Origin: Hyphomicrobiales bacterium
GTDB taxonomy: Bacteria > Pseudomonadota > Alphaproteobacteria > Rhizobiales > Rhizobiaceae
Length of the DNA: 59,447 bases
Direction: 5' to 3'
Assembly (NCBI GenBank): GCA_021775415.1
Contig: JAJFHV010000003.1
Span: 1-59,447 of the forward strand
The notes under the pieces: model-generated
What the model was told of the DNA's origin: nothing
Databases searched by the model: none
Seen by the model: only the letters and a program-made list of their open reading frames with translations
Program-made: the position numbers and the translations under genes
In this document: one piece after another, positions 1 to 59,447 of the stretch
Layout of the letters: each line of letters opens with the position of its first letter
How positions within the stretch are numbered: the stretch's first letter is position 1

Positions 1-1311
1 CATCCCCATGACACCGTTCATCGGCGTGCGGATCTCGTGGCTCATATTCGCCAAAAATTCCGACTTCGCACGATCCGCGTTCTCGGCGGCCCGGCGCGCC
101 TTTTCAAGCTCAGCCTCACGCTTACGATCTTCGCTAACATCCGAGTAGGTGGATACCATGCCACCGTTATTTCGCGGATGAATGTCTACGACGATGATTC
201 TTCCATCCGGAAGCACTCGCTCTGCTGAAAACATTTCGCCGAGGGAACACATCTTTTCCGAGTGGTTTAAAGTAGCTTCTACGTCAATATTTTCGCCATC
301 ATCCCCTCGATCCAGGCAGAATTTTACAAACTCTCGAAGCGAACTACCCGGGCTCACCAATTCTGGCGGAATACTTAGCATTTCCACAAGATCTGAACTG
401 GAACGGTATATGGTATCCTTATCGTGGATCAGCAGGCCTTGCGGCATGGAATTGATGGCCTCATCCACCAAAGAGGCGGCGGCTTTTGCCTCCTGGCTAA
501 TCAATTCAAATTCAGCCTCGCGCTTACGGGCCTCAGTCACGTCCGTGTAAGTAACAATGCCACCACCATCTTCTCTCGGTTGCACATCCGAACGCAGGTA
601 CATCCCACCGGTTGTCAGGCGTGTGCGAGAATAAGCATCACCACCCGCCATTTTTTCTAGAATGTCGGAAATTACAGCGTCGGGATCAGCCCCATCACCA
701 TAATCCCCCCGAAGGGCTGCAAAACGTATGTAGTCAGTCCAGGGGCGACCAACTACAAAATACTCTGGCGGAATATCCAGCAGCTCACTAACTCGGGGAT
801 TTGCGTGCAGGATCTTCTCGTCATCGCGGATCATCAACCCTTGCGCCATCGCGCCGACAGATTCATGCAGCAGTCTCTTGGCATGCGCTGCTTCATGGCC
901 AATGCGATCAAGTTCCTGCCTGCGCACCGCCGACACGTTGAGAAGATAACCAACCAAATGGGTCACCTTGCCGTCTTGATTGAAAACCCCCTGAGAATAT
1001 TCACATACATGACGAACATCGCCAGCTTTATCGATAATCCGGTAACTCGAACTGGTGTTGTCAGGATAATTGTTGGCAGCCCACTCCTCTTCTTCTTGTT
1101 TAATTCGCGCAAGATCATCATCATGAACTAGATCTGAAAAACCTTTGGCACCGGACAAAAAATCCTCCGCAGTCCATCCGGTTAACGCTACAATGTTTTT
1201 GGTGACTTCAACGACCGGCCACTCGCCGGGTATGTTTTCCCACTTGAATAGACAAACCGGGCCATTGCCAAGAACGTCATTCGGCACACTGTTACCCACA
1301 TCTATGCCCAT
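1..1311 (-). CDS. PAS-domain sensor histidine kinase (3' end outside window)
   Basis: The frame is open from an ATG at 1311 to the left edge (437 codons), so the C-terminal part of the protein is missing. An N-terminal PAS-like segment (about residues 15-125) is followed by two related PAS-like segments that each contain the phrase LxIPPE and each end in a linker with RKREAE. The visible frame closes with [20 protein letters not shown], the H-box of class I histidine kinases, which contains the autophosphorylated His. The catalytic ATPase domain, and a receiver domain if this is a hybrid kinase, would lie outside. An AGGGA ribosome site sits about 8 bases upstream of the ATG. The signal sensed is unknown. 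No transmembrane segment is visible, so the protein is probably cytoplasmic. Confidence 0.9.
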
Positions 1312-1742
1312 TGGTCATTCCCTATTGCGCAATACCAAATCGGCACCGCCAACCCAAACGGCAAATTACAAACAGTAAACCTGGATGGGTGCTGGACTTA
1401 CCCAGAATCGGTAATCTGCTGCAACCTGTGCTGCGACTTTGGTCGAGTTTTGGTAAATTTTGGCTTAACCAATGTTTATACTTGGGCATGACTGAACGAG
1501 ATTCCAGACATGAGATTAAGGCGGTCGACATCTGCCTCACCGTTCTTGTCAGCTTTCAAACCGTCACTACAATCAATCGGCCGATCAAATCATATCAACA
1601 ATTTCGGTAGTATTTCTGGCAAATTTTCGACGTCCACCAGCCAAAAACATCTCCATGTGATTTCAGCTGAAAGAACCCAATAATTGAAATTGCCCAAATA
1701 CTGTGATTAAATATTTTTTCGGGGCTTGTGGGAAACCTCAGC
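1312..1742. other. Intergenic region between divergent kinase and hydrolase cassette
   Basis: This 431-base gap separates the divergently transcribed histidine kinase and the DUF2235 gene, and must hold both promoters. Short reading frames occur on both strands, but none has a ribosome site and a recognisable product. I see no clear operator, tRNA or terminator. The part next to the DUF2235 gene (about 1600-1720) is A+T-rich. Confidence 0.5.
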
Positions 1743-4274
1743 ATGGCGAAAAACATAATTTTGCTTTCGGATGGAACTGGAAACAGCTCTAATGCATTAA
1801 ACAAATCCAACGTCTGGCGGCTGATGCAAGCACTGGACGTTTCTCTCTCCGACAAAAAACACCGAGAGCAACTGGCATTCTACGACAATGGAGTTGGAAC
1901 CAGCGGCCCCATTTTTGTTCAAAAAATTGTGGGGGCATTTGGGTTTGGTCTTTCGAGAAATGTTCGTGATCTTTATGAGCAACTCTGCCGACACTATGAG
2001 CCCGGTGACAAAATATACATTTTCGGCTTCAGCCGCGGTGCCTTTACCGCGCGTGTGCTGGCGCATTTCATAGGGCTTTGCGGTATCCTTGATCGAACCC
2101 GTGACGCTATTAACACAAGTATCTGCGATCAACCTTCCGATCGAAAAATGAGTTCAGATCGGGGGTTAAAAAGCGGCGTCAAGGACGCTTACCGCAGTTA
2201 TCGACAATGGTACTGGGATAACGCAGACCCAACAGCTTCTATTGCAAAATGTGTCCGCAGTTTCTGGTATAAATTCTGGCGTATCAAGGTCGCCACTCCC
2301 GATGGGTTTCGCCAACAAAAGGCGATCAAGCTCAAAAGCACAAAACCTGTAATCTATTTTGTTGGCGTTTGGGATACCGTCGACGCGCTTGGCATGCCGA
2401 TCAAGGAACTGTCCGATGTCATTGACCGCGCGCTGTATCCCTATAAATTTCCAGACCATGTGCTTGGTCCTGACGTTACTTTCGCTCGGCAGGCTCTGGC
2501 AATCGACGAAGCGCGCCACTCATTTACGCCTCTCCCGTGGGATGAGTGCTTGTTTGGTAGCGACAACAAGTTCGAAGGAAAAGTCAGGCTACGTCAGGTC
2601 TGGTTTGCCGGCATGCACTCAGATATCGGGGGTGGTTATCCAGAGGATACACTTGCACTCATCTCTTTGGATTGGATGATCGCAGAGGTTAAGACCCTGG
2701 ACCCGGACAAAGATGGGTTGCGATTTCTCCCTCACGCTGTTGAAGAAATTAAGAAACGTGCCCAGCCTACCGGAAAAATGCACGATTCCCGCAGAGGTTT
2801 CGCAACATTTTATCGTTACAAACCCCGCAGCATGCCTGAATTATGTGGACACAAGGACCCACTGCTTGTCGCCCACTACGCCGCCAAAAAACAAAGGAAA
2901 GAAGATTTTGGCGAAGGCAAATCCGTCAAATATCCCTACATTCCGACACCAATTGTCCACTACTCGGTAATCGACCGCCTGCAACAAAGTATCGTCGGCT
3001 ACGCACCGACCGGGTTTACCAATAAATTCAATGTTTTTCGACCCAATGGAGATGTCAGCGAATTCGGCACATCAAGTGCATTCCCTGAGGAAAAAGAAAT
3101 CGCCAAACAGAAAGAAGCAAGAATAAAAGCGCAAGATCGTGCCGCCGCACACATCTGGTGGCGACGCACCGCATACTTCATAATGCTGATAACCCTGTTC
3201 TTCCTGTTTTTGATACCTCTCTTCTGGCCCTACGATCCAGCACTTACAGAGATATCTCAAGGTTGGCTCTCGTGGCTTGTAGATACTGGAACAACACCGC
3301 TGACTTCCATTCTGCCAGGGATTTTAGCTGGCCCGGTGTCCACTTGGACCAAGGCCTGGGCACAATCGCCCGTTCTGTTTCTTGGCACAGCCATCGTCCT
3401 GTATCTGGAATATCGCTGGAGTACATGGATACAGGGAAATATCCAGCGTGTTTCGGAATTTGGATGGTATCACCTGAGATCAAGTGAGGAACTGCAAAAA
3501 CTGCGATCCAGTAAAAATTGGAAAGAACCACGCATTAACTGGTTCGAGATGCGCGCGCAGAAAATACGAAAACACAAGTTCTGGCACACATTGATGAACT
3601 TCTTGAAAAACTGGGTGCTCCGTATCCTGTTTGTGGTGATCGTTGTGTTGCTCGCATATTTCCTGTCCTCTCGATTGTACTATCATCTGAAAGTAACCCT
3701 GTGGGAATCCGGGGCTTGCGAATATTTGACTGATGGGAACCCAACCCAGTCATTCAGTCACGATAATTGGGTCGTCATAGACATATCAAAACCCTGTACA
3801 GTGACAGACATTCGCCTGGATGAGGGCTTGCAGTACCGGGTCCATCTCCGCCCTGCCAAAGAATTTGGGGCAGGCGAAACTAACGAACCTTCAATCTGTA
3901 CCGAGACACCGCAAAAATCCGAACGGAGTGGCGTCAACTTTGATTGGCTGGATGCTTCACTCGAGGCTTCCCCGAAGGGCTTAAGCTGGATTGATCGTTA
4001 TTTTGACTGGAAATTCTGGGCGGGAGCACCTTACAAGAGACATGTGTTCTCCAACTGGATGTCGCTGATAGGTGAAGTCGGACAAGACAGCGGCAAATAT
4101 GCAGGCCTTGGCAGTAACAAATTGAGGTTCACTGCACCAGGTACGGGTAAACTGCATCTGTACGTGAACGACGCGGTTGCGATTTGGCCCATAACATGGC
4201 TGCGAGCTGCTCCGCGGGATCAATTTTATCAAAATAACAGCGGAAAGATCTGCGTTATGATTCAAAAACTGTGA
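1743..4274 (+). CDS. DUF2235 (Tle1-like) alpha/beta-hydrolase with membrane segments
   Basis: This is an 843-residue protein. The N-terminal half is a DUF2235 domain, the fold of Tle1-type type VI secretion phospholipases. The opening IILLSDGTGN, the nucleophile elbow GFSRGAF (Ser97) and the motif HSDIGGGYPE (His292, Asp294) are visible. Three hydrophobic stretches follow at about residues 477-499, 542-560 and 624-646, then a soluble C-terminal region of about 200 residues that I do not recognise. I chose the ATG at 1743 because GGGAA lies 8 bases before it; an in-frame GTG at 1728 lacks a good site. It is the first gene of a plus-strand set with a peptidoglycan hydrolase and an esterase. Lipid ester hydrolysis at the inner membrane is inferred. 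No VgrG, Hcp or immunity gene is nearby, so a secreted-effector role is unproven. Confidence 0.82.
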   Translation: MAKNIILLSDGTGNSSNALNKSNVWRLMQALDVSLSDKKHREQLAFYDNGVGTSGPIFVQKIVGAFGFGLSRNVRDLYEQLCRHYEPGDKIYIFGFSRGAFTARVLAHFIGLCGILDRTRDAINTSICDQPSDRKMSSDRGLKSGVKDAYRSYRQWYWDNADPTASIAKCVRSFWYKFWRIKVATPDGFRQQKAIKLKSTKPVIYFVGVWDTVDALGMPIKELSDVIDRALYPYKFPDHVLGPDVTFARQALAIDEARHSFTPLPWDECLFGSDNKFEGKVRLRQVWFAGMHSDIGGGYPEDTLALISLDWMIAEVKTLDPDKDGLRFLPHAVEEIKKRAQPTGKMHDSRRGFATFYRYKPRSMPELCGHKDPLLVAHYAAKKQRKEDFGEGKSVKYPYIPTPIVHYSVIDRLQQSIVGYAPTGFTNKFNVFRPNGDVSEFGTSSAFPEEKEIAKQKEARIKAQDRAAAHIWWRRTAYFIMLITLFFLFLIPLFWPYDPALTEISQGWLSWLVDTGTTPLTSILPGILAGPVSTWTKAWAQSPVLFLGTAIVLYLEYRWSTWIQGNIQRVSEFGWYHLRSSEELQKLRSSKNWKEPRINWFEMRAQKIRKHKFWHTLMNFLKNWVLRILFVVIVVLLAYFLSSRLYYHLKVTLWESGACEYLTDGNPTQSFSHDNWVVIDISKPCTVTDIRLDEGLQYRVHLRPAKEFGAGETNEPSICTETPQKSERSGVNFDWLDASLEASPKGLSWIDRYFDWKFWAGAPYKRHVFSNWMSLIGEVGQDSGKYAGLGSNKLRFTAPGTGKLHLYVNDAVAIWPITWLRAAPRDQFYQNNSGKICVMIQKL

Positions 4275-4319
4275 CGAGTAATTTTTAGGGCCTCAGATCT
4301 AATTAGTGGAGAGTATATC

Positions 4320-5714
4320 TTGAGTTTTCCGTGGATGGACGTTGCGCGTACCCTGAAAGATGTCAGTGAAATCCAGGGTTCTGAGGACAATCCCAGGATT
4401 GTCGAAATGTACCGGCTGTGTGGACACGCGGAAGTCAAGAATGATGAGGTGCCATGGTGTGCAGCTTTTGTCGGCGCAACACTGAAGCTGTCGGGTTACA
4501 AAGGTACCGGAAGCCTGCTTGCACGCTCCTACGAAAAATTTGGCGAGGTCCTCGACAAGCCTGTTGAGGGTTGCCTGGTTGTGCTGTGGCGCAAGTCCAA
4601 AAAATCCGGCAGTGGCCATATCGGATTTTATGCTGGTGAAACTTCAAAGGGCATCCAGATTTTCGGTGGCAATCAAAGCGACAAGGTTAGCGTTCAAACT
4701 TATCCCCGCAATCGCCTGCTGGCGTATGTTCTGCCTGTAAAGACAGATGTGCTGCCTACCGGTTCCATCCTTCCAACCATTTTGGAAGTTAATGCACCAA
4801 ATGCGCCCGCGCATCTGAAGACCGGCCAAAACCCTATGGAGGCAGCCCCCATGCCATCTAACAACGACACCCTCTCCCGCCAATTCTTGTCAATTCATCC
4901 TGCAATCGAAAAATGGGAAGGTGGTTATGTCGACCATCCCAAGGATCCAGGGGGCGCAACCAACATGGGAATTACTCTTGGTACACTTTCGAAGTGGCGC
5001 GGACGTAAAGTTTCAAAGGCAGAGGTGCAAAAACTAACAAGCGCCGAAGCCCGGTTAATTTTCAAGACCTGGTATTTTGACAAGGTGAGCGGAGACCAGT
5101 TACCAGGACCCGTGGCACTTGCAGTTTATAATTCTGGTGTCCTGAGTGGTATTTCCCGGGCTTCAAAATGGTTACAGCAAAGTGTCAATTCCTTTGGCAA
5201 AAACATCGATGTTGATGGCGAAATCGGTCCCGAAACGCTTGGCGCGGTTCGCCAACTTAATCCCCAGGCGCTGGCAAGCGCATATTTTGACCGCTACGAG
5301 AGTTTTCTCAAAGGCCTCGGGACCTGGGGTACGTTTGGTAAGGGTTGGCTTAATCGTCTCAACGACATGCGCAACATTGCACGGTCCCTTCCCGTTTTAC
5401 CGGCGCAAGCACAGCCCACACAGCCAAAACTTGCTTCATCTGCCCCCTCACCTTCCAGCAAATCCCCGCCAGACCTGACGCCGGTGAATGCTGCGCTGGG
5501 TGAAACGATTGGTAAAGTACTGGATGGTCAAAAAACTGGACTTGGTATTCTTGGCCTGCTTGCAACAAATTTGTTGCCAATACTGGCGCCCGAACTGGCC
5601 GGAGCACTTTCAATGACAAGCGAGAACGGTGGTACCGCATGGACCTCCTTGCTTTCTGCGCTGCTTGCTTGGGGTGTGCTTGGCAAGACCGAAAAATGGG
5701 TAAAAGGCAAATGA
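4320..5714 (+). CDS. Bifunctional peptidoglycan hydrolase: TIGR02594-type amidase plus GH108 muramidase
   Basis: This 464-residue protein starts at TTG, chosen because GTGGAGAG lies 7 bases upstream. Residues 1-140 match the TIGR02594/CHAP-like cysteine-hydrolase family, with PWCAAFVG (nucleophilic Cys) and GHIGFYAGE (catalytic His). Residues 190-350 are a glycoside hydrolase 108 lysozyme domain with EGGY (catalytic Glu200), DPGGATNMGIT and a peptidoglycan-binding part containing DGEIGPETLGA. A Pro/Ser-rich linker leads to a hydrophobic C-terminal module (about 385-464) ending in WGVLGKTEKWVKGK. Nearly the same module ends the next protein. There is no signal peptide, so export would need a holin, lysis or a secretion machine. 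Joining an amidase-like and a muramidase domain resembles phage endolysins or type VI effectors. Confidence 0.85.
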   Translation: MSFPWMDVARTLKDVSEIQGSEDNPRIVEMYRLCGHAEVKNDEVPWCAAFVGATLKLSGYKGTGSLLARSYEKFGEVLDKPVEGCLVVLWRKSKKSGSGHIGFYAGETSKGIQIFGGNQSDKVSVQTYPRNRLLAYVLPVKTDVLPTGSILPTILEVNAPNAPAHLKTGQNPMEAAPMPSNNDTLSRQFLSIHPAIEKWEGGYVDHPKDPGGATNMGITLGTLSKWRGRKVSKAEVQKLTSAEARLIFKTWYFDKVSGDQLPGPVALAVYNSGVLSGISRASKWLQQSVNSFGKNIDVDGEIGPETLGAVRQLNPQALASAYFDRYESFLKGLGTWGTFGKGWLNRLNDMRNIARSLPVLPAQAQPTQPKLASSAPSPSSKSPPDLTPVNAALGETIGKVLDGQKTGLGILGLLATNLLPILAPELAGALSMTSENGGTAWTSLLSALLAWGVLGKTEKWVKGK

Positions 5715-5730
5715 ACATGGAGCAAAACAA

Positions 5731-6702
5731 ATGAGGATATATCTTTTCCGCGGATTGTTTGGCGGCGTGTTCTCCAAAGGCATGGATACACTGGCGGAAA
5801 AGCTTGCCAGTCAGGGCCATGTCACATCCGTACACCGCTGGATGGAGAGAGAACTCATTCAGTCGCAAGTGCTGGCGAATTCAGCACTTGCAGGCCCACT
5901 CGCCCTGATTGGCCATTCTCTCGGCGGTAATTCAGCCAATTACATGGCAAATGACCTTACCGATGCGGGTTTGGATGTAGCCTATGTTGCAACAATTGAC
6001 GCGACAGGCCCCAGACCCACGCCGAGCGGTGTGGTGTCCGATAACTTCCGGTCTTCCGATTGGCGTGACAAGGCTGTTCCAGGTGCAAACGAGTTTAATT
6101 TCCCGGACCTCAATCATATTCAAATCGACAAAGCTGACCGGGTTCATCAGCAGATACTGGACAGATGTGGAACCGCAAGCCGACCCAAGCCCGGGTCAGA
6201 GCCCAATGGCACAACAGGAGAAAGTCTAATGGCAAACGATGACACCAGAGCAAGCGGCGTTGGCGATGCGGGCGGCTCGCAGGATAACAACGCAGCGATG
6301 GCTCAAGCCCTTGTAACCCTGCTCACTGCATTAACTTCAAACGGATTTTCGGTGGGAAATCAAACCAGTCCTCCTGCCGCTCCAGCTGCCCTATCAGGAG
6401 ATCCAGAACTAACGCCAATCAATGGCTGGCTTGGAAAGACACTTGGCAAGCCTCTAAATGGAAAAAAAACCGGGATAGGTATTCTCGGTATGTTGTCGGT
6501 TTATCTGCTACCCGCATTGTTCCCGGAGCTTGCGCCGATACAGGCAATATTCAAGTCGCTTGGAGCAACCACCCCTGAACTCGTTGGTGGAGGCTTGCAG
6601 GAGGTGGAAACCGGTAAATCCATACTGACTCCGATTTTTGCCGCACTTGGTGGCTGGGGCATTCTTGGTAAAGTTGAAAAGTGGGTTAAAGGTCGCGGCT
6701 GA
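5731..6702 (+). CDS. Lipase/esterase-like alpha/beta-hydrolase with shared C-terminal hydrophobic module
   Basis: This is a 323-residue protein with a GGAG ribosome site 8 bases before ATG. Residues 1-150 form a compact alpha/beta-hydrolase: the elbow GHSLGG holds Ser63, IDATGP probably carries the acidic residue, and PDLNHIQID holds the likely catalytic His129. A low-complexity linker (about 150-225) follows. The C-terminal module (about 228-323) runs from TPINGWLGKTLGK through KTGIGILGML to WGILGKVEKWVKGRG and matches the tail of the preceding muramidase almost motif for motif. The gene starts 16 bases after the muramidase stop, so co-transcription is likely. The substrate is unknown; thioester, lipid or carboxyl esters are possible. 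The tail looks membrane-inserting or a docking module. Confidence 0.72.
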   Translation: MRIYLFRGLFGGVFSKGMDTLAEKLASQGHVTSVHRWMERELIQSQVLANSALAGPLALIGHSLGGNSANYMANDLTDAGLDVAYVATIDATGPRPTPSGVVSDNFRSSDWRDKAVPGANEFNFPDLNHIQIDKADRVHQQILDRCGTASRPKPGSEPNGTTGESLMANDDTRASGVGDAGGSQDNNAAMAQALVTLLTALTSNGFSVGNQTSPPAAPAALSGDPELTPINGWLGKTLGKPLNGKKTGIGILGMLSVYLLPALFPELAPIQAIFKSLGATTPELVGGGLQEVETGKSILTPIFAALGGWGILGKVEKWVKGRG

Positions 6703-6713
6703 TCTGTTTAGCG

Positions 6714-8021
6714 TTAAACGCCTGCCTTCAAATCGAACTGCTCATCCGGGAAATATTTTTTCAAACGGATATCAGCGGTTCGCGCGTGACCCTCCATCCC
6801 TTCCAGTCTGGAAATACGCGCTGTTGCTTCCGCCACAGGTTTCACACCTTCACGTGTCCCACGCTGCCATGTGGTAATTTTCATATATTTGTGCACGGAA
6901 AGTCCGCCAGTGTATTTTGCAGCCCGCGACGTGGGTAACACATGGTTCGTGCCGGACGCTTTGTCACCAAAAGCAACGGTGGTTTCTTCACCCAGGAACA
7001 ACGATCCGTAACATTGCAGACGCTCAAGCCACCAGTCGAGATCTTCCGCTTGAACCGTCAAATGCTCAGGCGCGTACTCATCAGATTTCGCCGCCATGGC
7101 TTCCCGGTCAGAGCACAAAATTACCTCCGCATAGTCTCGCCATGCGGCCTCAGCATTTTTACCATTGAGTTCTGGCAGATCGGCAATCAATCCCGGAACC
7201 AGCTCCATAACCTCTTCAGCAAGAGCGCGGTTATCGGTAACCAGCCAAACCGGGGAATTGTAACCATGCTCCGCTTGACCAACCAAATCAGCAGCAACAA
7301 TCTTGGGATCCGCCGATTCATCTGCCAAAATAAGACTGTCCGTCGGACCAGCAAACATATCGATACCAACACGCCCGAACAAAATGCGTTTTGCTTCTGC
7401 AACAAACTGATTGCCGGGACCAACAAGAATATCCGCCTTGGGAAGACCAAACAGGCCAAAAGCCATGGCCGCAATGCCCTGGACTCCGCCCATCGACAAA
7501 ATCGTATCGGCTCCGCAAATATGCGCTGCATAGATGATCGCCGGCGCCACCCCCTCATCCGGCTTTGGCGGGGAACAGGCAACAATACTACCGCAACCGG
7601 CTACTTTTGCGGTTGTTACCGTCATGATAGCAGAAGCAATGTGACTGTAGCGGCCGCCGGGTATGTAGCATCCGGCAGCCTGACACGGGATGCTTTTTTG
7701 ACCGGCAATCAGGCCTGGAATAATTTCAACTTCAATGTCTTTGAGGGTTGCTTTTTGAGCCTCGGCAAACCGTTGGACATTGGCATGCGCAAACTGGATA
7801 TCCTGTTTTAATTTTTCTGGAACCAATGTGCACGCGGTTTCAATTTCCTCCGCGCTGAGTTTGAGACTTCCCGAATAGTTGTCGAATTGAGCTGCATATT
7901 TGAGCGCCGCCTCATCCCCACCAGCTTCAATATCGTCGAGAATTGACTGAACGGTATCGCGCACGTCATTAGTATCACCTGTCGCAGTTAAACTGGCTTT
8001 CTTCAGGTATTCATAGGTCAT
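6714..8021 (-). CDS. HisD-family zinc dehydrogenase, probably HpsN-like (sulfopropanediol 3-dehydrogenase)
   Basis: This 435-residue protein has the histidinol dehydrogenase fold, an NAD-dependent two-step oxidation of an alcohol to a carboxylate. The Zn and catalytic residues are all present: GQAEHGYN (Gln249, His252), APEHL (Glu319-His320), FGDKASGTNH (Asp353) and GHARTADIR (His412). Segments such as GSLFLGEETTVAFGDKASG and KYTGGLSVHKYMK are those I recall from the HpsN/DHPS-dehydrogenase branch rather than biosynthetic HisD. It is not in a his operon. It lies divergent from a LacI regulator with paired operators, which supports an inducible catabolic role. Other sulfopropanediol genes are absent here, so the substrate is inferred. 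A biosynthetic HisD role is less likely. Confidence 0.8.
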   Translation of the reverse strand: MTYEYLKKASLTATGDTNDVRDTVQSILDDIEAGGDEAALKYAAQFDNYSGSLKLSAEEIETACTLVPEKLKQDIQFAHANVQRFAEAQKATLKDIEVEIIPGLIAGQKSIPCQAAGCYIPGGRYSHIASAIMTVTTAKVAGCGSIVACSPPKPDEGVAPAIIYAAHICGADTILSMGGVQGIAAMAFGLFGLPKADILVGPGNQFVAEAKRILFGRVGIDMFAGPTDSLILADESADPKIVAADLVGQAEHGYNSPVWLVTDNRALAEEVMELVPGLIADLPELNGKNAEAAWRDYAEVILCSDREAMAAKSDEYAPEHLTVQAEDLDWWLERLQCYGSLFLGEETTVAFGDKASGTNHVLPTSRAAKYTGGLSVHKYMKITTWQRGTREGVKPVAEATARISRLEGMEGHARTADIRLKKYFPDEQFDLKAGV

Positions 8022-8076
8022 GGGCCGGTTCTCGTATTTGTAAAACTTCCAGGTAGTGTCAGTTTACCACTCTCGA

Positions 8077-8090
8077 TGTAAGCGCTTGCA
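8077..8090. promoter_or_regulatory. LacI-family operator, half of a pair
   Basis: TGTAAGCGCTTGCA is a near-perfect palindrome with the central CG and AAGCGCTT core typical of LacI/GalR-family operators. It lies upstream of the dehydrogenase start, in the region shared with the divergent lacI-type gene. The second copy is centred 44 bases away, about four helical turns, which would suit looping or cooperative binding. Confidence 0.8.
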
Positions 8091-8120
8091 CCATTTGCGA
8101 TAAAGCATCATACTCCAATA

Positions 8121-8134
8121 TGCAAGCGCTTACA
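8121..8134. promoter_or_regulatory. LacI-family operator, second of a pair
   Basis: TGCAAGCGCTTACA is the exact reverse complement of the operator at 8077-8090. It lies on the regulator's side of the divergent promoter region. Together the two sites should allow the adjacent LacI protein to repress both its own gene and the dehydrogenase until an unknown effector is bound. Confidence 0.8.
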
Positions 8135-8225
8135 TTTTCTTCGCACCTGCAGTTATGTGAAACCAGGAAAGGCTTCAGATTTTGCTCTTGATACTAGGAT
8201 AATCAAGTTCAAAACAACCACTAAA

Positions 8226-10282
<2,057 letters not shown>

Positions 10283-10316
10283 TCAACGTAGCTTGCGATT
10301 ACAGTGGTATTGTATT

Positions 10317-10691
<375 letters not shown>

Positions 10692-10759
10692 TTAAACAGT
10701 TATACCTTCAAGTCAAGCAAAAGACTGGTGATAAATTACCACTTGCAACTCCAGGGCCA

Positions 10760-11122
10760 TCAGCCGGGGATGCAAATCTCGTGAATATATGTGTAAATGC
10801 GATCAAACTCATCGCTAAGTTGATTGATATCAAACCGTTCACTGCGTTCAGCCGCCAATGCAATTTCGGATAATTCAGTGGCACCAACACCCCGCGCCGC
10901 GCCCTTGATCGTATGCGCAACGCGATAAATCTCTTCGCTACTCTCGGCACTTTTAGCCATTTCAAGATATTGCGATAACTGGGCAGAAAACAATTTCAAA
11001 ACCTCGATTTCAAGATTGCGATCACCCATCGTTTGACGGGAAAGATGCACCAGATCGATAGGTTTTGCGGTCCCCGCTTCTCGACATGCCTGAACCACAT
11101 CTGCCTTTAGTGCCATTGCCAT
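10760..11122 (-). CDS. Hpt-domain histidine phosphotransfer protein
   Basis: This 120-residue protein is a single Hpt four-helix domain. The phosphorylated His70 lies in AHTIKGAARGVGA, the classic HxxKG motif. There is no other domain, so it should shuttle phosphate between a hybrid kinase and a response regulator in the cytoplasm. The partners are not identified here. The gene is divergent from the GPR-like coiled-coil protein, and a CtrA-type box lies in the region between them. This hints at cell-cycle control but does not show it. Confidence 0.88.
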   Translation of the reverse strand: MAMALKADVVQACREAGTAKPIDLVHLSRQTMGDRNLEIEVLKLFSAQLSQYLEMAKSAESSEEIYRVAHTIKGAARGVGATELSEIALAAERSERFDINQLSDEFDRIYTYIHEICIPG

Positions 11123-11251
11123 TACTAAAACTCCCTACATACCCCACGCAGTCTAGCAACAGGAGATGAAATACCGGTTAATTTGCAATGCCTTGCAGCC
11201 CAATCAGTTCAAAAAAACCTGTTTCATGTCAATATCTTATCTAAACACACG

Positions 11252-11267
11252 TTAACCTTGTTTTAAC
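11252..11267. promoter_or_regulatory. Putative CtrA-binding box
   Basis: TTAACCTTGTTTTAAC matches the alphaproteobacterial CtrA consensus TTAA-N7-TTAA exactly, with the extra trailing C often seen. It lies 125 bases upstream of the GPR-like start and 130 bases upstream of the divergent Hpt gene, in a 269-base intergenic region with no other annotated feature. CtrA boxes are short and can occur by chance, so this is a motif match only. Confidence 0.55.
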
Positions 11268-11391
11268 TATCGAACACAAACACCCCCGGCTTGCTTGTCC
11301 GTTTACCTTAATTATGTCATTAAATTGCGCGATGCGATGATGGCGGAATGAGTTTCCCGGCAGGGAATTTCTGGGTAGTGAGGGACGGTTT

Positions 11392-14300
11392 ATGGCGGGA
11401 AAAGCCAAAAAGGATCAAGCTGGCGCAGCAGCACTTCAGGCTGTTGAAGATGCGCTTACGATTGACTTCAATGAAGTTGATTTAAAGGAAGAGGAAACCG
11501 ATACGGTTGCCGATCCCGAGTTTCAGAATCTTGAAGATAAACTCGCTCAAGCCGCGCATGCTCTACGCGATGACGAAACCGGGGAGGCACAAACTCAGAC
11601 CGAAAACCCTGGTATCGAACAAACAGTCGAAGACGCGACGGTTGATGAAGGCTTTGCGGTTGATGAAATTACCGAGGATTTCACTCCGGATATTACTCCG
11701 CTGCCGGCAAATGACGATCACGACGAACATCTGGCAAAGTTACACCACCTCCTTCAACAAAAACCATCCAGGCAAGTTTATTGGTTCGCAGCCGTTGCAT
11801 CCGGCCTTTGGATTTCGCTTTGCGTTTTCTACGCATACAGCAGCTCTTTTGTGGATCTATCCAGCAACCAATCCCTTTTAGCACGCGTTAGCGATCCGCG
11901 AGTTTTGTTGACGATTGGAGCAGCAACGGTTCCAGTATTGTTGTTGTGGGCATTTGCAGTGCTGATGCGACGCGCCCAAGAGATGCGCAACGCTGCAAGT
12001 TCAATGAGTGAAGCCGCACTTCGACTTTTGCAACCCGATAATGTCGCCAATGAGTCCGTTACAACGGTTGGCCGTGCAATCCGACGAGAAGTAGCTGCAA
12101 TTGGTGATGGTGTTGAGCGCGCAATTGCCCGCGCTGGAGAGCTGGAGTTCCTGGTGCAAAACGAGGTGATGAATCTCGAGCGTTCTTATGGCGATTCTGA
12201 AATACGGCTGCGCAAGCTGGTTGAGGAAATCACCAATGAGCGTGAAGAAATTATTGGTCACGCAGAAAAATTGCACAACTCAATCTCAAACACACATATT
12301 GGCCTTTCAAGTGAACTGCAGAGCGCCGGGTCCCGAATTGAGGACACCGCCAGACACGTTGCTGATAAATTAAATGAAGTGCTGGATGACCGTGCAAAAG
12401 TTCTGACCGCCACGCTGGATCAATCAGGTGAAAATATCGTTTCCTCACTTGTGGCTACCGCTGATGCGGTCAGTTCACAGATTGCAGCTGGCAAGGACGA
12501 TCTGGAAACCAACCTGACGACAAAATCCAGCGAAATATCGCAAATGATTTCGATGACGGGTGAGGCGGTTGCCACCCTTCTTGATACAAGAACCGTAACG
12601 CTGCGTGAGCAAGGTGAAGAAATCACACGCGGTTTAGAAGACAGTATCGCAATCCGCTCCAGCGAGTTTAGCAGCCGAATTAGCGAAGCAGGCGATATAG
12701 TGCAATCAGCGCTGGACAAAAAACTTACCGCGATTGATGCGCGATTGGTTACCCAGGGCAGCAATCTTGTCAGCGCGCTGGGGTCAAAAGCAGAAGAACT
12801 GGACAAATTGCTTCAAGAGCGTTCCAACGCAATTAGTGATACCGTCACCATTCGTTCCGATGAATTCAGCAACCGTATCGCAGAAGCCGGTGACGCTATC
12901 CAGTCAACGCTGGATAATAAAATCACCGCGATTGATGCCAGCTTGAAAACCGGTGGCGGCAATTTGGTCAGCGCATTGGGATCAAAAGCGCAAGAACTGG
13001 ACAAATTGCTTCAAGAGCGCACCAACGCAATTAGTGATACCGTTACCATTCGTTCCGATGAATTCAGCAGCCGCATCGCTGAAGCCGGTGAGGCTATCCA
13101 GTCAACGTTGGATGATAAAATCACTGCGATTGATGCCAGCTTGAAAACTGGTGGCGGCAATTTGGTCAGTGCACTTGGTACAAGAACAGCAGCACTGAAC
13201 AAAGTACTGCAGGAACGCACAGATGTAATTGGACAAACCATCGCCACCAGCCTCTCCGGGTTTGGGGATTCTCTGACAGGTCAAGTAGATGAAACCGTAG
13301 GTAAATTACAAAAGCAAACCAAAGCACTTGAAGACAACACCAAAGACGTTGAAAACATCATCACCAAACGCACCAAGAGTGTTGAAGACGCGCTGAAAAA
13401 AGGCACTGTCGATCTTGCCAACACCATTGGTGAAAACCTGAAAACCATTGCTGGTAAATCAGAGGACATAACAAATGTCCTTGCCGAACGCACAAAAGCA
13501 ATTCACGCTGACCTTGGTGAAAACCTGGCAGCATCCCAGCGCACACTGGAAGACAAAACCAAAGAATTCAATGAATTGCTGGCAAACCGAATGAATGAGC
13601 TTTCCGGCATCATTGAAAATGACGCATTGCCGGTTGTTGCCTCAATCGAGGCCGCTGGAAGTGCCGTCCATGAAAAACTTAACGCATCCCACGACAAGGT
13701 CGCCAACGAAGCCAATGTCCTGTTTGCGCGTATAGGTGACTCTACCGACCTACTACAGTCACTCATTGAAAAAACTTCCATCAACTTGGGAGCGATGCAG
13801 AAAGACATCAGCGGCGAAACTGAAAGATTTGCGGCGGCGGTGTTCGACACCAAATCAAAGGTTGAAGAATCTGCCGAGATTGCAAAGGACACTCAAATCA
13901 AACTGGCAGAAACTTCTGTCAACGTACTCACCGGAATGAGCAACATTGCGGAACGTTTAGAAAATCAAGGCGGTGTGCTGCACGAGGCAACGCGCCTGAT
14001 AGATGCTGCCCAGACAAATTTTGAAAGTACGCTTGAAGCCAAACAGCAAAGCCTTCAGGATCTCGCAGTTGGCCTGGTTTCCCGAAGTGATGAAATCAAT
14101 AAAACCATGGGCTCCTTCGGCGAGATGATTACGACAATGGTCGAAGATGTGAACGTGCGTTCGAAGGGCGTTGGCGGAGCGGTTTCCGCTGAAATTTCTG
14201 CGGCAATTGATGACGCGACACAGCGCTTCTCCGAAGCCGCTGATGCGATGCGGGTAACAGCAGAAGCCGTTCGCTCCGAGCTTGAGGAAACGCGTACACA

Positions 14301-15174
14301 AATGCGCAGGGGCGTTCTTGAATTGCCCGATGAGACACACCAAAGCGCCACCGCCATGCGCCGCGTTGTCGCCGATCAGGTTGCAGCACTTCGCGACCTT
14401 TCAGATATCGTCCAGAAATCCGGCAAGATGCTTGATGCGACACCAGCTGCAACCCGTGCAGGTGTGCAGCAGCAATTCCCGGCTCACGGAAGCCATGCAT
14501 TGGCTGAACCGCAACAACCGGCATTTCCGCCACCCTTGCCACCGCGCACAGCCCAATCAGGCCCACCGCCATTACCGCCACGGCAACCGCCACGACAAGC
14601 CGCTCACGCACCATCCCTTGATGCGCATTTACGCGGTACGGTCGATCCGGTAGCTGAATATGCCGGTGAACCAAACGCACATCCGGGCCACGAACCGCAG
14701 CAAGGCAAAGGCTGGGTTAGCGACTTGCTGCGCAGGGCCTCCAATGAAGGCCAAACCGTTCCGCCAGCTCCGCCATCAAGCGCACGCACTGAGCAGCCGG
14801 GTGACAACCGCTCACCGCTGCATGTCGTTGAATCACTAAATTCTTTATCAATGGACATTGCTCGGGCGATTGATCATGAAACATCAGTAGAACTGTGGGA
14901 ACGTTATCAGCGCGGCGAGCGCAATGTGTTCACCCGCAGGCTTTACACCCTGCAGGGCCAGCAGACTTTCGACGAGATCCGCGACAAATACCTGCGGGAA
15001 CCAGAATTCCATGCAGCTGTTGATCGCTACGTCGAAGATTTTGAACGCCTATTGCGCGATGTATCCGTCAATGACCGTGATAGTATGATGACACAGACCT
15101 ATCTTACTTCCGACACCGGCAAGGTTTACACCATGCTTGCACATGCTGCGGGGAGATTGGGCAACGCAGCATAA
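11392..15174 (+). CDS. Large membrane-anchored coiled-coil protein, GPR/RgsE-like (polar growth)
   Basis: This is a 1260-residue protein with a GAGGGA ribosome site. An acidic N-terminal region (1-125) is followed by two transmembrane segments (about 129-150 and 170-192). A very long helical, apolipoprotein-like coiled coil runs from about 205 to 1035. A proline-rich linker (about 1040-1130, many PPLPPR-type units) leads to a conserved globular C-terminal domain (about 1145-1260, with ELWERYQRGERNVFTRRLY). This architecture matches the Growth Pole Ring protein of Agrobacterium and RgsE of Sinorhizobium, which organise unipolar growth at the inner membrane; those are longer. A 66-residue unit is tandemly repeated inside the coil. 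A CtrA box lies upstream. The GPR identity rests on recalled architecture, not on an alignment. Confidence 0.78.
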   Translation: MAGKAKKDQAGAAALQAVEDALTIDFNEVDLKEEETDTVADPEFQNLEDKLAQAAHALRDDETGEAQTQTENPGIEQTVEDATVDEGFAVDEITEDFTPDITPLPANDDHDEHLAKLHHLLQQKPSRQVYWFAAVASGLWISLCVFYAYSSSFVDLSSNQSLLARVSDPRVLLTIGAATVPVLLLWAFAVLMRRAQEMRNAASSMSEAALRLLQPDNVANESVTTVGRAIRREVAAIGDGVERAIARAGELEFLVQNEVMNLERSYGDSEIRLRKLVEEITNEREEIIGHAEKLHNSISNTHIGLSSELQSAGSRIEDTARHVADKLNEVLDDRAKVLTATLDQSGENIVSSLVATADAVSSQIAAGKDDLETNLTTKSSEISQMISMTGEAVATLLDTRTVTLREQGEEITRGLEDSIAIRSSEFSSRISEAGDIVQSALDKKLTAIDARLVTQGSNLVSALGSKAEELDKLLQERSNAISDTVTIRSDEFSNRIAEAGDAIQSTLDNKITAIDASLKTGGGNLVSALGSKAQELDKLLQERTNAISDTVTIRSDEFSSRIAEAGEAIQSTLDDKITAIDASLKTGGGNLVSALGTRTAALNKVLQERTDVIGQTIATSLSGFGDSLTGQVDETVGKLQKQTKALEDNTKDVENIITKRTKSVEDALKKGTVDLANTIGENLKTIAGKSEDITNVLAERTKAIHADLGENLAASQRTLEDKTKEFNELLANRMNELSGIIENDALPVVASIEAAGSAVHEKLNASHDKVANEANVLFARIGDSTDLLQSLIEKTSINLGAMQKDISGETERFAAAVFDTKSKVEESAEIAKDTQIKLAETSVNVLTGMSNIAERLENQGGVLHEATRLIDAAQTNFESTLEAKQQSLQDLAVGLVSRSDEINKTMGSFGEMITTMVEDVNVRSKGVGGAVSAEISAAIDDATQRFSEAADAMRVTAEAVRSELEETRTQMRRGVLELPDETHQSATAMRRVVADQVAALRDLSDIVQKSGKMLDATPAATRAGVQQQFPAHGSHALAEPQQPAFPPPLPPRTAQSGPPPLPPRQPPRQAAHAPSLDAHLRGTVDPVAEYAGEPNAHPGHEPQQGKGWVSDLLRRASNEGQTVPPAPPSSARTEQPGDNRSPLHVVESLNSLSMDIARAIDHETSVELWERYQRGERNVFTRRLYTLQGQQTFDEIRDKYLREPEFHAAVDRYVEDFERLLRDVSVNDRDSMMTQTYLTSDTGKVYTMLAHAAGRLGNAA
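12627..13220 (+). repeat. Three tandem copies of a 198-base (66-residue) unit inside the GPR-like gene
   Basis: The unit begins near 12627, 12825 and 13023. Copies two and three are almost identical in DNA and share long runs such as CAACGCAATTAGTGATACC at 12825 and 13023. Copy one is more diverged, and copy three decays at its end. The encoded unit contains TIRSDEFSxRIAEAG and NLVSALGSKA. The high DNA identity suggests a recent duplication that lengthened the coiled coil in frame. Confidence 0.9.
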
Positions 15175-15189
15175 ACTACCGGTGAGTAT

Positions 15190-16170
15190 TTATTCGCTGA
15201 TGGCTTGCATGAATACATCAGGGTCTACATTGCCACCGGATATCACCACAACGATGTGTTCACCGGCGCATTGCTTACCCATTTTCAAAAGTGCAGCAAG
15301 CGCCGCTGCACCGCCGGGTTCGACGACAAGTTTCAGTTCTTCAAAAGCAAAATGTACGGCAGCAAGCGCTTGTCTGTCGCTTATCACCAATCCTTCAGCC
15401 ACTAAATTACGGTTGATTTCAAATCCGATTGCGCCGGGACTTGGCGCCAGGATGGCGTCACATATCGAACCGGAGCGTTGTGGAGTCTCCCGAATTTCAC
15501 CAGCCTCGAGTGACAGTCTGTAATCGTCGAAATCTTCGGGCTCGACCGTATGAATTTTGGCATTCGGAAAACGTGAGTGAATGGCAATTGCAACACCTGC
15601 CGTCAGCCCGCCACCACCCGTACATACAAAAACCCGGTCTGCTGTTTTTCCAAGTGCCTCCAGGTCTTCAGCTATCTCGAGGCCGCAGGTCCCCTGCCCG
15701 GCAATTACATCGGCATTGTTGTATGGATGAATTAATACCGCACCGGTTTCACTGACCAGCCGGTTTGAAATCTCGTCGCGATCATCGGTTTCCCGATTGT
15801 AATGAATTACTTTTGCGCCGCTCGCCAATGTTCGTTCAATCTTGATGGATGGTGCATCGGCGGGCATTACGATGGTTGCGGCGACGCCGAACCGCCTTGC
15901 CGCTTCACCAATGCCCTGTGCGTGGTTACCGGAAGAACATGCAACCACGCCCTTTGTGCGCTCTGCTTCACTGAGCTTTGCGATGGCATTGTATGCACCG
16001 CGAAATTTGAATGAACCGGTAAGTTGCAGATTTTCAGGTTTAACAAACACATTCGCATCAGTGATAGCGTTAAGCGCTCCACTTTGGAGCAAGGGTGTCC
16101 GGATAGCATGACCGGATATCGTTTGCGCGGCACTTTCAACGTCCGCAATTGTTGGAACAGTTGCCACCAT
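15190..16170 (-). CDS. Threonine/serine dehydratase (PLP-dependent, short form)
   Basis: This is a 326-residue enzyme that deaminates threonine to 2-oxobutanoate, or serine to pyruvate. It is a fold-type II PLP protein: the PLP Lys55 lies in TGSFKFRGAYN, SSGNHAQG binds the substrate, and GGGGLTAGV holds the phosphate. There is no C-terminal ACT domain, so it resembles catabolic dehydratases rather than feedback-inhibited IlvA. I placed the start at 16170, where AAGGG precedes ATG by about 9 bases and the length matches the family; an ATG at 16260 would add 30 atypical residues. Serine racemase is a related possibility. The malic enzyme gene lies divergently upstream. Confidence 0.85.
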   Translation of the reverse strand: MVATVPTIADVESAAQTISGHAIRTPLLQSGALNAITDANVFVKPENLQLTGSFKFRGAYNAIAKLSEAERTKGVVACSSGNHAQGIGEAARRFGVAATIVMPADAPSIKIERTLASGAKVIHYNRETDDRDEISNRLVSETGAVLIHPYNNADVIAGQGTCGLEIAEDLEALGKTADRVFVCTGGGGLTAGVAIAIHSRFPNAKIHTVEPEDFDDYRLSLEAGEIRETPQRSGSICDAILAPSPGAIGFEINRNLVAEGLVISDRQALAAVHFAFEELKLVVEPGGAAALAALLKMGKQCAGEHIVVVISGGNVDPDVFMQAISE

Positions 16171-16328
16171 GTAATCATACCCTTTGTCGAACTTGAGTGT
16201 TTGCTCATACCCAGCTACATCAACCAGCGCAACTTTCTGATTGACCCGCAACTCGATCACAACCCATGGTGAAGACGGTTAGCCGCCCAATTTCAATTAC
16301 GAATTCCAAACCAGCCTCTGGAGCTTAA

Positions 16329-18659
16329 ATGTCGAAGTCGAAGAAAACCTACAAACCCGCCAATGAACTGGAAGAAGGCGCGCTGTTTTACCACGCGAAC
16401 CCCAAACCGGGTAAACTGGAAATCAGTGCCACAAAGCCCCTGGGCAACCAGCGGGACCTCGCTCTCGCCTATTCACCAGGGGTAGCGGCTCCGTGCCTGC
16501 ATATCGAAGCAGACCCGGACATGGCAGCAGAATATACTGGACGCGGCAATCTGGTGGCGGTGATTACCAACGGTACTGCAGTTCTGGGGCTCGGTAATAT
16601 TGGTCCTCTTGCCTCAAAACCGGTGATGGAAGGCAAGGCGGTACTTTTCAAAAAGTTTGCTGACGTGAATGTTTTTGACATCGAGGTAGACGAAACTGAT
16701 GTAGATCGGTTCTGCGATGTTGTGGCAGCCCTGGAACCAACCTTTGGCGGAATAAATCTGGAAGATATCAAGGCTCCAGAATGCTTTGACATTGAAGAAA
16801 AATTACGCGAGCGCATGAAAATTCCGGTTTTTCATGATGATCAGCACGGAACTGCAATTATCGTTGCTGCCGGTGTCCAGAACGGTCTTGAGCAAGCCGG
16901 AAAGAAACTTGGTGAAGCCAAGATTGTCGCCTCCGGTGCAGGCGCTGCGTCCATTGCCTGCCTTAATCTTCTCGTTTCGATGGGAGCAAATAGAAAGAAT
17001 ATCTGGGTCACTGACCGTGACGGAGTGGTTTATGAAGGCCGCAACACACGAATGGACAAACACAAAAAGGCCTACGCGCAGAAAACAGAATTGCGAACTT
17101 TGGACGATGCCATGGATGGCGCAGATGTGTTTGTCGGGCTCTCGGCAGCCGGCGCACTCAAACAGGACATGGTCCGCAAGATGGCGGACAAACCGCTGAT
17201 CATGGCACTGGCCAATCCCACGCCTGAAATCATGCCAGACCTTGCCCGTGAAGCCAAGCCGGACGCAATGATTTGTACCGGCCGGTCGGACTTTCCAAAT
17301 CAGGTCAATAACGTTCTGTGTTTTCCGTTCATCTTTCGTGGCGCGCTGGATGTTGGCGCAACAACCATTAACGAAGAAATGAAAATTGCGGCAGTGGAAG
17401 CAATTGCATCACTTGCCCGTGAAGAGCCCTCAGAAGCTGCTGCTGGCGCCTATGGCGGCAATACCCCGACATTCGGTCCGGATTATCTAATTCCTTCTGC
17501 ATTCGATCTGCGACTGATCATGCGGGTGGCTCCGGCAGTAGCCAAAGCCGCAATGGATAGTGGCGTAGCAACCCGCCCAATCGCTGATTTCGATGCATAT
17601 CATGATTTGCTGAACCGGTTCGTATTCCGCACAGGCATGGTGATGAAGCCAATTATCGAAAAGGCATGTTCATCAGCAACAAAACGGGTGCTCTTTGCCG
17701 ATGGTGAAGATGAGCGCGTGTTACGCGCAGCACAAATTGCAATGGAAGACAAGATTTGTCAGCCAATACTGGTCGGCAGACCAGACGTGATCACAAAGCG
17801 ACTCGAACGCTTTGGACTGAAGATCAAACCTGGCAAGGACTTTGAGGTTATCAACCCGGAAAAAGACGACCGCTACAGGACCTATGTCGATACGCTGCTG
17901 GAACGCTGTGGTCGCAATGGCATCACACCGGAAGCCGCCAAGACGATTGTCCGCACCAACCCAACCGTGATTGGTGCATTGGCTCTGGTTCGCAATGATG
18001 CAGATGCCTTGATATGCGGCCTTGAAGGCCGGTTTATCCGTCATTGCCAGTATATTGACCAAATCGTCGGCAGAGTACCCGGCATCCGTTCTCTCTACGC
18101 GATGAGCCTGCTGATTGACCAGCGACGCGCCCTGTTCATGACGGATACTTACATTGCCGAAGACCCTGATGCCGAGCAGATTGCGGAGATGACCCGCCTC
18201 GCGGCGAAAGAAATAGCGCGATTCGGAATTGTGCCAAAAGCCGCACTGATGTCTGCATCCGATTTTGGCTCCAGGCCGATGCCAACCTCAAAAATCATGC
18301 ACGAAGCTGCAGAAATCTTGTTTGAAACCGCCCCTGAACTGGAAGTAGACGGCGAGATGCACGGCGACACAGCACTCGACGAGATGATCAGAAACAAGGT
18401 TTTCCCGTTGAGCAAATTACGGGGAAGAGCCAATCTTCTGGTATTTCCAAATCTTGATGCGGCAAACATCACCATGAATGTTGTGAAAGCCGCAACCGAT
18501 GGTCTGCATGTCGGGCCGATTATTATTGGAGCTGCCAAGCCTGCGCACATTCTTGCACCCGCAGTTACTTCCCGCGGCGTCCTCAACATGACAGCCCTGG
18601 CCGCTGTACAGGCTATTCAGCTCGATGAGAAAGCACACCAAAAGAGCCTGTTTGCTTGA
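16329..18659 (+). CDS. maeB: NADP-dependent malic enzyme with C-terminal phosphotransacetylase-like domain
   Basis: This 776-residue protein has a GGAG ribosome site. Residues 1-430 are the malic enzyme part, with [29 protein letters not shown] and the nucleotide-binding [13 protein letters not shown]. It oxidatively decarboxylates malate to pyruvate. Residues 431-776 resemble phosphotransacetylase ([15 protein letters not shown] and following). In MaeB-type enzymes this domain is usually regulatory, responding to acetyl-CoA, rather than active as an acyltransferase. The length is normal for the alphaproteobacterial fusion. It supplies pyruvate and NADPH during growth on dicarboxylates. The divergent dehydratase also yields oxoacids. 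Confidence 0.93.
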
Positions 18660-18671
18660 TTATACAAAATA

Positions 18672-18693
18672 ATGTGGACAAATTTGCCCACAT
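18672..18693. promoter_or_regulatory. Inverted repeat between malic enzyme and DUF2865 gene
   Basis: Arms ATGTGGACAAA and TTTGCCCACAT are complementary except for one position and have no spacer. The repeat starts 13 bases after the malic enzyme stop and about 80 bases before the next start. No T-run follows, so it is not a typical intrinsic terminator. An operator for the downstream gene or a weak transcript-end hairpin are both possible. Confidence 0.4.
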
Positions 18694-18770
18694 GGAATTG
18701 TCACATTCAGAAAGTATGGATTAATCAGAAGGAGTTACGATTCCATCTTGATTGATTTGCACGGAGTGCA

Positions 18771-19937
18771 TTGTCCTTGTTTAGCGTGTTTTCCGCCTTC
18801 AAATCCCGGCATTGTTCCGGCCAGAGACTGGCAGCATCAGCTGTCCTTGCAACTATGGCACTCATGTTCGGGATTGTTCAGGAGGCAAGCGCCCAAAACA
18901 GCATCTGCCGCCAGCTCGGCGAACAATTGGCTTCACTTCAATCCGGCAGTAATATTCAGGCTACTGATCCCCGCTATCGCGAGTATGATGACGCGGTCCG
19001 CCAGCAACAGGTCCAACTTACCAAGACCTCAAAAATCGCCCAGCGTAGTGGTTGTCTGAAGCGCGGCCTTTTTGGATTGTTAAGCAAAAACAACAGCCGG
19101 TGCGGCCGAATTCTGGATGGTATTGATCGCATGGAGATCAATCTGGAAAGGCTGAAAGAAACCAGGGCAAGATTTGCGCCCCAACAGATTGGTGGCTCGC
19201 GCGAACGCAATCGCATTATCAAACGGATGCAACAACGTCGCTGCAACCTTTCCGGGATAATCGACACGCGCGAGGTAAGGAAAGATCCCAACCGTCGGCG
19301 CAGTCTGGTTGAGCAGGTATTTGGCGTCCGCACCTATGGTGATGACGGAAGGCGCGGGATAGACGAATATGGCGTTGACCTCGATTTGGCCAACCAATAC
19401 GGCACCTTCCGCACGCTTTGTGTACGCTCCTGCGACGGGTATTATTTTCCTATCAGTTTTTCTACCGTGCCGGGACGTTTTGAAACCGATGAGCAAACCT
19501 GTCAGGCCATGTGCCCGGGCACCGAAGTCTCACTTTTCCATCACCGCATGCCGCTTGAAGATAGCGAAGAAATGATTTCCTACCGAACGCAAATTCCCTA
19601 CGCGGAAGAACCTTATGCATTCAGTTATCGCAAAGAAATCAAACCGGGATGCGGTTGCCGGTTTTCCACTGGAACCAATTTGCAGGCAACCGCAGGGGAT
19701 TATCAAACGAATGAAGTTGAATCACCTGCAAACCCGGTTCGGATTGGACTGCCTGTTTTCCGCCAGGATCCGGCACTTGATCCTGACACCCATGACAACC
19801 GGATGGGCGGTCTGACATTCGCGAAAATTGCGCTGATGACCCAAGACCCTGAATCCAGCATTATCGGAACCGAAATTGCAGTAGCGTCTGACCGAAAGAT
19901 CAGAGTAGTCGGGCCAGCGTTCTATCCCGTCCAATAA
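18771..19937 (+). CDS. DUF2865 family exported protein
   Basis: This is a 388-residue protein that starts at TTG, selected because CGGAG lies 6 bases upstream. A signal peptide (about residues 18-42, ending EASAQ) indicates export to the periplasm. The mature part contains the DUF2865 features: a helical N-terminal segment rich in Gln and Arg with paired cysteines, and a conserved core [18 protein letters not shown] with further cysteines, including [11 protein letters not shown] and PGCGCRF. DUF2865 proteins are common in Hyphomicrobiales and have no known function; the Cys pattern suggests disulfides and perhaps an envelope role. The gene's 3' end overlaps that of the convergent gltX by 38 bases. 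Confidence 0.83.
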
Positions 19938-21258
19938 GCGGTAAAAGCTTATCCAGTTCAGGCCCGTGCTCCCGACCGGTGAGAGCTTTTCGAAGCGGCA
20001 TGAAGAGCCCTTTTCCTTTTCGCTCTGAGTTTTCCTTGATTGCAGATACCCAAACCGACCAGGTATCTCCATCCCACGGTTCAGCCGGTAACAGCTTCAC
20101 AGCTTGCCCAATGAAATCCGAGTCTTCCGCATCAATTACCGGTTTTGCAGTTTCTACCATCGCCCAATAGTCTGCCGCTTCATTAAACCGGTCCAGGTTT
20201 TCGCGTATCGCCTTCCAGAATGCCTCACCTCCACCTACACCCATAGCGACAAGGCGTGTTTCAACATCATTGAAATCAAGCGCATGCACCAGGCGACGAT
20301 TAAGGCTGTCCAATTCCAGTGAATCAAATTTCGCAGCAGATTTCGTAACGGATTGTGGATCAAAACGCTCAGCGAGCGCTGCAATATTTGGCACGGGCTC
20401 AACAGGACCGGAGGTGCCGGTCAAAACCGCAAGTGAAGCAACCGCCATTGCCTCGTAGCCTTCTTCAGCAAGGGTGTGCAGTGATAATGAACCAAGCCGC
20501 TTGGAAAGCCCCTCGCCGCTTTCCGTGGTGAGCAGGTTATGATGTCCAAAGTTTGGAACCTTGCCGCCAAGCGCTTCAAACAGAGCAATTTGCACGCCGG
20601 TGTTGGTTACGTGATCATCACCCCGCAACACATGGGTTATGCCAAAATCAATGTCATCTACGACGCTTGGTAATGTGTAGAGATAGCTGCCATCACCGCG
20701 AACCAGAACGGGATCAGACATGGAAGCCAGATCAACCGTTTGCCTGCCACGAATTACATCATCCCAATGCACTTCAGTACGCCGGGTCTTATGTGGGTCG
20801 CCCTCATGATTGGGCAACAGAAAACGCCAGTGAGGCTTAAGCCCTTCGGATTCAAGTTCCTTGCGCTGCTCATCATCCAGCGCCAGTGCTGAGCGATCAT
20901 AGATTGGTGGCAACCCCCTGCCCGCCAGCCGCTTGCGTTGGCGCTCAAGCTGCTCGGGTGTTTCATAGCAGGGATATAGCAAACCAGCATTGCGTAGTTT
21001 CTGCGCTGCTGTGTCGTGCAGTTCAACACGACTTGACTGACGTTCTACCCGGTGCGGCTTGATACCCAACCATGTGAGGTCGCGAGTGATACCCTCGACA
21101 TATTCCTCACGTGAACGCTCAAGGTCGGTATCGTCAAAACGCAGAATAAACTCGCCATCATTTTGCAGTGCGAACAACCAGTTGATCAAGGCCGGCCGTG
21201 CATTGCCGATGTGAATATTGCCGGTGGGTGAAGGCGCAAAGCGAACGGTGACAGTCAT
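19900..21258 (-). CDS. gltX: Glutamyl-tRNA synthetase
   Basis: This is a 452-residue class I aminoacyl-tRNA synthetase. The HIGH-type motif is in [17 protein letters not shown] (residues 8-22) and the KMSKS-type motif is [11 protein letters not shown] chose MTVTVRF at 21258 as the start; a longer form from 21327 would run into the upstream MFS gene. Alphaproteobacteria often carry two GluRS paralogues that differ in charging of tRNA-Gln. The [14 protein letters not shown] variant and shorter length mark this as one of the two, but which tRNA it charges cannot be read from sequence alone. It is the last gene of the nadE-MFS-gltX operon, 16 bases behind the transporter gene. Confidence 0.93.
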
Positions 21259-21274
21259 TCGATAAATGGTCCGG

Positions 21275-22504
21275 TTATTGAGGATTAGAAGCCAGTTGCA
21301 GTCTTGCCGCAATTCGCCAGGATACAAACAACATTATACCACTTGCCGCAAGGCAGTAGATGCCCATCGCGGCAACCTGAGAGGTGTATTTAATGCCAAT
21401 GTCGATGAGATAACCTGAAATGCCCGGGCCCATGGCGGTTGCAAACACCATAACAGCAATCACCAGCGAACGAACCGACCCCAAGTGTCTGGTTCCATAT
21501 ACTTCCGGCCACAGCGCACCAAACAGCGTTGATGAGATACCGTACGACACCCCGAGCAAGCCCATAAAGACGAACATTGAATAGCTTTCGCTTACTCCCG
21601 CAAGCACCAGGCAGGCTGCACCAAGAGGAACCAGAAACAATGGCAATTGCGCGACGGCGGAAAACCGGTCCACCAGCCATCCGGCAACCAGCGCAAAAAT
21701 GGTTGTCATGATTGCCATGCCGGTAAAGGAGAGTGCAAACAGCTCCGGCGACCAGCCGCGCAGTTCAACCAGATAAATTTGATGGAAAAATATAGTCGTT
21801 CCGACGAATCCGGGACACATAACCCCCGCCAGCATCAGCCAGAAATATGGATCACCCAACACTTCTGCACGGGTCCAGTTTCGGGCGGCAACACTTCTCT
21901 CTCTTGGATCATTGGCACGCGGCGTACGTTCCACGCTGAGCAGGCCGAAAAGTATCGGCAATGCAATGAGAAGCAGAACACCGGCTGAGATCAGCCAGGT
22001 GTTTCGCCAACCAACCCAGAGGAAGACGAATATGACGATCGTCGGCATAACAGCCTCACCCAACTGATGTCCCATGGTCGCAACAGAAACCGCTTTGCCC
22101 CGCTGGGCAGAATACCACCGCCCCATCGCCGTCATCGAGGTATGCGTCATCATTCCCTGGCCAAACAGCCGCAGCGCATAAATCGTCAGGGCAAGCAAGA
22201 CTATCGAACTGGAATAGGCCATCGAAATACAGGCCAGTGCCAAGGCTGGAACAATCAACAGAACGGTTTTCGCAACTGTGATGTGATCCACAATTCGGCC
22301 GATATGAGGAAGCGTAAACGCGCTGCCCAAGGTGGCAACCATGTAAAGCAGGCCAAAGTCACCATGAGACAGTCCGTACTCGCTGCGGATACCGCCACCG
22401 GAAAGTGAAATGAAAAATGTCTGCCCGAAGGACGAAAAAAAAGTGAGCAGCAGACCACCGGCAAGCCAGCGCAAATTCTCACGTATGAACACTATATAGC
22501 TCAA
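21275..22504 (-). CDS. Major facilitator superfamily transporter
   Basis: This is a 409-residue protein with about 12 hydrophobic segments spread over its length, typical of MFS permeases. A conserved loop between helices 2 and 3 (HIGRIVDHI) stands where the MFS motif A lies. The substrate is not evident; the sequence looks closest to the oxalate/formate and monocarboxylate-like branch, but this is an impression. It is tightly packed in an operon: 7 bases after the nadE stop and 16 bases before gltX. The linkage to NAD and tRNA charging genes gives no obvious clue to the cargo. Confidence 0.85.
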
Positions 22505-22511
22505 AGCACGA

Positions 22512-24182
22512 TTACCGATCCCTGAACCGATTGGTGATCGGATATCTGCGGTCCCTGCCGAAATATTTGCGGGTGATTTTTACACCAGGCGCGGACTGCC
22601 GGCGTTTGTATTCGGCAATATAGAGAAGGTGCTCGATATGCTCGACAAGCTTCCGTTCATGGCCTTTGTTTACAATATCATCAACGGACATTTCCAACTC
22701 AACAAGACACTCCAATATCTCATCAAGTACCGGATAAGGTGGCAGGCTGTCTTGATCCGTCTGATCCGGTCTTAATTCCGCAGATGGCGCCTTGTCGATA
22801 ATGTTTTGCGGGATGACTTCACCGCTGGGACCCAAACAATCGGGCGACACGTTCCTGTTTCGCCAATCTGCCAAACGATAGACCTGCATTTTGTAGAGGT
22901 CCTTGATCGGATTATAGCCGCCATTCATATCACCATAGAGCGTGGCATATCCAACCGACATTTCTGACTTGTTTCCAGTTGTCACAACCATCGAACCAAA
23001 CTTGTTCGACACCGCCATCAGGATTACACCGCGAGCGCGTGATTGCAGATTTTCCTCTGTCACCCCTTCATTGGTTCCTTCAAACAAATCAGAAAGCGCG
23101 GCGGAAAATCCTTCAACCGGCTTTTCAATCGGCACAGTTTCATATTTCACCCCGAGCGCCTTTGCGCAGGCGGCTGCATCATCCAGGCTTTCCTCAGATG
23201 TGTAGTCATAAGGCATCATGATGCAGCGAACCCGTTCCTCGCCAAGTGCATCAACTGCCATTGCAGCACAAATTGCTGAATCGATGCCGCCGGAGAGGCC
23301 CAACACCACATTGGCAAAACCGTTCTTGTTTACGTAGTCGCGCAGGCCAGAGACACAGGCGCGCCAATCGGACTCCTCCTTGTCCGGCAAATTGGCTTTG
23401 ACACCGTCTTCACAAAACCAGCCACTCTCGCCGCGCCGCCAGGTTGTGACGATCACAGAACTTTCAAACTGGTTCATTTGCACCGCCAGATGATGATCGC
23501 GATTGATCACAAACGAACCCCCATCAAATACCAGTTCATCCTGCCCACCCAGTTGATTGGCATAAGCAATCGGCAATCCACTTTCGATGATTTGACGGAT
23601 AACCACCTGATGCCGCACATCCATCTTTTCGCTGTAGTAAGGCGAACCATTGGGTACCAACAGAAACTCGGCACCACTTTCAGTCAGGGTTTCAGACACG
23701 CCGAAATCGCCCCAGATATCTTCACATATTGGAATACCTATCCGCACACCACGAAAATTTACCGGGCCCGGCATGGGTCCTGTATCAAATACCCGCTTCT
23801 CATCGAATACGCCGTAGTTTGGCAGATCAACTTTCATGCGCCAAGTTTTGATTTTGCCTTCGTCCAACATGGCGGCCGCATTGTACAGTCCAGATTTGTC
23901 ACGAACCGGCGACCCCATGATGACACCGGGGCCACCATCGGAAGTATCGCCTGCAAGCGCTTCGACTGCCTCCATGCATTCTTCCACGAATGCAGGTTTG
24001 AGCACCAGATCCTCAGGTGGATAGCCAGACATAAATAGCTCGGTGAACAGCACCAAATCTGCCTTCGCACGGGCAGCGTCAGCTCGGGCTTTGCGAGCAA
24101 GTACTAAATTACCCGCAACATCCCCGACCGTCGGATTTGCCTGCACAATCGCAATGCGCAAAATGTCAGGAGGTTTGCTCAA
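22512..24182 (-). CDS. nadE: Glutamine-dependent NAD+ synthetase
   Basis: This 556-residue enzyme catalyses the last step of NAD synthesis, amidating deamido-NAD with ATP. The N-terminal nitrilase-like glutaminase domain (1-260) shows the Glu of FTELFMSGYPPEDL, the Lys of WRMKVDLPNYGVFDEKR and the catalytic Cys of IPICEDIWGDF. The C-terminal synthetase domain begins near 270 with the P-loop LGLSGGIDSAI and later has VVTTGNKSEMSVGYATLYGD. All key residues are present and the length is normal. It is the first gene of a three-gene operon with an MFS transporter and gltX. Confidence 0.96.
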   Translation of the reverse strand: MSKPPDILRIAIVQANPTVGDVAGNLVLARKARADAARAKADLVLFTELFMSGYPPEDLVLKPAFVEECMEAVEALAGDTSDGGPGVIMGSPVRDKSGLYNAAAMLDEGKIKTWRMKVDLPNYGVFDEKRVFDTGPMPGPVNFRGVRIGIPICEDIWGDFGVSETLTESGAEFLLVPNGSPYYSEKMDVRHQVVIRQIIESGLPIAYANQLGGQDELVFDGGSFVINRDHHLAVQMNQFESSVIVTTWRRGESGWFCEDGVKANLPDKEESDWRACVSGLRDYVNKNGFANVVLGLSGGIDSAICAAMAVDALGEERVRCIMMPYDYTSEESLDDAAACAKALGVKYETVPIEKPVEGFSAALSDLFEGTNEGVTEENLQSRARGVILMAVSNKFGSMVVTTGNKSEMSVGYATLYGDMNGGYNPIKDLYKMQVYRLADWRNRNVSPDCLGPSGEVIPQNIIDKAPSAELRPDQTDQDSLPPYPVLDEILECLVELEMSVDDIVNKGHERKLVEHIEHLLYIAEYKRRQSAPGVKITRKYFGRDRRYPITNRFRDR

Positions 24183-24270
24183 TTATTCGACTCCGGGGAT
24201 CGGCGATACCATCCCCACCTAGATAGCTACCGCACAGCCATGCAGCAATGAAATTCGACGCAACCCGCAT

Positions 24271-24771
24271 TTATGTTTGAGCCAAGGAAAGCGTGGGATG
24301 GCTCTCATTTTTCAACTTTTCAAAGTTGTCCAGTATCTTCAGGCAGGCTTCTGCCGCTTCCTTCCCCTTAATGACAAAGTGCTCACGGAAGAACTTCTTG
24401 TGTGCCGCGGTTTCCTGGAACTGATGGGGAGTGAGTACGGCAGAAATAATTGGAACTTCTGTCTCCAATTGAACGCGCATCAATGCGTCAACGACCGTGC
24501 CAGATACGAAGTCATGACGATAAATCCCACCATCAACGACAAATCCTGAGGCAACAATTGCATCAAATCGACCTGACTGCGCCAACCTCTTTGCAAGGAG
24601 TGGGATATCAAATGCCCCTGGAACGTCGAACACGCCTACCTGATATTCGGTGTAGCCGTGCTGGCTCAACTCTGCATTGAAACCTTCCAGACAGCGATCA
24701 ACGATATCTGAATGCCAATTGGCTTTGATGAATGCAATTTTGGTGTTTTTGATTTGGTTTGGCTGATTCAT
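24271..24771 (-). CDS. ribH: 6,7-dimethyl-8-ribityllumazine synthase, RibH2 type
   Basis: This 166-residue enzyme condenses the pyrimidine intermediate with 3,4-dihydroxy-2-butanone 4-phosphate in the penultimate riboflavin step. The substrate-binding Trp lies in KANWHSDIVD, then DVPGAFDIP, and ASGFVVDGGIYRHDFV is the modified loop seen in the RibH2 form of Brucella and rhizobia instead of the usual GxVIxG-type segment. GGAGAAATG precedes the ATG. An FMN riboswitch lies directly upstream on the same strand, as known for ribH2 of related bacteria. A second, housekeeping ribH would be expected elsewhere in the genome. Confidence 0.93.
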   Translation of the reverse strand: MNQPNQIKNTKIAFIKANWHSDIVDRCLEGFNAELSQHGYTEYQVGVFDVPGAFDIPLLAKRLAQSGRFDAIVASGFVVDGGIYRHDFVSGTVVDALMRVQLETEVPIISAVLTPHQFQETAAHKKFFREHFVIKGKEAAEACLKILDNFEKLKNESHPTLSLAQT

Positions 24772-24842
24772 GTCATTTCTCCATTAGACGTGAATCAGGG
24801 CGTGCAACCAATGGCAACGCCAACAACGGACGCCGCGCATTG

Positions 24843-25006
24843 ATTATTCTCTCCCATCCGGACTTTAACCGTCGGCTCCGGTTTCTCACCGGATCTGCTG
24901 ACCTCTTTGACATTTGCCAAAAAGCGCTCGCGGGCTTTCATGTTAGTCTTGTTGAGAGACCAAACTGATTACCGCCGGTGGGGAATTTCACCCCGCCCTG
25001 AGAACA
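24843..25006 (-). ncRNA. FMN riboswitch (RFN element) upstream of ribH
   Basis: Read on the minus strand, the element opens with TCAGGGCGGGGTGAAATTCC, continues with CACCGGCGGTAAT, then CCGGTGAGAAACCGGAGCCG, and closes with CCGACGGTTAAAGTCCGGAT GGGAGAGAA. These are the conserved blocks of the RFN element in the right order. It ends about 70 bases before the ribH start, so FMN should shut off ribH expression at termination or translation initiation. The long variable arm lies at about 24890-24965. Confidence 0.96.
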
Positions 25007-25183
25007 ATTTCACTTCACGAACCATTCGCGAAGCATCTGAAAAACTTACAGATTCTGCAGTCTCGCCGCAAGCACCGGTTTACCTGAACACCTTGTTCAG
25101 TTTCTGTTCAGCCTTGTTTTGCCATTATTTGCGAACACAATGATTGGAAACGGGGATCAACCCCAAAATTCAGGGAAATCGTC

Positions 25184-25771
25184 ATGTTGAAATCAAAACG
25201 CTCAACAACCTCCAAATTCCTAACTGTCGCATTGGCCGGCGCCTTCTTGTCTACTGGCTTGTTACCAGTAACCGAAGCTTCTGCTGGCCACCGCCATAAG
25301 GTCAACAAGCACGCTCAAAAACATCACAAGCGTCATAAGCGCCGCAACAATGATGGTGACTTGATTGCCGCTGGCATTATTGGTCTTGCAATTGGTGCCA
25401 TCATCGCCGGCTCTGCCAATGATCGCAACCACCGGGCTGATGCCTATTACAACGATTACAACAATTATCCGGTGCCACCAGAAGCAACCAGCTATGGTTA
25501 TCAGGAACCCTATTACGATGATTACCAGGGCAACGATTATAACAACGGCACAGTTCAACGTCAGCCGCTCTCCGACTATTCCAATGGTGGCGTTTCACAG
25601 CCCTATTCAAACAGCGGACCACGTGTGGTGACGTATGAGGAAACTGTCTCGCTCGAACCTTGGACTCAAGGGTGGTATGAGTATTGCAGCCAGAAATTCC
25701 GCAGCTTCGACCCGCAAAAGGGCACATATCTGGGTTATGATGGTCTGAACCACTTCTGCACCCCGAAGTAA
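25184..25771 (+). CDS. BA14K family exported protein
   Basis: This is a 195-residue protein with AGGGA 7 bases before its ATG. A signal peptide covers about residues 1-35. A His/Lys/Arg-rich stretch, a glycine-rich hydrophobic segment (about 65-82) and a Tyr/Asn/Asp-rich low-complexity region follow. The C-terminal BA14K motif is clear: WYEYCSQKFRSFDPQKGTYLG followed by a final conserved Cys. BA14K is a Brucella immunoreactive lectin-like protein, and relatives occur throughout the Hyphomicrobiales, probably in the envelope. The function is unknown. A strong terminator follows the stop. Confidence 0.9.
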   Translation: MLKSKRSTTSKFLTVALAGAFLSTGLLPVTEASAGHRHKVNKHAQKHHKRHKRRNNDGDLIAAGIIGLAIGAIIAGSANDRNHRADAYYNDYNNYPVPPEATSYGYQEPYYDDYQGNDYNNGTVQRQPLSDYSNGGVSQPYSNSGPRVVTYEETVSLEPWTQGWYEYCSQKFRSFDPQKGTYLGYDGLNHFCTPK

Positions 25772-25797
25772 GCACCAGCCTCAAATTCCCTGACAAG

Positions 25798-25829
25798 CCG
25801 CCAGTTCACACCCGGACTGGCGGTTTTTT
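25798..25829 (+). terminator. Intrinsic terminator after BA14K gene
   Basis: CCGCCAGT pairs with ACTGGCGG around a 10-base loop and is followed directly by a run of T. It lies 26 bases after the BA14K stop codon. Confidence 0.92.
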
Positions 25830-25919
25830 ATCACGCAGGCGTTATTCCAAGTGAATTGCAGCACCCTAACCCCGACACCATTTGATGGAAATGTAGCAAA
25901 CAGATGGAAGGACATTCAC

Positions 25920-26045
25920 ATGGTTTTTTCTACCCGCACCGCCCGGCAAGGCGTTACAGGAACAAATCACCCGGTTGCGCGTGTATTGGTGGTTTCCACC
26001 CTTTTGACCGTTGTTAGCTTGGGATTTGTGACATTTCTCACATAA
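25920..26045 (+). CDS. Small single-pass membrane protein, copy 1 of tandem pair
   Basis: This is a 41-residue protein with a good GGAAGGA ribosome site 7 bases before its ATG. The first 20 residues are polar and basic. Residues 21-40 form one hydrophobic segment containing VLVVSTLLTVVSLG. The next small gene, 95 bases downstream, encodes another 41-residue protein that aligns without gaps: 9 identities, including Met1, Phe3, Arg9, His17, Val25-Ser26-Thr27 and Leu34-Gly35. I do not recognise the family. It would be an inner-membrane miniprotein of the kind often missed in annotation. Confidence 0.65.
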   Translation: MVFSTRTARQGVTGTNHPVARVLVVSTLLTVVSLGFVTFLT

Positions 26046-26140
26046 AAAGTGCGTTGGCGTGTGACATTTGGCACTTCAGCCTCCCCTTTTATGCGCCATA
26101 TTAGGGTCATCGGAGGCAAATTAGGCCACAGGAGTTTAAA

Positions 26141-26266
26141 ATGACATTCCCGCAAGATCAGATCAGGGATGAATATCACCCAGAAGAGCATTCAATCGTA
26201 AGCATCGTGCTCGTTTCAACCATCATGATCGCATCAGCACTTGGCATCTTGGTCGCAGTATTTTAA
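26141..26266 (+). CDS. Small single-pass membrane protein, copy 2 of tandem pair
   Basis: This is a 41-residue protein with CAGGAG 7-8 bases before its ATG. An acidic N-terminal half (with DQIRDEYHPEEH) is followed by a hydrophobic segment, SIVSIVLVSTIMIASALGIL. It has the same length as the preceding miniprotein and aligns to it without gaps, sharing the VST...LG core, but its head is acidic where the other is basic. A stem-loop terminator lies 30 bases downstream. The function is unknown. Opposite charges on two related miniproteins could let them pair. Confidence 0.7.
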   Translation: MTFPQDQIRDEYHPEEHSIVSIVLVSTIMIASALGILVAVF

Positions 26267-26295
26267 TCAAAGACTGCAATCACAATAAGCAAAAT

Positions 26296-26319
26296 GGCAG
26301 GGCTACGGCCCTGCCTTTT
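26296..26319. terminator. Intrinsic terminator after small membrane protein genes
   Basis: GGCAGGGC pairs with GCCCTGCC around a TACG tetraloop and is followed by TTTT. An A-run precedes it, so it may also serve the convergent aminotransferase gene, which ends at 26337. Confidence 0.9.
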
Positions 26320-26336
26320 GATTCCAGTCCGGAAAT

Positions 26337-27449
26337 TTATCTCAATTCAGACAGAACGATTGCAAGCTCACGTTCAAACAGATCAAGGTTTTCATCTGTG
26401 CCCACACTCACACGAATGCATCGATTTTGAGGATCACTTCCAGGCATTCGAACAAATACGCTACGCTCAACCAGCCCCTCCAGCACAGATTTTGCGAAAG
26501 CCGCATCTTTCCCGCAATCAACTGCGACGAAATTTGTTGCAGATGGCACCGTACTCAGGCCGTTAGCCGCGGCAATTTTATAAATTCGCTCTCTTGCGCG
26601 GACAATCCTGCCAACCACATCAACCAGATAATCCTGATCCCGCAAGGCATGGAGCGCAGCAATCTGGGCAACCCGGTTCATACCAAAATGATTTCTGATC
26701 TTGTCGAAATTGACAATCAAGTCCTTGTGTCCGATCGCATAGCCCACCCGCGCTCCTGCCATGCCATAGGCCTTTGAGAAGGTTCGAAAACGCAAAACAT
26801 TCGGTTTGCTGACATCAAGTGGTGGAGCGGTGCCTTCCGGTGCTGCCTCAATATAGGCTTCATCCAGCACCAGCACGGTTTCATCCGGCACATCATCGAT
26901 CAGCTTGGCAATTGTTTTTGCCGGCCACCAGGTACCCATTGGATTGTTCGGGTTTGAAAAATAAAGCATTGCCGCATTGGTCTCACGCGCCTTTTCAACC
27001 AGCACCACCGGGTCTTCGTGGTCTTTCTTGAACGGTACAAACTGCAGGGTCGAACCATAACCGTTCACATGGAAATTGAAGGTTGGATAGGAGCCAAGCG
27101 TGGTAACCACGTTGACACCCGGTCCGGCAAACATTCTGACCGCATAACCGAACAGCCCGTCGATCCCCTCACCTACGACAATGTTTTCAGGGGCAACGCA
27201 GTGATGAGCAGCCAATGCAACGCGTAAATCATGGCTTTCAGGGTCGGCGTATTTCCAGATGCCAGCCGCCTCTTCCTGCATCGCCTTTAAAGCCAGCGGC
27301 GAGGGTCCAAATACATTTTCATTGGCACCAATTCGCGCCTGAAACGGTTTGCCGGCAATTCTCTCCTGGGTCTCGGGGCCCACAAAAGGCACCGTGGCGG
27401 GCAACTTGGCCACAAGGGGCGTTAATTTGTAGGATGGTTTCACAGTCAC
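26337..27449 (-). CDS. HisC-family PLP aminotransferase
   Basis: This is a 370-residue fold-type I aminotransferase. GANENVFGPSP near residue 41 is the substrate loop, FSNPNNPMGTW and LDEAYIE hold the PLP ring, and the Schiff-base Lys226 lies in FRTFSKAYGMAGARVGYA. The family includes histidinol-phosphate and aromatic amino acid aminotransferases. No his genes are adjacent, so the exact substrate is open: either a second HisC or an aromatic aminotransferase. It converges on the small membrane protein genes and shares their terminator region. Confidence 0.87.
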   Translation of the reverse strand: MTVKPSYKLTPLVAKLPATVPFVGPETQERIAGKPFQARIGANENVFGPSPLALKAMQEEAAGIWKYADPESHDLRVALAAHHCVAPENIVVGEGIDGLFGYAVRMFAGPGVNVVTTLGSYPTFNFHVNGYGSTLQFVPFKKDHEDPVVLVEKARETNAAMLYFSNPNNPMGTWWPAKTIAKLIDDVPDETVLVLDEAYIEAAPEGTAPPLDVSKPNVLRFRTFSKAYGMAGARVGYAIGHKDLIVNFDKIRNHFGMNRVAQIAALHALRDQDYLVDVVGRIVRARERIYKIAAANGLSTVPSATNFVAVDCGKDAAFAKSVLEGLVERSVFVRMPGSDPQNRCIRVSVGTDENLDLFERELAIVLSELR

Positions 27450-27576
27450 ACAGGTCTCCGGGGTCCTAATTTGATCAATCTTGAAGATTATTCATGTCGG
27501 GCGCACATGCAATGGTCGATTTTCCTTCTAACGCGTAATAGGTTAGCCACAGTGATTCTATTTATGTGATGCAACT

Positions 27577-29628
27577 ATGGATGATGCAAACGATCTGTTT
27601 TCGGGCAGCGATCCTGTGACTAGCGCCGACGAGACACCTCGCCCGGCTGCAAAGCCTGTTCGCGCCAAGAAACCCGCCAAAGGCAGCGCTGAGGCCAATT
27701 ACTCGGCTGCTGACATCGAGGTCCTTGAAGGGCTTGAACCAGTCCGCCGCCGCCCGGGCATGTATATTGGCGGTACTGACGAGAAAGCGCTGCATCACCT
27801 GTTTGCCGAAGTAATCGACAATTCCATGGATGAGGCGGTTGCCGGTCATGCCAACTGGATTGAAGTCGAGCTGGAAGCGGATGGGGCGCTTTGCGTAACC
27901 GATAACGGTCGCGGTATCCCGGTTGATCCACACCCCAAGTTCAAGGATAAATCCGCGCTGGAAGTCATAATGACCACGCTCCATGCGGGTGGTAAGTTTG
28001 ATTCCGACGTTTATGAAACCTCCGGCGGATTGCACGGGGTTGGGGTCTCGGTTGTCAATGCGCTCTCCGAACATTTGGTCGTAGAAGTAGCGCGAAACCG
28101 CACCTTGTATGTGCAGGAATTTTCCAAAGGCATCTCAAAGGCTCCGCTCAAGGAAATGGGCGAAGTTCACAATCGCCGCGGTACCAAAATCCGTTTCAAG
28201 CCGGATCCGGAAATTTTTGGCAAGAACTGCAAATTCGACCCAGCTCGCCTCTACCGCATGGCACGCTCCAAGGCGTACCTGTTTGGTGGAGTTGAAATCC
28301 GTTGGGCCTGCGACCCAACGCTGCTCAAGGAAGGCTCCGAGACGCCAGACAAGGCAGTCATTCACTTTCCCGGTGGATTACGCGATTACCTGGACGAAAC
28401 CGTTGGTTCTGCCCACAAGGTCAACGCCGTGCCATTCTTTGGCAAGTCGGACCAGAAAAGTGGCCACGGCACGATTGAATGGGCAGTCACCTGGCATGGC
28501 GATGACGGGTTCGTCCATTCCTATTGCAACACCATTCCCACTGCCGAGGGCGGTACCCATGAAGCGGGATTTCGCATTGCGCTTACCCGTGGCCTCAAGG
28601 CATACGCCGAAATTGTCGGTAACAAGAAGGCTTCGATCATCACCACCGATGACGTAATGACGTCGGCGGCTGCGATGCTCTCGGTATTCATTCGGGAGCC
28701 AGAGTTCGTTGGTCAAACCAAAGACAAGCTGGCAACCGTTGAAGCCCAGCGGGTCGTCGAGAATGCCATTCGCGATCCATTTGACCACTGGCTGGCAGCT
28801 TCGCCTGCGGAAGCAAACCGGCTGCTCGACTGGGTAGTAGACCGGGCAGAGGAACGCCTGCGCCGCCGCAAGGAAAAGGAAATTAACCGCAAGTCTGCCA
28901 CCCGCAAACTGCGATTGCCTGGCAAGCTTGCCGATTGTTCCGCCAGCGCCAAGGGCGGCACGGAACTTTTCATCGTCGAGGGCGACAGTGCCGGTGGTTC
29001 CGCCAAGCAGGCGCGCAATCGTACTTCACAGGCGATATTGCCGTTGCGTGGCAAGATCCTCAACGTTGCCAACGCAGGGCGTGAGAAGCTCGCCGCCAAC
29101 CAGCAGATTTCCGACCTCATTCAGGCACTCGGCTGCGGGACACGCTCAAACTTCCGCGATGATGATCTGCGCTATGACCGCATCATCATCATGACCGATG
29201 CAGATGTGGATGGTGCACATATCGCTTCGCTGCTGATTACGTTTTTTTACCAGGAAATGCCGGACATGATCCGTTCCGGTCGCCTTTATCTGGCGATCCC
29301 ACCGCTCTACCGGATTTCGCAAGGCGGCAAGACGCTCTATGCCCGAGATGATGCCCACCGGCAGGAATTGATGGAAACCGAATTCACTGGCACCAAAAAG
29401 GTCGATATTGGCCGTTTCAAGGGCCTTGGTGAGATGATGCCGGCGCAGTTGAAGGAAACCACGATGGATCCGACGAAGCGCTCGCTGTTGCGGGTCGAAA
29501 TTGCCGAAGCGGATGAAAATTCGACACGCAAAACCGTGGATCAGTTGATGGGTAACAAGCCGGAAGCTCGATTTAAATTCATTCAGGAAAATGCCGAATT
29601 CGCTGCAGATGATGCGCTGGATGTTTGA
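27577..29628 (+). CDS. parE: DNA topoisomerase IV subunit B
   Basis: This is a 683-residue ATPase subunit of topoisomerase IV, which decatenates daughter chromosomes. A basic, Ala/Pro-rich lead of about 40 residues precedes the GHKL ATPase domain: EVIDNSMDEA, VTDNGRGIPVD and GGLHGVGVSVVNALS. The transducer domain follows, then the TOPRIM domain with LFIVEGDSAGGSAKQARNR and MTDADVDGAHI. The absence of the GyrB-specific insertion and the wording RYKGLGEM replaced by RFKGLGEM fit ParE rather than GyrB. The length is typical of alphaproteobacterial ParE. It is transcribed alone. Confidence 0.94.
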   Translation: MDDANDLFSGSDPVTSADETPRPAAKPVRAKKPAKGSAEANYSAADIEVLEGLEPVRRRPGMYIGGTDEKALHHLFAEVIDNSMDEAVAGHANWIEVELEADGALCVTDNGRGIPVDPHPKFKDKSALEVIMTTLHAGGKFDSDVYETSGGLHGVGVSVVNALSEHLVVEVARNRTLYVQEFSKGISKAPLKEMGEVHNRRGTKIRFKPDPEIFGKNCKFDPARLYRMARSKAYLFGGVEIRWACDPTLLKEGSETPDKAVIHFPGGLRDYLDETVGSAHKVNAVPFFGKSDQKSGHGTIEWAVTWHGDDGFVHSYCNTIPTAEGGTHEAGFRIALTRGLKAYAEIVGNKKASIITTDDVMTSAAAMLSVFIREPEFVGQTKDKLATVEAQRVVENAIRDPFDHWLAASPAEANRLLDWVVDRAEERLRRRKEKEINRKSATRKLRLPGKLADCSASAKGGTELFIVEGDSAGGSAKQARNRTSQAILPLRGKILNVANAGREKLAANQQISDLIQALGCGTRSNFRDDDLRYDRIIIMTDADVDGAHIASLLITFFYQEMPDMIRSGRLYLAIPPLYRISQGGKTLYARDDAHRQELMETEFTGTKKVDIGRFKGLGEMMPAQLKETTMDPTKRSLLRVEIAEADENSTRKTVDQLMGNKPEARFKFIQENAEFAADDALDV

Positions 29629-29642
29629 AACATTTTCAAAAT

Positions 29643-29668
29643 CATCCTGAGCCTGTCAAAGGACGAGA
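29643..29668. repeat. Short REP-like intergenic sequence
   Basis: TCATCCTGAGCCTGTCAAAG followed by GACGAG resembles the dispersed element, often read as its complement beginning GTCCTTCGACAGGCTCAGG, found between genes of many alphaproteobacteria. Only one copy is seen in this window, so its repeat status rests on recall. Confidence 0.45.
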
Positions 29669-29741
29669 GCATGCGCGAAGGCCTAGACACCTACGTCTGC
29701 TTTGAGCCCATATTGACCGATTTTACTCATTTCACTGATTG

Positions 29742-29767
29742 AGCGGTTGTATAATCATACAATCGCT
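29742..29767. terminator. Inverted repeat between convergent parE and methyltransferase genes
   Basis: Arms AGCGGTTGTAT and ATACAATCGCT, with one mismatch, surround a 4-base AATC loop. The site lies between two converging genes, where a bidirectional terminator would be expected. No T-run follows on the plus strand, so function as an intrinsic terminator is uncertain. Confidence 0.4.
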
Positions 29768-29882
29768 AAAAATTATCCAGAATAGCCTCTAGAATTCGAG
29801 ATATATGAATCAGTAAGGACTGACCTTCAAAGGGTCCTTTGCGGCTGAGGGCGAAATGCCGCCCCAAGCGATCTCGCCAAAT

Positions 29883-30722
29883 CTAGTTTGGTACGATCCC
29901 TTCAGCACAACACGCCGAGTACCACAAAGCAGCAGAGGAATCCGTCTTCCATTGCTGAAGCCCCTCTATGCCAGCGGCGAAAGATTCTTCGTCCAGAAGT
30001 TCTCCAGACAACATTGCGTCTTTGGCTCCCTCAAGAGCCCCAATCAGATTGTCAGCGATAGCCTGAAATCTTTCATTTCCTGCGCACCCCCCAAAGAACA
30101 CGCAATTGTTGCGAATAGAGCTTAGTCCAGCTTCTCGGAGCAACGAGACGAGGCGACGCCCAACGTACGGATCATTGCCAAGCTTTTCATAGGAACTTAC
30201 ATACGCCTGCCAAAGGGCATGGAAACCTGAGGGTTCGGGCCACGGACGAAAGTCACCATGATCATCATCACAGACAAAAACTCTTCCGCCAGGACGAACC
30301 GAACGAACCATCTGTGCAATGACCAACGCTGGGTTGGGAACATGCTCCAGAAGAAACCGAGCATGCGCAACGTCGAACGTTCCCCATTCTGCCCCACTCA
30401 ACGGGAGCTCTAGCGCATCACCTTTGCGAAACTCCACAAGCTTCGACTCCTTTGAGCTTTCGGCGAGTGTTTTCGCTTGCAAAATTTGATGTCGATCTCG
30501 CTCAATTCCGACCACATGTCCCTTGCTGCCCACTGTCCGTGCAATTAGACGGGTAAACTGACCAAGTCCGCTGCCAAGGTCCAAGACATTCTCTCCTGGT
30601 TGGAGATTAAGCTCTCTCAAGCAAGACGCATTCAAGATGTCATTAAGTAAGGACAACCGGTGTTGTTCCTCCGGCGAACTACCATGAATATACTCAGATA
30701 ACTCTGACATATCGTTATTCAT
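29883..30722 (-). CDS. Class I SAM-dependent methyltransferase
   Basis: This is a 279-residue protein with a Rossmann-type methyltransferase domain. Motif I is ENVLDLGSGLGQFTRLIA (about 44-61), the acidic end of strand 2 is GIERD, and later motifs are FDVAHARFLLEHVPNP and VRPGGRVFVCDDD. The C-terminal 90 residues may bind substrate and are rich in Cys, Phe and Trp. GGAG lies 11 bases before the ATG. The substrate is unknown; the wording is closest to UbiE/ArsM-like small-molecule methyltransferases. It is flanked on both sides by gene-poor stretches, so it could be an inserted gene. Nothing else supports transfer. Confidence 0.85.
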   Translation of the reverse strand: MNNDMSELSEYIHGSSPEEQHRLSLLNDILNASCLRELNLQPGENVLDLGSGLGQFTRLIARTVGSKGHVVGIERDRHQILQAKTLAESSKESKLVEFRKGDALELPLSGAEWGTFDVAHARFLLEHVPNPALVIAQMVRSVRPGGRVFVCDDDHGDFRPWPEPSGFHALWQAYVSSYEKLGNDPYVGRRLVSLLREAGLSSIRNNCVFFGGCAGNERFQAIADNLIGALEGAKDAMLSGELLDEESFAAGIEGLQQWKTDSSAALWYSACCAEGIVPN

Positions 30723-31150
30723 AAGTTTCTTTCTCCGGCATAATTGATCGATGGCGAGTGCCCAACTTGGATAATCTCCGCCGAATCAAGCATTATCTGC
30801 ACATCCCGACAGTCTTGTCCAAACGCGAAATACAATCAAATCTCGACCGAATGTCTAGAACAATACATCACCAACGGCAGCTTCGTCCGCTTAGCTGTCA
30901 TTGCAAAGTTATTTGACAGTTGCATCAGATCAGCACTGGAAAGTAGATGCAGATACCAACAGTTACTTAGCAGATGTAAATTCAGCTTAATTCTTAACCC
31001 CAACTCCGGTTACACCCTACTTCCCGTTGACTTTCGCTACCGATTCCCGTATCGCAGGCCCAGATTTGCTGCGTTATGTGCGGCAACTGGGCGACTGGCC
31101 GGAGCCCTCAAATAAAAACCGGCAAATTACACTGAAAGCACTACACCTAT
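30723..31150. other. Intergenic region between methyltransferase and DEAD-box helicase
   Basis: This 428-base gap lies between divergent genes. A 123-codon open frame at 30744-31115 has no ribosome site and its translation looks random, so I do not call it a gene. I see no tRNA, terminator or clear palindrome. The last 100 bases should hold the helicase promoter. Cold-inducible helicases often have long leaders, but none can be shown here. Confidence 0.45.
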
Positions 31151-32560
31151 ATGAGTTTCGAAAATCTCGGACTAAGTCCGAAAGTCCTGGCGGCGGTTGA
31201 AACCTCCGGTTACACCGAACCCACCCCAATTCAGGCGCAAGCCATCCCACATGTGATGCAGCGCCGTGACGTTCTAGGCATTGCCCAGACCGGCACCGGC
31301 AAGACTGCCTCTTTCACCCTTCCCATGTTGTCGCTACTGGAAAAAGGACGCGCGCGCGCGCGTATGCCGCGTACATTGATCCTGGAACCCACTCGCGAAC
31401 TGGCAGCTCAGGTTGAAGAAAACCTCAACCGTTACAGCCAGAACCACAAACTGACCGTTGCCCTGTTGATTGGTGGCGTTTCATTTGAAGATCAATTCCG
31501 CAAACTGGATCGCGGCGCGGATATCCTGATTGCCACACCCGGCCGACTGCTCGACTGTTTTGAGCGCGGCAAAATCCTGATGAACGGCGTTGAGGTACTG
31601 GTAATCGATGAAGCCGACCGCATGCTCGACATGGGGTTTATTCCCGATATTGAACGCATCTGTAAGATGGTGCCGTTTACCCGCCAGACCCTGTTCTTTT
31701 CAGCCACCATGCCACCAGAAATTGAGCGGTTGGCAGGGCAGTTTTTACAAAATCCGGTGCAGGTTTCAGTTTCTGCCGCCGCCTCCACCTCGGAAACGAT
31801 TACCCAACATGCGGTCGCGTCATCCCATGAGGATTTTGAAAAACGGGCTACCTTGCGCAAACTGATCGACAATTCAGAAAACCTCACTAACGCAATCATC
31901 TTCTGTAATCGCAAGCGTGATGTTGCAACTGTATTCAAGTCCCTCGACAAGCACGGTTATTCGTGTGGCGCATTGCATGGCGACATGGATCAGCGAAGCC
32001 GCACAACGATGCTGAACAGTTTCCGCGAAAACAAGATTACGCTTCTGGTAGCAAGCGACGTAGCAGCGCGCGGGCTCGATATTCCGAATGTGAGTCACAT
32101 TTTCAACTACGATGTGTCGGTCAACGCGGAAGACTATGTGCACCGCATCGGGCGCACCGGACGGGCGGGCCGTGAAGGCACTGCCTACATGATTGTCACC
32201 CCCCTGGATCAAAAAGGTTTTGACGCAATTGAGAAGCTGATCAAACTCAAGATCAATTGGCTAGAAGACAGTGTTGAATGGGATGCAAAGGCTGGACGAC
32301 GCGGCCGCGGCAAGCCTGCCGCCAAATCCAGCGCAAAACCGGCTGCAAGATCCCGTTCAAAACCCGATTCTACTCCAAAGCCTGTTTCTGAGACAAAAGC
32401 TCCCAAAGAACCTAATGAATCGGCTAAACCCAGTCGCGGTGCCAAGCCTGATCGGGAGCGTAACAAGCCGCATAAAGACGAGCATCACAAAAATGTTGTT
32501 CAAAGCGACAAGGAACACGCCTTCGGTGGCGAGGAACATATTCCAGCGTTCTTGCGCTAG
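31151..32560 (+). CDS. DEAD-box ATP-dependent RNA helicase, RhlE-like
   Basis: This is a 469-residue helicase. The Q motif (GYTEPTPIQAQAIP), motif I (AQTGTGKT), Ia (PTRELA), motif II (VIDEADRML), motif III (SAT), and the C-terminal motifs DVAARGLDI and HRIGRTGRAGR are all present in order within residues 1-370. A 100-residue Lys/Arg/Ser/Pro-rich tail follows, typical of RhlE-type proteins, and probably binds RNA. The likely role is unwinding structured RNA in ribosome assembly or cold adaptation. The ribosome site is weak (GAAAG). It is transcribed alone, toward the TfoX-like gene. Confidence 0.93.
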   Translation: MSFENLGLSPKVLAAVETSGYTEPTPIQAQAIPHVMQRRDVLGIAQTGTGKTASFTLPMLSLLEKGRARARMPRTLILEPTRELAAQVEENLNRYSQNHKLTVALLIGGVSFEDQFRKLDRGADILIATPGRLLDCFERGKILMNGVEVLVIDEADRMLDMGFIPDIERICKMVPFTRQTLFFSATMPPEIERLAGQFLQNPVQVSVSAAASTSETITQHAVASSHEDFEKRATLRKLIDNSENLTNAIIFCNRKRDVATVFKSLDKHGYSCGALHGDMDQRSRTTMLNSFRENKITLLVASDVAARGLDIPNVSHIFNYDVSVNAEDYVHRIGRTGRAGREGTAYMIVTPLDQKGFDAIEKLIKLKINWLEDSVEWDAKAGRRGRGKPAAKSSAKPAARSRSKPDSTPKPVSETKAPKEPNESAKPSRGAKPDRERNKPHKDEHHKNVVQSDKEHAFGGEEHIPAFLR

Positions 32561-32561
32561 A

Positions 32562-32927
32562 TTACTGTTTTAGTTTGCGCTTGGCGGGTGGCTTTTTCAT
32601 GTCAGCTCGCACCGCCACTTCAAACGCCTTTAACGACCAGTCCTTGAGCTCGTCCGGATCCTCCAGCAAGCGCTCGGGCACATACCAATAGCCCATTTTC
32701 ACTGGCTTGCCCTTGCCGTCATAGGCCCATTGCTCAAGCCCTTCATTGATATAGTCCTGCTCGGTCTCACCATCTGCCTTAAGGCAAACGCGGCCGTCTG
32801 CCACCAGTCCGAACATCAGGCCATGACGGAATATCCCGAGCCCACCAAACATCCGACGTATCGTTACCGAACCAACTGGTTCGAATGCCTCTTGCAGGAA
32901 GCTTTGAAACTCACTGTCCGCTGCCAT
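32562..32927 (-). CDS. TfoX N-terminal domain protein
   Basis: This 121-residue protein is almost entirely a TfoX/Sxy N-terminal domain: VTIRRMFGGLGIFRHGLMFGL, then DGRVCLK and MGYWYVPERLLEDP. A longer open frame upstream (to 33194) is antisense-like noise inside the VOC gene, so I start at MAADSEF. GGTAGGTCAG precedes the ATG, 5 bases after the VOC stop. The two genes are probably co-transcribed. TfoX regulates competence in gammaproteobacteria, but stand-alone N-terminal domains in alphaproteobacteria have no known role. It ends 1 base from the convergent helicase stop. Confidence 0.87.
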   Translation of the reverse strand: MAADSEFQSFLQEAFEPVGSVTIRRMFGGLGIFRHGLMFGLVADGRVCLKADGETEQDYINEGLEQWAYDGKGKPVKMGYWYVPERLLEDPDELKDWSLKAFEVAVRADMKKPPAKRKLKQ

Positions 32928-32932
32928 CTGAC

Positions 32933-33358
32933 CTACCCTTCGACTGTGTTTGCAGCCAGTTCCTGATCCCAGAACATCGCTTCGATCTTGTGACCATCCA
33001 GATCCCGAACAAAACAACCATAGTAGGGTGCACCGTAATGTGGGCGCGGTCCCGGTTCTCCTTCCGGTGTGGCACCGGCCGCAAGTGCTTCCTCCCAAAA
33101 TGCGCCAACGGCCTTTCGTGAGGGGGCAAGAAAGGCGAAATGCACACCGTTTGCTGTTTCTGCTGGCGCACCATTGTCTGTGGTTTGAACCCAAAATTCC
33201 GGGAATTCACGACCATAGGCGACTGCCTCGGGAACCGGTTCGTAGACGCGCTTTGCACCAATCGTTGGCATTACCTGGTCATAAAACGCGGTCGCCGCTT
33301 CAAAGTTGTTTGTGCCGATAGAGACATGGGACATGATGCTAGGGGTTCCATTGGGCAT
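32933..33358 (-). CDS. VOC family (glyoxalase/dioxygenase-fold) protein
   Basis: This is a 141-residue protein preceded by AGGAGG at 8 bases. The vicinal-oxygen-chelate fold shows as the opening IMSHVSIGTNNFEAATAFYD, a central GVHFAFLAPSR, and the ending YYGCFVRDLDGHKIEAMFW, where His and Glu are at metal-ligand positions. The family covers glyoxalases, fosfomycin or bleomycin resistance proteins and dioxygenases. This short form is common in alphaproteobacteria without assigned substrate. It is in an operon with the TfoX-like gene. Confidence 0.85.
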   Translation of the reverse strand: MPNGTPSIMSHVSIGTNNFEAATAFYDQVMPTIGAKRVYEPVPEAVAYGREFPEFWVQTTDNGAPAETANGVHFAFLAPSRKAVGAFWEEALAAGATPEGEPGPRPHYGAPYYGCFVRDLDGHKIEAMFWDQELAANTVEG

Positions 33359-33494
33359 CGCACTTTCCTCCTGAACATTAGCCTGACATCAGTCTATCAC
33401 AATATTGTGGCAACCATTACCTTGGAGGGGATTGTGTAAGTTCGAAAAATCATCAAGGATTGCCGCTTCCGCAAACAGTAAATCTGGACAAATC

Positions 33495-34268
33495 ATGAGC
33501 GACCAAAACACCAAAGCAAATGAATTTCACGCCCTGCATGTCAAGAACGACCCTGTCATCCTGTACAATGTCTGGGATGCTGGAAGTGCCAAAGCTGTTG
33601 CCAGTGCCGGTGCAAAGGCAATTGCTACGGGCAGTTGGCCAGTGGCTGCGGCAAGCGGTTTTGATGATGGTGAAAACCTGCCGATGGAATTCGCACTGGA
33701 TAACGTGCGCAGAATTATTGACTCGGTTGATCTGCCTGTCTCACTGGACTTCGAAGGGGGGTATGCAGTCGATCCGGATGGCGTTCAGGCAAATGTCGAA
33801 AAGGCTATTGGCGCAGGCATTGTCGGAATTAATTTTGAGGACCAGATAGTTGGTGGTTCTGGATTTCACCCAATCGACGAGCAAACAAAACGCGTAGCGG
33901 CCACCCGCAAGGCTGCAGAGACATCCGGCGTAAACCTTTTCATCAATGCACGAACCGATCTGTTTTTGAAATCAAAGCCGGAAGATCACAACGCAGCAAT
34001 GCTGAACGAGGCAGTTGAACGCGCGAAAGCTTATGAAGGTGCTGGGGCGAACGGCTTTTTTGCCCCTGCGCTGATTGATGAATCGATGATTGAAACCCTG
34101 TGCAAGGCGGTTAATCTGCCGGTGAATATTATTGCGATACCCGGAGCACCCGCCAATGCCAGACTTGCAGAACTTGGCGTTGGTCGCATCAGCTATGGGC
34201 CGGTTCCCTATCGAAAAATGATCGCCACTTTGGAAGATGCAGCGCGTGCGGTATTCGATGGTGCATAA
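33495..34268 (+). CDS. Isocitrate lyase/PEP mutase family protein
   Basis: This is a 257-residue TIM-barrel enzyme of the ICL/PEPM superfamily. The recognisable parts are YNVWDAGSAKAVASAGAKAI, VSLDFEGGYA (Mg site acids), GINFEDQIVG and FINARTDLFL. The KKCGH motif of isocitrate lyases is absent. It fits the short branch that includes oxaloacetate hydrolase, carboxyphosphonoenolpyruvate mutase and many uncharacterised members. The ATG at 33495 is supported by GGA at 8 bases and by where similarity begins. The product probably acts on a 2- or 3-carbon oxoacid. It stands alone, converging on tenA. Confidence 0.85.
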   Translation: MSDQNTKANEFHALHVKNDPVILYNVWDAGSAKAVASAGAKAIATGSWPVAAASGFDDGENLPMEFALDNVRRIIDSVDLPVSLDFEGGYAVDPDGVQANVEKAIGAGIVGINFEDQIVGGSGFHPIDEQTKRVAATRKAAETSGVNLFINARTDLFLKSKPEDHNAAMLNEAVERAKAYEGAGANGFFAPALIDESMIETLCKAVNLPVNIIAIPGAPANARLAELGVGRISYGPVPYRKMIATLEDAARAVFDGA

Positions 34269-34274
34269 TCCGCG

Positions 34275-34952
34275 CTAGTCGGCGATATCAATCCCCATCT
34301 GCCAGAAGTCCGCTTCAAGTCGGGTTGCCTGTCGGAAGAGCTCAAGCAGTCGCGGATAACGCGCATCTGTCAAACTCGATTCGGCCAATGTGTCGAGCAA
34401 TGCCTTCGTGTTCTCAGCCAGTTCCTGATATCCTGGGTTGGCATATTCAGCGATCCAGACCTTGTAAGGATTATCAATAGACAGGCCGTTCGGTAATTTT
34501 GACAAGCGAGCACCAATTTCCGCGTAGCCAATCATGCAGGGCGATAGGGCCGTAAACAGATCAAGCAGATCACCCGCCTGCCCCGCTTCAAGAACATAGC
34601 GGGTGTAGGCAAGCGTGGCCCTTGCCTCTGGTGTCTTTTCAACATCGTCTGGTGAAAGCCCCCAATCTGCACATAGCTTCAAATGCAACTGCATTTCCTC
34701 GTCGAGAATTGCCTTCAATCCATCAAGACAATGTCGCATCAATGTGAGAGATGGCGCCTTGTACACCGCAAGCGCATAGGCACGGGCAAACTGGATCAGG
34801 AACAAATAATCCTGCACCAAATAATGCTGGAAAGAGGGCTTTGCCAAGGTGCCATCACCCATCCCTTCCACAAAGGGATGCAGGCAATAGGCGTTCCAGT
34901 CTTCGGCACAATCTGCTTTAAGGCGGTCAAACAGAGTAAATGATGCGGACAA
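34275..34952 (-). CDS. tenA: Aminopyrimidine aminohydrolase / TenA family protein
   Basis: This is a 225-residue all-helical TenA protein. The nucleophilic Cys139 lies in LSPCMIGYAEIG, Asp48 in LVQDYLFL binds the pyrimidine amine, and the near-terminal Glu is in EADFWQMG. The enzyme hydrolyses the amino group of 4-amino-5-aminomethyl-2-methylpyrimidine in thiamine salvage. The start is a TTG with GGGA about 10 bases upstream; there is no suitable ATG. I looked for a TPP riboswitch upstream and did not find one. No other thi gene is adjacent. Confidence 0.9.
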   Translation of the reverse strand: MSASFTLFDRLKADCAEDWNAYCLHPFVEGMGDGTLAKPSFQHYLVQDYLFLIQFARAYALAVYKAPSLTLMRHCLDGLKAILDEEMQLHLKLCADWGLSPDDVEKTPEARATLAYTRYVLEAGQAGDLLDLFTALSPCMIGYAEIGARLSKLPNGLSIDNPYKVWIAEYANPGYQELAENTKALLDTLAESSLTDARYPRLLELFRQATRLEADFWQMGIDIAD

Positions 34953-35307
34953 TTACGCAGGTCCCTTTTTGTAGATTTGAAGTGATGCTCAATGTTCATG
35001 TAATGCATAATTTTTATGCTTCAAATACATTGGATATACACCCCACAATGATTTATTCATGAGACAATCGTGAACTTTAATCCATGTACATCCAGGGTGT
35101 CGAATTTGTCCACCAAACAAAAATATGCCGGTCTTTATATAAAACCCGAATACGGCTATAAAGATAAGCGGGCAAGATAAAACCAAGGGGCTGGAATTAT
35201 CGAATTTTCTGTTATTTGTATGCATAAATCTGCATGGATCTCTCCAGTGATGTGCTTCACTTGCGTTGCTGAAACCGCTACCAGCCCATGGAACGGTTGA
35301 GATTTGC
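34953..35307. other. Intergenic region between tenA and PilZ gene
   Basis: This 355-base gap between divergent genes is A+T-rich. It contains small imperfect palindromes around 35005-35030 and 35218-35240 but no convincing operator, riboswitch or RNA gene. Both promoters must lie here. Confidence 0.45.
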
Positions 35308-35730
35308 ATGGAAAAAAGAAGCATCGAAAGACGTCGTATACTAAAACGCGCACGCGTCTCATACGGCAATGGTGCAATTTCTGTTGATTGTGTAATGAGG
35401 AATATCTCGGAAACCGGTGCATTGATTAATGTTAATGACGGACTGCTGATTCCGGATCAATTCACACTCCATAATGAATTGGATGGTTACAAGGTAGACT
35501 GCGAAGTAGTCAGGCGATTTGGCAATTCTGTCGGAGTCCGCTTCGTTGGAGAAAAGACACCGATCAAATCCACAAGAGTGCAAACGATCAATATGCTCGG
35601 GGATGCAAATCAGGTTCATGCACGAGAAAACAGCGAGATAAATGACCCGCGATCTACTCCCACCGACAACCCACCATCAGTCGTACCACGCGCCAGACAA
35701 AAACCGGTGTTTGGAAAGAGGGGTCGGTGA
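35308..35730 (+). CDS. PilZ-domain protein
   Basis: This is a 140-residue protein started at MEKRSIERRR, where PilZ similarity begins. The RxxxR-type motif (ERRRILKRARV) and the second motif, MRNISETGALI, are the two cyclic-di-GMP contact segments of PilZ domains; Gly of SETG is kept. The domain ends near residue 95. A polar tail rich in Asn, Pro and Arg follows. It probably binds c-di-GMP and links it to motility or polysaccharide. Its last 115 bases are also covered by the antisense extension of the convergent SHMT-like gene. Confidence 0.82.
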   Translation: MEKRSIERRRILKRARVSYGNGAISVDCVMRNISETGALINVNDGLLIPDQFTLHNELDGYKVDCEVVRRFGNSVGVRFVGEKTPIKSTRVQTINMLGDANQVHARENSEINDPRSTPTDNPPSVVPRARQKPVFGKRGR

Positions 35731-37049
35731 TGGCAAACGAAATGCACCTGGTTGAATTGCGCCCGCATATCCCCAACCTCTTTCGCCACTGACGCGGGAT
35801 CGTTCGTGGTGAGCGCTCTTGAAATCAAGCCTGCGAGCGCCTTTGTGTGCGTCTCGTTAATACCCCATCGAACAAGTTCTGGTGTACCAATTCGAAGGCC
35901 ATTCATATCACCTTCCACTTCATCAATTGGCAAACCAATCCCGCAAGCCAGAAAGCCGGACTTGCGAAGTGTCTTTGCGGCGGCTTGTCCACCGCCGAAT
36001 GAGGCGGCTTCAACAGCGAATTGGTGAGAATTTGTAAAGCCCGACTGTTTTGCAAATACCGGGATATTCAGCGCATCAAGTTCACCCGCAAGCGATTTGG
36101 AAACATCCACCATTGCCTTGGCATAGGCTGCACCGTGGGATTTCCAGTCCAGCATCGTGAGGGCAAGACTGGCTGATTTCGCCGCGTCGAAATTTGCCGT
36201 CATGCCAGGAAAAGCAATTGCATCCAGCCGTTCCGCAATATCCGCATCGATTGTGACGATTAATCCGCCCGCAGGGCCCGCAAGACTTTTGTAGGTACTC
36301 ATGGTCATCAGATGAGCACCCTCATCCAACGGATTTGGCCAGGCACCACCGGCAATAATACCGCATTGGTGGGCCGCATCAAAAAGAACCTTTGCGCCAA
36401 TCTCATCAGCAATTTCGCGAACTTCTTTAACCGGATGGGGAAACAGATTGAGACTGCCCCCGACGGTGATGAGTTTCGGTTTTACCTCACGCGCCATCAC
36501 TCCCAGGGCATCCACATCGATGGTGTACCCATCTGCGTTTACCGGTGCTTCGTGAATTTGCAATCCGTACAACCCGGCACAACCGGCATTGTGATGCGTG
36601 ACATGACCACCGATTGAAGCCGGTGGCACAATGATGTGGTCTCCAGGTTTGCAAATTGCCATGAACCCGTACAGGTTCGACAGCGCACCGGACGCTACAC
36701 GGATTTCCGCATATTGGGCATTGAAAACTTCCGCACAAAGTTCAGCGCAAATGACTTCGATTTCTTCGATTGCCTCCAGACCCATTTCATACTTGTCACC
36801 GGGATAGCCAAGCGAGGGACGCGACCCCAGTCCGGCTGAAAGAACCGCCTCGGCTTTTGGGTTCATGACATTGGTGGCCGGGTTTAGATTAAAGCAGTCC
36901 CGCTCGTGAATCTCTCGGTTGCGGTCAATCAGGAAATCAATTCGCGTTGAAATCGCAGGAGCATCAGAATTGCAGGTGTTTTCAGCCAGGTTCTGAATGT
37001 AGCTCTCGCAGTTCTCCGGAACCCAGGCACGTTTTTTCAAGGCTGTCAT
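35616..37049 (-). CDS. Serine hydroxymethyltransferase-family PLP enzyme (paralogue)
   Basis: This is a 477-residue fold-type I PLP protein with the SHMT scaffold: RPSLGYPGDKYEMG, the His-rich GGHVTHH, the Asp of FDAAHQCGII, and PLP Lys in MSTYKSLAGPAGG, where normal GlyA has THKTLRGPRGG. The end of the family match is GLRIGTPELVRWG plus about 45 residues. A tail of about 38 residues beyond FNQVHFV has no family look and lies antisense to the PilZ gene. I chose the ATG at 37049, which has TTGGAG upstream; one at 37076 has none. A divergent LysR gene suggests inducible catabolism. Possible substrates are alpha-methylserine or another beta-hydroxy amino acid. Housekeeping GlyA is unlikely. Confidence 0.8.
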   Translation of the reverse strand: MTALKKRAWVPENCESYIQNLAENTCNSDAPAISTRIDFLIDRNREIHERDCFNLNPATNVMNPKAEAVLSAGLGSRPSLGYPGDKYEMGLEAIEEIEVICAELCAEVFNAQYAEIRVASGALSNLYGFMAICKPGDHIIVPPASIGGHVTHHNAGCAGLYGLQIHEAPVNADGYTIDVDALGVMAREVKPKLITVGGSLNLFPHPVKEVREIADEIGAKVLFDAAHQCGIIAGGAWPNPLDEGAHLMTMSTYKSLAGPAGGLIVTIDADIAERLDAIAFPGMTANFDAAKSASLALTMLDWKSHGAAYAKAMVDVSKSLAGELDALNIPVFAKQSGFTNSHQFAVEAASFGGGQAAAKTLRKSGFLACGIGLPIDEVEGDMNGLRIGTPELVRWGINETHTKALAGLISRALTTNDPASVAKEVGDMRAQFNQVHFVCHHRPLFPNTGFCLARGTTDGGLSVGVDRGSFISLFSRA

Positions 37050-37119
37050 TTCTCGCACTCCAAGTGTTGGAGTCATAAAACAGGATGGGTTGCGGTTCGC
37101 AAACCATATTTGCTATTAA

Positions 37120-37144
37120 TTACCCGTAGAAAATCTATGGGTAA
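37120..37144. promoter_or_regulatory. Inverted repeat, probable LysR-type operator
   Basis: TTACCCGTAGA and TCTATGGGTAA are inverted with one mismatch and a 3-base spacer. The site ends 4 bases before the LysR start codon and about 70 bases from the SHMT-like start. This is where a LysR regulator normally binds to control itself and the divergent gene. Confidence 0.65.
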
Positions 37145-37147
37145 GAG

Positions 37148-38038
37148 ATGTCAATATCACCACCACGACCAAGGATGCCGGCTCTTAATGCGCTGCGAGC
37201 TTTTGAAGCAGCGGCGCGGCACAGAAGTTTTTCCGCAGCTGCAGAGGAACTCAACGTCACCGCCGGTGCAATAGCGCAGCACGTAAAATCCCTGGAGGCA
37301 TGGACCGGTGAAAAGCTGTTTAAGCGCAACCCCCAGGGTATTGAGCTTACTGCTCTTGGTGTGGGAGTTTTGGCTGACTTTACCACAGCCTTCGACAGGC
37401 TGGGGGATGCGGTGCGCAGTCTTCGATCAAACGCAACCCCCCGCGACGTGCGGATCGCAGCGCTGCCAAGTATCGCACAGCTATGGGTGTCACCACGACT
37501 TCCTGAAATTCGCGATGCAATGCCTGAAATATCGATTTCGGTCACCGCATTGGAGCAACCGCCCAATATGACACGCGAGCCTTTTGACCTGGCTGTCTTT
37601 TATGAGGATCTTTCCCCGGCAAACAATTCAATTGTGATAGGTGAAGATAACATATTCCCGGTGTGTTGCCCGGCTGTCGCACAACGGCTACACACGCCTG
37701 CAGATCTCGCGAATGAAGTTTTTCTGCACGACACCACCTGGAAAGACGATTGGGACATCTGGTTTTCCGAAGTTTGCGCCGGGGAGAACCTCAACAAAAG
37801 CGGCCCGGAGTTTTCACTGTACGCACTTGCTCTGGAGGAATGCAAAAACGGCGCTGGTATCATGATCGGGCATGAACATCTGGTTCGCTCGCAGCTGGAA
37901 TCTGGAGCACTTGTCCAGTTATTTGATAAAAAAATCCCCTTGAAGCGGAATTTGGCAATCAGGACTGCAAATCCTGTTGTCTCGGGCTCATTGACTGAAA
38001 ATGTTGTGAATCGGTTGTTGGCTTCCCCGAAGGGCTGA
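37148..38038 (+). CDS. LysR-family transcriptional regulator (GcvA-like)
   Basis: This is a 296-residue regulator. The winged helix-turn-helix occupies residues 8-68, with LNALRAFEAAARHRSFSAAA and GAIAQHVKSLEAW, followed by LFKRNPQGIELTALG. The wording is that of the GcvA subgroup. The C-terminal half is the periplasmic-binding-like effector domain. The gene is divergent from the SHMT paralogue and an inverted repeat lies at its start. By position it should control that enzyme in response to its substrate. GcvA itself regulates glycine cleavage, which agrees with an amino-acid C1 theme. Confidence 0.9.
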   Translation: MSISPPRPRMPALNALRAFEAAARHRSFSAAAEELNVTAGAIAQHVKSLEAWTGEKLFKRNPQGIELTALGVGVLADFTTAFDRLGDAVRSLRSNATPRDVRIAALPSIAQLWVSPRLPEIRDAMPEISISVTALEQPPNMTREPFDLAVFYEDLSPANNSIVIGEDNIFPVCCPAVAQRLHTPADLANEVFLHDTTWKDDWDIWFSEVCAGENLNKSGPEFSLYALALEECKNGAGIMIGHEHLVRSQLESGALVQLFDKKIPLKRNLAIRTANPVVSGSLTENVVNRLLASPKG

Positions 38039-38071
38039 CGGGCAAAGCTTGCTTTACAGCCGGGGGGCCGC

Positions 38072-38677
38072 TCATCCCAGTCTTTGGATTTGAACCGGTT
38101 TTGATCGTTTATCCGGACCATTGGTCAACGCAAGGTCCATCGGGCAGGCAGATAAAACAATCAAAACGGATTGATCTGCTCTCAATGTGATCGACTGTCC
38201 GGCCTGAACAACCGGTGCCTCAATATTCAATGCACCATCTTTATCAATTTCCACCCGTTCAAATATGTTGAATGGGCTGGGGACTTCATGCAGATGACAT
38301 CCGGCGTCTTTCATTGCATCGGTTAGATTGTCCACGCAGTTCTTGTGAAATCCCTCATGCCCCAGCAACGCATAACGTTGCTGATCGCACGCAGACAGCA
38401 ACATGTCGTGGATGCCCGGAGAAGTATCTTCGATAACCGTGAGTATTGGATTTCGCCGATTGGAGTAAAGCGTGTCACCCACCGCAGGAATCAGCTTTTG
38501 TAAGCACGAGCGCGTATGTTCGGTTGAAAGGAATTCTGAAGGGTCAGCTTGCCCAAAAGCCCAAAGGTCAACAACCTGCGAACCCTCAATGTTGATGATC
38601 CGAATATGCTCTCCGGAGGAAAGTCTGATACTGCCCTTGCCCGCACCTTCAATGGTGAATTGCTCAACTACCTTCAT
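38072..38677 (-). CDS. DUF1989 (urea carboxylase-associated) family protein
   Basis: This 201-residue protein is of the DUF1989 type, recognised by GSQVVDLWAF, HTRSC, DMLLSACD, and CHLHEVPSPFNIFERVEI with a likely metal-binding Cys/His set. Relatives sit beside urea carboxylase and act as carboxyguanidine or related deiminases, or have no known role. Here its ATG overlaps the stop of the SufA-like gene by 4 bases (ATGA), so it is translationally coupled to the iron-sulfur operon as its last gene. No urea or guanidine genes are near. The link to Fe-S assembly is inferred from position only. Confidence 0.83.
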   Translation of the reverse strand: MKVVEQFTIEGAGKGSIRLSSGEHIRIINIEGSQVVDLWAFGQADPSEFLSTEHTRSCLQKLIPAVGDTLYSNRRNPILTVIEDTSPGIHDMLLSACDQQRYALLGHEGFHKNCVDNLTDAMKDAGCHLHEVPSPFNIFERVEIDKDGALNIEAPVVQAGQSITLRADQSVLIVLSACPMDLALTNGPDKRSKPVQIQRLG

Positions 38678-39066
38678 GCCTGACGGTTGATTTCCAGTTC
38701 CTGCAGCAGTTCCGGCGACATTTCGGCGGGAGTAAGTTCCACTGATTCACCACAGCCACAGGCGGAGCTGACATTCGGGTTGTTGAAGACAAATCCGGTG
38801 CGAAGTTTGGTGACTTCGTAATCGAGTTGAGTACCTAACAGGAACAAAACAGCCTGCGGCGCAACGTAGACCGTACCTTCCGGTACAATGACCTTGTCCT
38901 CACCACTCACTGGCTCGCTGACAAGCTCCACAGTATATTCCATACCCGCACAGCCACCATTCTTGATACCAATGCGAATGCCATGCGAATCCGCATTTGC
39001 AGACAGGATATCGCCAACCCGCTCGCGGGCAGCTTCAGTCAGTGTGATCACTTCAAATCCAGCCAT
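38674..39066 (-). CDS. sufA: Iron-sulfur cluster carrier, SufA/IscA (A-type)
   Basis: This is a 130-residue A-type carrier. The three cluster cysteines are present: Cys in NGGCAGMEY, and CGCG near the C-terminus (SACGCGESV). It takes clusters from the SufBCD scaffold to target proteins. A Glu/Leu-rich tail of about 20 residues extends beyond the usual end. It is in the suf operon, after the SufT-like gene, and its stop overlaps the DUF1989 start. SufA, IscA and ErpA cannot be told apart with certainty; position favours SufA. Confidence 0.9.
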   Translation of the reverse strand: MAGFEVITLTEAARERVGDILSANADSHGIRIGIKNGGCAGMEYTVELVSEPVSGEDKVIVPEGTVYVAPQAVLFLLGTQLDYEVTKLRTGFVFNNPNVSSACGCGESVELTPAEMSPELLQELEINRQA

Positions 39067-39112
39067 TTAAAATCTCCAAACGGTATTCTACCCATATGGG
39101 AACATTTTGGTC

Positions 39113-39517
39113 TTAATACCAGCCTAACGCGATTTGCGCTTCTTCAGACATGCGTTCCGGCGTCCAGGGCGGATCGAACACCAGATCAACCTCTACATCC
39201 ATCACGCCCTGCACGGTAGCGATAGCATCACGCACCCAGATCGGCATTTCACCCGCTACAGGACATCCAGGTGCTGTGAGCGTCATATCTACCTTCACCA
39301 GGCGGTTATCCTCAATGTCAATTTTGTAAATGAGGCCAAGCTCATAGATATCGACCGGAATCTCCGGGTCATAAACGGTTTTAAGCGCTGTAATCATATC
39401 ACGGGTCAAGCGCTCGATTTCCTCAGGCGGAATCGAAGACGCTTGCTCAGCACCAAACGTCACTGCGTTGGGTAGCTCTTCAATAGTTTCAACCGGTTTT
39501 TCGCTTATGTCATCCAT
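39113..39517 (-). CDS. SUF-associated DUF59/MIP18 protein (SufT-like)
   Basis: This is a 134-residue protein. After about 30 acidic residues comes the DUF59 domain: TVYDPEIPVDIYELGLIY, then MTLTAPGCPVAGEMP, with the conserved Cys, and FDPPWTPERMSEEA at the end. It starts 7 bases after the sufS stop; a longer open frame to 39631 lies within sufS and is rejected. Proteins of this kind (SufT, PaaD-like) help mature Fe-S proteins and are standard members of suf operons. Confidence 0.9.
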   Translation of the reverse strand: MDDISEKPVETIEELPNAVTFGAEQASSIPPEEIERLTRDMITALKTVYDPEIPVDIYELGLIYKIDIEDNRLVKVDMTLTAPGCPVAGEMPIWVRDAIATVQGVMDVEVDLVFDPPWTPERMSEEAQIALGWY

Positions 39518-39524
39518 AATTTCT

Positions 39525-40766
39525 TCACGCAAAAAAGCTGCGTGCCTTTTCAAGTGCGGCCACCAACACGTCAATTTCCGCCCGGGTATTATACATGGCA
39601 AATGAGGCACGACATGTGGAGGTGACGCCAAATCTTTGAAGCAGCGGTTGGGCGCAATGGGTCCCTGCCCTTACCGCTACGCCTGCCCGGTCTATCACTG
39701 TCGATACATCGTGGGCATGGATGCCTTCCAGTTCAAAGGAAACAATCGCCCCTTTGTCTGGTGTCGTACCAAAAATCCGCAACGAGTTGATCTTCGACAA
39801 TTCCTGGTGGGCGTAATCGCGCAAATCATTTTCATGAGCGACAATCGCTGCATGGCCAATTGATTCAATGTATTCAATCGCTTTGCCTAACCCGATGGCC
39901 TGCGCAATCGGCGGAGTGCCCGCCTCAAACCGGTGTGGTGGATCAGCGTAGGTAATTTCATCCTCGAACACATCGAGGATCATCTCGCCACCACCTTCAA
40001 ATGGGCGCATGGCTTTGAGCCTGTCCATCTTGCCGTACAATACGCCAATACCCGAAGGCCCATAAAGCTTATGGCCAGTGAATGCATAAAAATCGATATC
40101 GAGTTCCTGCACATCAACCGGCATATGCACAATGCCCTGGCTGCCATCGGCGAGAACCGGAATATCGTGCTCGTGCGCAATTTTCACAACTTCTTTCAGC
40201 GGAACCACCGTACCCAGCACATTCGACATATGAGTGATTGCCACCATTCGAGTGCGTTCGGTAATGGCAGCGCGAAAGTCTTCAATATTGAAGCTGCCGT
40301 CATCGCCAACCGGCACCCACTTCAACTTGACGCCCTGACGCTCACGCAGAAAATGCCACGGAACAATATTCGAGTGATGCTCCATCTGAGTGAGGATAAT
40401 CTCGTCACCTTCGCCCAATTCCTGCATTGCCCAGCCATAAGCGACCATGTTGATTGCCTGGGTGGCGCTTTTGGTGAAGATTACTTCATCGGCGGATTTT
40501 GCATTGATGAAACGGCGCACGCTCTCTCTCGCATGCTCATATGCCTCAGTTGTTGCATTAGAAAGATAGTGTAACCCTCTGTGAACATTGGAATATTCGT
40601 ATTCGTATGTGTGTGCTATTGCATCGATGACAGCACGGGGTTTTTGCGCTGATGCGCCACTGTCGAGATACACCAGTGGCTTTCCGTGCACTTCACGCGA
40701 AAGAATTGGAAAGTCGGCGCGAATTGCATCGATGTCATAAAATGTTGTTGGAGCAGGTTGTTCCAC
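39525..40766 (-). CDS. sufS: Cysteine desulfurase SufS
   Basis: This is a 413-residue group II desulfurase. The PLP Lys is in AFTGHKLYGPSGIGVLYG, the catalytic Cys in VRAGTHCAQPLLQRFGV, and the early motif is YLDSGASAQKPRAVID. It releases sulfur from cysteine as a persulfide for the SufBCD scaffold. SufE, its usual sulfur acceptor, is not in this operon. The gene follows sufD by 14 bases. A second, NifS/IscS-like desulfurase heads the same operon. Confidence 0.94.
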   Translation of the reverse strand: MEQPAPTTFYDIDAIRADFPILSREVHGKPLVYLDSGASAQKPRAVIDAIAHTYEYEYSNVHRGLHYLSNATTEAYEHARESVRRFINAKSADEVIFTKSATQAINMVAYGWAMQELGEGDEIILTQMEHHSNIVPWHFLRERQGVKLKWVPVGDDGSFNIEDFRAAITERTRMVAITHMSNVLGTVVPLKEVVKIAHEHDIPVLADGSQGIVHMPVDVQELDIDFYAFTGHKLYGPSGIGVLYGKMDRLKAMRPFEGGGEMILDVFEDEITYADPPHRFEAGTPPIAQAIGLGKAIEYIESIGHAAIVAHENDLRDYAHQELSKINSLRIFGTTPDKGAIVSFELEGIHAHDVSTVIDRAGVAVRAGTHCAQPLLQRFGVTSTCRASFAMYNTRAEIDVLVAALEKARSFFA

Positions 40767-40780
40767 TATATCCGTCCGTT

Positions 40781-42010
40781 CTAACCGTTATTATCCAACC
40801 ACTCATTGATCAAACCAACCAGGGCATCCTTGAAGGTTTCATCTTCGAGATCATCAAAAATCTCATCCACAAATGCCTTTACCAGCAGCGCCCTTGCATC
40901 TGTTTCAGGAATGCCGCGCGCGCGCAGGTAAAACAAATGATCTTCATCGATATCTGTAACAGTTGCACCGTGGGCGCAAATCACATCGTCGGCAAAGATC
41001 TCAAGCTCCGGTTTGGCGGAGAAGTCGGCGTCATCGCTTAACAGCAGCGTGTTGCAGGCCATCTGCGCATCAGTTTTCTGGGCAGGTTGCGCCACTTTGA
41101 TCTGTCCCTGAAACACGCCTTTGCCGTTTCCGGTTACTACGTTGCGGAAAGTCTCATTGGCGGTTGTATGGGGCACATTGTGGGAGAGCCTGGTTGTCAC
41201 ATCAATATGCGAACCGTCGCCTACCAGATTAACACCCAGGATTTCCAGATGCGCACCCTCGCCGTTTGAATCCACATTGATTTCCTGACGTACCAGTTTG
41301 CCACCGCAATTAAGCGCCAGCACGGTCAATTTGGCGTTTTGCGCCAATGTGATGTTCAACTGACCCAGATGGGTTGCGCTGTCTCCATGCTCCTGGACAA
41401 TTGCCCACAAAACCTCAGAGTTCTCGCCCACCGTCAGATTGGTAATCGCATTGGCGTGACCAGCAATGCCATCAGCGGAAATATGTCGCTCGATAATCGA
41501 AATCTTGGCATCCTTGCCGATGGCAACGGAATGGTTGGTGCCGCAATATACGTTATCATCAACCAATTGAGCCAAGCCGATTGGCTTATCAAATTTGGTG
41601 CCGTCTTTAATGTTGAGCGACAGGCCATTGCTTCCCGCAATTGAATTGATCAGACCGATCGCATCGTCATCGGCGCCCGGATCACTTGATTTTGCTTCAT
41701 CGTATGAGACCAGCACACCAATCGGTGTTTCGTCTGCAAGTGCCGGAATATAACTGCCATTCATGAATGGAAGACGGGTTGCATGGGTCAGTCGTTTGTA
41801 GGTGTTGAAACTAGCCTCCACTTTGCCTGCATCAACAGCACTTGCCGCTGCTGGCACGGTTTTCAGAAGATTACGCAAGTCCGTATAGTGCCAGGCCTCA
41901 ACTCGGCGCGTCGGCAAGCCAATCGCCTGCAGTTTGGCAATGGCAGCAGCAGAATTGCCCATCGCAAGGAGGGTTTCTTCAGCAGCAGTATGTTTCAAGG
42001 CAACGTTCAT
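40781..42010 (-). CDS. sufD: Fe-S assembly scaffold protein SufD
   Basis: This is a 409-residue protein with the beta-helix core of the SufB/SufD family. Recognisable parts are GDGSHIDVTTRLSHNVPHTT, GVFQGQIKVAQPAQKTDAQM and the ending FADDVICAHGATVTDIDEDH, where Cys and His for cluster assembly lie, followed by FYLRARGIPETDARALLVKA. It forms the scaffold with SufB and the ATPase SufC. It is 8 bases after sufC and 14 bases before sufS. Confidence 0.94.
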   Translation of the reverse strand: MNVALKHTAAEETLLAMGNSAAAIAKLQAIGLPTRRVEAWHYTDLRNLLKTVPAAASAVDAGKVEASFNTYKRLTHATRLPFMNGSYIPALADETPIGVLVSYDEAKSSDPGADDDAIGLINSIAGSNGLSLNIKDGTKFDKPIGLAQLVDDNVYCGTNHSVAIGKDAKISIIERHISADGIAGHANAITNLTVGENSEVLWAIVQEHGDSATHLGQLNITLAQNAKLTVLALNCGGKLVRQEINVDSNGEGAHLEILGVNLVGDGSHIDVTTRLSHNVPHTTANETFRNVVTGNGKGVFQGQIKVAQPAQKTDAQMACNTLLLSDDADFSAKPELEIFADDVICAHGATVTDIDEDHLFYLRARGIPETDARALLVKAFVDEIFDDLEDETFKDALVGLINEWLDNNG

Positions 42011-42018
42011 TATTTTTC

Positions 42019-42774
42019 CTAAGCCGCGTTCGCGATCACGTCGGCATAGCCGTTTTCTTCCAGATGCAGCGCCAGATCCTTATCACCGGACTGAATGATT
42101 CGCCCCTCATGCAGCACATGCACGCTGTCTGGCACGATGTGTTCCAGCAGCCGCTGATAATGGGTAATCACGATGAAAGCGCGATCCGGCGAGCGCAGCG
42201 CATTGACGCCATCAGAAACAATTTTCAACGCATCAATGTCGAGGCCAGAATCAGTTTCGTCCAGCACGCAAAGCGTAGGTTCAAGCAATGCCATCTGCAG
42301 GATTTCAGCGCGTTTCTTTTCGCCACCCGAAAATCCGACATTCAACGCACGCTTCAGCATGTCCATTGAGATGCCAAGCCCGCCTGCAGCAGCTTTTACT
42401 TTCTTGATGAAATCCGGCGTGGTGAATTCGGCTTCACCGCGCGCCTTGCGCTGGGAGTTCATTGCAGCCTTCAGGAAGTTCATTGTGGCAACGCCTGGAA
42501 TCTCCATTGGATACTGGAACGCCAGAAACACGCCTTCAGCAGCGCGCTCATCCGGCTCCATCTCGAGCAGGTTCTTACCCTTGTACAGCACTTCGCCTTC
42601 GGTGACCTCATAGTCACTTTTGCCCGCCAGCACATAGGAAAGCGTCGACTTACCGGAACCGTTCGGCCCCATGATGGCAGCCACTTCACCAGCCTCTACA
42701 GAAAGGTTGAGGCCCTTGATGATTTCCGTACCATCTTCGGCGATTTTTACGTGTAGGTTTTTAATTTCGATCAT
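42019..42774 (-). CDS. sufC: Fe-S assembly ATPase SufC
   Basis: This 251-residue ABC-type ATPase of the SufBCD scaffold has Walker A in IMGPNGSGKSTLSYVLAG, the signature GFSGGEKKRAEILQMALL, Walker B and Glu in CVLDETDSGLDIDAL, and the switch His in FIVITHYQRLL. It is cytoplasmic despite its ABC fold. Its start overlaps the stop of a small membrane protein gene (ATGA), so translation is coupled to it. Confidence 0.96.
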   Translation of the reverse strand: MIEIKNLHVKIAEDGTEIIKGLNLSVEAGEVAAIMGPNGSGKSTLSYVLAGKSDYEVTEGEVLYKGKNLLEMEPDERAAEGVFLAFQYPMEIPGVATMNFLKAAMNSQRKARGEAEFTTPDFIKKVKAAAGGLGISMDMLKRALNVGFSGGEKKRAEILQMALLEPTLCVLDETDSGLDIDALKIVSDGVNALRSPDRAFIVITHYQRLLEHIVPDSVHVLHEGRIIQSGDKDLALHLEENGYADVIANAA

Positions 42775-43127
42775 TTCGTTTCTTCACTCTGTCCTTTAAA
42801 AAATTTTCGCCAGTACCACCTGCTGGTGTTAACCGGATCCACCCGTTCCCGCAGTCGCCGATAGCTAAAAACGGCCAAAAAGACTGCCGTTACCAACAAC
42901 GCTGCTCCACCTATCACGCTGGCGATGCGTAAACTCAGCGATGGCGCGCTGCTACCACCGAGTACCACAAGCAGAACACCACCAATCAGAACCCAGATTC
43001 CACCCATGATTGCACCGAACAAGGCGATAAATCCCTTCCAGTGAACTGGGCTATAGTGATAACGCAACCACCATCGATCTCCGTCCCGGGCGAACCAATA
43101 CTCCTTATGCGGTACGTTTTTTGACAC
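42771..43127 (-). CDS. Small two-helix membrane protein in suf operon
   Basis: This is a protein of about 118 residues with a Trp/Tyr/Arg-rich N-terminal part (WWLRYHYSPVHWKG), two hydrophobic segments (GFIALFGAIMGGIWVLIGGV and SVIGGAALLVTAVFLAVF) and a basic end. I place the start at GTG 43127, just after the preceding gene's stop and behind AGGTG; an ATG at 43184 would overlap that gene more deeply. Its stop overlaps the sufC start by 4 bases. I do not recognise the family. It is transcribed within the operon, so a membrane role in Fe-S assembly or iron supply is possible. Confidence 0.68.
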   Translation of the reverse strand: MSKNVPHKEYWFARDGDRWWLRYHYSPVHWKGFIALFGAIMGGIWVLIGGVLLVVLGGSSAPSLSLRIASVIGGAALLVTAVFLAVFSYRRLRERVDPVNTSRWYWRKFFKGQSEETK

Positions 43128-43140
43128 GACCAACACCTGT

Positions 43141-43398
43141 CTAGTTCTGGTTCGCTGCCATTTTGCGCAGATACCGTTTTTCAAGATATGGTCGCAGCAC
43201 GGTGTGTACGATCAACACCGCCACCAACCAAAGCGCGAACACCATCCCGAACACCTGCAACGATTCGGGCATCAGAAACTTCGTGCGAATAGCAAAATAA
43301 ATCGCCGAGATTGCACAGAAATTGCCGAAAAACACCGCCACATACTTGGTGACCATGTGAGCCTTCTGAGCTGCTTGTTGCTGAACCGAGCCACTCAT
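43141..43398 (-). CDS. Small membrane protein in suf operon
   Basis: This is an 85-residue protein with two hydrophobic segments (VAVFFGNFCAISAIYFAI and VFGMVFALWLVAVLIVHTVL) and a basic tail (RPYLEKRYLRKMAANQN). Its ATG shares one base with the sufB stop (TGATG), so it should be translated by ribosomes leaving sufB. The family is unknown to me. With the next gene it forms a pair of membrane proteins between sufB and sufC, where most suf operons go straight from one to the other. Confidence 0.75.
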   Translation of the reverse strand: MSGSVQQQAAQKAHMVTKYVAVFFGNFCAISAIYFAIRTKFLMPESLQVFGMVFALWLVAVLIVHTVLRPYLEKRYLRKMAANQN

Positions 43399-44924
43399 CA
43401 CCCCACGCTCCCTTCCAGACTGATGCCAATCAGTTTTTGTGCTTCAACGGCAAATTCCATCGGCAATTCCTGAATGACTTCCTTGACAAAACCATTAACG
43501 ATCAAGGCAATTGCTTCTTCTTCCGGAATGCCACGAGCCAGACAATAAAACAGCTGGTCATCGGAAATCTTCGACGTGGTGGCTTCATGCTCGAACTGGG
43601 CAGAAGAGTTTTTCGCCTCAATGTAAGGCACCGTATGCGCACCACATTGATCACCAATCAGCAGAGAATCACACTGGGTGAAGTTACGTGCGTTCGATGC
43701 TTTACGATGCGCTGACACCTGTCCGCGATAGGTATTCTGCGATTTACCGGCCGAAATACCTTTCGAGATGATCCGGCTTGAAGTGTTTTTGCCCAGATGC
43801 AGCATTTTGGTGCCGCTATCAACCTGCTGTGCCCCGTTGGAGACCGCGATTGAATAGAATTCACCACGCGAATTATCACCCCGCAGAATGCAGGAAGGAT
43901 ATTTCCAGGTGATTGCTGAACCGGTTTCAACCTGGGTCCAGGAAATCTTGGAGTTATCGCCCTGGCAATTGCCGCGCTTGGTAACAAAATTGTAGATGCC
44001 ACCCTTGCCGGTCTCGTCACCCGGATACCAGTTCTGGACGGTCGAGTACTTGATCTCCGCATCTTCCATCGCAACAAGTTCAACCACTGCCGCATGCAGC
44101 TGGTTTTCGTCGCGCTGCGGTGCCGTACAGCCTTCCAGATAGGAAACGTAGGAACCCTTTTCAGCAATGATCAACGTCCGTTCAAACTGACCGGTGTTCT
44201 GCTCGTTGATACGGAAATAGGTCGATAGCTCCATCGGGCAACGCACCCCTTCAGGCACATATACAAATGAACCATCGGTAAACACCGCAGAGTTGAGCGT
44301 TGCATAATAATTGTCTGAAACCGGCACGACCGATGCCAGATATTTCTTTACCAGTTCCGGATGCTCACGTATTGCTTCCGAAATTGGGCAGAAAATCACG
44401 CCTGACTTGGCAAGCTCCGCCTTGAAGGTGGTGACCACAGAAACACTGTCGAACACTGCATCAACAGCCACGCGGCCGGATGCATAGACATTGTCCGCCC
44501 CATCCTCATCCATCGGGCTAGGCTCATCCATTCGGCGCACGCCAGCAAGCACTTCCTGCTCGCGCAACGGAATACCCAGTTTTTCATAAGTCTTGAGCAA
44601 CTCCGGATCGACTTCGTCGAGAGACTTGGGCCCGTCCTCGAAGTTTTTCGGGGCGGCATAATAGTAGATGTCCTGAAAATCGATCTTGGGATAATTAACC
44701 CGTGCCCAATTTGGCTCATCCATGGTGAGCCAGCGCTGATAGGCTTCCAATCGCCACTCAAGCATCCATTCGGGCTCATCCTTTTTGGCTGAAATAAACC
44801 GGATGATATCTTCATTCAGGCCCTTGGGGGCCATGTCCGATTCAATATCGGTCGAAAAGCCGTACTTGTACTTGTCGACGTCGATTTCACGGACTGCATC
44901 AATGGTTTCCTGCACGGCAGGCAT
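43398..44924 (-). CDS. sufB: Fe-S assembly scaffold protein SufB
   Basis: This is a 508-residue scaffold protein that carries the nascent cluster with SufC and Suf[39 protein letters not shown] and [20 protein letters not shown] are family landmarks. The cluster-related Cys lies in [20 protein letters not shown]. The start is the ATG at 44924, placed 8 bases behind GGAG; the ATG at 44930 sits too close. It is 16-20 bases after the upstream desulfurase gene. Confidence 0.95.
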
Positions 44925-44945
44925 TAGCATTCTCCAACTTGCAAA

Positions 44946-46121
44946 TCAGGCCACCCGGGCCACAATTTCTTTCCAGGCGCTCAAAAACTGCTCCGCACCC
45001 GCATCATCATCTTCCCAGCCAAGCGAAAGGCGCAACGCACCTTCCATTTCCGCCTCGCTCACACTCATCGCTTCCAATACATGGGAGCGTTTAACCTTGC
45101 CCGACGAACACGCTGACCCGGACGAAACCGAAATGCCGGCCAAATCAAGTGCAACCAGCGCCGTTTCCGCCTTTATGCCAGCAACAGCAAAACAGGACGT
45201 ATTTGCGAGCCGTTTTTGGGATTTTCCAAAGAAGACCGGCTGCGCAACACCATTGCCTGACTCCAGCGATATAGTGCTAATCCTGTCCTCTATCGAGTCC
45301 CGAAGCGTAGAAAATTTGACTTTTTTTGTCAAGTTTTCCAAATGCCACCTGCAAGCGGCTCCAAAACCGGCAATTGCCGCAGTATTTTCGGTCCCTGCAC
45401 GGTGGTAATTCTCCTGTCCACCCCCCCTTACAAACGGCATGGGGGAAACCGATGGATTAGCCAAAACCAATGCGCCGCAGCCTTGTGGTCCGCCGATTTT
45501 ATGACTTGCAAATATGAGAAAATCCGCCCCCGTTTCCGAAACCGATACGGGCGTTTTGCCCAGCGCTTGCACGGCATCCACAAGCATAAATCCATTGTAT
45601 CGATGTGTGATTTCCGAAATTTGCTCAACCGGCTGGATAACGCCCGTCTCATTGTTGGCAAGCATCACGGCAACCATTGGGGCCCCGGCAGTCTGATCAT
45701 GTGCCTCCAGCAACGCTTCAAGTGCTGCGGTATCCACGATACCCGCTTCTGTCACTGGAATTGCGTTGCAAGCTCCTGCAGGCAACCTTCCACCCGCCAA
45801 AACACATGGATGCTCAATAGCGCTGTGATAGAGAGCAGAAACTGAAACTTCCTTACCTCCTGCCCGGATGACGGGACAAAGCGCCTGGTTTGCAGCTTCT
45901 GTTGCGCCGGAAGTGAATACAATCTGTGCCGGAGCTGCCCCAACCAGCTCTCCCAGTGCTGAACGCGCTGATTCTATTGCTTTGCGTGCTTCACGTCCCT
46001 CAAAATGTACCGATGACGCGTTTCCGGCATGAACCATGGTACCGAGCATCGCATCACGAGCTGTATCCAACAGTGGCGCACTGGCATTATAATCCAAATA
46101 TGTCCGCGAAACCGCTGGCAT
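44946..46121 (-). CDS. Cysteine desulfurase, NifS/IscS-like, first gene of suf operon
   Basis: This is a 391-residue group I-type desulfurase. YLDYNASAPLLDTARDAM, SGATEAANQAL, PLP Lys in IFASHKIGGPQGCGALVL, GGGQENYHRAGTENTAAIAG, and the catalytic Cys loop SVSSGSACSSGKVKRSHVLEA are all present. It supplies sulfur and possibly serves other acceptors besides the Suf scaffold. Heading the suf operon with an IscS-like gene, with SufS further down, is the arrangement known in rhizobia. A candidate Irr-type iron box lies about 115 bases upstream. Confidence 0.92.
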   Translation of the reverse strand: MPAVSRTYLDYNASAPLLDTARDAMLGTMVHAGNASSVHFEGREARKAIESARSALGELVGAAPAQIVFTSGATEAANQALCPVIRAGGKEVSVSALYHSAIEHPCVLAGGRLPAGACNAIPVTEAGIVDTAALEALLEAHDQTAGAPMVAVMLANNETGVIQPVEQISEITHRYNGFMLVDAVQALGKTPVSVSETGADFLIFASHKIGGPQGCGALVLANPSVSPMPFVRGGGQENYHRAGTENTAAIAGFGAACRWHLENLTKKVKFSTLRDSIEDRISTISLESGNGVAQPVFFGKSQKRLANTSCFAVAGIKAETALVALDLAGISVSSGSACSSGKVKRSHVLEAMSVSEAEMEGALRLSLGWEDDDAGAEQFLSAWKEIVARVA

Positions 46122-46236
46122 TTTCCTGTTTTTACCCTGTTTTTGCCCCTAAACGGGCATATTGCGTAATTTACTTGTAATTTGATACCGCGATTGGCTA
46201 AGAAGGCGCCGCAAAGAGATTGAAGCAGCGCTTCAG

Positions 46237-46253
46237 TTTTAAACCATTCTAAA
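46237..46253. promoter_or_regulatory. Putative iron control element (Irr/ICE-type box)
   Basis: TTTTAAACCATTCTAAA matches the rhizobial ICE pattern TTTAGAA-N3-TTCTAAA at 12 of 14 positions; the right half is perfect. It lies between the divergent desulfurase/suf operon and the alpha/beta-hydrolase gene. Iron control of suf through Irr or RirA is known in this group. The site is a motif match only. Confidence 0.45.
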
Positions 46254-46358
46254 CTGTTTACTAGAAAGCCAGCCTTTCGCCGTCAAGTGGCAGCGTATCC
46301 AAGACCCGCCGGTGAACCAGGAATTTCCCTGTGCCGGAGTTATCAACCAGGAGCATAC

Positions 46359-47036
46359 ATGCCCGAAGTAATTTTTAATGGCCCAACCGGGCGGCTCGAA
46401 GGCCGTTACCAACCGTCAAAAGACAAAACCGCACCGATCGCAATGATCCTCCACCCACATCCCAAATTTGGCGGCACGATGAACAACCAGATTATTTATG
46501 ATCTGTTTTACATGTTCGTTGAACGCGGCTTTGCGGCACTGCGTTTCAATTTTCGCGGTGTTGGGCGTAGCCAGGGCGAGTTCGATCACGGTCAGGGCGA
46601 ATTATCGGATGCTGCTGCAGCACTGGACTGGGTTCAGACCCTTCATCCGGATTCGCGCGGTTGCTGGGTTGCAGGTTTTTCGTTCGGTTCCTGGATCGGC
46701 ATGCAATTGCTGATGCGGCGCCCGGAGATTGAAGGCTTCATGTCGATTGCCCCTCAACCCAACATTTATGACTTCTCCTTCCTTGCCCCCTGCCCGTCAT
46801 CAGGCCTCATTATCCACGGAGAGGAAGATCAGGTTTCCCCAGGTGAACATGTTCAAGGCCTGGTCGACAAGCTGAAGACCCAAAAGGGTATCATGATTAC
46901 GCAAAAGACCATGGAAGACTGCAACCACTTCTTCACCGGCAAACACGAGGAATTGCTGGATGAATGTGCATCTTACCTGGACAAACGCCTCGGCCTGGTT
47001 GAGGGAGGCATTGAGGAGACAATGCTGCTCCGCTAA
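46359..47036 (+). CDS. Alpha/beta hydrolase
   Basis: This is a 225-residue protein with AGGAG 7 bases before its ATG. LHPHPKFGGTMNNQII and RFNFRGVGRSQGEFDHGQGE are typical of this family. The nucleophile elbow is GFSFGSW, the acid lies in HGEEDQVSP, and the His is in CNHFFTG. There is no signal peptide. It resembles the widespread YfhR/dienelactone-hydrolase-like group with unknown substrate. It is followed by the TPR-sulfotransferase gene after 12 bases and divergent from the suf operon. Confidence 0.87.
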   Translation: MPEVIFNGPTGRLEGRYQPSKDKTAPIAMILHPHPKFGGTMNNQIIYDLFYMFVERGFAALRFNFRGVGRSQGEFDHGQGELSDAAAALDWVQTLHPDSRGCWVAGFSFGSWIGMQLLMRRPEIEGFMSIAPQPNIYDFSFLAPCPSSGLIIHGEEDQVSPGEHVQGLVDKLKTQKGIMITQKTMEDCNHFFTGKHEELLDECASYLDKRLGLVEGGIEETMLLR

Positions 47037-47048
47037 ATTTGAGATCCG

Positions 47049-48686
47049 ATGGCAAAGAATGTTCCCGATAATGCTGTCCTGATCGGGGTTCAGCGACAGG
47101 TAGAGGCGCTGCCGTTCAATTTGGCGCCTCTTAAACTGCAAGACGCACAAGGTGCGCTCAAAAAAGACCCCCGCAACGTTGCAACATTGTTCCTCACCGG
47201 GTTGCTGCAGATTAAACTTGGCGAGTATCAGCCAGGGATAGCAACCCTTAAAAAAGCACTCAAGCTTCACAAATCTTCTGAGGTGATCTTGGGAACGCTT
47301 GCCTTTGTTTTTGCTCAAAAAACTTCAGAGCACAATCAAGCCATCAAGTACCTGCGCAAGAAACTGGTCTTTAATCGCAACGATCCCCAGACACACATGC
47401 TGATTGCAAGCAGCCATCTTGAACTTGGGGAGCCGGACCGCGCCCTTGAAGTGCTTGACGGGGCAGAAAAACTGGTAACCGACAAGGCGAGAATTAACGC
47501 GTTAAAAGCGCAATGCTGCCTTCGGATGGGGGATAGTACCGGCGCCCGAAAACATTACAAAATCGTTCAGGAACTTGAACCATCAGCAGCTTTTGCAGTG
47601 GCAGACAAGATTGCCCAGTTACCGGATAATACCGAACAGGATTTGCTGGCTTTAAAACCACAACTTGAAAAATTGCTGATCGAATCCCCGCAACTGTTTC
47701 GGACACAGGAACATTTGGCAGGTACATATTTTGCGCTTGGCGAAGTGTGTGAAAAACTCAAACTCTATGACGAGGCATTCAAACACTTTGAAGCGGGTAA
47801 CAAAGTCCCCAAGCCAACCCCAAATGCAACCCGCTGGATGGATGCATTCAAAATCCTGAAAGAAACTTTCACGCCCGAACTGTTCAAATCCGTTCAGTCA
47901 AAGGGACATCTTTCAGCCGAACAGGTTTTTATAGTTGGTATGCCGCGTTCCGGTACGACATTGGTTGAAAGCATACTGGCAAATCATCCATCCGCACGCG
48001 ATTTTGGAGAACTCGAATTCTTTGTTCGGGAGCTTCACACGCTCGGCGTTGATGGCATCTCCGGACCCACTCGGGGAAACACTGCCTCCTTTGTGAAAAC
48101 CCGACTAATGCAAGCACCCATCCAGGGATTCCAGGAGTTGGGTGAGCGTTACATCAATCTGCATGAATTTCAAAAATTGCCGGGAATTCTGAAAATCGAC
48201 AAAATGCCTCAGAACTTTCTGGCTCTGGGATTGATCGCACTGGTGTTTCCAAACGCCAAAATCATCCACTGCCAGCGTCACCCTATGGATTGCGCACTTT
48301 CAATCTACCGGAACAATCTTGGCAGCTATCACGACAACTATGCGTTTGATCTTGCCGAGATTGGCAAATACTACCGCGAATACGTTGGGCTGATGCAGCA
48401 TTGGGAGGATGTCCTGCCGATTGAAATCCACAACATCCGCTACGAAAACGTGATTGCGGACCCCGAGGATGTGGCACGTAAAATGATTAGTGCGCTGGGT
48501 TTGGAATGGGATCCTGCCTGTCTTGATCACACGAAGGCCAAACGCGACGTTAAAACCGCGTCCGCGTGGCTGGTGCGACAGGAGATTTACTCGTCATCCA
48601 TCCAAAAATGGCGAATATATGAAAAGCAGCTCCAACCGCTTGCAGATGATCTGGCGGATCTGGTTTCCGCATTGGACAACAAATGA
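47049..48686 (+). CDS. TPR-repeat sulfotransferase family protein
   Basis: This is a 545-residue protein. The N-terminal 270 residues are TPR-like helical repeats, with motifs such as NVATLFLTGLLQIKLGEYQP. The C-terminal sulfotransferase domain starts near 290 with the PAPS-binding loop IVGMPRSGTTLVESILANHP and includes IIHCQRHPMDCALSIYRNNL, the 3'-phosphate site. It should transfer sulfate from PAPS to an unknown acceptor, possibly a protein or glycan, with the TPR part binding the target. It is co-transcribed with the upstream hydrolase, and the MsrA-like gene begins 7 bases after its stop. Confidence 0.9.
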   Translation: MAKNVPDNAVLIGVQRQVEALPFNLAPLKLQDAQGALKKDPRNVATLFLTGLLQIKLGEYQPGIATLKKALKLHKSSEVILGTLAFVFAQKTSEHNQAIKYLRKKLVFNRNDPQTHMLIASSHLELGEPDRALEVLDGAEKLVTDKARINALKAQCCLRMGDSTGARKHYKIVQELEPSAAFAVADKIAQLPDNTEQDLLALKPQLEKLLIESPQLFRTQEHLAGTYFALGEVCEKLKLYDEAFKHFEAGNKVPKPTPNATRWMDAFKILKETFTPELFKSVQSKGHLSAEQVFIVGMPRSGTTLVESILANHPSARDFGELEFFVRELHTLGVDGISGPTRGNTASFVKTRLMQAPIQGFQELGERYINLHEFQKLPGILKIDKMPQNFLALGLIALVFPNAKIIHCQRHPMDCALSIYRNNLGSYHDNYAFDLAEIGKYYREYVGLMQHWEDVLPIEIHNIRYENVIADPEDVARKMISALGLEWDPACLDHTKAKRDVKTASAWLVRQEIYSSSIQKWRIYEKQLQPLADDLADLVSALDNK

Positions 48687-48693
48687 CAATGGA

Positions 48694-49179
48694 ATGCTGA
48701 AAGAAGCCGAACAAATTGGCCTGGGTGGCGGGTGTCACTGGTGTACAGAAGCTGTGTTTCAAAATCTGGCGGGTGTTGGCAAGGTTTCACAAGGATTTAT
48801 CCGCTCCGATCCGCCCCACGAGTCATGGTCTGAGGCAATAATTGCGGCGTTCAATCCGGAAAAAATTGACTATGCGATTTTAATTGAAGTTCATCTGCGC
48901 ACCCACGCCAGTATGTCCCAGCACAAGATGCGCGGTAAGTACCGCAGCGCGATTTATACCTTCAACGATCATCAATCAGCATTGGTCAAAAATGTACTTG
49001 AAAGACTACAACCAGAATTCGACGAGCAGTTGATAACGATGGTTCTGCCACACAGAGAATTCAAACCATCAGATGAGCGTTTTCAGAATTACTATTCAAC
49101 AAATCCCGAGCGTCCGTTTTGCCGAACATACATCGACCCAAAGCTCCGCATGCTTCGAGAGCAATTCTCCGAGTATTAG
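48694..49179 (+). CDS. MsrA-like peptide methionine sulfoxide reductase, variant subgroup
   Basis: This is a 161-residue protein. The MsrA active-site loop appears as GLGGGCHWCTEAVFQ: the catalytic Cys14 and the Glu are kept, but the usual Phe after Cys is His15. KMRGKYRSAIY matches the MsrA QYRSAIY segment. The classical GHAEV and HDPT/NRQG motifs are altered (SWSEAI and THASMSQHK). I recall a distinct MsrA subgroup with GGCHWC in marine bacteria, so this is probably a real branch rather than decay. The start has a poor ribosome site and follows the sulfotransferase stop by 7 bases, so coupling is likely. Confidence 0.8.
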   Translation: MLKEAEQIGLGGGCHWCTEAVFQNLAGVGKVSQGFIRSDPPHESWSEAIIAAFNPEKIDYAILIEVHLRTHASMSQHKMRGKYRSAIYTFNDHQSALVKNVLERLQPEFDEQLITMVLPHREFKPSDERFQNYYSTNPERPFCRTYIDPKLRMLREQFSEY

Positions 49180-49199
49180 AATTTAGGGTTACACAGGCC

Positions 49200-49661
49200 C
49201 TAGCGGAGCCACACACAACTACCCAAAAATGAAATCATTACGCCGGCTTTGTCGTAAATCGGTAAAAGCAGTCGAACATATTGCTGCGGTGGAGCACCGT
49301 AGATCGTGTTGGTGATTTCCCAGTAATGCGGTTCGCCCGATTCCAGTACCTGACTGTAGACCCGTACATGGCGCCGCATAACGCCTGCGTGCAATGCTTC
49401 AGAAAAGAGCACCCCACTGACCGGCACACCATTCCGTTTGTCATGCTCGGGGCCAACGAGGACAAACCTCAAATCAATCAGCTTGCCATCACCCAAAATG
49501 GGTTCGACCGTCATCAACCCGGGATGTTCTGCAACCAACTTCTTAAATGGCAAATCACCCTCTGTCGGCAGGTGTTTTTTTGAGGTCGCTTGCCATTTGG
49601 CAAGCAAATTCACCAGCTTGTCCGGTGCATCATTTGGTAATTGATAGAGAGTTTCAATCAT
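49200..49661 (-). CDS. PAS-like single-domain protein
   Basis: This is a 153-residue protein. The central part, with LIDLRFVLVGPEHDKRNGVP, FSEALHAGVMRRHVRVYSQV and VRLLLPIYDKAGVMISFLGS, has the strand order and wording of the PAS-type domain often found alone or with PilZ in alphaproteobacteria. There is no output domain. It could sense a small molecule and act by protein contact. It ends convergently with the MsrA-like gene and is divergent from the AraC gene. The identification is moderate. Confidence 0.6.
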   Translation of the reverse strand: MIETLYQLPNDAPDKLVNLLAKWQATSKKHLPTEGDLPFKKLVAEHPGLMTVEPILGDGKLIDLRFVLVGPEHDKRNGVPVSGVLFSEALHAGVMRRHVRVYSQVLESGEPHYWEITNTIYGAPPQQYVRLLLPIYDKAGVMISFLGSCVWLR

Positions 49662-49713
49662 TAGTATTGCTGTTTACTCGGGCCCCAACTGGAATAAACA
49701 TACAATAACGATT

Positions 49714-50820
49714 TTGAATTGGATGAATATTTATGTACCAATAGTGCCAAAGATTGAACCAGATGCGCCAATGACTGAGAAAACAGACATCATCACCTTG
49801 GCAGATCAGTATATGGTTGCGGCTGCAAATGGGCGTGATCTGCCGGATTTCTGCGCTGAACGCGGCATCGATTTGGTGGCAATCGCAGCACCTTTCCAGA
49901 TCGATCCCGATGTATTTGGCGATTTCAAAGCAAGGATCAGTTTCGACAAATTTTGCCGGTTGTTGGAGGCGCTCGCAGCAGTTTCTGGCGATGATACGTT
50001 CGGCCTAAAATACGGACAGTATTTCAAGGACGGAGGAACCGGGCCTTACGGGTTTGGTCTTAGCCAAGCACCGACATTTAGAGACGCACTCAGTTTCATT
50101 GCAAAATACACCCGAATTCTGGTGGATTTGGAAGTATTCAACGTTACGATTGAGGATACCCGCATAACAATTGAATGGACCTATTCTCCGCTGATTACCC
50201 AGCACGAACAATTTGCAGATTTTGCCGCTACCCGTATTTTGGATCACATGCGAGAATGTGCGGGCCAACCATTTCAGCTCTTGAAATCTCAACTCGAGCG
50301 CCGTGCGCCACGCAACAAGTCCTTGCATTTACAAACATATTCAAAAAACATTACCTTTGGCGCCGATATGAACGCAGTTATCCTGCCTGGAGATTTGGTA
50401 CAGCGCATAAACCCCACCGCAGACCGGGTAATGTTTGAATACATGTCATCGCAATGCGATGAAATCGTGAAAAGTATCAGCCGGAAGAAAGATATCATTA
50501 CATTGCTCAAAGAAGATTTTATTGAGCATATGGCGATAAATGATCGCGCCATAGAGACCATTGCCAGACGTCTGGGCATGAGTGAACGAACCTTGCAAAG
50601 AAGATTGACAGGGAGCGGAACCACTTTTTGGGACGTGTATGAAAACACCCGGGATGAATTATCCACACGTCTGCTTGCGAACACCGATCGGTCTTTGTCA
50701 GAAATTACACAACAACTGGGATATTCCACCCAAAGCGCCTATTCCCGCTTTGTAAAACGTATGCACGGGAAATCCCCGGGACAGCTGCGGACACAATACC
50801 AGTCCAAAAAACCCCAATAA
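49714..50820 (+). CDS. AraC-family transcriptional regulator
   Basis: This is a regulator of up to 368 residues. An N-terminal arabinose-binding-like regulatory domain of the OruR/ArgR type (about 30-230) precedes a C-terminal double helix-turn-helix (about 265-365), with IETIARRLGMSERTLQRRLT and LSEITQQLGYSTQSAYSRFV. The start is uncertain: TTG 49714, ATG 49723 and ATG 49771 are in frame, and none has a strong ribosome site. No target operon is obvious, since the genes on both sides are single units. Confidence 0.88.
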   Translation: MNWMNIYVPIVPKIEPDAPMTEKTDIITLADQYMVAAANGRDLPDFCAERGIDLVAIAAPFQIDPDVFGDFKARISFDKFCRLLEALAAVSGDDTFGLKYGQYFKDGGTGPYGFGLSQAPTFRDALSFIAKYTRILVDLEVFNVTIEDTRITIEWTYSPLITQHEQFADFAATRILDHMRECAGQPFQLLKSQLERRAPRNKSLHLQTYSKNITFGADMNAVILPGDLVQRINPTADRVMFEYMSSQCDEIVKSISRKKDIITLLKEDFIEHMAINDRAIETIARRLGMSERTLQRRLTGSGTTFWDVYENTRDELSTRLLANTDRSLSEITQQLGYSTQSAYSRFVKRMHGKSPGQLRTQYQSKKPQ

Positions 50821-50996
50821 GCACAAACTGCCAAACCAACCTCAAGGAAAGGCAACCTCAGGATTTATCCCGGTGGTGCCATGTCGCTCAATTCTCGACA
50901 TCATTGGTAAATGTATTTCTCCAATACCACTGTTAGTTACCGCTGCATTCGCTCTGGGATCAGAGACTCCGTGATGATACCGAAAAAGAGGCAGCA

Positions 50997-51710
50997 ATGG
51001 CGACCGAGACATGCAGCGATGGCGACGAGAACACTGGTTCAGGGAATATTGGCCATCCATTTCTGAAGTTGAGTGAATATGCAACTCGCTGCAAGTGTAA
51101 CTACTTTGCAGCGTTTCACGCTCCAAGTGACACTCAAACATTCAATGATGTATTGATATTCTCCAATTGGCCTCCGGGATTGTCTGATAAGTACAATGAT
51201 TTCTTCCCGGCTATCCACACAGAATTGTCCAGCCTTGCAGCGAGTACCATTACGCCATTCAATTGGACATTCGAAACCATCGATCCACAGGAGACCGCTG
51301 ACACGGGCAAGCATCTTGAGGATATCATTCGTGACTTTCGTTTGCTTGATGGATTAATTATTCCAGTACACGGCCCCGGTGCGAACCTGGGCATCGTTGT
51401 GCTTGGTGGCTTGCAACGTACGTTGAATTCAGTCGAAATTTCTATCCTTCAATCGATATCGATTGAAATGTTTGATCATCACCACGCTGAAAATCGTCAA
51501 AATCAAATCGAAAAGCTTCAACTGAATGAAAACGACGTCGTAATTCTGCAACAACTGGTTGATGGGAAGACAGTCGACGAAATCAGCGAGATTCTAGCTC
51601 TGTCACCCCTGTCAATCGCAGTGTTCATCTCAAACACAAGATCAAAACTCAACGCCTCCACAAATGTAGAAGCCGCAGCGCGCGCGCTGAAGGAAGGCAT
51701 CGTTGGGTAA
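50997..51710 (+). CDS. LuxR-type regulator with autoinducer-binding-like domain
   Basis: This is a 237-residue protein with AGAGG 6 bases before its ATG. The N-terminal 160 residues resemble the acyl-homoserine-lactone-binding domain, with NWPPGLSDKYND and a later DGLIIPVHGPG matching its conserved pattern. The C-terminal 65 residues are a helix-turn-helix of LuxR shape (EISEILALSPLSIAVFISNT) but diverged from the consensus. No luxI-type synthase is in the window, so it would be a LuxR solo. Its stop lies 8 bases before the MerR start. Confidence 0.75.
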   Translation: MATETCSDGDENTGSGNIGHPFLKLSEYATRCKCNYFAAFHAPSDTQTFNDVLIFSNWPPGLSDKYNDFFPAIHTELSSLAASTITPFNWTFETIDPQETADTGKHLEDIIRDFRLLDGLIIPVHGPGANLGIVVLGGLQRTLNSVEISILQSISIEMFDHHHAENRQNQIEKLQLNENDVVILQQLVDGKTVDEISEILALSPLSIAVFISNTRSKLNASTNVEAAARALKEGIVG

Positions 51711-51717
51711 ATTTTCC

Positions 51718-52110
51718 ATGCAACTAGATATGCACCGACTACAAAAATCATACAGTATTTCAGATCTGAGGCACGAGTTCTCGGTGACGCTACGCGCACT
51801 GCGTTTTTATGAATCGCTGGATTTGCTTCATCCCATACGGCACGAAGGCAAGACAACCCGTATCTATAGTCGACGTGATCGGGCGAGACTAAAACTAATT
51901 CTATTTGGAAAAAGAGTTGGTTTTTCTTTGTCCGAAATAAAGGCAATGATTGATCTCTACGATATCGATAAAGGCAAGACGCAGCGGCGCGTTCTCCTGG
52001 AAAAATTTCGGGAACAAACATTGCTTCTGGAACAACAATTGAGCGTTCAGTTAAACGCCCTTGAAGAACTTAAAGAGGAATACAAAACGATTGAGCGCAT
52101 GGAGCGGTAG
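51718..52110 (+). CDS. MerR-family transcriptional regulator
   Basis: This is a protein of about 130 residues. The MerR DNA-binding domain is clear: SISDLRHEFSVTLRALRFYE, then RIYSRRDRARLKLILFGKRV and GFSLSEIKAMIDLYD. A dimerising coiled coil follows. There are no C-terminal metal-binding cysteines. The wording resembles the alphaproteobacterial LiuR-like group, though no branched-chain catabolism genes are near. The start is taken at ATG 51718; a TTG at 51703 overlaps the LuxR stop. Co-transcription with the LuxR-type gene is likely. Confidence 0.85.
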   Translation: MQLDMHRLQKSYSISDLRHEFSVTLRALRFYESLDLLHPIRHEGKTTRIYSRRDRARLKLILFGKRVGFSLSEIKAMIDLYDIDKGKTQRRVLLEKFREQTLLLEQQLSVQLNALEELKEEYKTIERMER

Positions 52111-52327
52111 CGCAGAATATCTGCGTATTAAAAAACTCAAATCATGTCTCGTCAAGAATTGTGGATTGGTGTTGTGAAAACGTGGGGCAACCAATCCACA
52201 AAGCGGTTGGCTTTGCTGGTCTCGGCGACCATGTAGGGTCAACCGCATCAATCGTGAACTCCGGTTCCATGCTTGAAGCGAACGCAATGCATGCCGTTAC
52301 AATCGCTTTAGACAACCAACTGCAATT

Positions 52328-53488
52328 TCACAAAATCATCTCATTCAGCGCCTTTGGATGGTGCGTAATCTGTTCATAGCCGTCCTTGGTTATGATGAAA
52401 CTGTCCCCCACCTGGGCGCGGAAGGTCTTTGCAACACTCACCGAACCATCAACCGCTAACACCATTCCTGGCTGCAGGATGGTTTTGTCACCCGCTACAA
52501 GTTGCGGCTTTTCCAGAAAGCTGAAACCGGTGGCGCGGCCACAACGGAAAGGATATTCATATCCCGCGCCCTGGATTGCATCCGCATAGGCCGCGTGGAC
52601 ATCTTCTGCGACAACGCCAGGCCCTAAAACTTCCAATGCCGCTTGTTGGCTTTCCACTGCAACTTGATAAACCGCTTCCTGTGATTTTTCTGCCATCTCA
52701 CCAATCCAGAAAGTCCGGTCAAAACCCAGTTTGAAACGGTGGAAATTTGTCATGCCACAAAAGCACAGGAACACCGGCTCGCCCCGCTTCATGATGCGGG
52801 TTGTGGCACGGTGATGGGACTTGGTTATCTCTTTACCGGAAGCCATGATCTGCAAAAAATGCGTGGAGGGTGACATGCCGGTGTCGGTATAATGCGCTTC
52901 CAGCAACTCCGCCGCCTTGCGGGTACCCGCATCCGAGGTTGCCAGCGCCACCTCATATTCGGCAACACCGTCACCAATCGCTCCCCGACCCGCATTCATC
53001 ATGGCCATGGCAACTTCACCAGCATGGCGGGCTAGCTGCAGTTCCTCTTCCGATTTGATCATTCGCATTTCGTCAACAATTGGTGTCACGTCACCAAGCC
53101 GGGACACATCTACAATTGCTTCAACGCTGTTGCGCACGAGCGGCGGCATCTGCTCCGGTTCAATCGCCACCCTGCCGGAGCCCCGATCGGAACCATTGAG
53201 TGCTTCGGGAAGCTCGGCGCGCCACTCTTCTCCCATGCCATCATTCCATACGGCAATCCGGTCGACATTGGCGGCCGCTTCAGCCATGTCCATCTCCATG
53301 GATGGCGTGATCAGCAGACTTTCGCCATCCCGATGCACAACCAAAATGGTCGGTCGGCCAAACTCCATATGGAGGTAGTCATAATAACCCGTAAAATAAT
53401 AAACGCTGTCATCGTCGGTGATCAACGCAACATCAAAACCGGATTGACCAAGCTGCTCCCGCAGCGCCTGCATACGACGGGCAAACAT
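52328..53488 (-). CDS. M24 (pita-bread fold) peptidase-family protein lacking usual metal ligands
   Basis: This is a 386-residue protein. The N-terminal creatinase-like domain (1-130) and C-terminal pita-bread domain (140-386) fit the M24B family. However, the dinuclear metal ligands are mostly replaced: the first Asp site reads FLCFCGMTN, the His site reads FRCGRATGFSF, and the terminal acids read LAVDGSVSV and RAQVGDSF. Creatinase and DoeA-type hydrolases of this fold also work without these metals, so a metal-independent amidinohydrolase or amide hydrolase is more likely than an aminopeptidase. Its ATG follows directly after the stop of the upstream M20 amidohydrolase gene. Confidence 0.82.
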   Translation of the reverse strand: MFARRMQALREQLGQSGFDVALITDDDSVYYFTGYYDYLHMEFGRPTILVVHRDGESLLITPSMEMDMAEAAANVDRIAVWNDGMGEEWRAELPEALNGSDRGSGRVAIEPEQMPPLVRNSVEAIVDVSRLGDVTPIVDEMRMIKSEEELQLARHAGEVAMAMMNAGRGAIGDGVAEYEVALATSDAGTRKAAELLEAHYTDTGMSPSTHFLQIMASGKEITKSHHRATTRIMKRGEPVFLCFCGMTNFHRFKLGFDRTFWIGEMAEKSQEAVYQVAVESQQAALEVLGPGVVAEDVHAAYADAIQGAGYEYPFRCGRATGFSFLEKPQLVAGDKTILQPGMVLAVDGSVSVAKTFRAQVGDSFIITKDGYEQITHHPKALNEMIL

Positions 53489-54664
53489 TTATTGTTGTCC
53501 CAACTGCTGTTGAACGAGATCTGCCCAAAATGACGAACCATATGTGAGCGCTTCGTCATTGAAGTCATAATCATCCGAATGCAGCGGCCTGGAATTAGAG
53601 CCGGAGGTGCCATTGCCCATCAGCATGTAGCAGCCTGGCTTTGCGTGGGCCATATGGGCAAAGTCTTCTGAGAAGAGTTTGGGGGGACATTCGCCGTCTA
53701 CTTGGCTCACACCCACAAGATTGGTCGCCGCTTCCACCGCCGCTTTTGCAGGAGCGGACGCATTGATGGTTGGTGGAAAAATTGTATCGTAAGTTACCGA
53801 CGCATTCACCTCGTGAGCAAGACAGATACCCTTAACAATCTGGCGCATCCGGGCTTCAATCACCTGATTGATTTCAGGCGTTAGCGCCCGAGCATCCCCT
53901 TTTAGGGTTGCGTGACCCGGCAGCACATTACGCATCCCGTTGGTAACAAACTCAGTAACTGAAACCACACCATTAAGACCCGGATTGAGTTTGCGTGAAA
54001 CGATAGTCTGCAAAGCCCCAACAATCTCGGAACCAACCATGATTGCATCAACCCCCATATGCGGAAGGGCGGCATGTCCTCCACTTGCTTCAATCTCAAT
54101 CTCAAACAGGTTTTCGCTGGCGGTAATCGGTCCTGAACGGGTCGCAAAGGTGCCAATCTCCATGCCCGGAATATTATGCATGCCATAGACTTCATCCACG
54201 TCGAAGCGCTTGAACAATCCATCTTCAATCATCGCAGGGGCGCCCAGGCCGTGTTCTTCATTCGGTTGGAAAATAAAAACAACCCGGCCGTTGAACTCAC
54301 CATTTTGCGAAAGATGTTTGGCAGCCCCCAGCAGCATGGAGGTATGACCATCATGACCACAGGCATGCATCACGCCTTTGCGGCTTGAACGATAGTCAAA
54401 GGTGTTTTGCTCAGTGATTGGAAGGGCATCCATGTCAGCACGCAAACCAATGCTGCGTGTATCATTGCCGCGTTGCAAAATTCCAACGACCCCGGTCCGG
54501 CCAATACCCGTGTGTACTTCAAGACCAAACTCCCTTAGCAGGTCTGCAACCTTGGTTGATGTTCGGCTTTCATCAAAACCCAATTCCGGATGAGTGTGAA
54601 AATCATGCCGCCATGCGGTCATCTCTTCTTGTAAATGTTGAGTTGGCAATTTTTCGGTAGGCAT
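53489..54664 (-). CDS. M20-family amidohydrolase (hippurate hydrolase-like)
   Basis: This 391-residue metal amidohydrolase has the metal ligands in MHACGHDGH, the catalytic Glu pair in FQPNEEHGLGAPAMI and the later His in GGHAALPHMGVDA; SEDFAHM and the ending RPLHSDDYDFNDEAL are also family features. The group removes N-acyl or aminoacyl groups from amino acids. It is the first gene of a two-gene operon with the M24-fold protein: its stop is immediately followed by the next ATG. The pair probably degrades one substrate in two steps. Confidence 0.9.
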   Translation of the reverse strand: MPTEKLPTQHLQEEMTAWRHDFHTHPELGFDESRTSTKVADLLREFGLEVHTGIGRTGVVGILQRGNDTRSIGLRADMDALPITEQNTFDYRSSRKGVMHACGHDGHTSMLLGAAKHLSQNGEFNGRVVFIFQPNEEHGLGAPAMIEDGLFKRFDVDEVYGMHNIPGMEIGTFATRSGPITASENLFEIEIEASGGHAALPHMGVDAIMVGSEIVGALQTIVSRKLNPGLNGVVSVTEFVTNGMRNVLPGHATLKGDARALTPEINQVIEARMRQIVKGICLAHEVNASVTYDTIFPPTINASAPAKAAVEAATNLVGVSQVDGECPPKLFSEDFAHMAHAKPGCYMLMGNGTSGSNSRPLHSDDYDFNDEALTYGSSFWADLVQQQLGQQ

Positions 54665-54793
54665 ACAAATCTCCAGCCCTCTCTCGGCTCAATCATTTGT
54701 GATTTATATTGAACGAGATCACCTTGCGCCAGTCTTTGAATGTGCAATGTTCCCCCAAATACCGATTGAATTTTTCTTCAGGAGGAACGGAAT

Positions 54794-55264
54794 TTGAATC
54801 ACATTTTGAAAATGTCAGGAACGATTGCCTCAACCGCGTTGTCGTTGTTCATGTTTGCAGCACCTGCCAGTGCAGCAACGGCTGAAACGGTCGAAATCCG
54901 TGGCGAAGTCATCGACACCTGGTGCTATCTTTCCGGCGTGATGGGTGGGCCGGACTCAGTAACCGGAAGCGCACATCACACCTGTGCATTGTGGTGTGCA
55001 GCCGGTGGCATCCCGATTGGGGTATTGGCGCAAGACGGCACCATTTACATGGTCTTGAAGCTGGAAGGGGAAGACCCTCTCGCCCAATCCGACTCAATTA
55101 TGAAAATCCAGAGCGATGTCATTACTGCACGCGGCCAACATTACATGCGGGATGGGGTGAATTATCTTGTAGTCGAAAAGGTCGTCACCAATGAAGGCAT
55201 CACCAACGTCAATCACAATGATTTTGGCGTAGTTCCCGGTTTCGCCATTCCAAAGAAGAAGTGA
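54794..55264 (+). CDS. Exported CxxxC protein, paralogue 1 of SCO-linked operon
   Basis: This is a 156-residue protein that starts at TTG, fixed by AGGAGG 8 bases upstream. A signal peptide covers about residues 1-28 (ending APASAA). The mature part has GEVIDTWCYLSG (Cys44) and HTCALWC (Cys64, Cys68), a CxxxC pair, then a beta-rich end with YLVVEKV. The next gene encodes a protein with the same GxVxDxxCxLSG...CxxxC...VLK layout. I do not know the family. It lies in an operon with an SCO1-like copper/redox chaperone, so a periplasmic metal or thiol role is inferred. Confidence 0.8.
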   Translation: MNHILKMSGTIASTALSLFMFAAPASAATAETVEIRGEVIDTWCYLSGVMGGPDSVTGSAHHTCALWCAAGGIPIGVLAQDGTIYMVLKLEGEDPLAQSDSIMKIQSDVITARGQHYMRDGVNYLVVEKVVTNEGITNVNHNDFGVVPGFAIPKKK

Positions 55265-55265
55265 G

Positions 55266-55856
55266 ATGAACGTCATGAACAAGACAACGACAGGTGCGCT
55301 CACATTTGCGCTGCTATTGGTTTTTTCAACAACAGCTCCGGCTGCAGACTTTTCCAAGGGCAGCAAGGCAAAGAAATGGGGGCTGACAGCTGAGGAAAAA
55401 GCCCTGTTTACCGGCAAAGTGGTGGATATCGTTTGTGAACTCTCCGGAGATTGCCCGGACAATTGCGGTAACGGACTTCGACAACTTGGAATCGTGCGTG
55501 ATTCTGACCAGAAACTGATTTCTGTGCTGAAAAACGGCCAGGCTGCATTCAACGGCGCAGCGGACGACCTGTTGCCCTACTGTAACGAACAGGTAGACGC
55601 GGACGGCGTTTTGATCGGTGACGAAGCATCGCTGGGTGCCAAATACTTCATGGTTCAGCGCATCCGTAAGGATGGTCGCCCGAAATGGAACAAGACCAAG
55701 CAATGGACAAAAGCCTGGAAGAAACGCAATCCCGACGCCAAGGGCAAAGGCCCCTGGTTCCGCCGCGATCCACGTGTCGCCAAGCAAATCGAGTTGGAGG
55801 GCTATTTTGGTCTCGGTGCTGAGGTAGACAAAAAATACATTGCGGAAAATGAATGA
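55266..55856 (+). CDS. Exported CxxxC protein, paralogue 2 of SCO-linked operon
   Basis: This is a 196-residue protein starting 1 base after the previous stop. A signal peptide spans about residues 1-27 (ending TAPAAD). GKVVDIVCELSGDCPDNCGNG holds Cys57, Cys63 and Cys67, again with a CxxxC pair, and a further Cys is in LLPYCNEQ. A beta-rich stretch (KYFMVQRI) aligns with the paralogue's YLVVEKV. A basic Trp/Lys-rich C-terminal region of about 60 residues is unique to this copy. The function is unknown. Its stop overlaps the SCO1-like start by 4 bases. Confidence 0.8.
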   Translation: MNVMNKTTTGALTFALLLVFSTTAPAADFSKGSKAKKWGLTAEEKALFTGKVVDIVCELSGDCPDNCGNGLRQLGIVRDSDQKLISVLKNGQAAFNGAADDLLPYCNEQVDADGVLIGDEASLGAKYFMVQRIRKDGRPKWNKTKQWTKAWKKRNPDAKGKGPWFRRDPRVAKQIELEGYFGLGAEVDKKYIAENE

Positions 55857-56494
55857 TGACGGCTGCGTTTAAGGGTTTCGCGGCCGGGGTCGCGCTGCTT
55901 GCTACCACTCAATTGGCTGGTGCTCATGATGGCGTTACGCATGAAACCTCAAATGAAGCAGCGCAACATCTCACAGCTTCCGCAAACACACCAGGATTTC
56001 CTGATATCAAGGGCGGTGACTTCAATCTTGTTGATCAAAATGGTGAACCGCGAACTTCGCGTGACCCATCCGGTCAACACCAGCTGGTCTTCTTTGGGTA
56101 TGCGAGCTGTAAGGCAATTTGTGATGTTGCACTGCCACGCATGGCAGAGGCAGTTGAGCGTTTGAAGAAAGAACAGTTTTCCGTAACACCCATTCTGATC
56201 ACCGTAGACCCGGAGCGGGACACGGTCGAAACCATGGGAGAATCGGTAAAGCGCATTCATCCGGACATGGTTGGGTTAACTGGAAGCGAGACTGCGCTTG
56301 CAGAGGCGTATAAGGCATTCCAGATTGAAAAATCCCTGGTTTATGAACACCCCGATGAAGGACCGATTTATGCACACGGCTCCTTCATTTACCTGCTCGG
56401 TCCAGATGGCAAATTTAAAACCCTGTTTCCTCCAGTTCTCAGCTCCGAACGAATTGCAGGAACCACCGCAGCCTACATAAAAGGTGAAAAGTAA
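55853..56494 (+). CDS. SCO1/SenC family copper/redox chaperone
   Basis: This is a 213-residue thioredoxin-fold protein with an N-terminal hydrophobic signal or anchor (about 5-24). The SCO copper site is complete: FGYASCKAICDVALPRM (Cys86, Cys90) and the distal His175 in IYAHGSFIYLLG. ITVDPERDTVE is another family mark. SCO1 proteins deliver copper to, or reduce the cysteines of, the CuA site of cytochrome oxidase. No oxidase genes are near. Its start overlaps the upstream gene's stop (ATGA), so it is translated with the two CxxxC proteins and may use them as partners. Confidence 0.92.
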   Translation: MMTAAFKGFAAGVALLATTQLAGAHDGVTHETSNEAAQHLTASANTPGFPDIKGGDFNLVDQNGEPRTSRDPSGQHQLVFFGYASCKAICDVALPRMAEAVERLKKEQFSVTPILITVDPERDTVETMGESVKRIHPDMVGLTGSETALAEAYKAFQIEKSLVYEHPDEGPIYAHGSFIYLLGPDGKFKTLFPPVLSSERIAGTTAAYIKGEK

Positions 56495-56521
56495 AAACGT
56501 CGTGTGAGCGGTGAAACATGA

Positions 56522-57376
56522 TCAGCCTGGAGACAGACCGCGCAGGCGCTCCGAACGACGGCGGAGAAGTTCCAGAGTTGTCAACATCATGATGGAAAGG
56601 CCAACCATCAAAGTTGCAACGGCAAGAATGGTTGGGGAGATTTGCTCCCGCAGACCGGTGAACATTTGCCAGGGCATGGTTTTCTGGCCCGATGAGCCAA
56701 CAAACAATATTACCACAGCTTCATCAAATGACGCGATAAAGGCAAACAATGCACCGGAAGTGACCCCCGGCATGATCAGTGGCATTTGAACCTTGAAGAA
56801 TGTGCGCACTGGATCAGCACCAAGGCTTGCGGCTGCCCGGGTCAGGCTTTTATCAAAACCTGTCAGTGTCGCGGTTACCGTAATGATCACAAACGGAGTA
56901 CCAAGGGCCACATGGGCAAACACAACTCCCCAATAAGTTCCCTGAAGACCGATGCGTGAATAGAAGAAATACATTCCCGCTGCTGAAATTATCACCGGCA
57001 CGATCATCGGCGAGATCAATGTCGCCATTATTGCACCACGAAACGGCACATGCGATTGCGACAGTCCAATGGCTGCAAGCGTTCCAAATCCGGTTGCAAG
57101 CAGGGTGGCGACCGGTGCAATCCTGAAGGAGTTGTAGACCGCGTTGTTCCAGTCGGAGTTGGTAAAAAAGTCCTTGTAATTTACCAGGCTGTAGCCGACC
57201 GGATCAAAACTTAGCATTTCCTTGGTGAACGTGAAAAACGGCAATGAATTAAAGGAAAGCGGGATAATCACTGTGATTGGAAACACCAGGAAAAAGAAGA
57301 TTAACGCACACAATACCCGGAAAGCGTAATGCCACGTAATCTGCAACGGTGTTGAATACGGCGGTAATGCGCCCAC
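56522..57376 (-). CDS. ABC transporter permease, PotC-like
   Basis: This is a 284-residue inner-membrane permease with six hydrophobic segments. The EAA loop RAAASLGADPVRTFFKVQMP (about 185-204) contacts the ATPase. The wording resembles PotC of spermidine/putrescine importers. The ATPase, second permease and binding protein are not in the window. Downstream on its strand lies the convergent SCO1 gene, and upstream is a divergent sulfatase, so it appears as a single-gene unit. It may serve a system encoded elsewhere. Confidence 0.88.
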   Translation of the reverse strand: MGALPPYSTPLQITWHYAFRVLCALIFFFLVFPITVIIPLSFNSLPFFTFTKEMLSFDPVGYSLVNYKDFFTNSDWNNAVYNSFRIAPVATLLATGFGTLAAIGLSQSHVPFRGAIMATLISPMIVPVIISAAGMYFFYSRIGLQGTYWGVVFAHVALGTPFVIITVTATLTGFDKSLTRAAASLGADPVRTFFKVQMPLIMPGVTSGALFAFIASFDEAVVILFVGSSGQKTMPWQMFTGLREQISPTILAVATLMVGLSIMMLTTLELLRRRSERLRGLSPG

Positions 57377-57582
57377 AATATTGTCCTTCCCAAACCCGAA
57401 CTGAAGCTGATCACCGGGATGTTCTGCAGGACGACCAAAAGCGACAATCTGGATGGAGATTTACAAGAAAAAAACCCGAATTAGATTTACAAACAGCAAA
57501 TGTGGATGGTGATAGCGAAAGCTAGACACCGGCATTGAATGATGTCTAATTTTGATTTCACGTGACGAGAGGGAATCAAAGC

Positions 57583-59190
57583 ATGCAAAACAAGCCTAAC
57601 GTCATATTGATCCTGGTAGATGATATGGGCTTTGCCGATCTGGGTATAACCGGATCGGAAATAAAAACTCCCAACATCGACAAACTCGCAAATAACGGCG
57701 CGCTGCTAACCTCGATGTATAATTGCGCACGCTGTTGCCCTACCCGTGCGTCACTGCTCACCGGCTTATACCCACACAACGCCGGTATAGGCCATATGGG
57801 CGTTAATTTCGGCACGCCCGCCTATCAAGGTTTCCTGCGCAATGACAGCGTGACCATTGCAGAAGTGCTGCGGGAATCCGGTTATCGCACCCTGATGTCC
57901 GGCAAGTGGCATGTAGCCGGCGATTTCAATCCGCGTGAAGTGGATAGCTGGCGAGTGGGTGATGTGGGCCACCCTACCCCGCGCCAACGTGGTTTTGACC
58001 GGTTTTACGGAACGCTCGACGGGGCAACGCATTTTTTCTCACCACACCACATGCTGGAAGATGACAGCCGGGTTCAGGTATTCCCGGATGATTTTTATTT
58101 CACTGATGCCATCACCGACAAGGCAATTGGCATGATTGAAGAATCCGTCAAGAAAGATGATCCATTCTTCCTCTATCTTGCCCACACGGCACCACATTGG
58201 CCGCTACATGCCCGCGAAGAAGACATCGCCAAATATGACAGTACATATTTGAAAGGCTGGGATGCGATCCGCACCGCCCGTCATGAGGAAATGAACGGGC
58301 GCAACATCCTGCAGGCAAATTGGGACATCTCCCCGCGCGATCAGGAAGTTCCGGCATGGGGTGACGTAAAACTCACCGACTGGGAAGCCAGCAAGATGGC
58401 CGTTTATGCGGCAATGGTGGACCGGATGGACCAATCTGTCGGGCGGTTGGTGGCTGCGCTCAAACGACTTGAGCAGTTTGAGGATACGCTGATCCTGTTT
58501 CTGTCAGACAATGGTGGTTGTGCTGAATTCATGGCTGAGGATGGCTGGGCACAATCCTTTCCCGATATTACCAATGACGGACGTAAGATCACCATGGGTA
58601 ATCATCCCGATATTCGCCCGGGAAGTGCAACTACCTACCAAAGCTACGACAAACCCTGGGCCAATGTCTCGAATGCTCCCTTCCGCCTTTACAAACACTA
58701 TGTGCATGAAGGCGGCATCTCCACGCCTCTAATTGCTCATTGGCCTAAAGGCATTGAGCCGGGGCACGTCAGCCATGAAGCCTGTCACGTGGTGGACATC
58801 CTGCCAACCATTCTGGAAGCAACAGGCAGTCCCTATCTCAAGGAACTGGGCGGACATGAAATCCAGCCATTTCAAGGGGAGTCTCTGGTCGACATGCTGG
58901 CAGGAAAGGACTGGAGCCGTGAGCAGCCAATCTTCTGGGAGCATGAGGGAAACTGCGCCGTTCGTCTTGGCAATTTCAAACTGGTGAAACAGTTTGATCA
59001 AGACTGGGAACTTTACGACATGGAGAGTGACCGAACGGAGCTGCACAATCTGACTGGCAAAAACCGGCCGCTGGAGCGCGAAATGCTAAGCCAATACAAC
59101 GCCTGGGCCGATGCCACCAACGTTATGGACTGGAACGATGCCCTGCCACGATTACTGAAAGCCTGGAACATGGAAAGTGTGGACGGATAG
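57583..59190 (+). CDS. Sulfatase (S1 family, arylsulfatase-like)
   Basis: This is a 535-residue sulfatase, started at ATG 57583 because GAGGGA lies about 9 bases upstream. Metal-binding Asp13-Asp14 is in ILVDDMGFADLG, and the formylglycine site is Cys51 in CCPTRASLLTG (CxPxR). Other active-site parts are GKWHVAGDF, HTAPHWPLHA and LSDNGGC. There is no obvious signal peptide, so cytoplasmic action or atypical export is likely. It would cleave sulfate esters of aryl or sugar compounds. A formylglycine-generating enzyme is not in the window. It is divergent from the PotC-like permease, which might import its substrate. Confidence 0.92.
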   Translation: MQNKPNVILILVDDMGFADLGITGSEIKTPNIDKLANNGALLTSMYNCARCCPTRASLLTGLYPHNAGIGHMGVNFGTPAYQGFLRNDSVTIAEVLRESGYRTLMSGKWHVAGDFNPREVDSWRVGDVGHPTPRQRGFDRFYGTLDGATHFFSPHHMLEDDSRVQVFPDDFYFTDAITDKAIGMIEESVKKDDPFFLYLAHTAPHWPLHAREEDIAKYDSTYLKGWDAIRTARHEEMNGRNILQANWDISPRDQEVPAWGDVKLTDWEASKMAVYAAMVDRMDQSVGRLVAALKRLEQFEDTLILFLSDNGGCAEFMAEDGWAQSFPDITNDGRKITMGNHPDIRPGSATTYQSYDKPWANVSNAPFRLYKHYVHEGGISTPLIAHWPKGIEPGHVSHEACHVVDILPTILEATGSPYLKELGGHEIQPFQGESLVDMLAGKDWSREQPIFWEHEGNCAVRLGNFKLVKQFDQDWELYDMESDRTELHNLTGKNRPLEREMLSQYNAWADATNVMDWNDALPRLLKAWNMESVDG

Positions 59191-59314
59191 ATTTCTGCCG
59201 TCTTTTGGTGGTGACTCAATTTGAATTTCAGAAGTGAGCCCACAACGGAATTCGCAGCTGTGTCGTAAAATGAACGAGAATCAGTTGATTTGATGTCTGC
59301 ATTGTGCTGCCACC

Positions 59315-59447
59315 TCAATCGGTCGACGCAACACATTGGTTAAATCTGTCTGCCGGGGTTTCAAATTGCAAGGTCTTTCTGGGCCGTTCGTTTAGCTGTC
59401 TTGCGACCCTGTTGAGATGTGCCTGTGAGTGTTGCGACAGGTCAGTT
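59315..59447 (-). mobile_element. IS30-family transposase, C-terminal end (cut by window edge)
   Basis: The minus-strand frame entering at the right edge reads HLNRVARQLNERPRKTLQFE and then TPADRFNQCVASTD before its stop at 59315. LNxRPRKTLxxxTPAxxF is the hallmark C-terminus of IS30-type transposases. Only about 44 codons are inside the window. The element's terminal inverted repeat should lie between 59200 and 59310, but I cannot fix it without the other end. Whether the element is intact is not visible. Confidence 0.85.

Follow-up and report, generated by a model that had tools for sequence, protein, structure and literature searches.

A hydrolase operon with two copies of one C-terminal tail

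The window, the whole stretch of 59,447 nucleotides analysed here, carries three codirectional genes that encode a DUF2235 protein, a muramidase and a hydrolase and are separated by gaps of 45 and 16 nt (Table 1). In the muramidase, TIGR02594 (residues 4-137, E 6e-30), GH108 (196-277, 7e-24) and PG_binding_3 (280-347, 1e-9) are followed by a linker and the tail. PHROG 315 (endolysin) spans residues 181-403 of this protein and thus extends into the first tail residues. TtsA of Type 10 secretion is likewise a GH108 enzyme. Around its GHSLGG motif the hydrolase gave thioesterase and Abhydrolase matches, all below the Pfam cut-off, and lipases were the best PDB matches of its profile, at E 0.016. 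By eye, the same-strand neighbours at the operon comprise DUF2235 and the esterase and then metabolic-looking genes. The NCBIfam search used the whole window proteins as queries, and a Pfam scan of the window proteins revealed no PAAR or VgrG domain.

Table 1 Features of the operon in the window
Feature	Position	Strand	Remarks
DUF2235 / Tle1-like protein	1728..4274	+	two predicted membrane segments; over Pfam cut-off
Signal-less muramidase, 464 aa	4320..5714	+	domains, linker and C-terminal tail
Tail module, copy 1	5472..5711	+	muramidase residues 385-464; hydrophobic segments ~408-426 and ~437-455
Alpha/beta-hydrolase, lipase/esterase-like, 323 aa	5731..6702	+	GHSLGG; carries the tail; Pfam matches all below cut-off
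Tail module, copy 2	6412..6699	+	esterase residues 228-323; hydrophobic segments ~249-267 and ~295-313
Candidate internal ribosome site in the esterase (hypothesis)	6216..6231	+	AGGAG, 8 nt spacing, in-frame ATG (codon 167)

An earlier note on this DNA had quoted one pattern for the ends of both enzymes. We confirmed that the quoted pattern is accurate and that the two tails align, the 80 residues of the muramidase and the 96 of the hydrolase sharing 55% identity with a BLOSUM62 local score of 198, whereas 2000 shuffles averaged 32 and peaked at 62. The parts upstream of the tails scored 37, within the null of 34.5 +/- 5.3 obtained from 200 shuffles, so no relation is seen between the catalytic parts, as the note had held. 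At the DNA level, the best local alignment of the two tails covers only the first ~90 bases, suggesting an old duplication or transfer rather than a recent copy. The window genome, which is 97% complete, contains these two copies and no third.

Distribution and cargo of the tail

The tail is not confined to this gene pair: we collected 30 carriers in 26 loci, mostly from Hyphomicrobiales (26 ORFs from 23 loci plus 4 ORFs from 3 further loci). Counting the window's own genome, a two-row profile matched 9/297 genomes of the same order at E<=0.01, one of them falsely, and a 26-row profile matched 8/297 at E<=0.001 together with 7/199 genomes of the same family, among which L059 is false and L044 retains just the tail's second half. 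A 17-row profile matched 1/385 genomes of the class sample, namely the window's own, and 3/299 of the phylum sample, all of the same order. Scanning genome contigs yielded 6 loci, and a single-sequence plasmid search yielded 17 records (Ensifer 6, Sinorhizobium 5, Methylobacterium 4, Rhizobium 1 and Tateyamaria, of the Rhodobacterales, 1), of which 12 were opened. The sampled occurrence is that of a sparse, mainly Hyphomicrobiales module. Two false matches were set aside in the interpretation but left in the tallies, L010 (by eye a permease, E 0.0055) and L059 (by eye cytochrome bd oxidase-like). L033 was rejected as a stand-alone tail gene; directly upstream of it, in another frame, lies a match to residues 1-109 of related carriers, which marks it as the remnant of an internal deletion. 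It is still counted as one row in A2 and A3 and among the 26 and 30 carriers.

The tail is a distinct sequence family. In searches of Pfam and PHROGs with 17 tails, no curated holin profile matched, so neither of the two outcomes that the earlier note had named as refuting its reading, a tail confined to this gene pair or a holin domain already described, was found; what appeared were single weak matches (best E 0.0046 and 0.017), none of them to a family with holin in its name, the best being PHROG 21855, without a given function, in one of the 17 tails. Our literature search of titles and abstract openings, with subscription literature outside its scope, found no account of this module in the papers listed.

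The cargo of the 30 carriers comprises 25 wall-hydrolase-type enzymes, 4 esterases and the deletion remnant, and the tail was found behind GH108, GH24, GH19, M15 and alpha/beta-hydrolase domains, a range that is narrow. Nine carriers were covered by a domain scan and the others were assigned by similarity and by eye. The scan placed over curated cut-offs Phage_lysozyme/GH24 in L012, M15_4 in L034 (with GH19 below), PG_binding_1 in L037, GH19 in L014, whose esterase also exceeded the cut-off for Abhydrolase_6, and GH108, PG_binding_3 and VanY in L017; DPBB and CHAP in L015 and L016 stayed below.

The best evidence for the portability of the tail is an operon that keeps its form while its wall-hydrolase domains differ. 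The pair of tailed wall hydrolase and tailed esterase is kept in three genomes of the window's genus, in which the wall hydrolase is of TIGR02594+GH108 type in the window (by profile), of GH24 type in G1023, which has the same genes as L013 (100% identity), and of TIGR02594 plus GH19 type in G1091/L056 (by similarity); a fourth sampled genome of the genus gave no tail match. The same pair occurs in L014 (GH19), and L044 has a GH24-type enzyme with the second half of the tail only and an 84-aa piece of an esterase gene at the locus edge. A tree of the tails required 16 architecture changes (least possible 12, shuffled mean 21), had 6/27 well-supported inner branches and did not reject a single clade for the four esterase tails (p 0.39). 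Because this tree is weakly resolved, the claim of exchange rests on the operon comparison. The earlier proposal that the tail was shuffled between unrelated catalytic domains is supported by the range of cargo and by this comparison.

Anatomy and predicted topology

The tail follows the consensus LTPVNGALGxTIGxLLNGKKTAIGIIGxLATxLLP...(variable loop)...PxFxAxxxWGxLGKxEKW with a basic end, and 12 columns are invariant over 26 relatives (N...G...G..L.G.K...G, then WG..GK..K). Glycine columns 16, 20, 25, 31, 34, 106 and 109 are each at least 90% conserved, one pair being spaced as GxxxG. The tail is at the C-terminus of enzymes whose catalytic domain stands at the start. Within the first 60 residues no segment exceeds a Kyte-Doolittle value of 1.4 in 25/26 carriers, by a hydropathy threshold as distinct from a signal-peptide predictor; in these 25 the architecture thus differs from that of SAR endolysins, which bear an N-terminal signal-arrest-release helix.

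Within the last 130 residues, at least two segments exceed a Kyte-Doolittle value of 1.0 in 24/26 carriers. The loop between the helices has a net charge of zero or less in 26/26 carriers (zero in 11), and the C-terminal end is net positive in 25/26. These features predict a weakly hydrophobic two-helix hairpin with both ends cytoplasmic, the cytoplasmic placement being better supported for the C-end than for the N-end. The net charge of the 31 residues up to helix 1 is positive in 17/26 carriers, zero in 7 and negative in 2, so the predicted N-in side rests on an invariant lysine rather than on net charge. An AlphaFold2 model of the tail from 17 rows, of low confidence (mean pLDDT 63, pTM 0.33), places helices at 6-10, 12-16, 23-40, 42-53 and 76-99. 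The membrane-inserting hairpin with a basic end that the earlier note had suggested agrees with the hydropathy, the charges and this low-confidence model. Two membrane helices with both termini inside constitute the topology of class II holins. Against a holin-like reading stand the modest hydrophobicity of the tail, the mixed charge on its N-side, the low confidence of the model, the negative result with holin profiles, the half tail of L044 and two carriers, L022 and L031, whose last 130 residues contain a single segment over 1.0.

Candidate internal starts

We scanned the 110 codons before the tail for an in-frame ATG preceded at 4-10 nt by a 5-nt Shine-Dalgarno core. Such a site is present in 10/30 carriers, compared with 5.1 +/- 1.5 expected under a synonymous-codon null in which 10 or more occurred in 1/500 replicates; this excess is only suggestive, because the rows are related (four of the 10 are Sinorhizobium/Rhizobium). 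Counted per ATG, a site accompanies 10/56 in-frame ATGs before the tail versus 10/140 in the catalytic part, and 3/76 and 0/4 in the other frames before the tail. Among ten genes from Sinorhizobium, Ensifer and Rhizobium, GGAGG is present in 10/10; the start is ATG in six of the genes and GTG in four. The six codons ahead of it show a synonymous variation of 0.07 (three scorable codons) against a gene mean of 0.39, and 7/359 windows were as low. The candidate start in the window esterase would give a 157-aa product of linker and tail. These sites suggest that an internal start may also yield a free hairpin in some carriers; no internal ribosome site was seen in the window muramidase, which counts against the holin-like reading.

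Lipase-like neighbours

A lipase- or esterase-type gene lies close to the tail in 18/27 loci of a hand-made table (26 loci plus L044, with close relatives counted apart), the grounds being weak for three of the 18, namely L022, L031 and L044. The neighbours are DUF2235 proteins (9 loci), large membrane-type patatins (6), tailed esterases (5) and other alpha/beta-hydrolases (4). DUF2235 exceeded the Pfam cut-off in the window, L028, G079 and G995 and was otherwise assigned by record annotation or BLAST clustering, with only a 157-aa piece in L023. Patatin was over the cut-off in L016, L024, L037 and G294/L034, just under it in G207/L036 and weak in L022 (18.6 bits); the alpha/beta-hydrolase of L024 was assigned by profile and those of L031, L034 and L036 by eye. 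The remaining 9/27 loci have no lipase-like neighbour, which speaks against the holin-like reading; two of them, L026 and L029, are near-copies.

DUF2235 genes are rare, with 0-3 per genome in 13 carrier genomes, and in the window genome the one match found is the gene 45 nt before the muramidase ORF. A DUF2235 gene lies within 5 kb of the tail in 3/13 carrier genomes, where 0.017 were expected (P ~9e-7, in a test set up after the association had already been seen). A protein with a phospholipase A2-like motif lies near the tail in 3 loci, all three also with DUF2235. In the Sinorhizobium neighbour of ~700 aa this motif is CxxHDxCY; a phospholipase A2 identity for this protein received no support from Pfam or PDB. 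The S. meliloti pSymA locus contains additional caspase and pYEATS genes, and PADLOC, run on 10 proteins, gave one caspase match, in the S. meliloti neighbour, and no match for the window genes.

A holin-like reading and its alternatives

We tentatively read the tail as a holin-like membrane module that is specific to this lineage and fused to signal-less hydrolases of the envelope, an interpretation that is plausible while falling somewhat short of probable. With the tail, enzymes synthesised within the cell may gain access to the envelope and break it. In such a mechanism, the two weakly hydrophobic, glycine-rich helices would insert into the inner membrane, forming a hairpin whose ends both stay cytoplasmic, and inserted hairpins would oligomerise. 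Upon sufficient accumulation, or upon disturbance of the bilayer by a neighbouring phospholipase-like enzyme, the assembly would let the attached domain through to the periplasm, whether by a pore or by flipping, and the wall would be cut; the tailed esterase, once in the periplasm, would cut lipids or esters. Free hairpins from an internal start would perhaps partner the full-length carriers. The operon would then be a compact cassette for lysing the envelope, in which a single polypeptide serves as both holin and endolysin, and the phospholipase-type neighbours together with the tailed esterase make the set look like a self-lysis cassette. A fuller version is possible but doubtful: a lysis system of bacteria rather than phages, whose holin would be a portable tail borne by several families of wall hydrolase and by a lipase-like enzyme. 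An internal start would additionally make the free hairpin, wall and lipid layers would be attacked jointly, and the catalytic parts would be exchanged while the tail and the operon stay.

It is also conceivable, though rather unlikely, that the tail is a plain anchor, holding the enzymes at the inner membrane or inactive until another event (a phage holin, a phospholipase or cell death) breaks the membrane, and causing no lesion itself. The weak hydrophobicity and the charge pattern would suit an anchor, and the lipase-like neighbours could supply the break. However, the 12 invariant columns with their Gly/Lys/Trp pattern are more than a simple anchor needs, and the internal starts would, provided that they are real, suggest a use for the hairpin by itself.

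The earlier note had also offered docking or effector sorting as a function. Under such a reading, which we judge improbable, the tail would be a translocation or sorting domain carrying enzymes into target bacterial or host cells. The Pfam name of DUF2235, T6SS_Tle1-like_cat, points in this direction. So does an eCIS cluster (sheath, tube, AAA, eCIS_core, gp25, baseplate J) on E. adhaerens NER9 pB, which lies upstream of a tailed lysozyme and DUF2235 and is separated from them by one 251-aa opposite-strand ORF. In PLSDB, 10/12 opened carrier plasmids are typed MPF_T, a T4SS type, so the tail may be linked to a T4SS. The conserved GxxxG recalls the glycine zipper of the T6SS effector Tde1, yet that zipper is N-terminal whereas this tail is C-terminal (PMC10240207). 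Contractile machines were absent from most carriers tested: VipB was found in 4/16 carrier genomes and the PF04984 sheath in 2/23 carrier genomes or plasmid records, and the window genome has neither. The tail does not track T6SS or contractile sheaths, and a holin-like anchor or self-translocation tail fits better than effector sorting or docking. Of the earlier reading, the portable C-terminal hairpin module is thus supported, and sorting or docking through a contractile system is not.

That the carriers are degraded or domesticated prophage endolysins with tails as drifting remnants is highly improbable, and a phage origin of the tail was rejected: GH108, GH24 and GH19 are endolysin-type families and L033 is a deletion remnant, but a single-sequence query with the window esterase tail matched nothing in a collection of 50,697 phage records, the one IMG/VR contig with a tail match has it at its end, and invariant motifs persist over divergent carriers with the operon kept in genus-mates.

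Comparison with known lysis systems

The holin-like reading has precedents of its kind, an endolysin with a C-terminal membrane domain being already known from phages. Enc34 ORF39 and M4Lys share with the tail carriers a signal-less wall hydrolase followed by a C-terminal two-helix membrane domain (here by prediction). Unlike the carriers, which are chromosomal or megaplasmid genes with other catalytic families, they are phage genes with a PHA02564 catalytic domain. Homology was sought by hhalign in a comparison that covers M4Lys, and was not found; the two tails have no sequence similarity (probability 0.1%). According to two papers on M4Lys, its C-terminal membrane domain is required for lysis and is bacteriostatic by itself, and overproduction lyses E. 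coli without holin or Sec; by the authors' prediction, the N-side of that domain is periplasmic (PMC7143992, PMC8943055). TpeE of Clostridium sporogenes is reported to be a natural holin-endolysin fusion and so resembles our reading in uniting both functions in one polypeptide, but its holin is N-terminal and joined to a single enzyme, whereas here the tail is C-terminal and joined to several enzyme families (PMC9527704).

Type 10 secretion systems (TtsA, ChiW/X, YenLC) likewise use endolysin-type enzymes for export or lysis; those described have separate holin, endolysin and spanins, and inspection by eye recognised no such set beside the window operon. Endolysins made as two polypeptides from in-frame internal starts were surveyed in phages of Gram-positive bacteria, and the authors consider such starts unlikely in Gram-negative phage endolysins (PMC9430671). 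Like the candidate described here, one gene gives two in-frame products in those systems; for the tail carriers, the shorter of the two would be a membrane hairpin.

What appear to be new are the tail family, its portability between classes of enzyme, one of them lipase-like, and the lipase-rich bacterial setting of its genes. If the holin-like reading is true, the family would predict the function of genes annotated as 'lysozyme' or 'hypothetical' on rhizobial megaplasmids, and the question of how a C-terminal membrane domain passes an N-terminal folded enzyme would become testable with many natural variants. That DUF2235, patatin and other lipase-like proteins accompany the wall hydrolases in genomes lacking T6SS suggests self-lysis cassettes in Alphaproteobacteria.

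Other GH108 tails in Hyphomicrobiales

GH108 was found in 35/121 genomes of the order; 30 loci were fetched and 29 ORFs read, four of them with this tail. Two other tail types, picked by eye, were seen behind GH108 in Hyphomicrobiales, 'SLTIWGAIVTAL...GRxRA' and 'GYKTYI...FLRKG'. Like the present tail they are C-terminal and two-helix-like, most with a candidate internal start just before; neither aligns confidently with it in sequence, and homology was not shown (hhalign 1.4% and 0.8%). An ATG or GTG site precedes 7/9 tails of the first type (null 2.4, reached in 0/500) and 3/4 of the second (null 1.2, 2/500), which we count in favour of the holin-like reading, as we do the weak holin match of the first type. 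The four tails of the first type that were tested match PHROG 29088, without an assigned function, and weakly match the holin PHROG 962 (E 0.0008 to 0.17).

Two further types of C-terminal hydrophobic tail were observed on other GH108 endolysins of Hyphomicrobiales, neither of them alignable. Immediately before the tail, an in-frame Shine-Dalgarno sequence and start were present in 7 of 9 loci for the first type and in three of four for the second, suggesting that both may be embedded in-frame holins.

Features by fetched locus (L-numbers)
Feature	Location	Remark
First further GH108 tail type	L091, L095-L100, L102, L104	C-terminal 110 residues
Second further GH108 tail type	L080, L083, L086, L094	
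~700-aa protein	L012:2391-4541, L023:6387-8474, L027:6409-8541	N-terminal membrane helix
eCIS cluster	L074:1449-29096	E. adhaerens NER9 plasmid pB

Among carriers of the tail module, a GH24-type protein (L044:265-1587) has lost the first half of the tail and retains just the second (the WGxxGKxEKW part), with a piece of the esterase gene still lying 3' of it. At L033:8054-8690, residues 1-109 of a lysozyme-like carrier are encoded upstream of the tail ORF in a different frame; this ORF is an internal-deletion remnant.

The L012 copy of the ~700-aa neighbour protein contains a CxxHDxCY motif, which we take to resemble that of phospholipase A2; for this copy, the likeness was unsupported by Pfam or PDB. 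Downstream of the tailed lysozyme on S. meliloti pSymA, we also observed consecutive caspase-family and pYEATS genes (L023:12097-15196).

In E. adhaerens NER9, a tailed lysozyme and DUF2235, a Tle1-like protein, are encoded a short way downstream of the eCIS cluster, whose eCIS_core protein (L074:8543-10219) gave an additional Tlde1-type domain match at 28.0 bits, below the 30.1 cut-off. The record annotation also holds a predicted AAC(3) gene (L074:38002-38814, 73% identity) ~5.6 kb beyond the tailed lysozyme.
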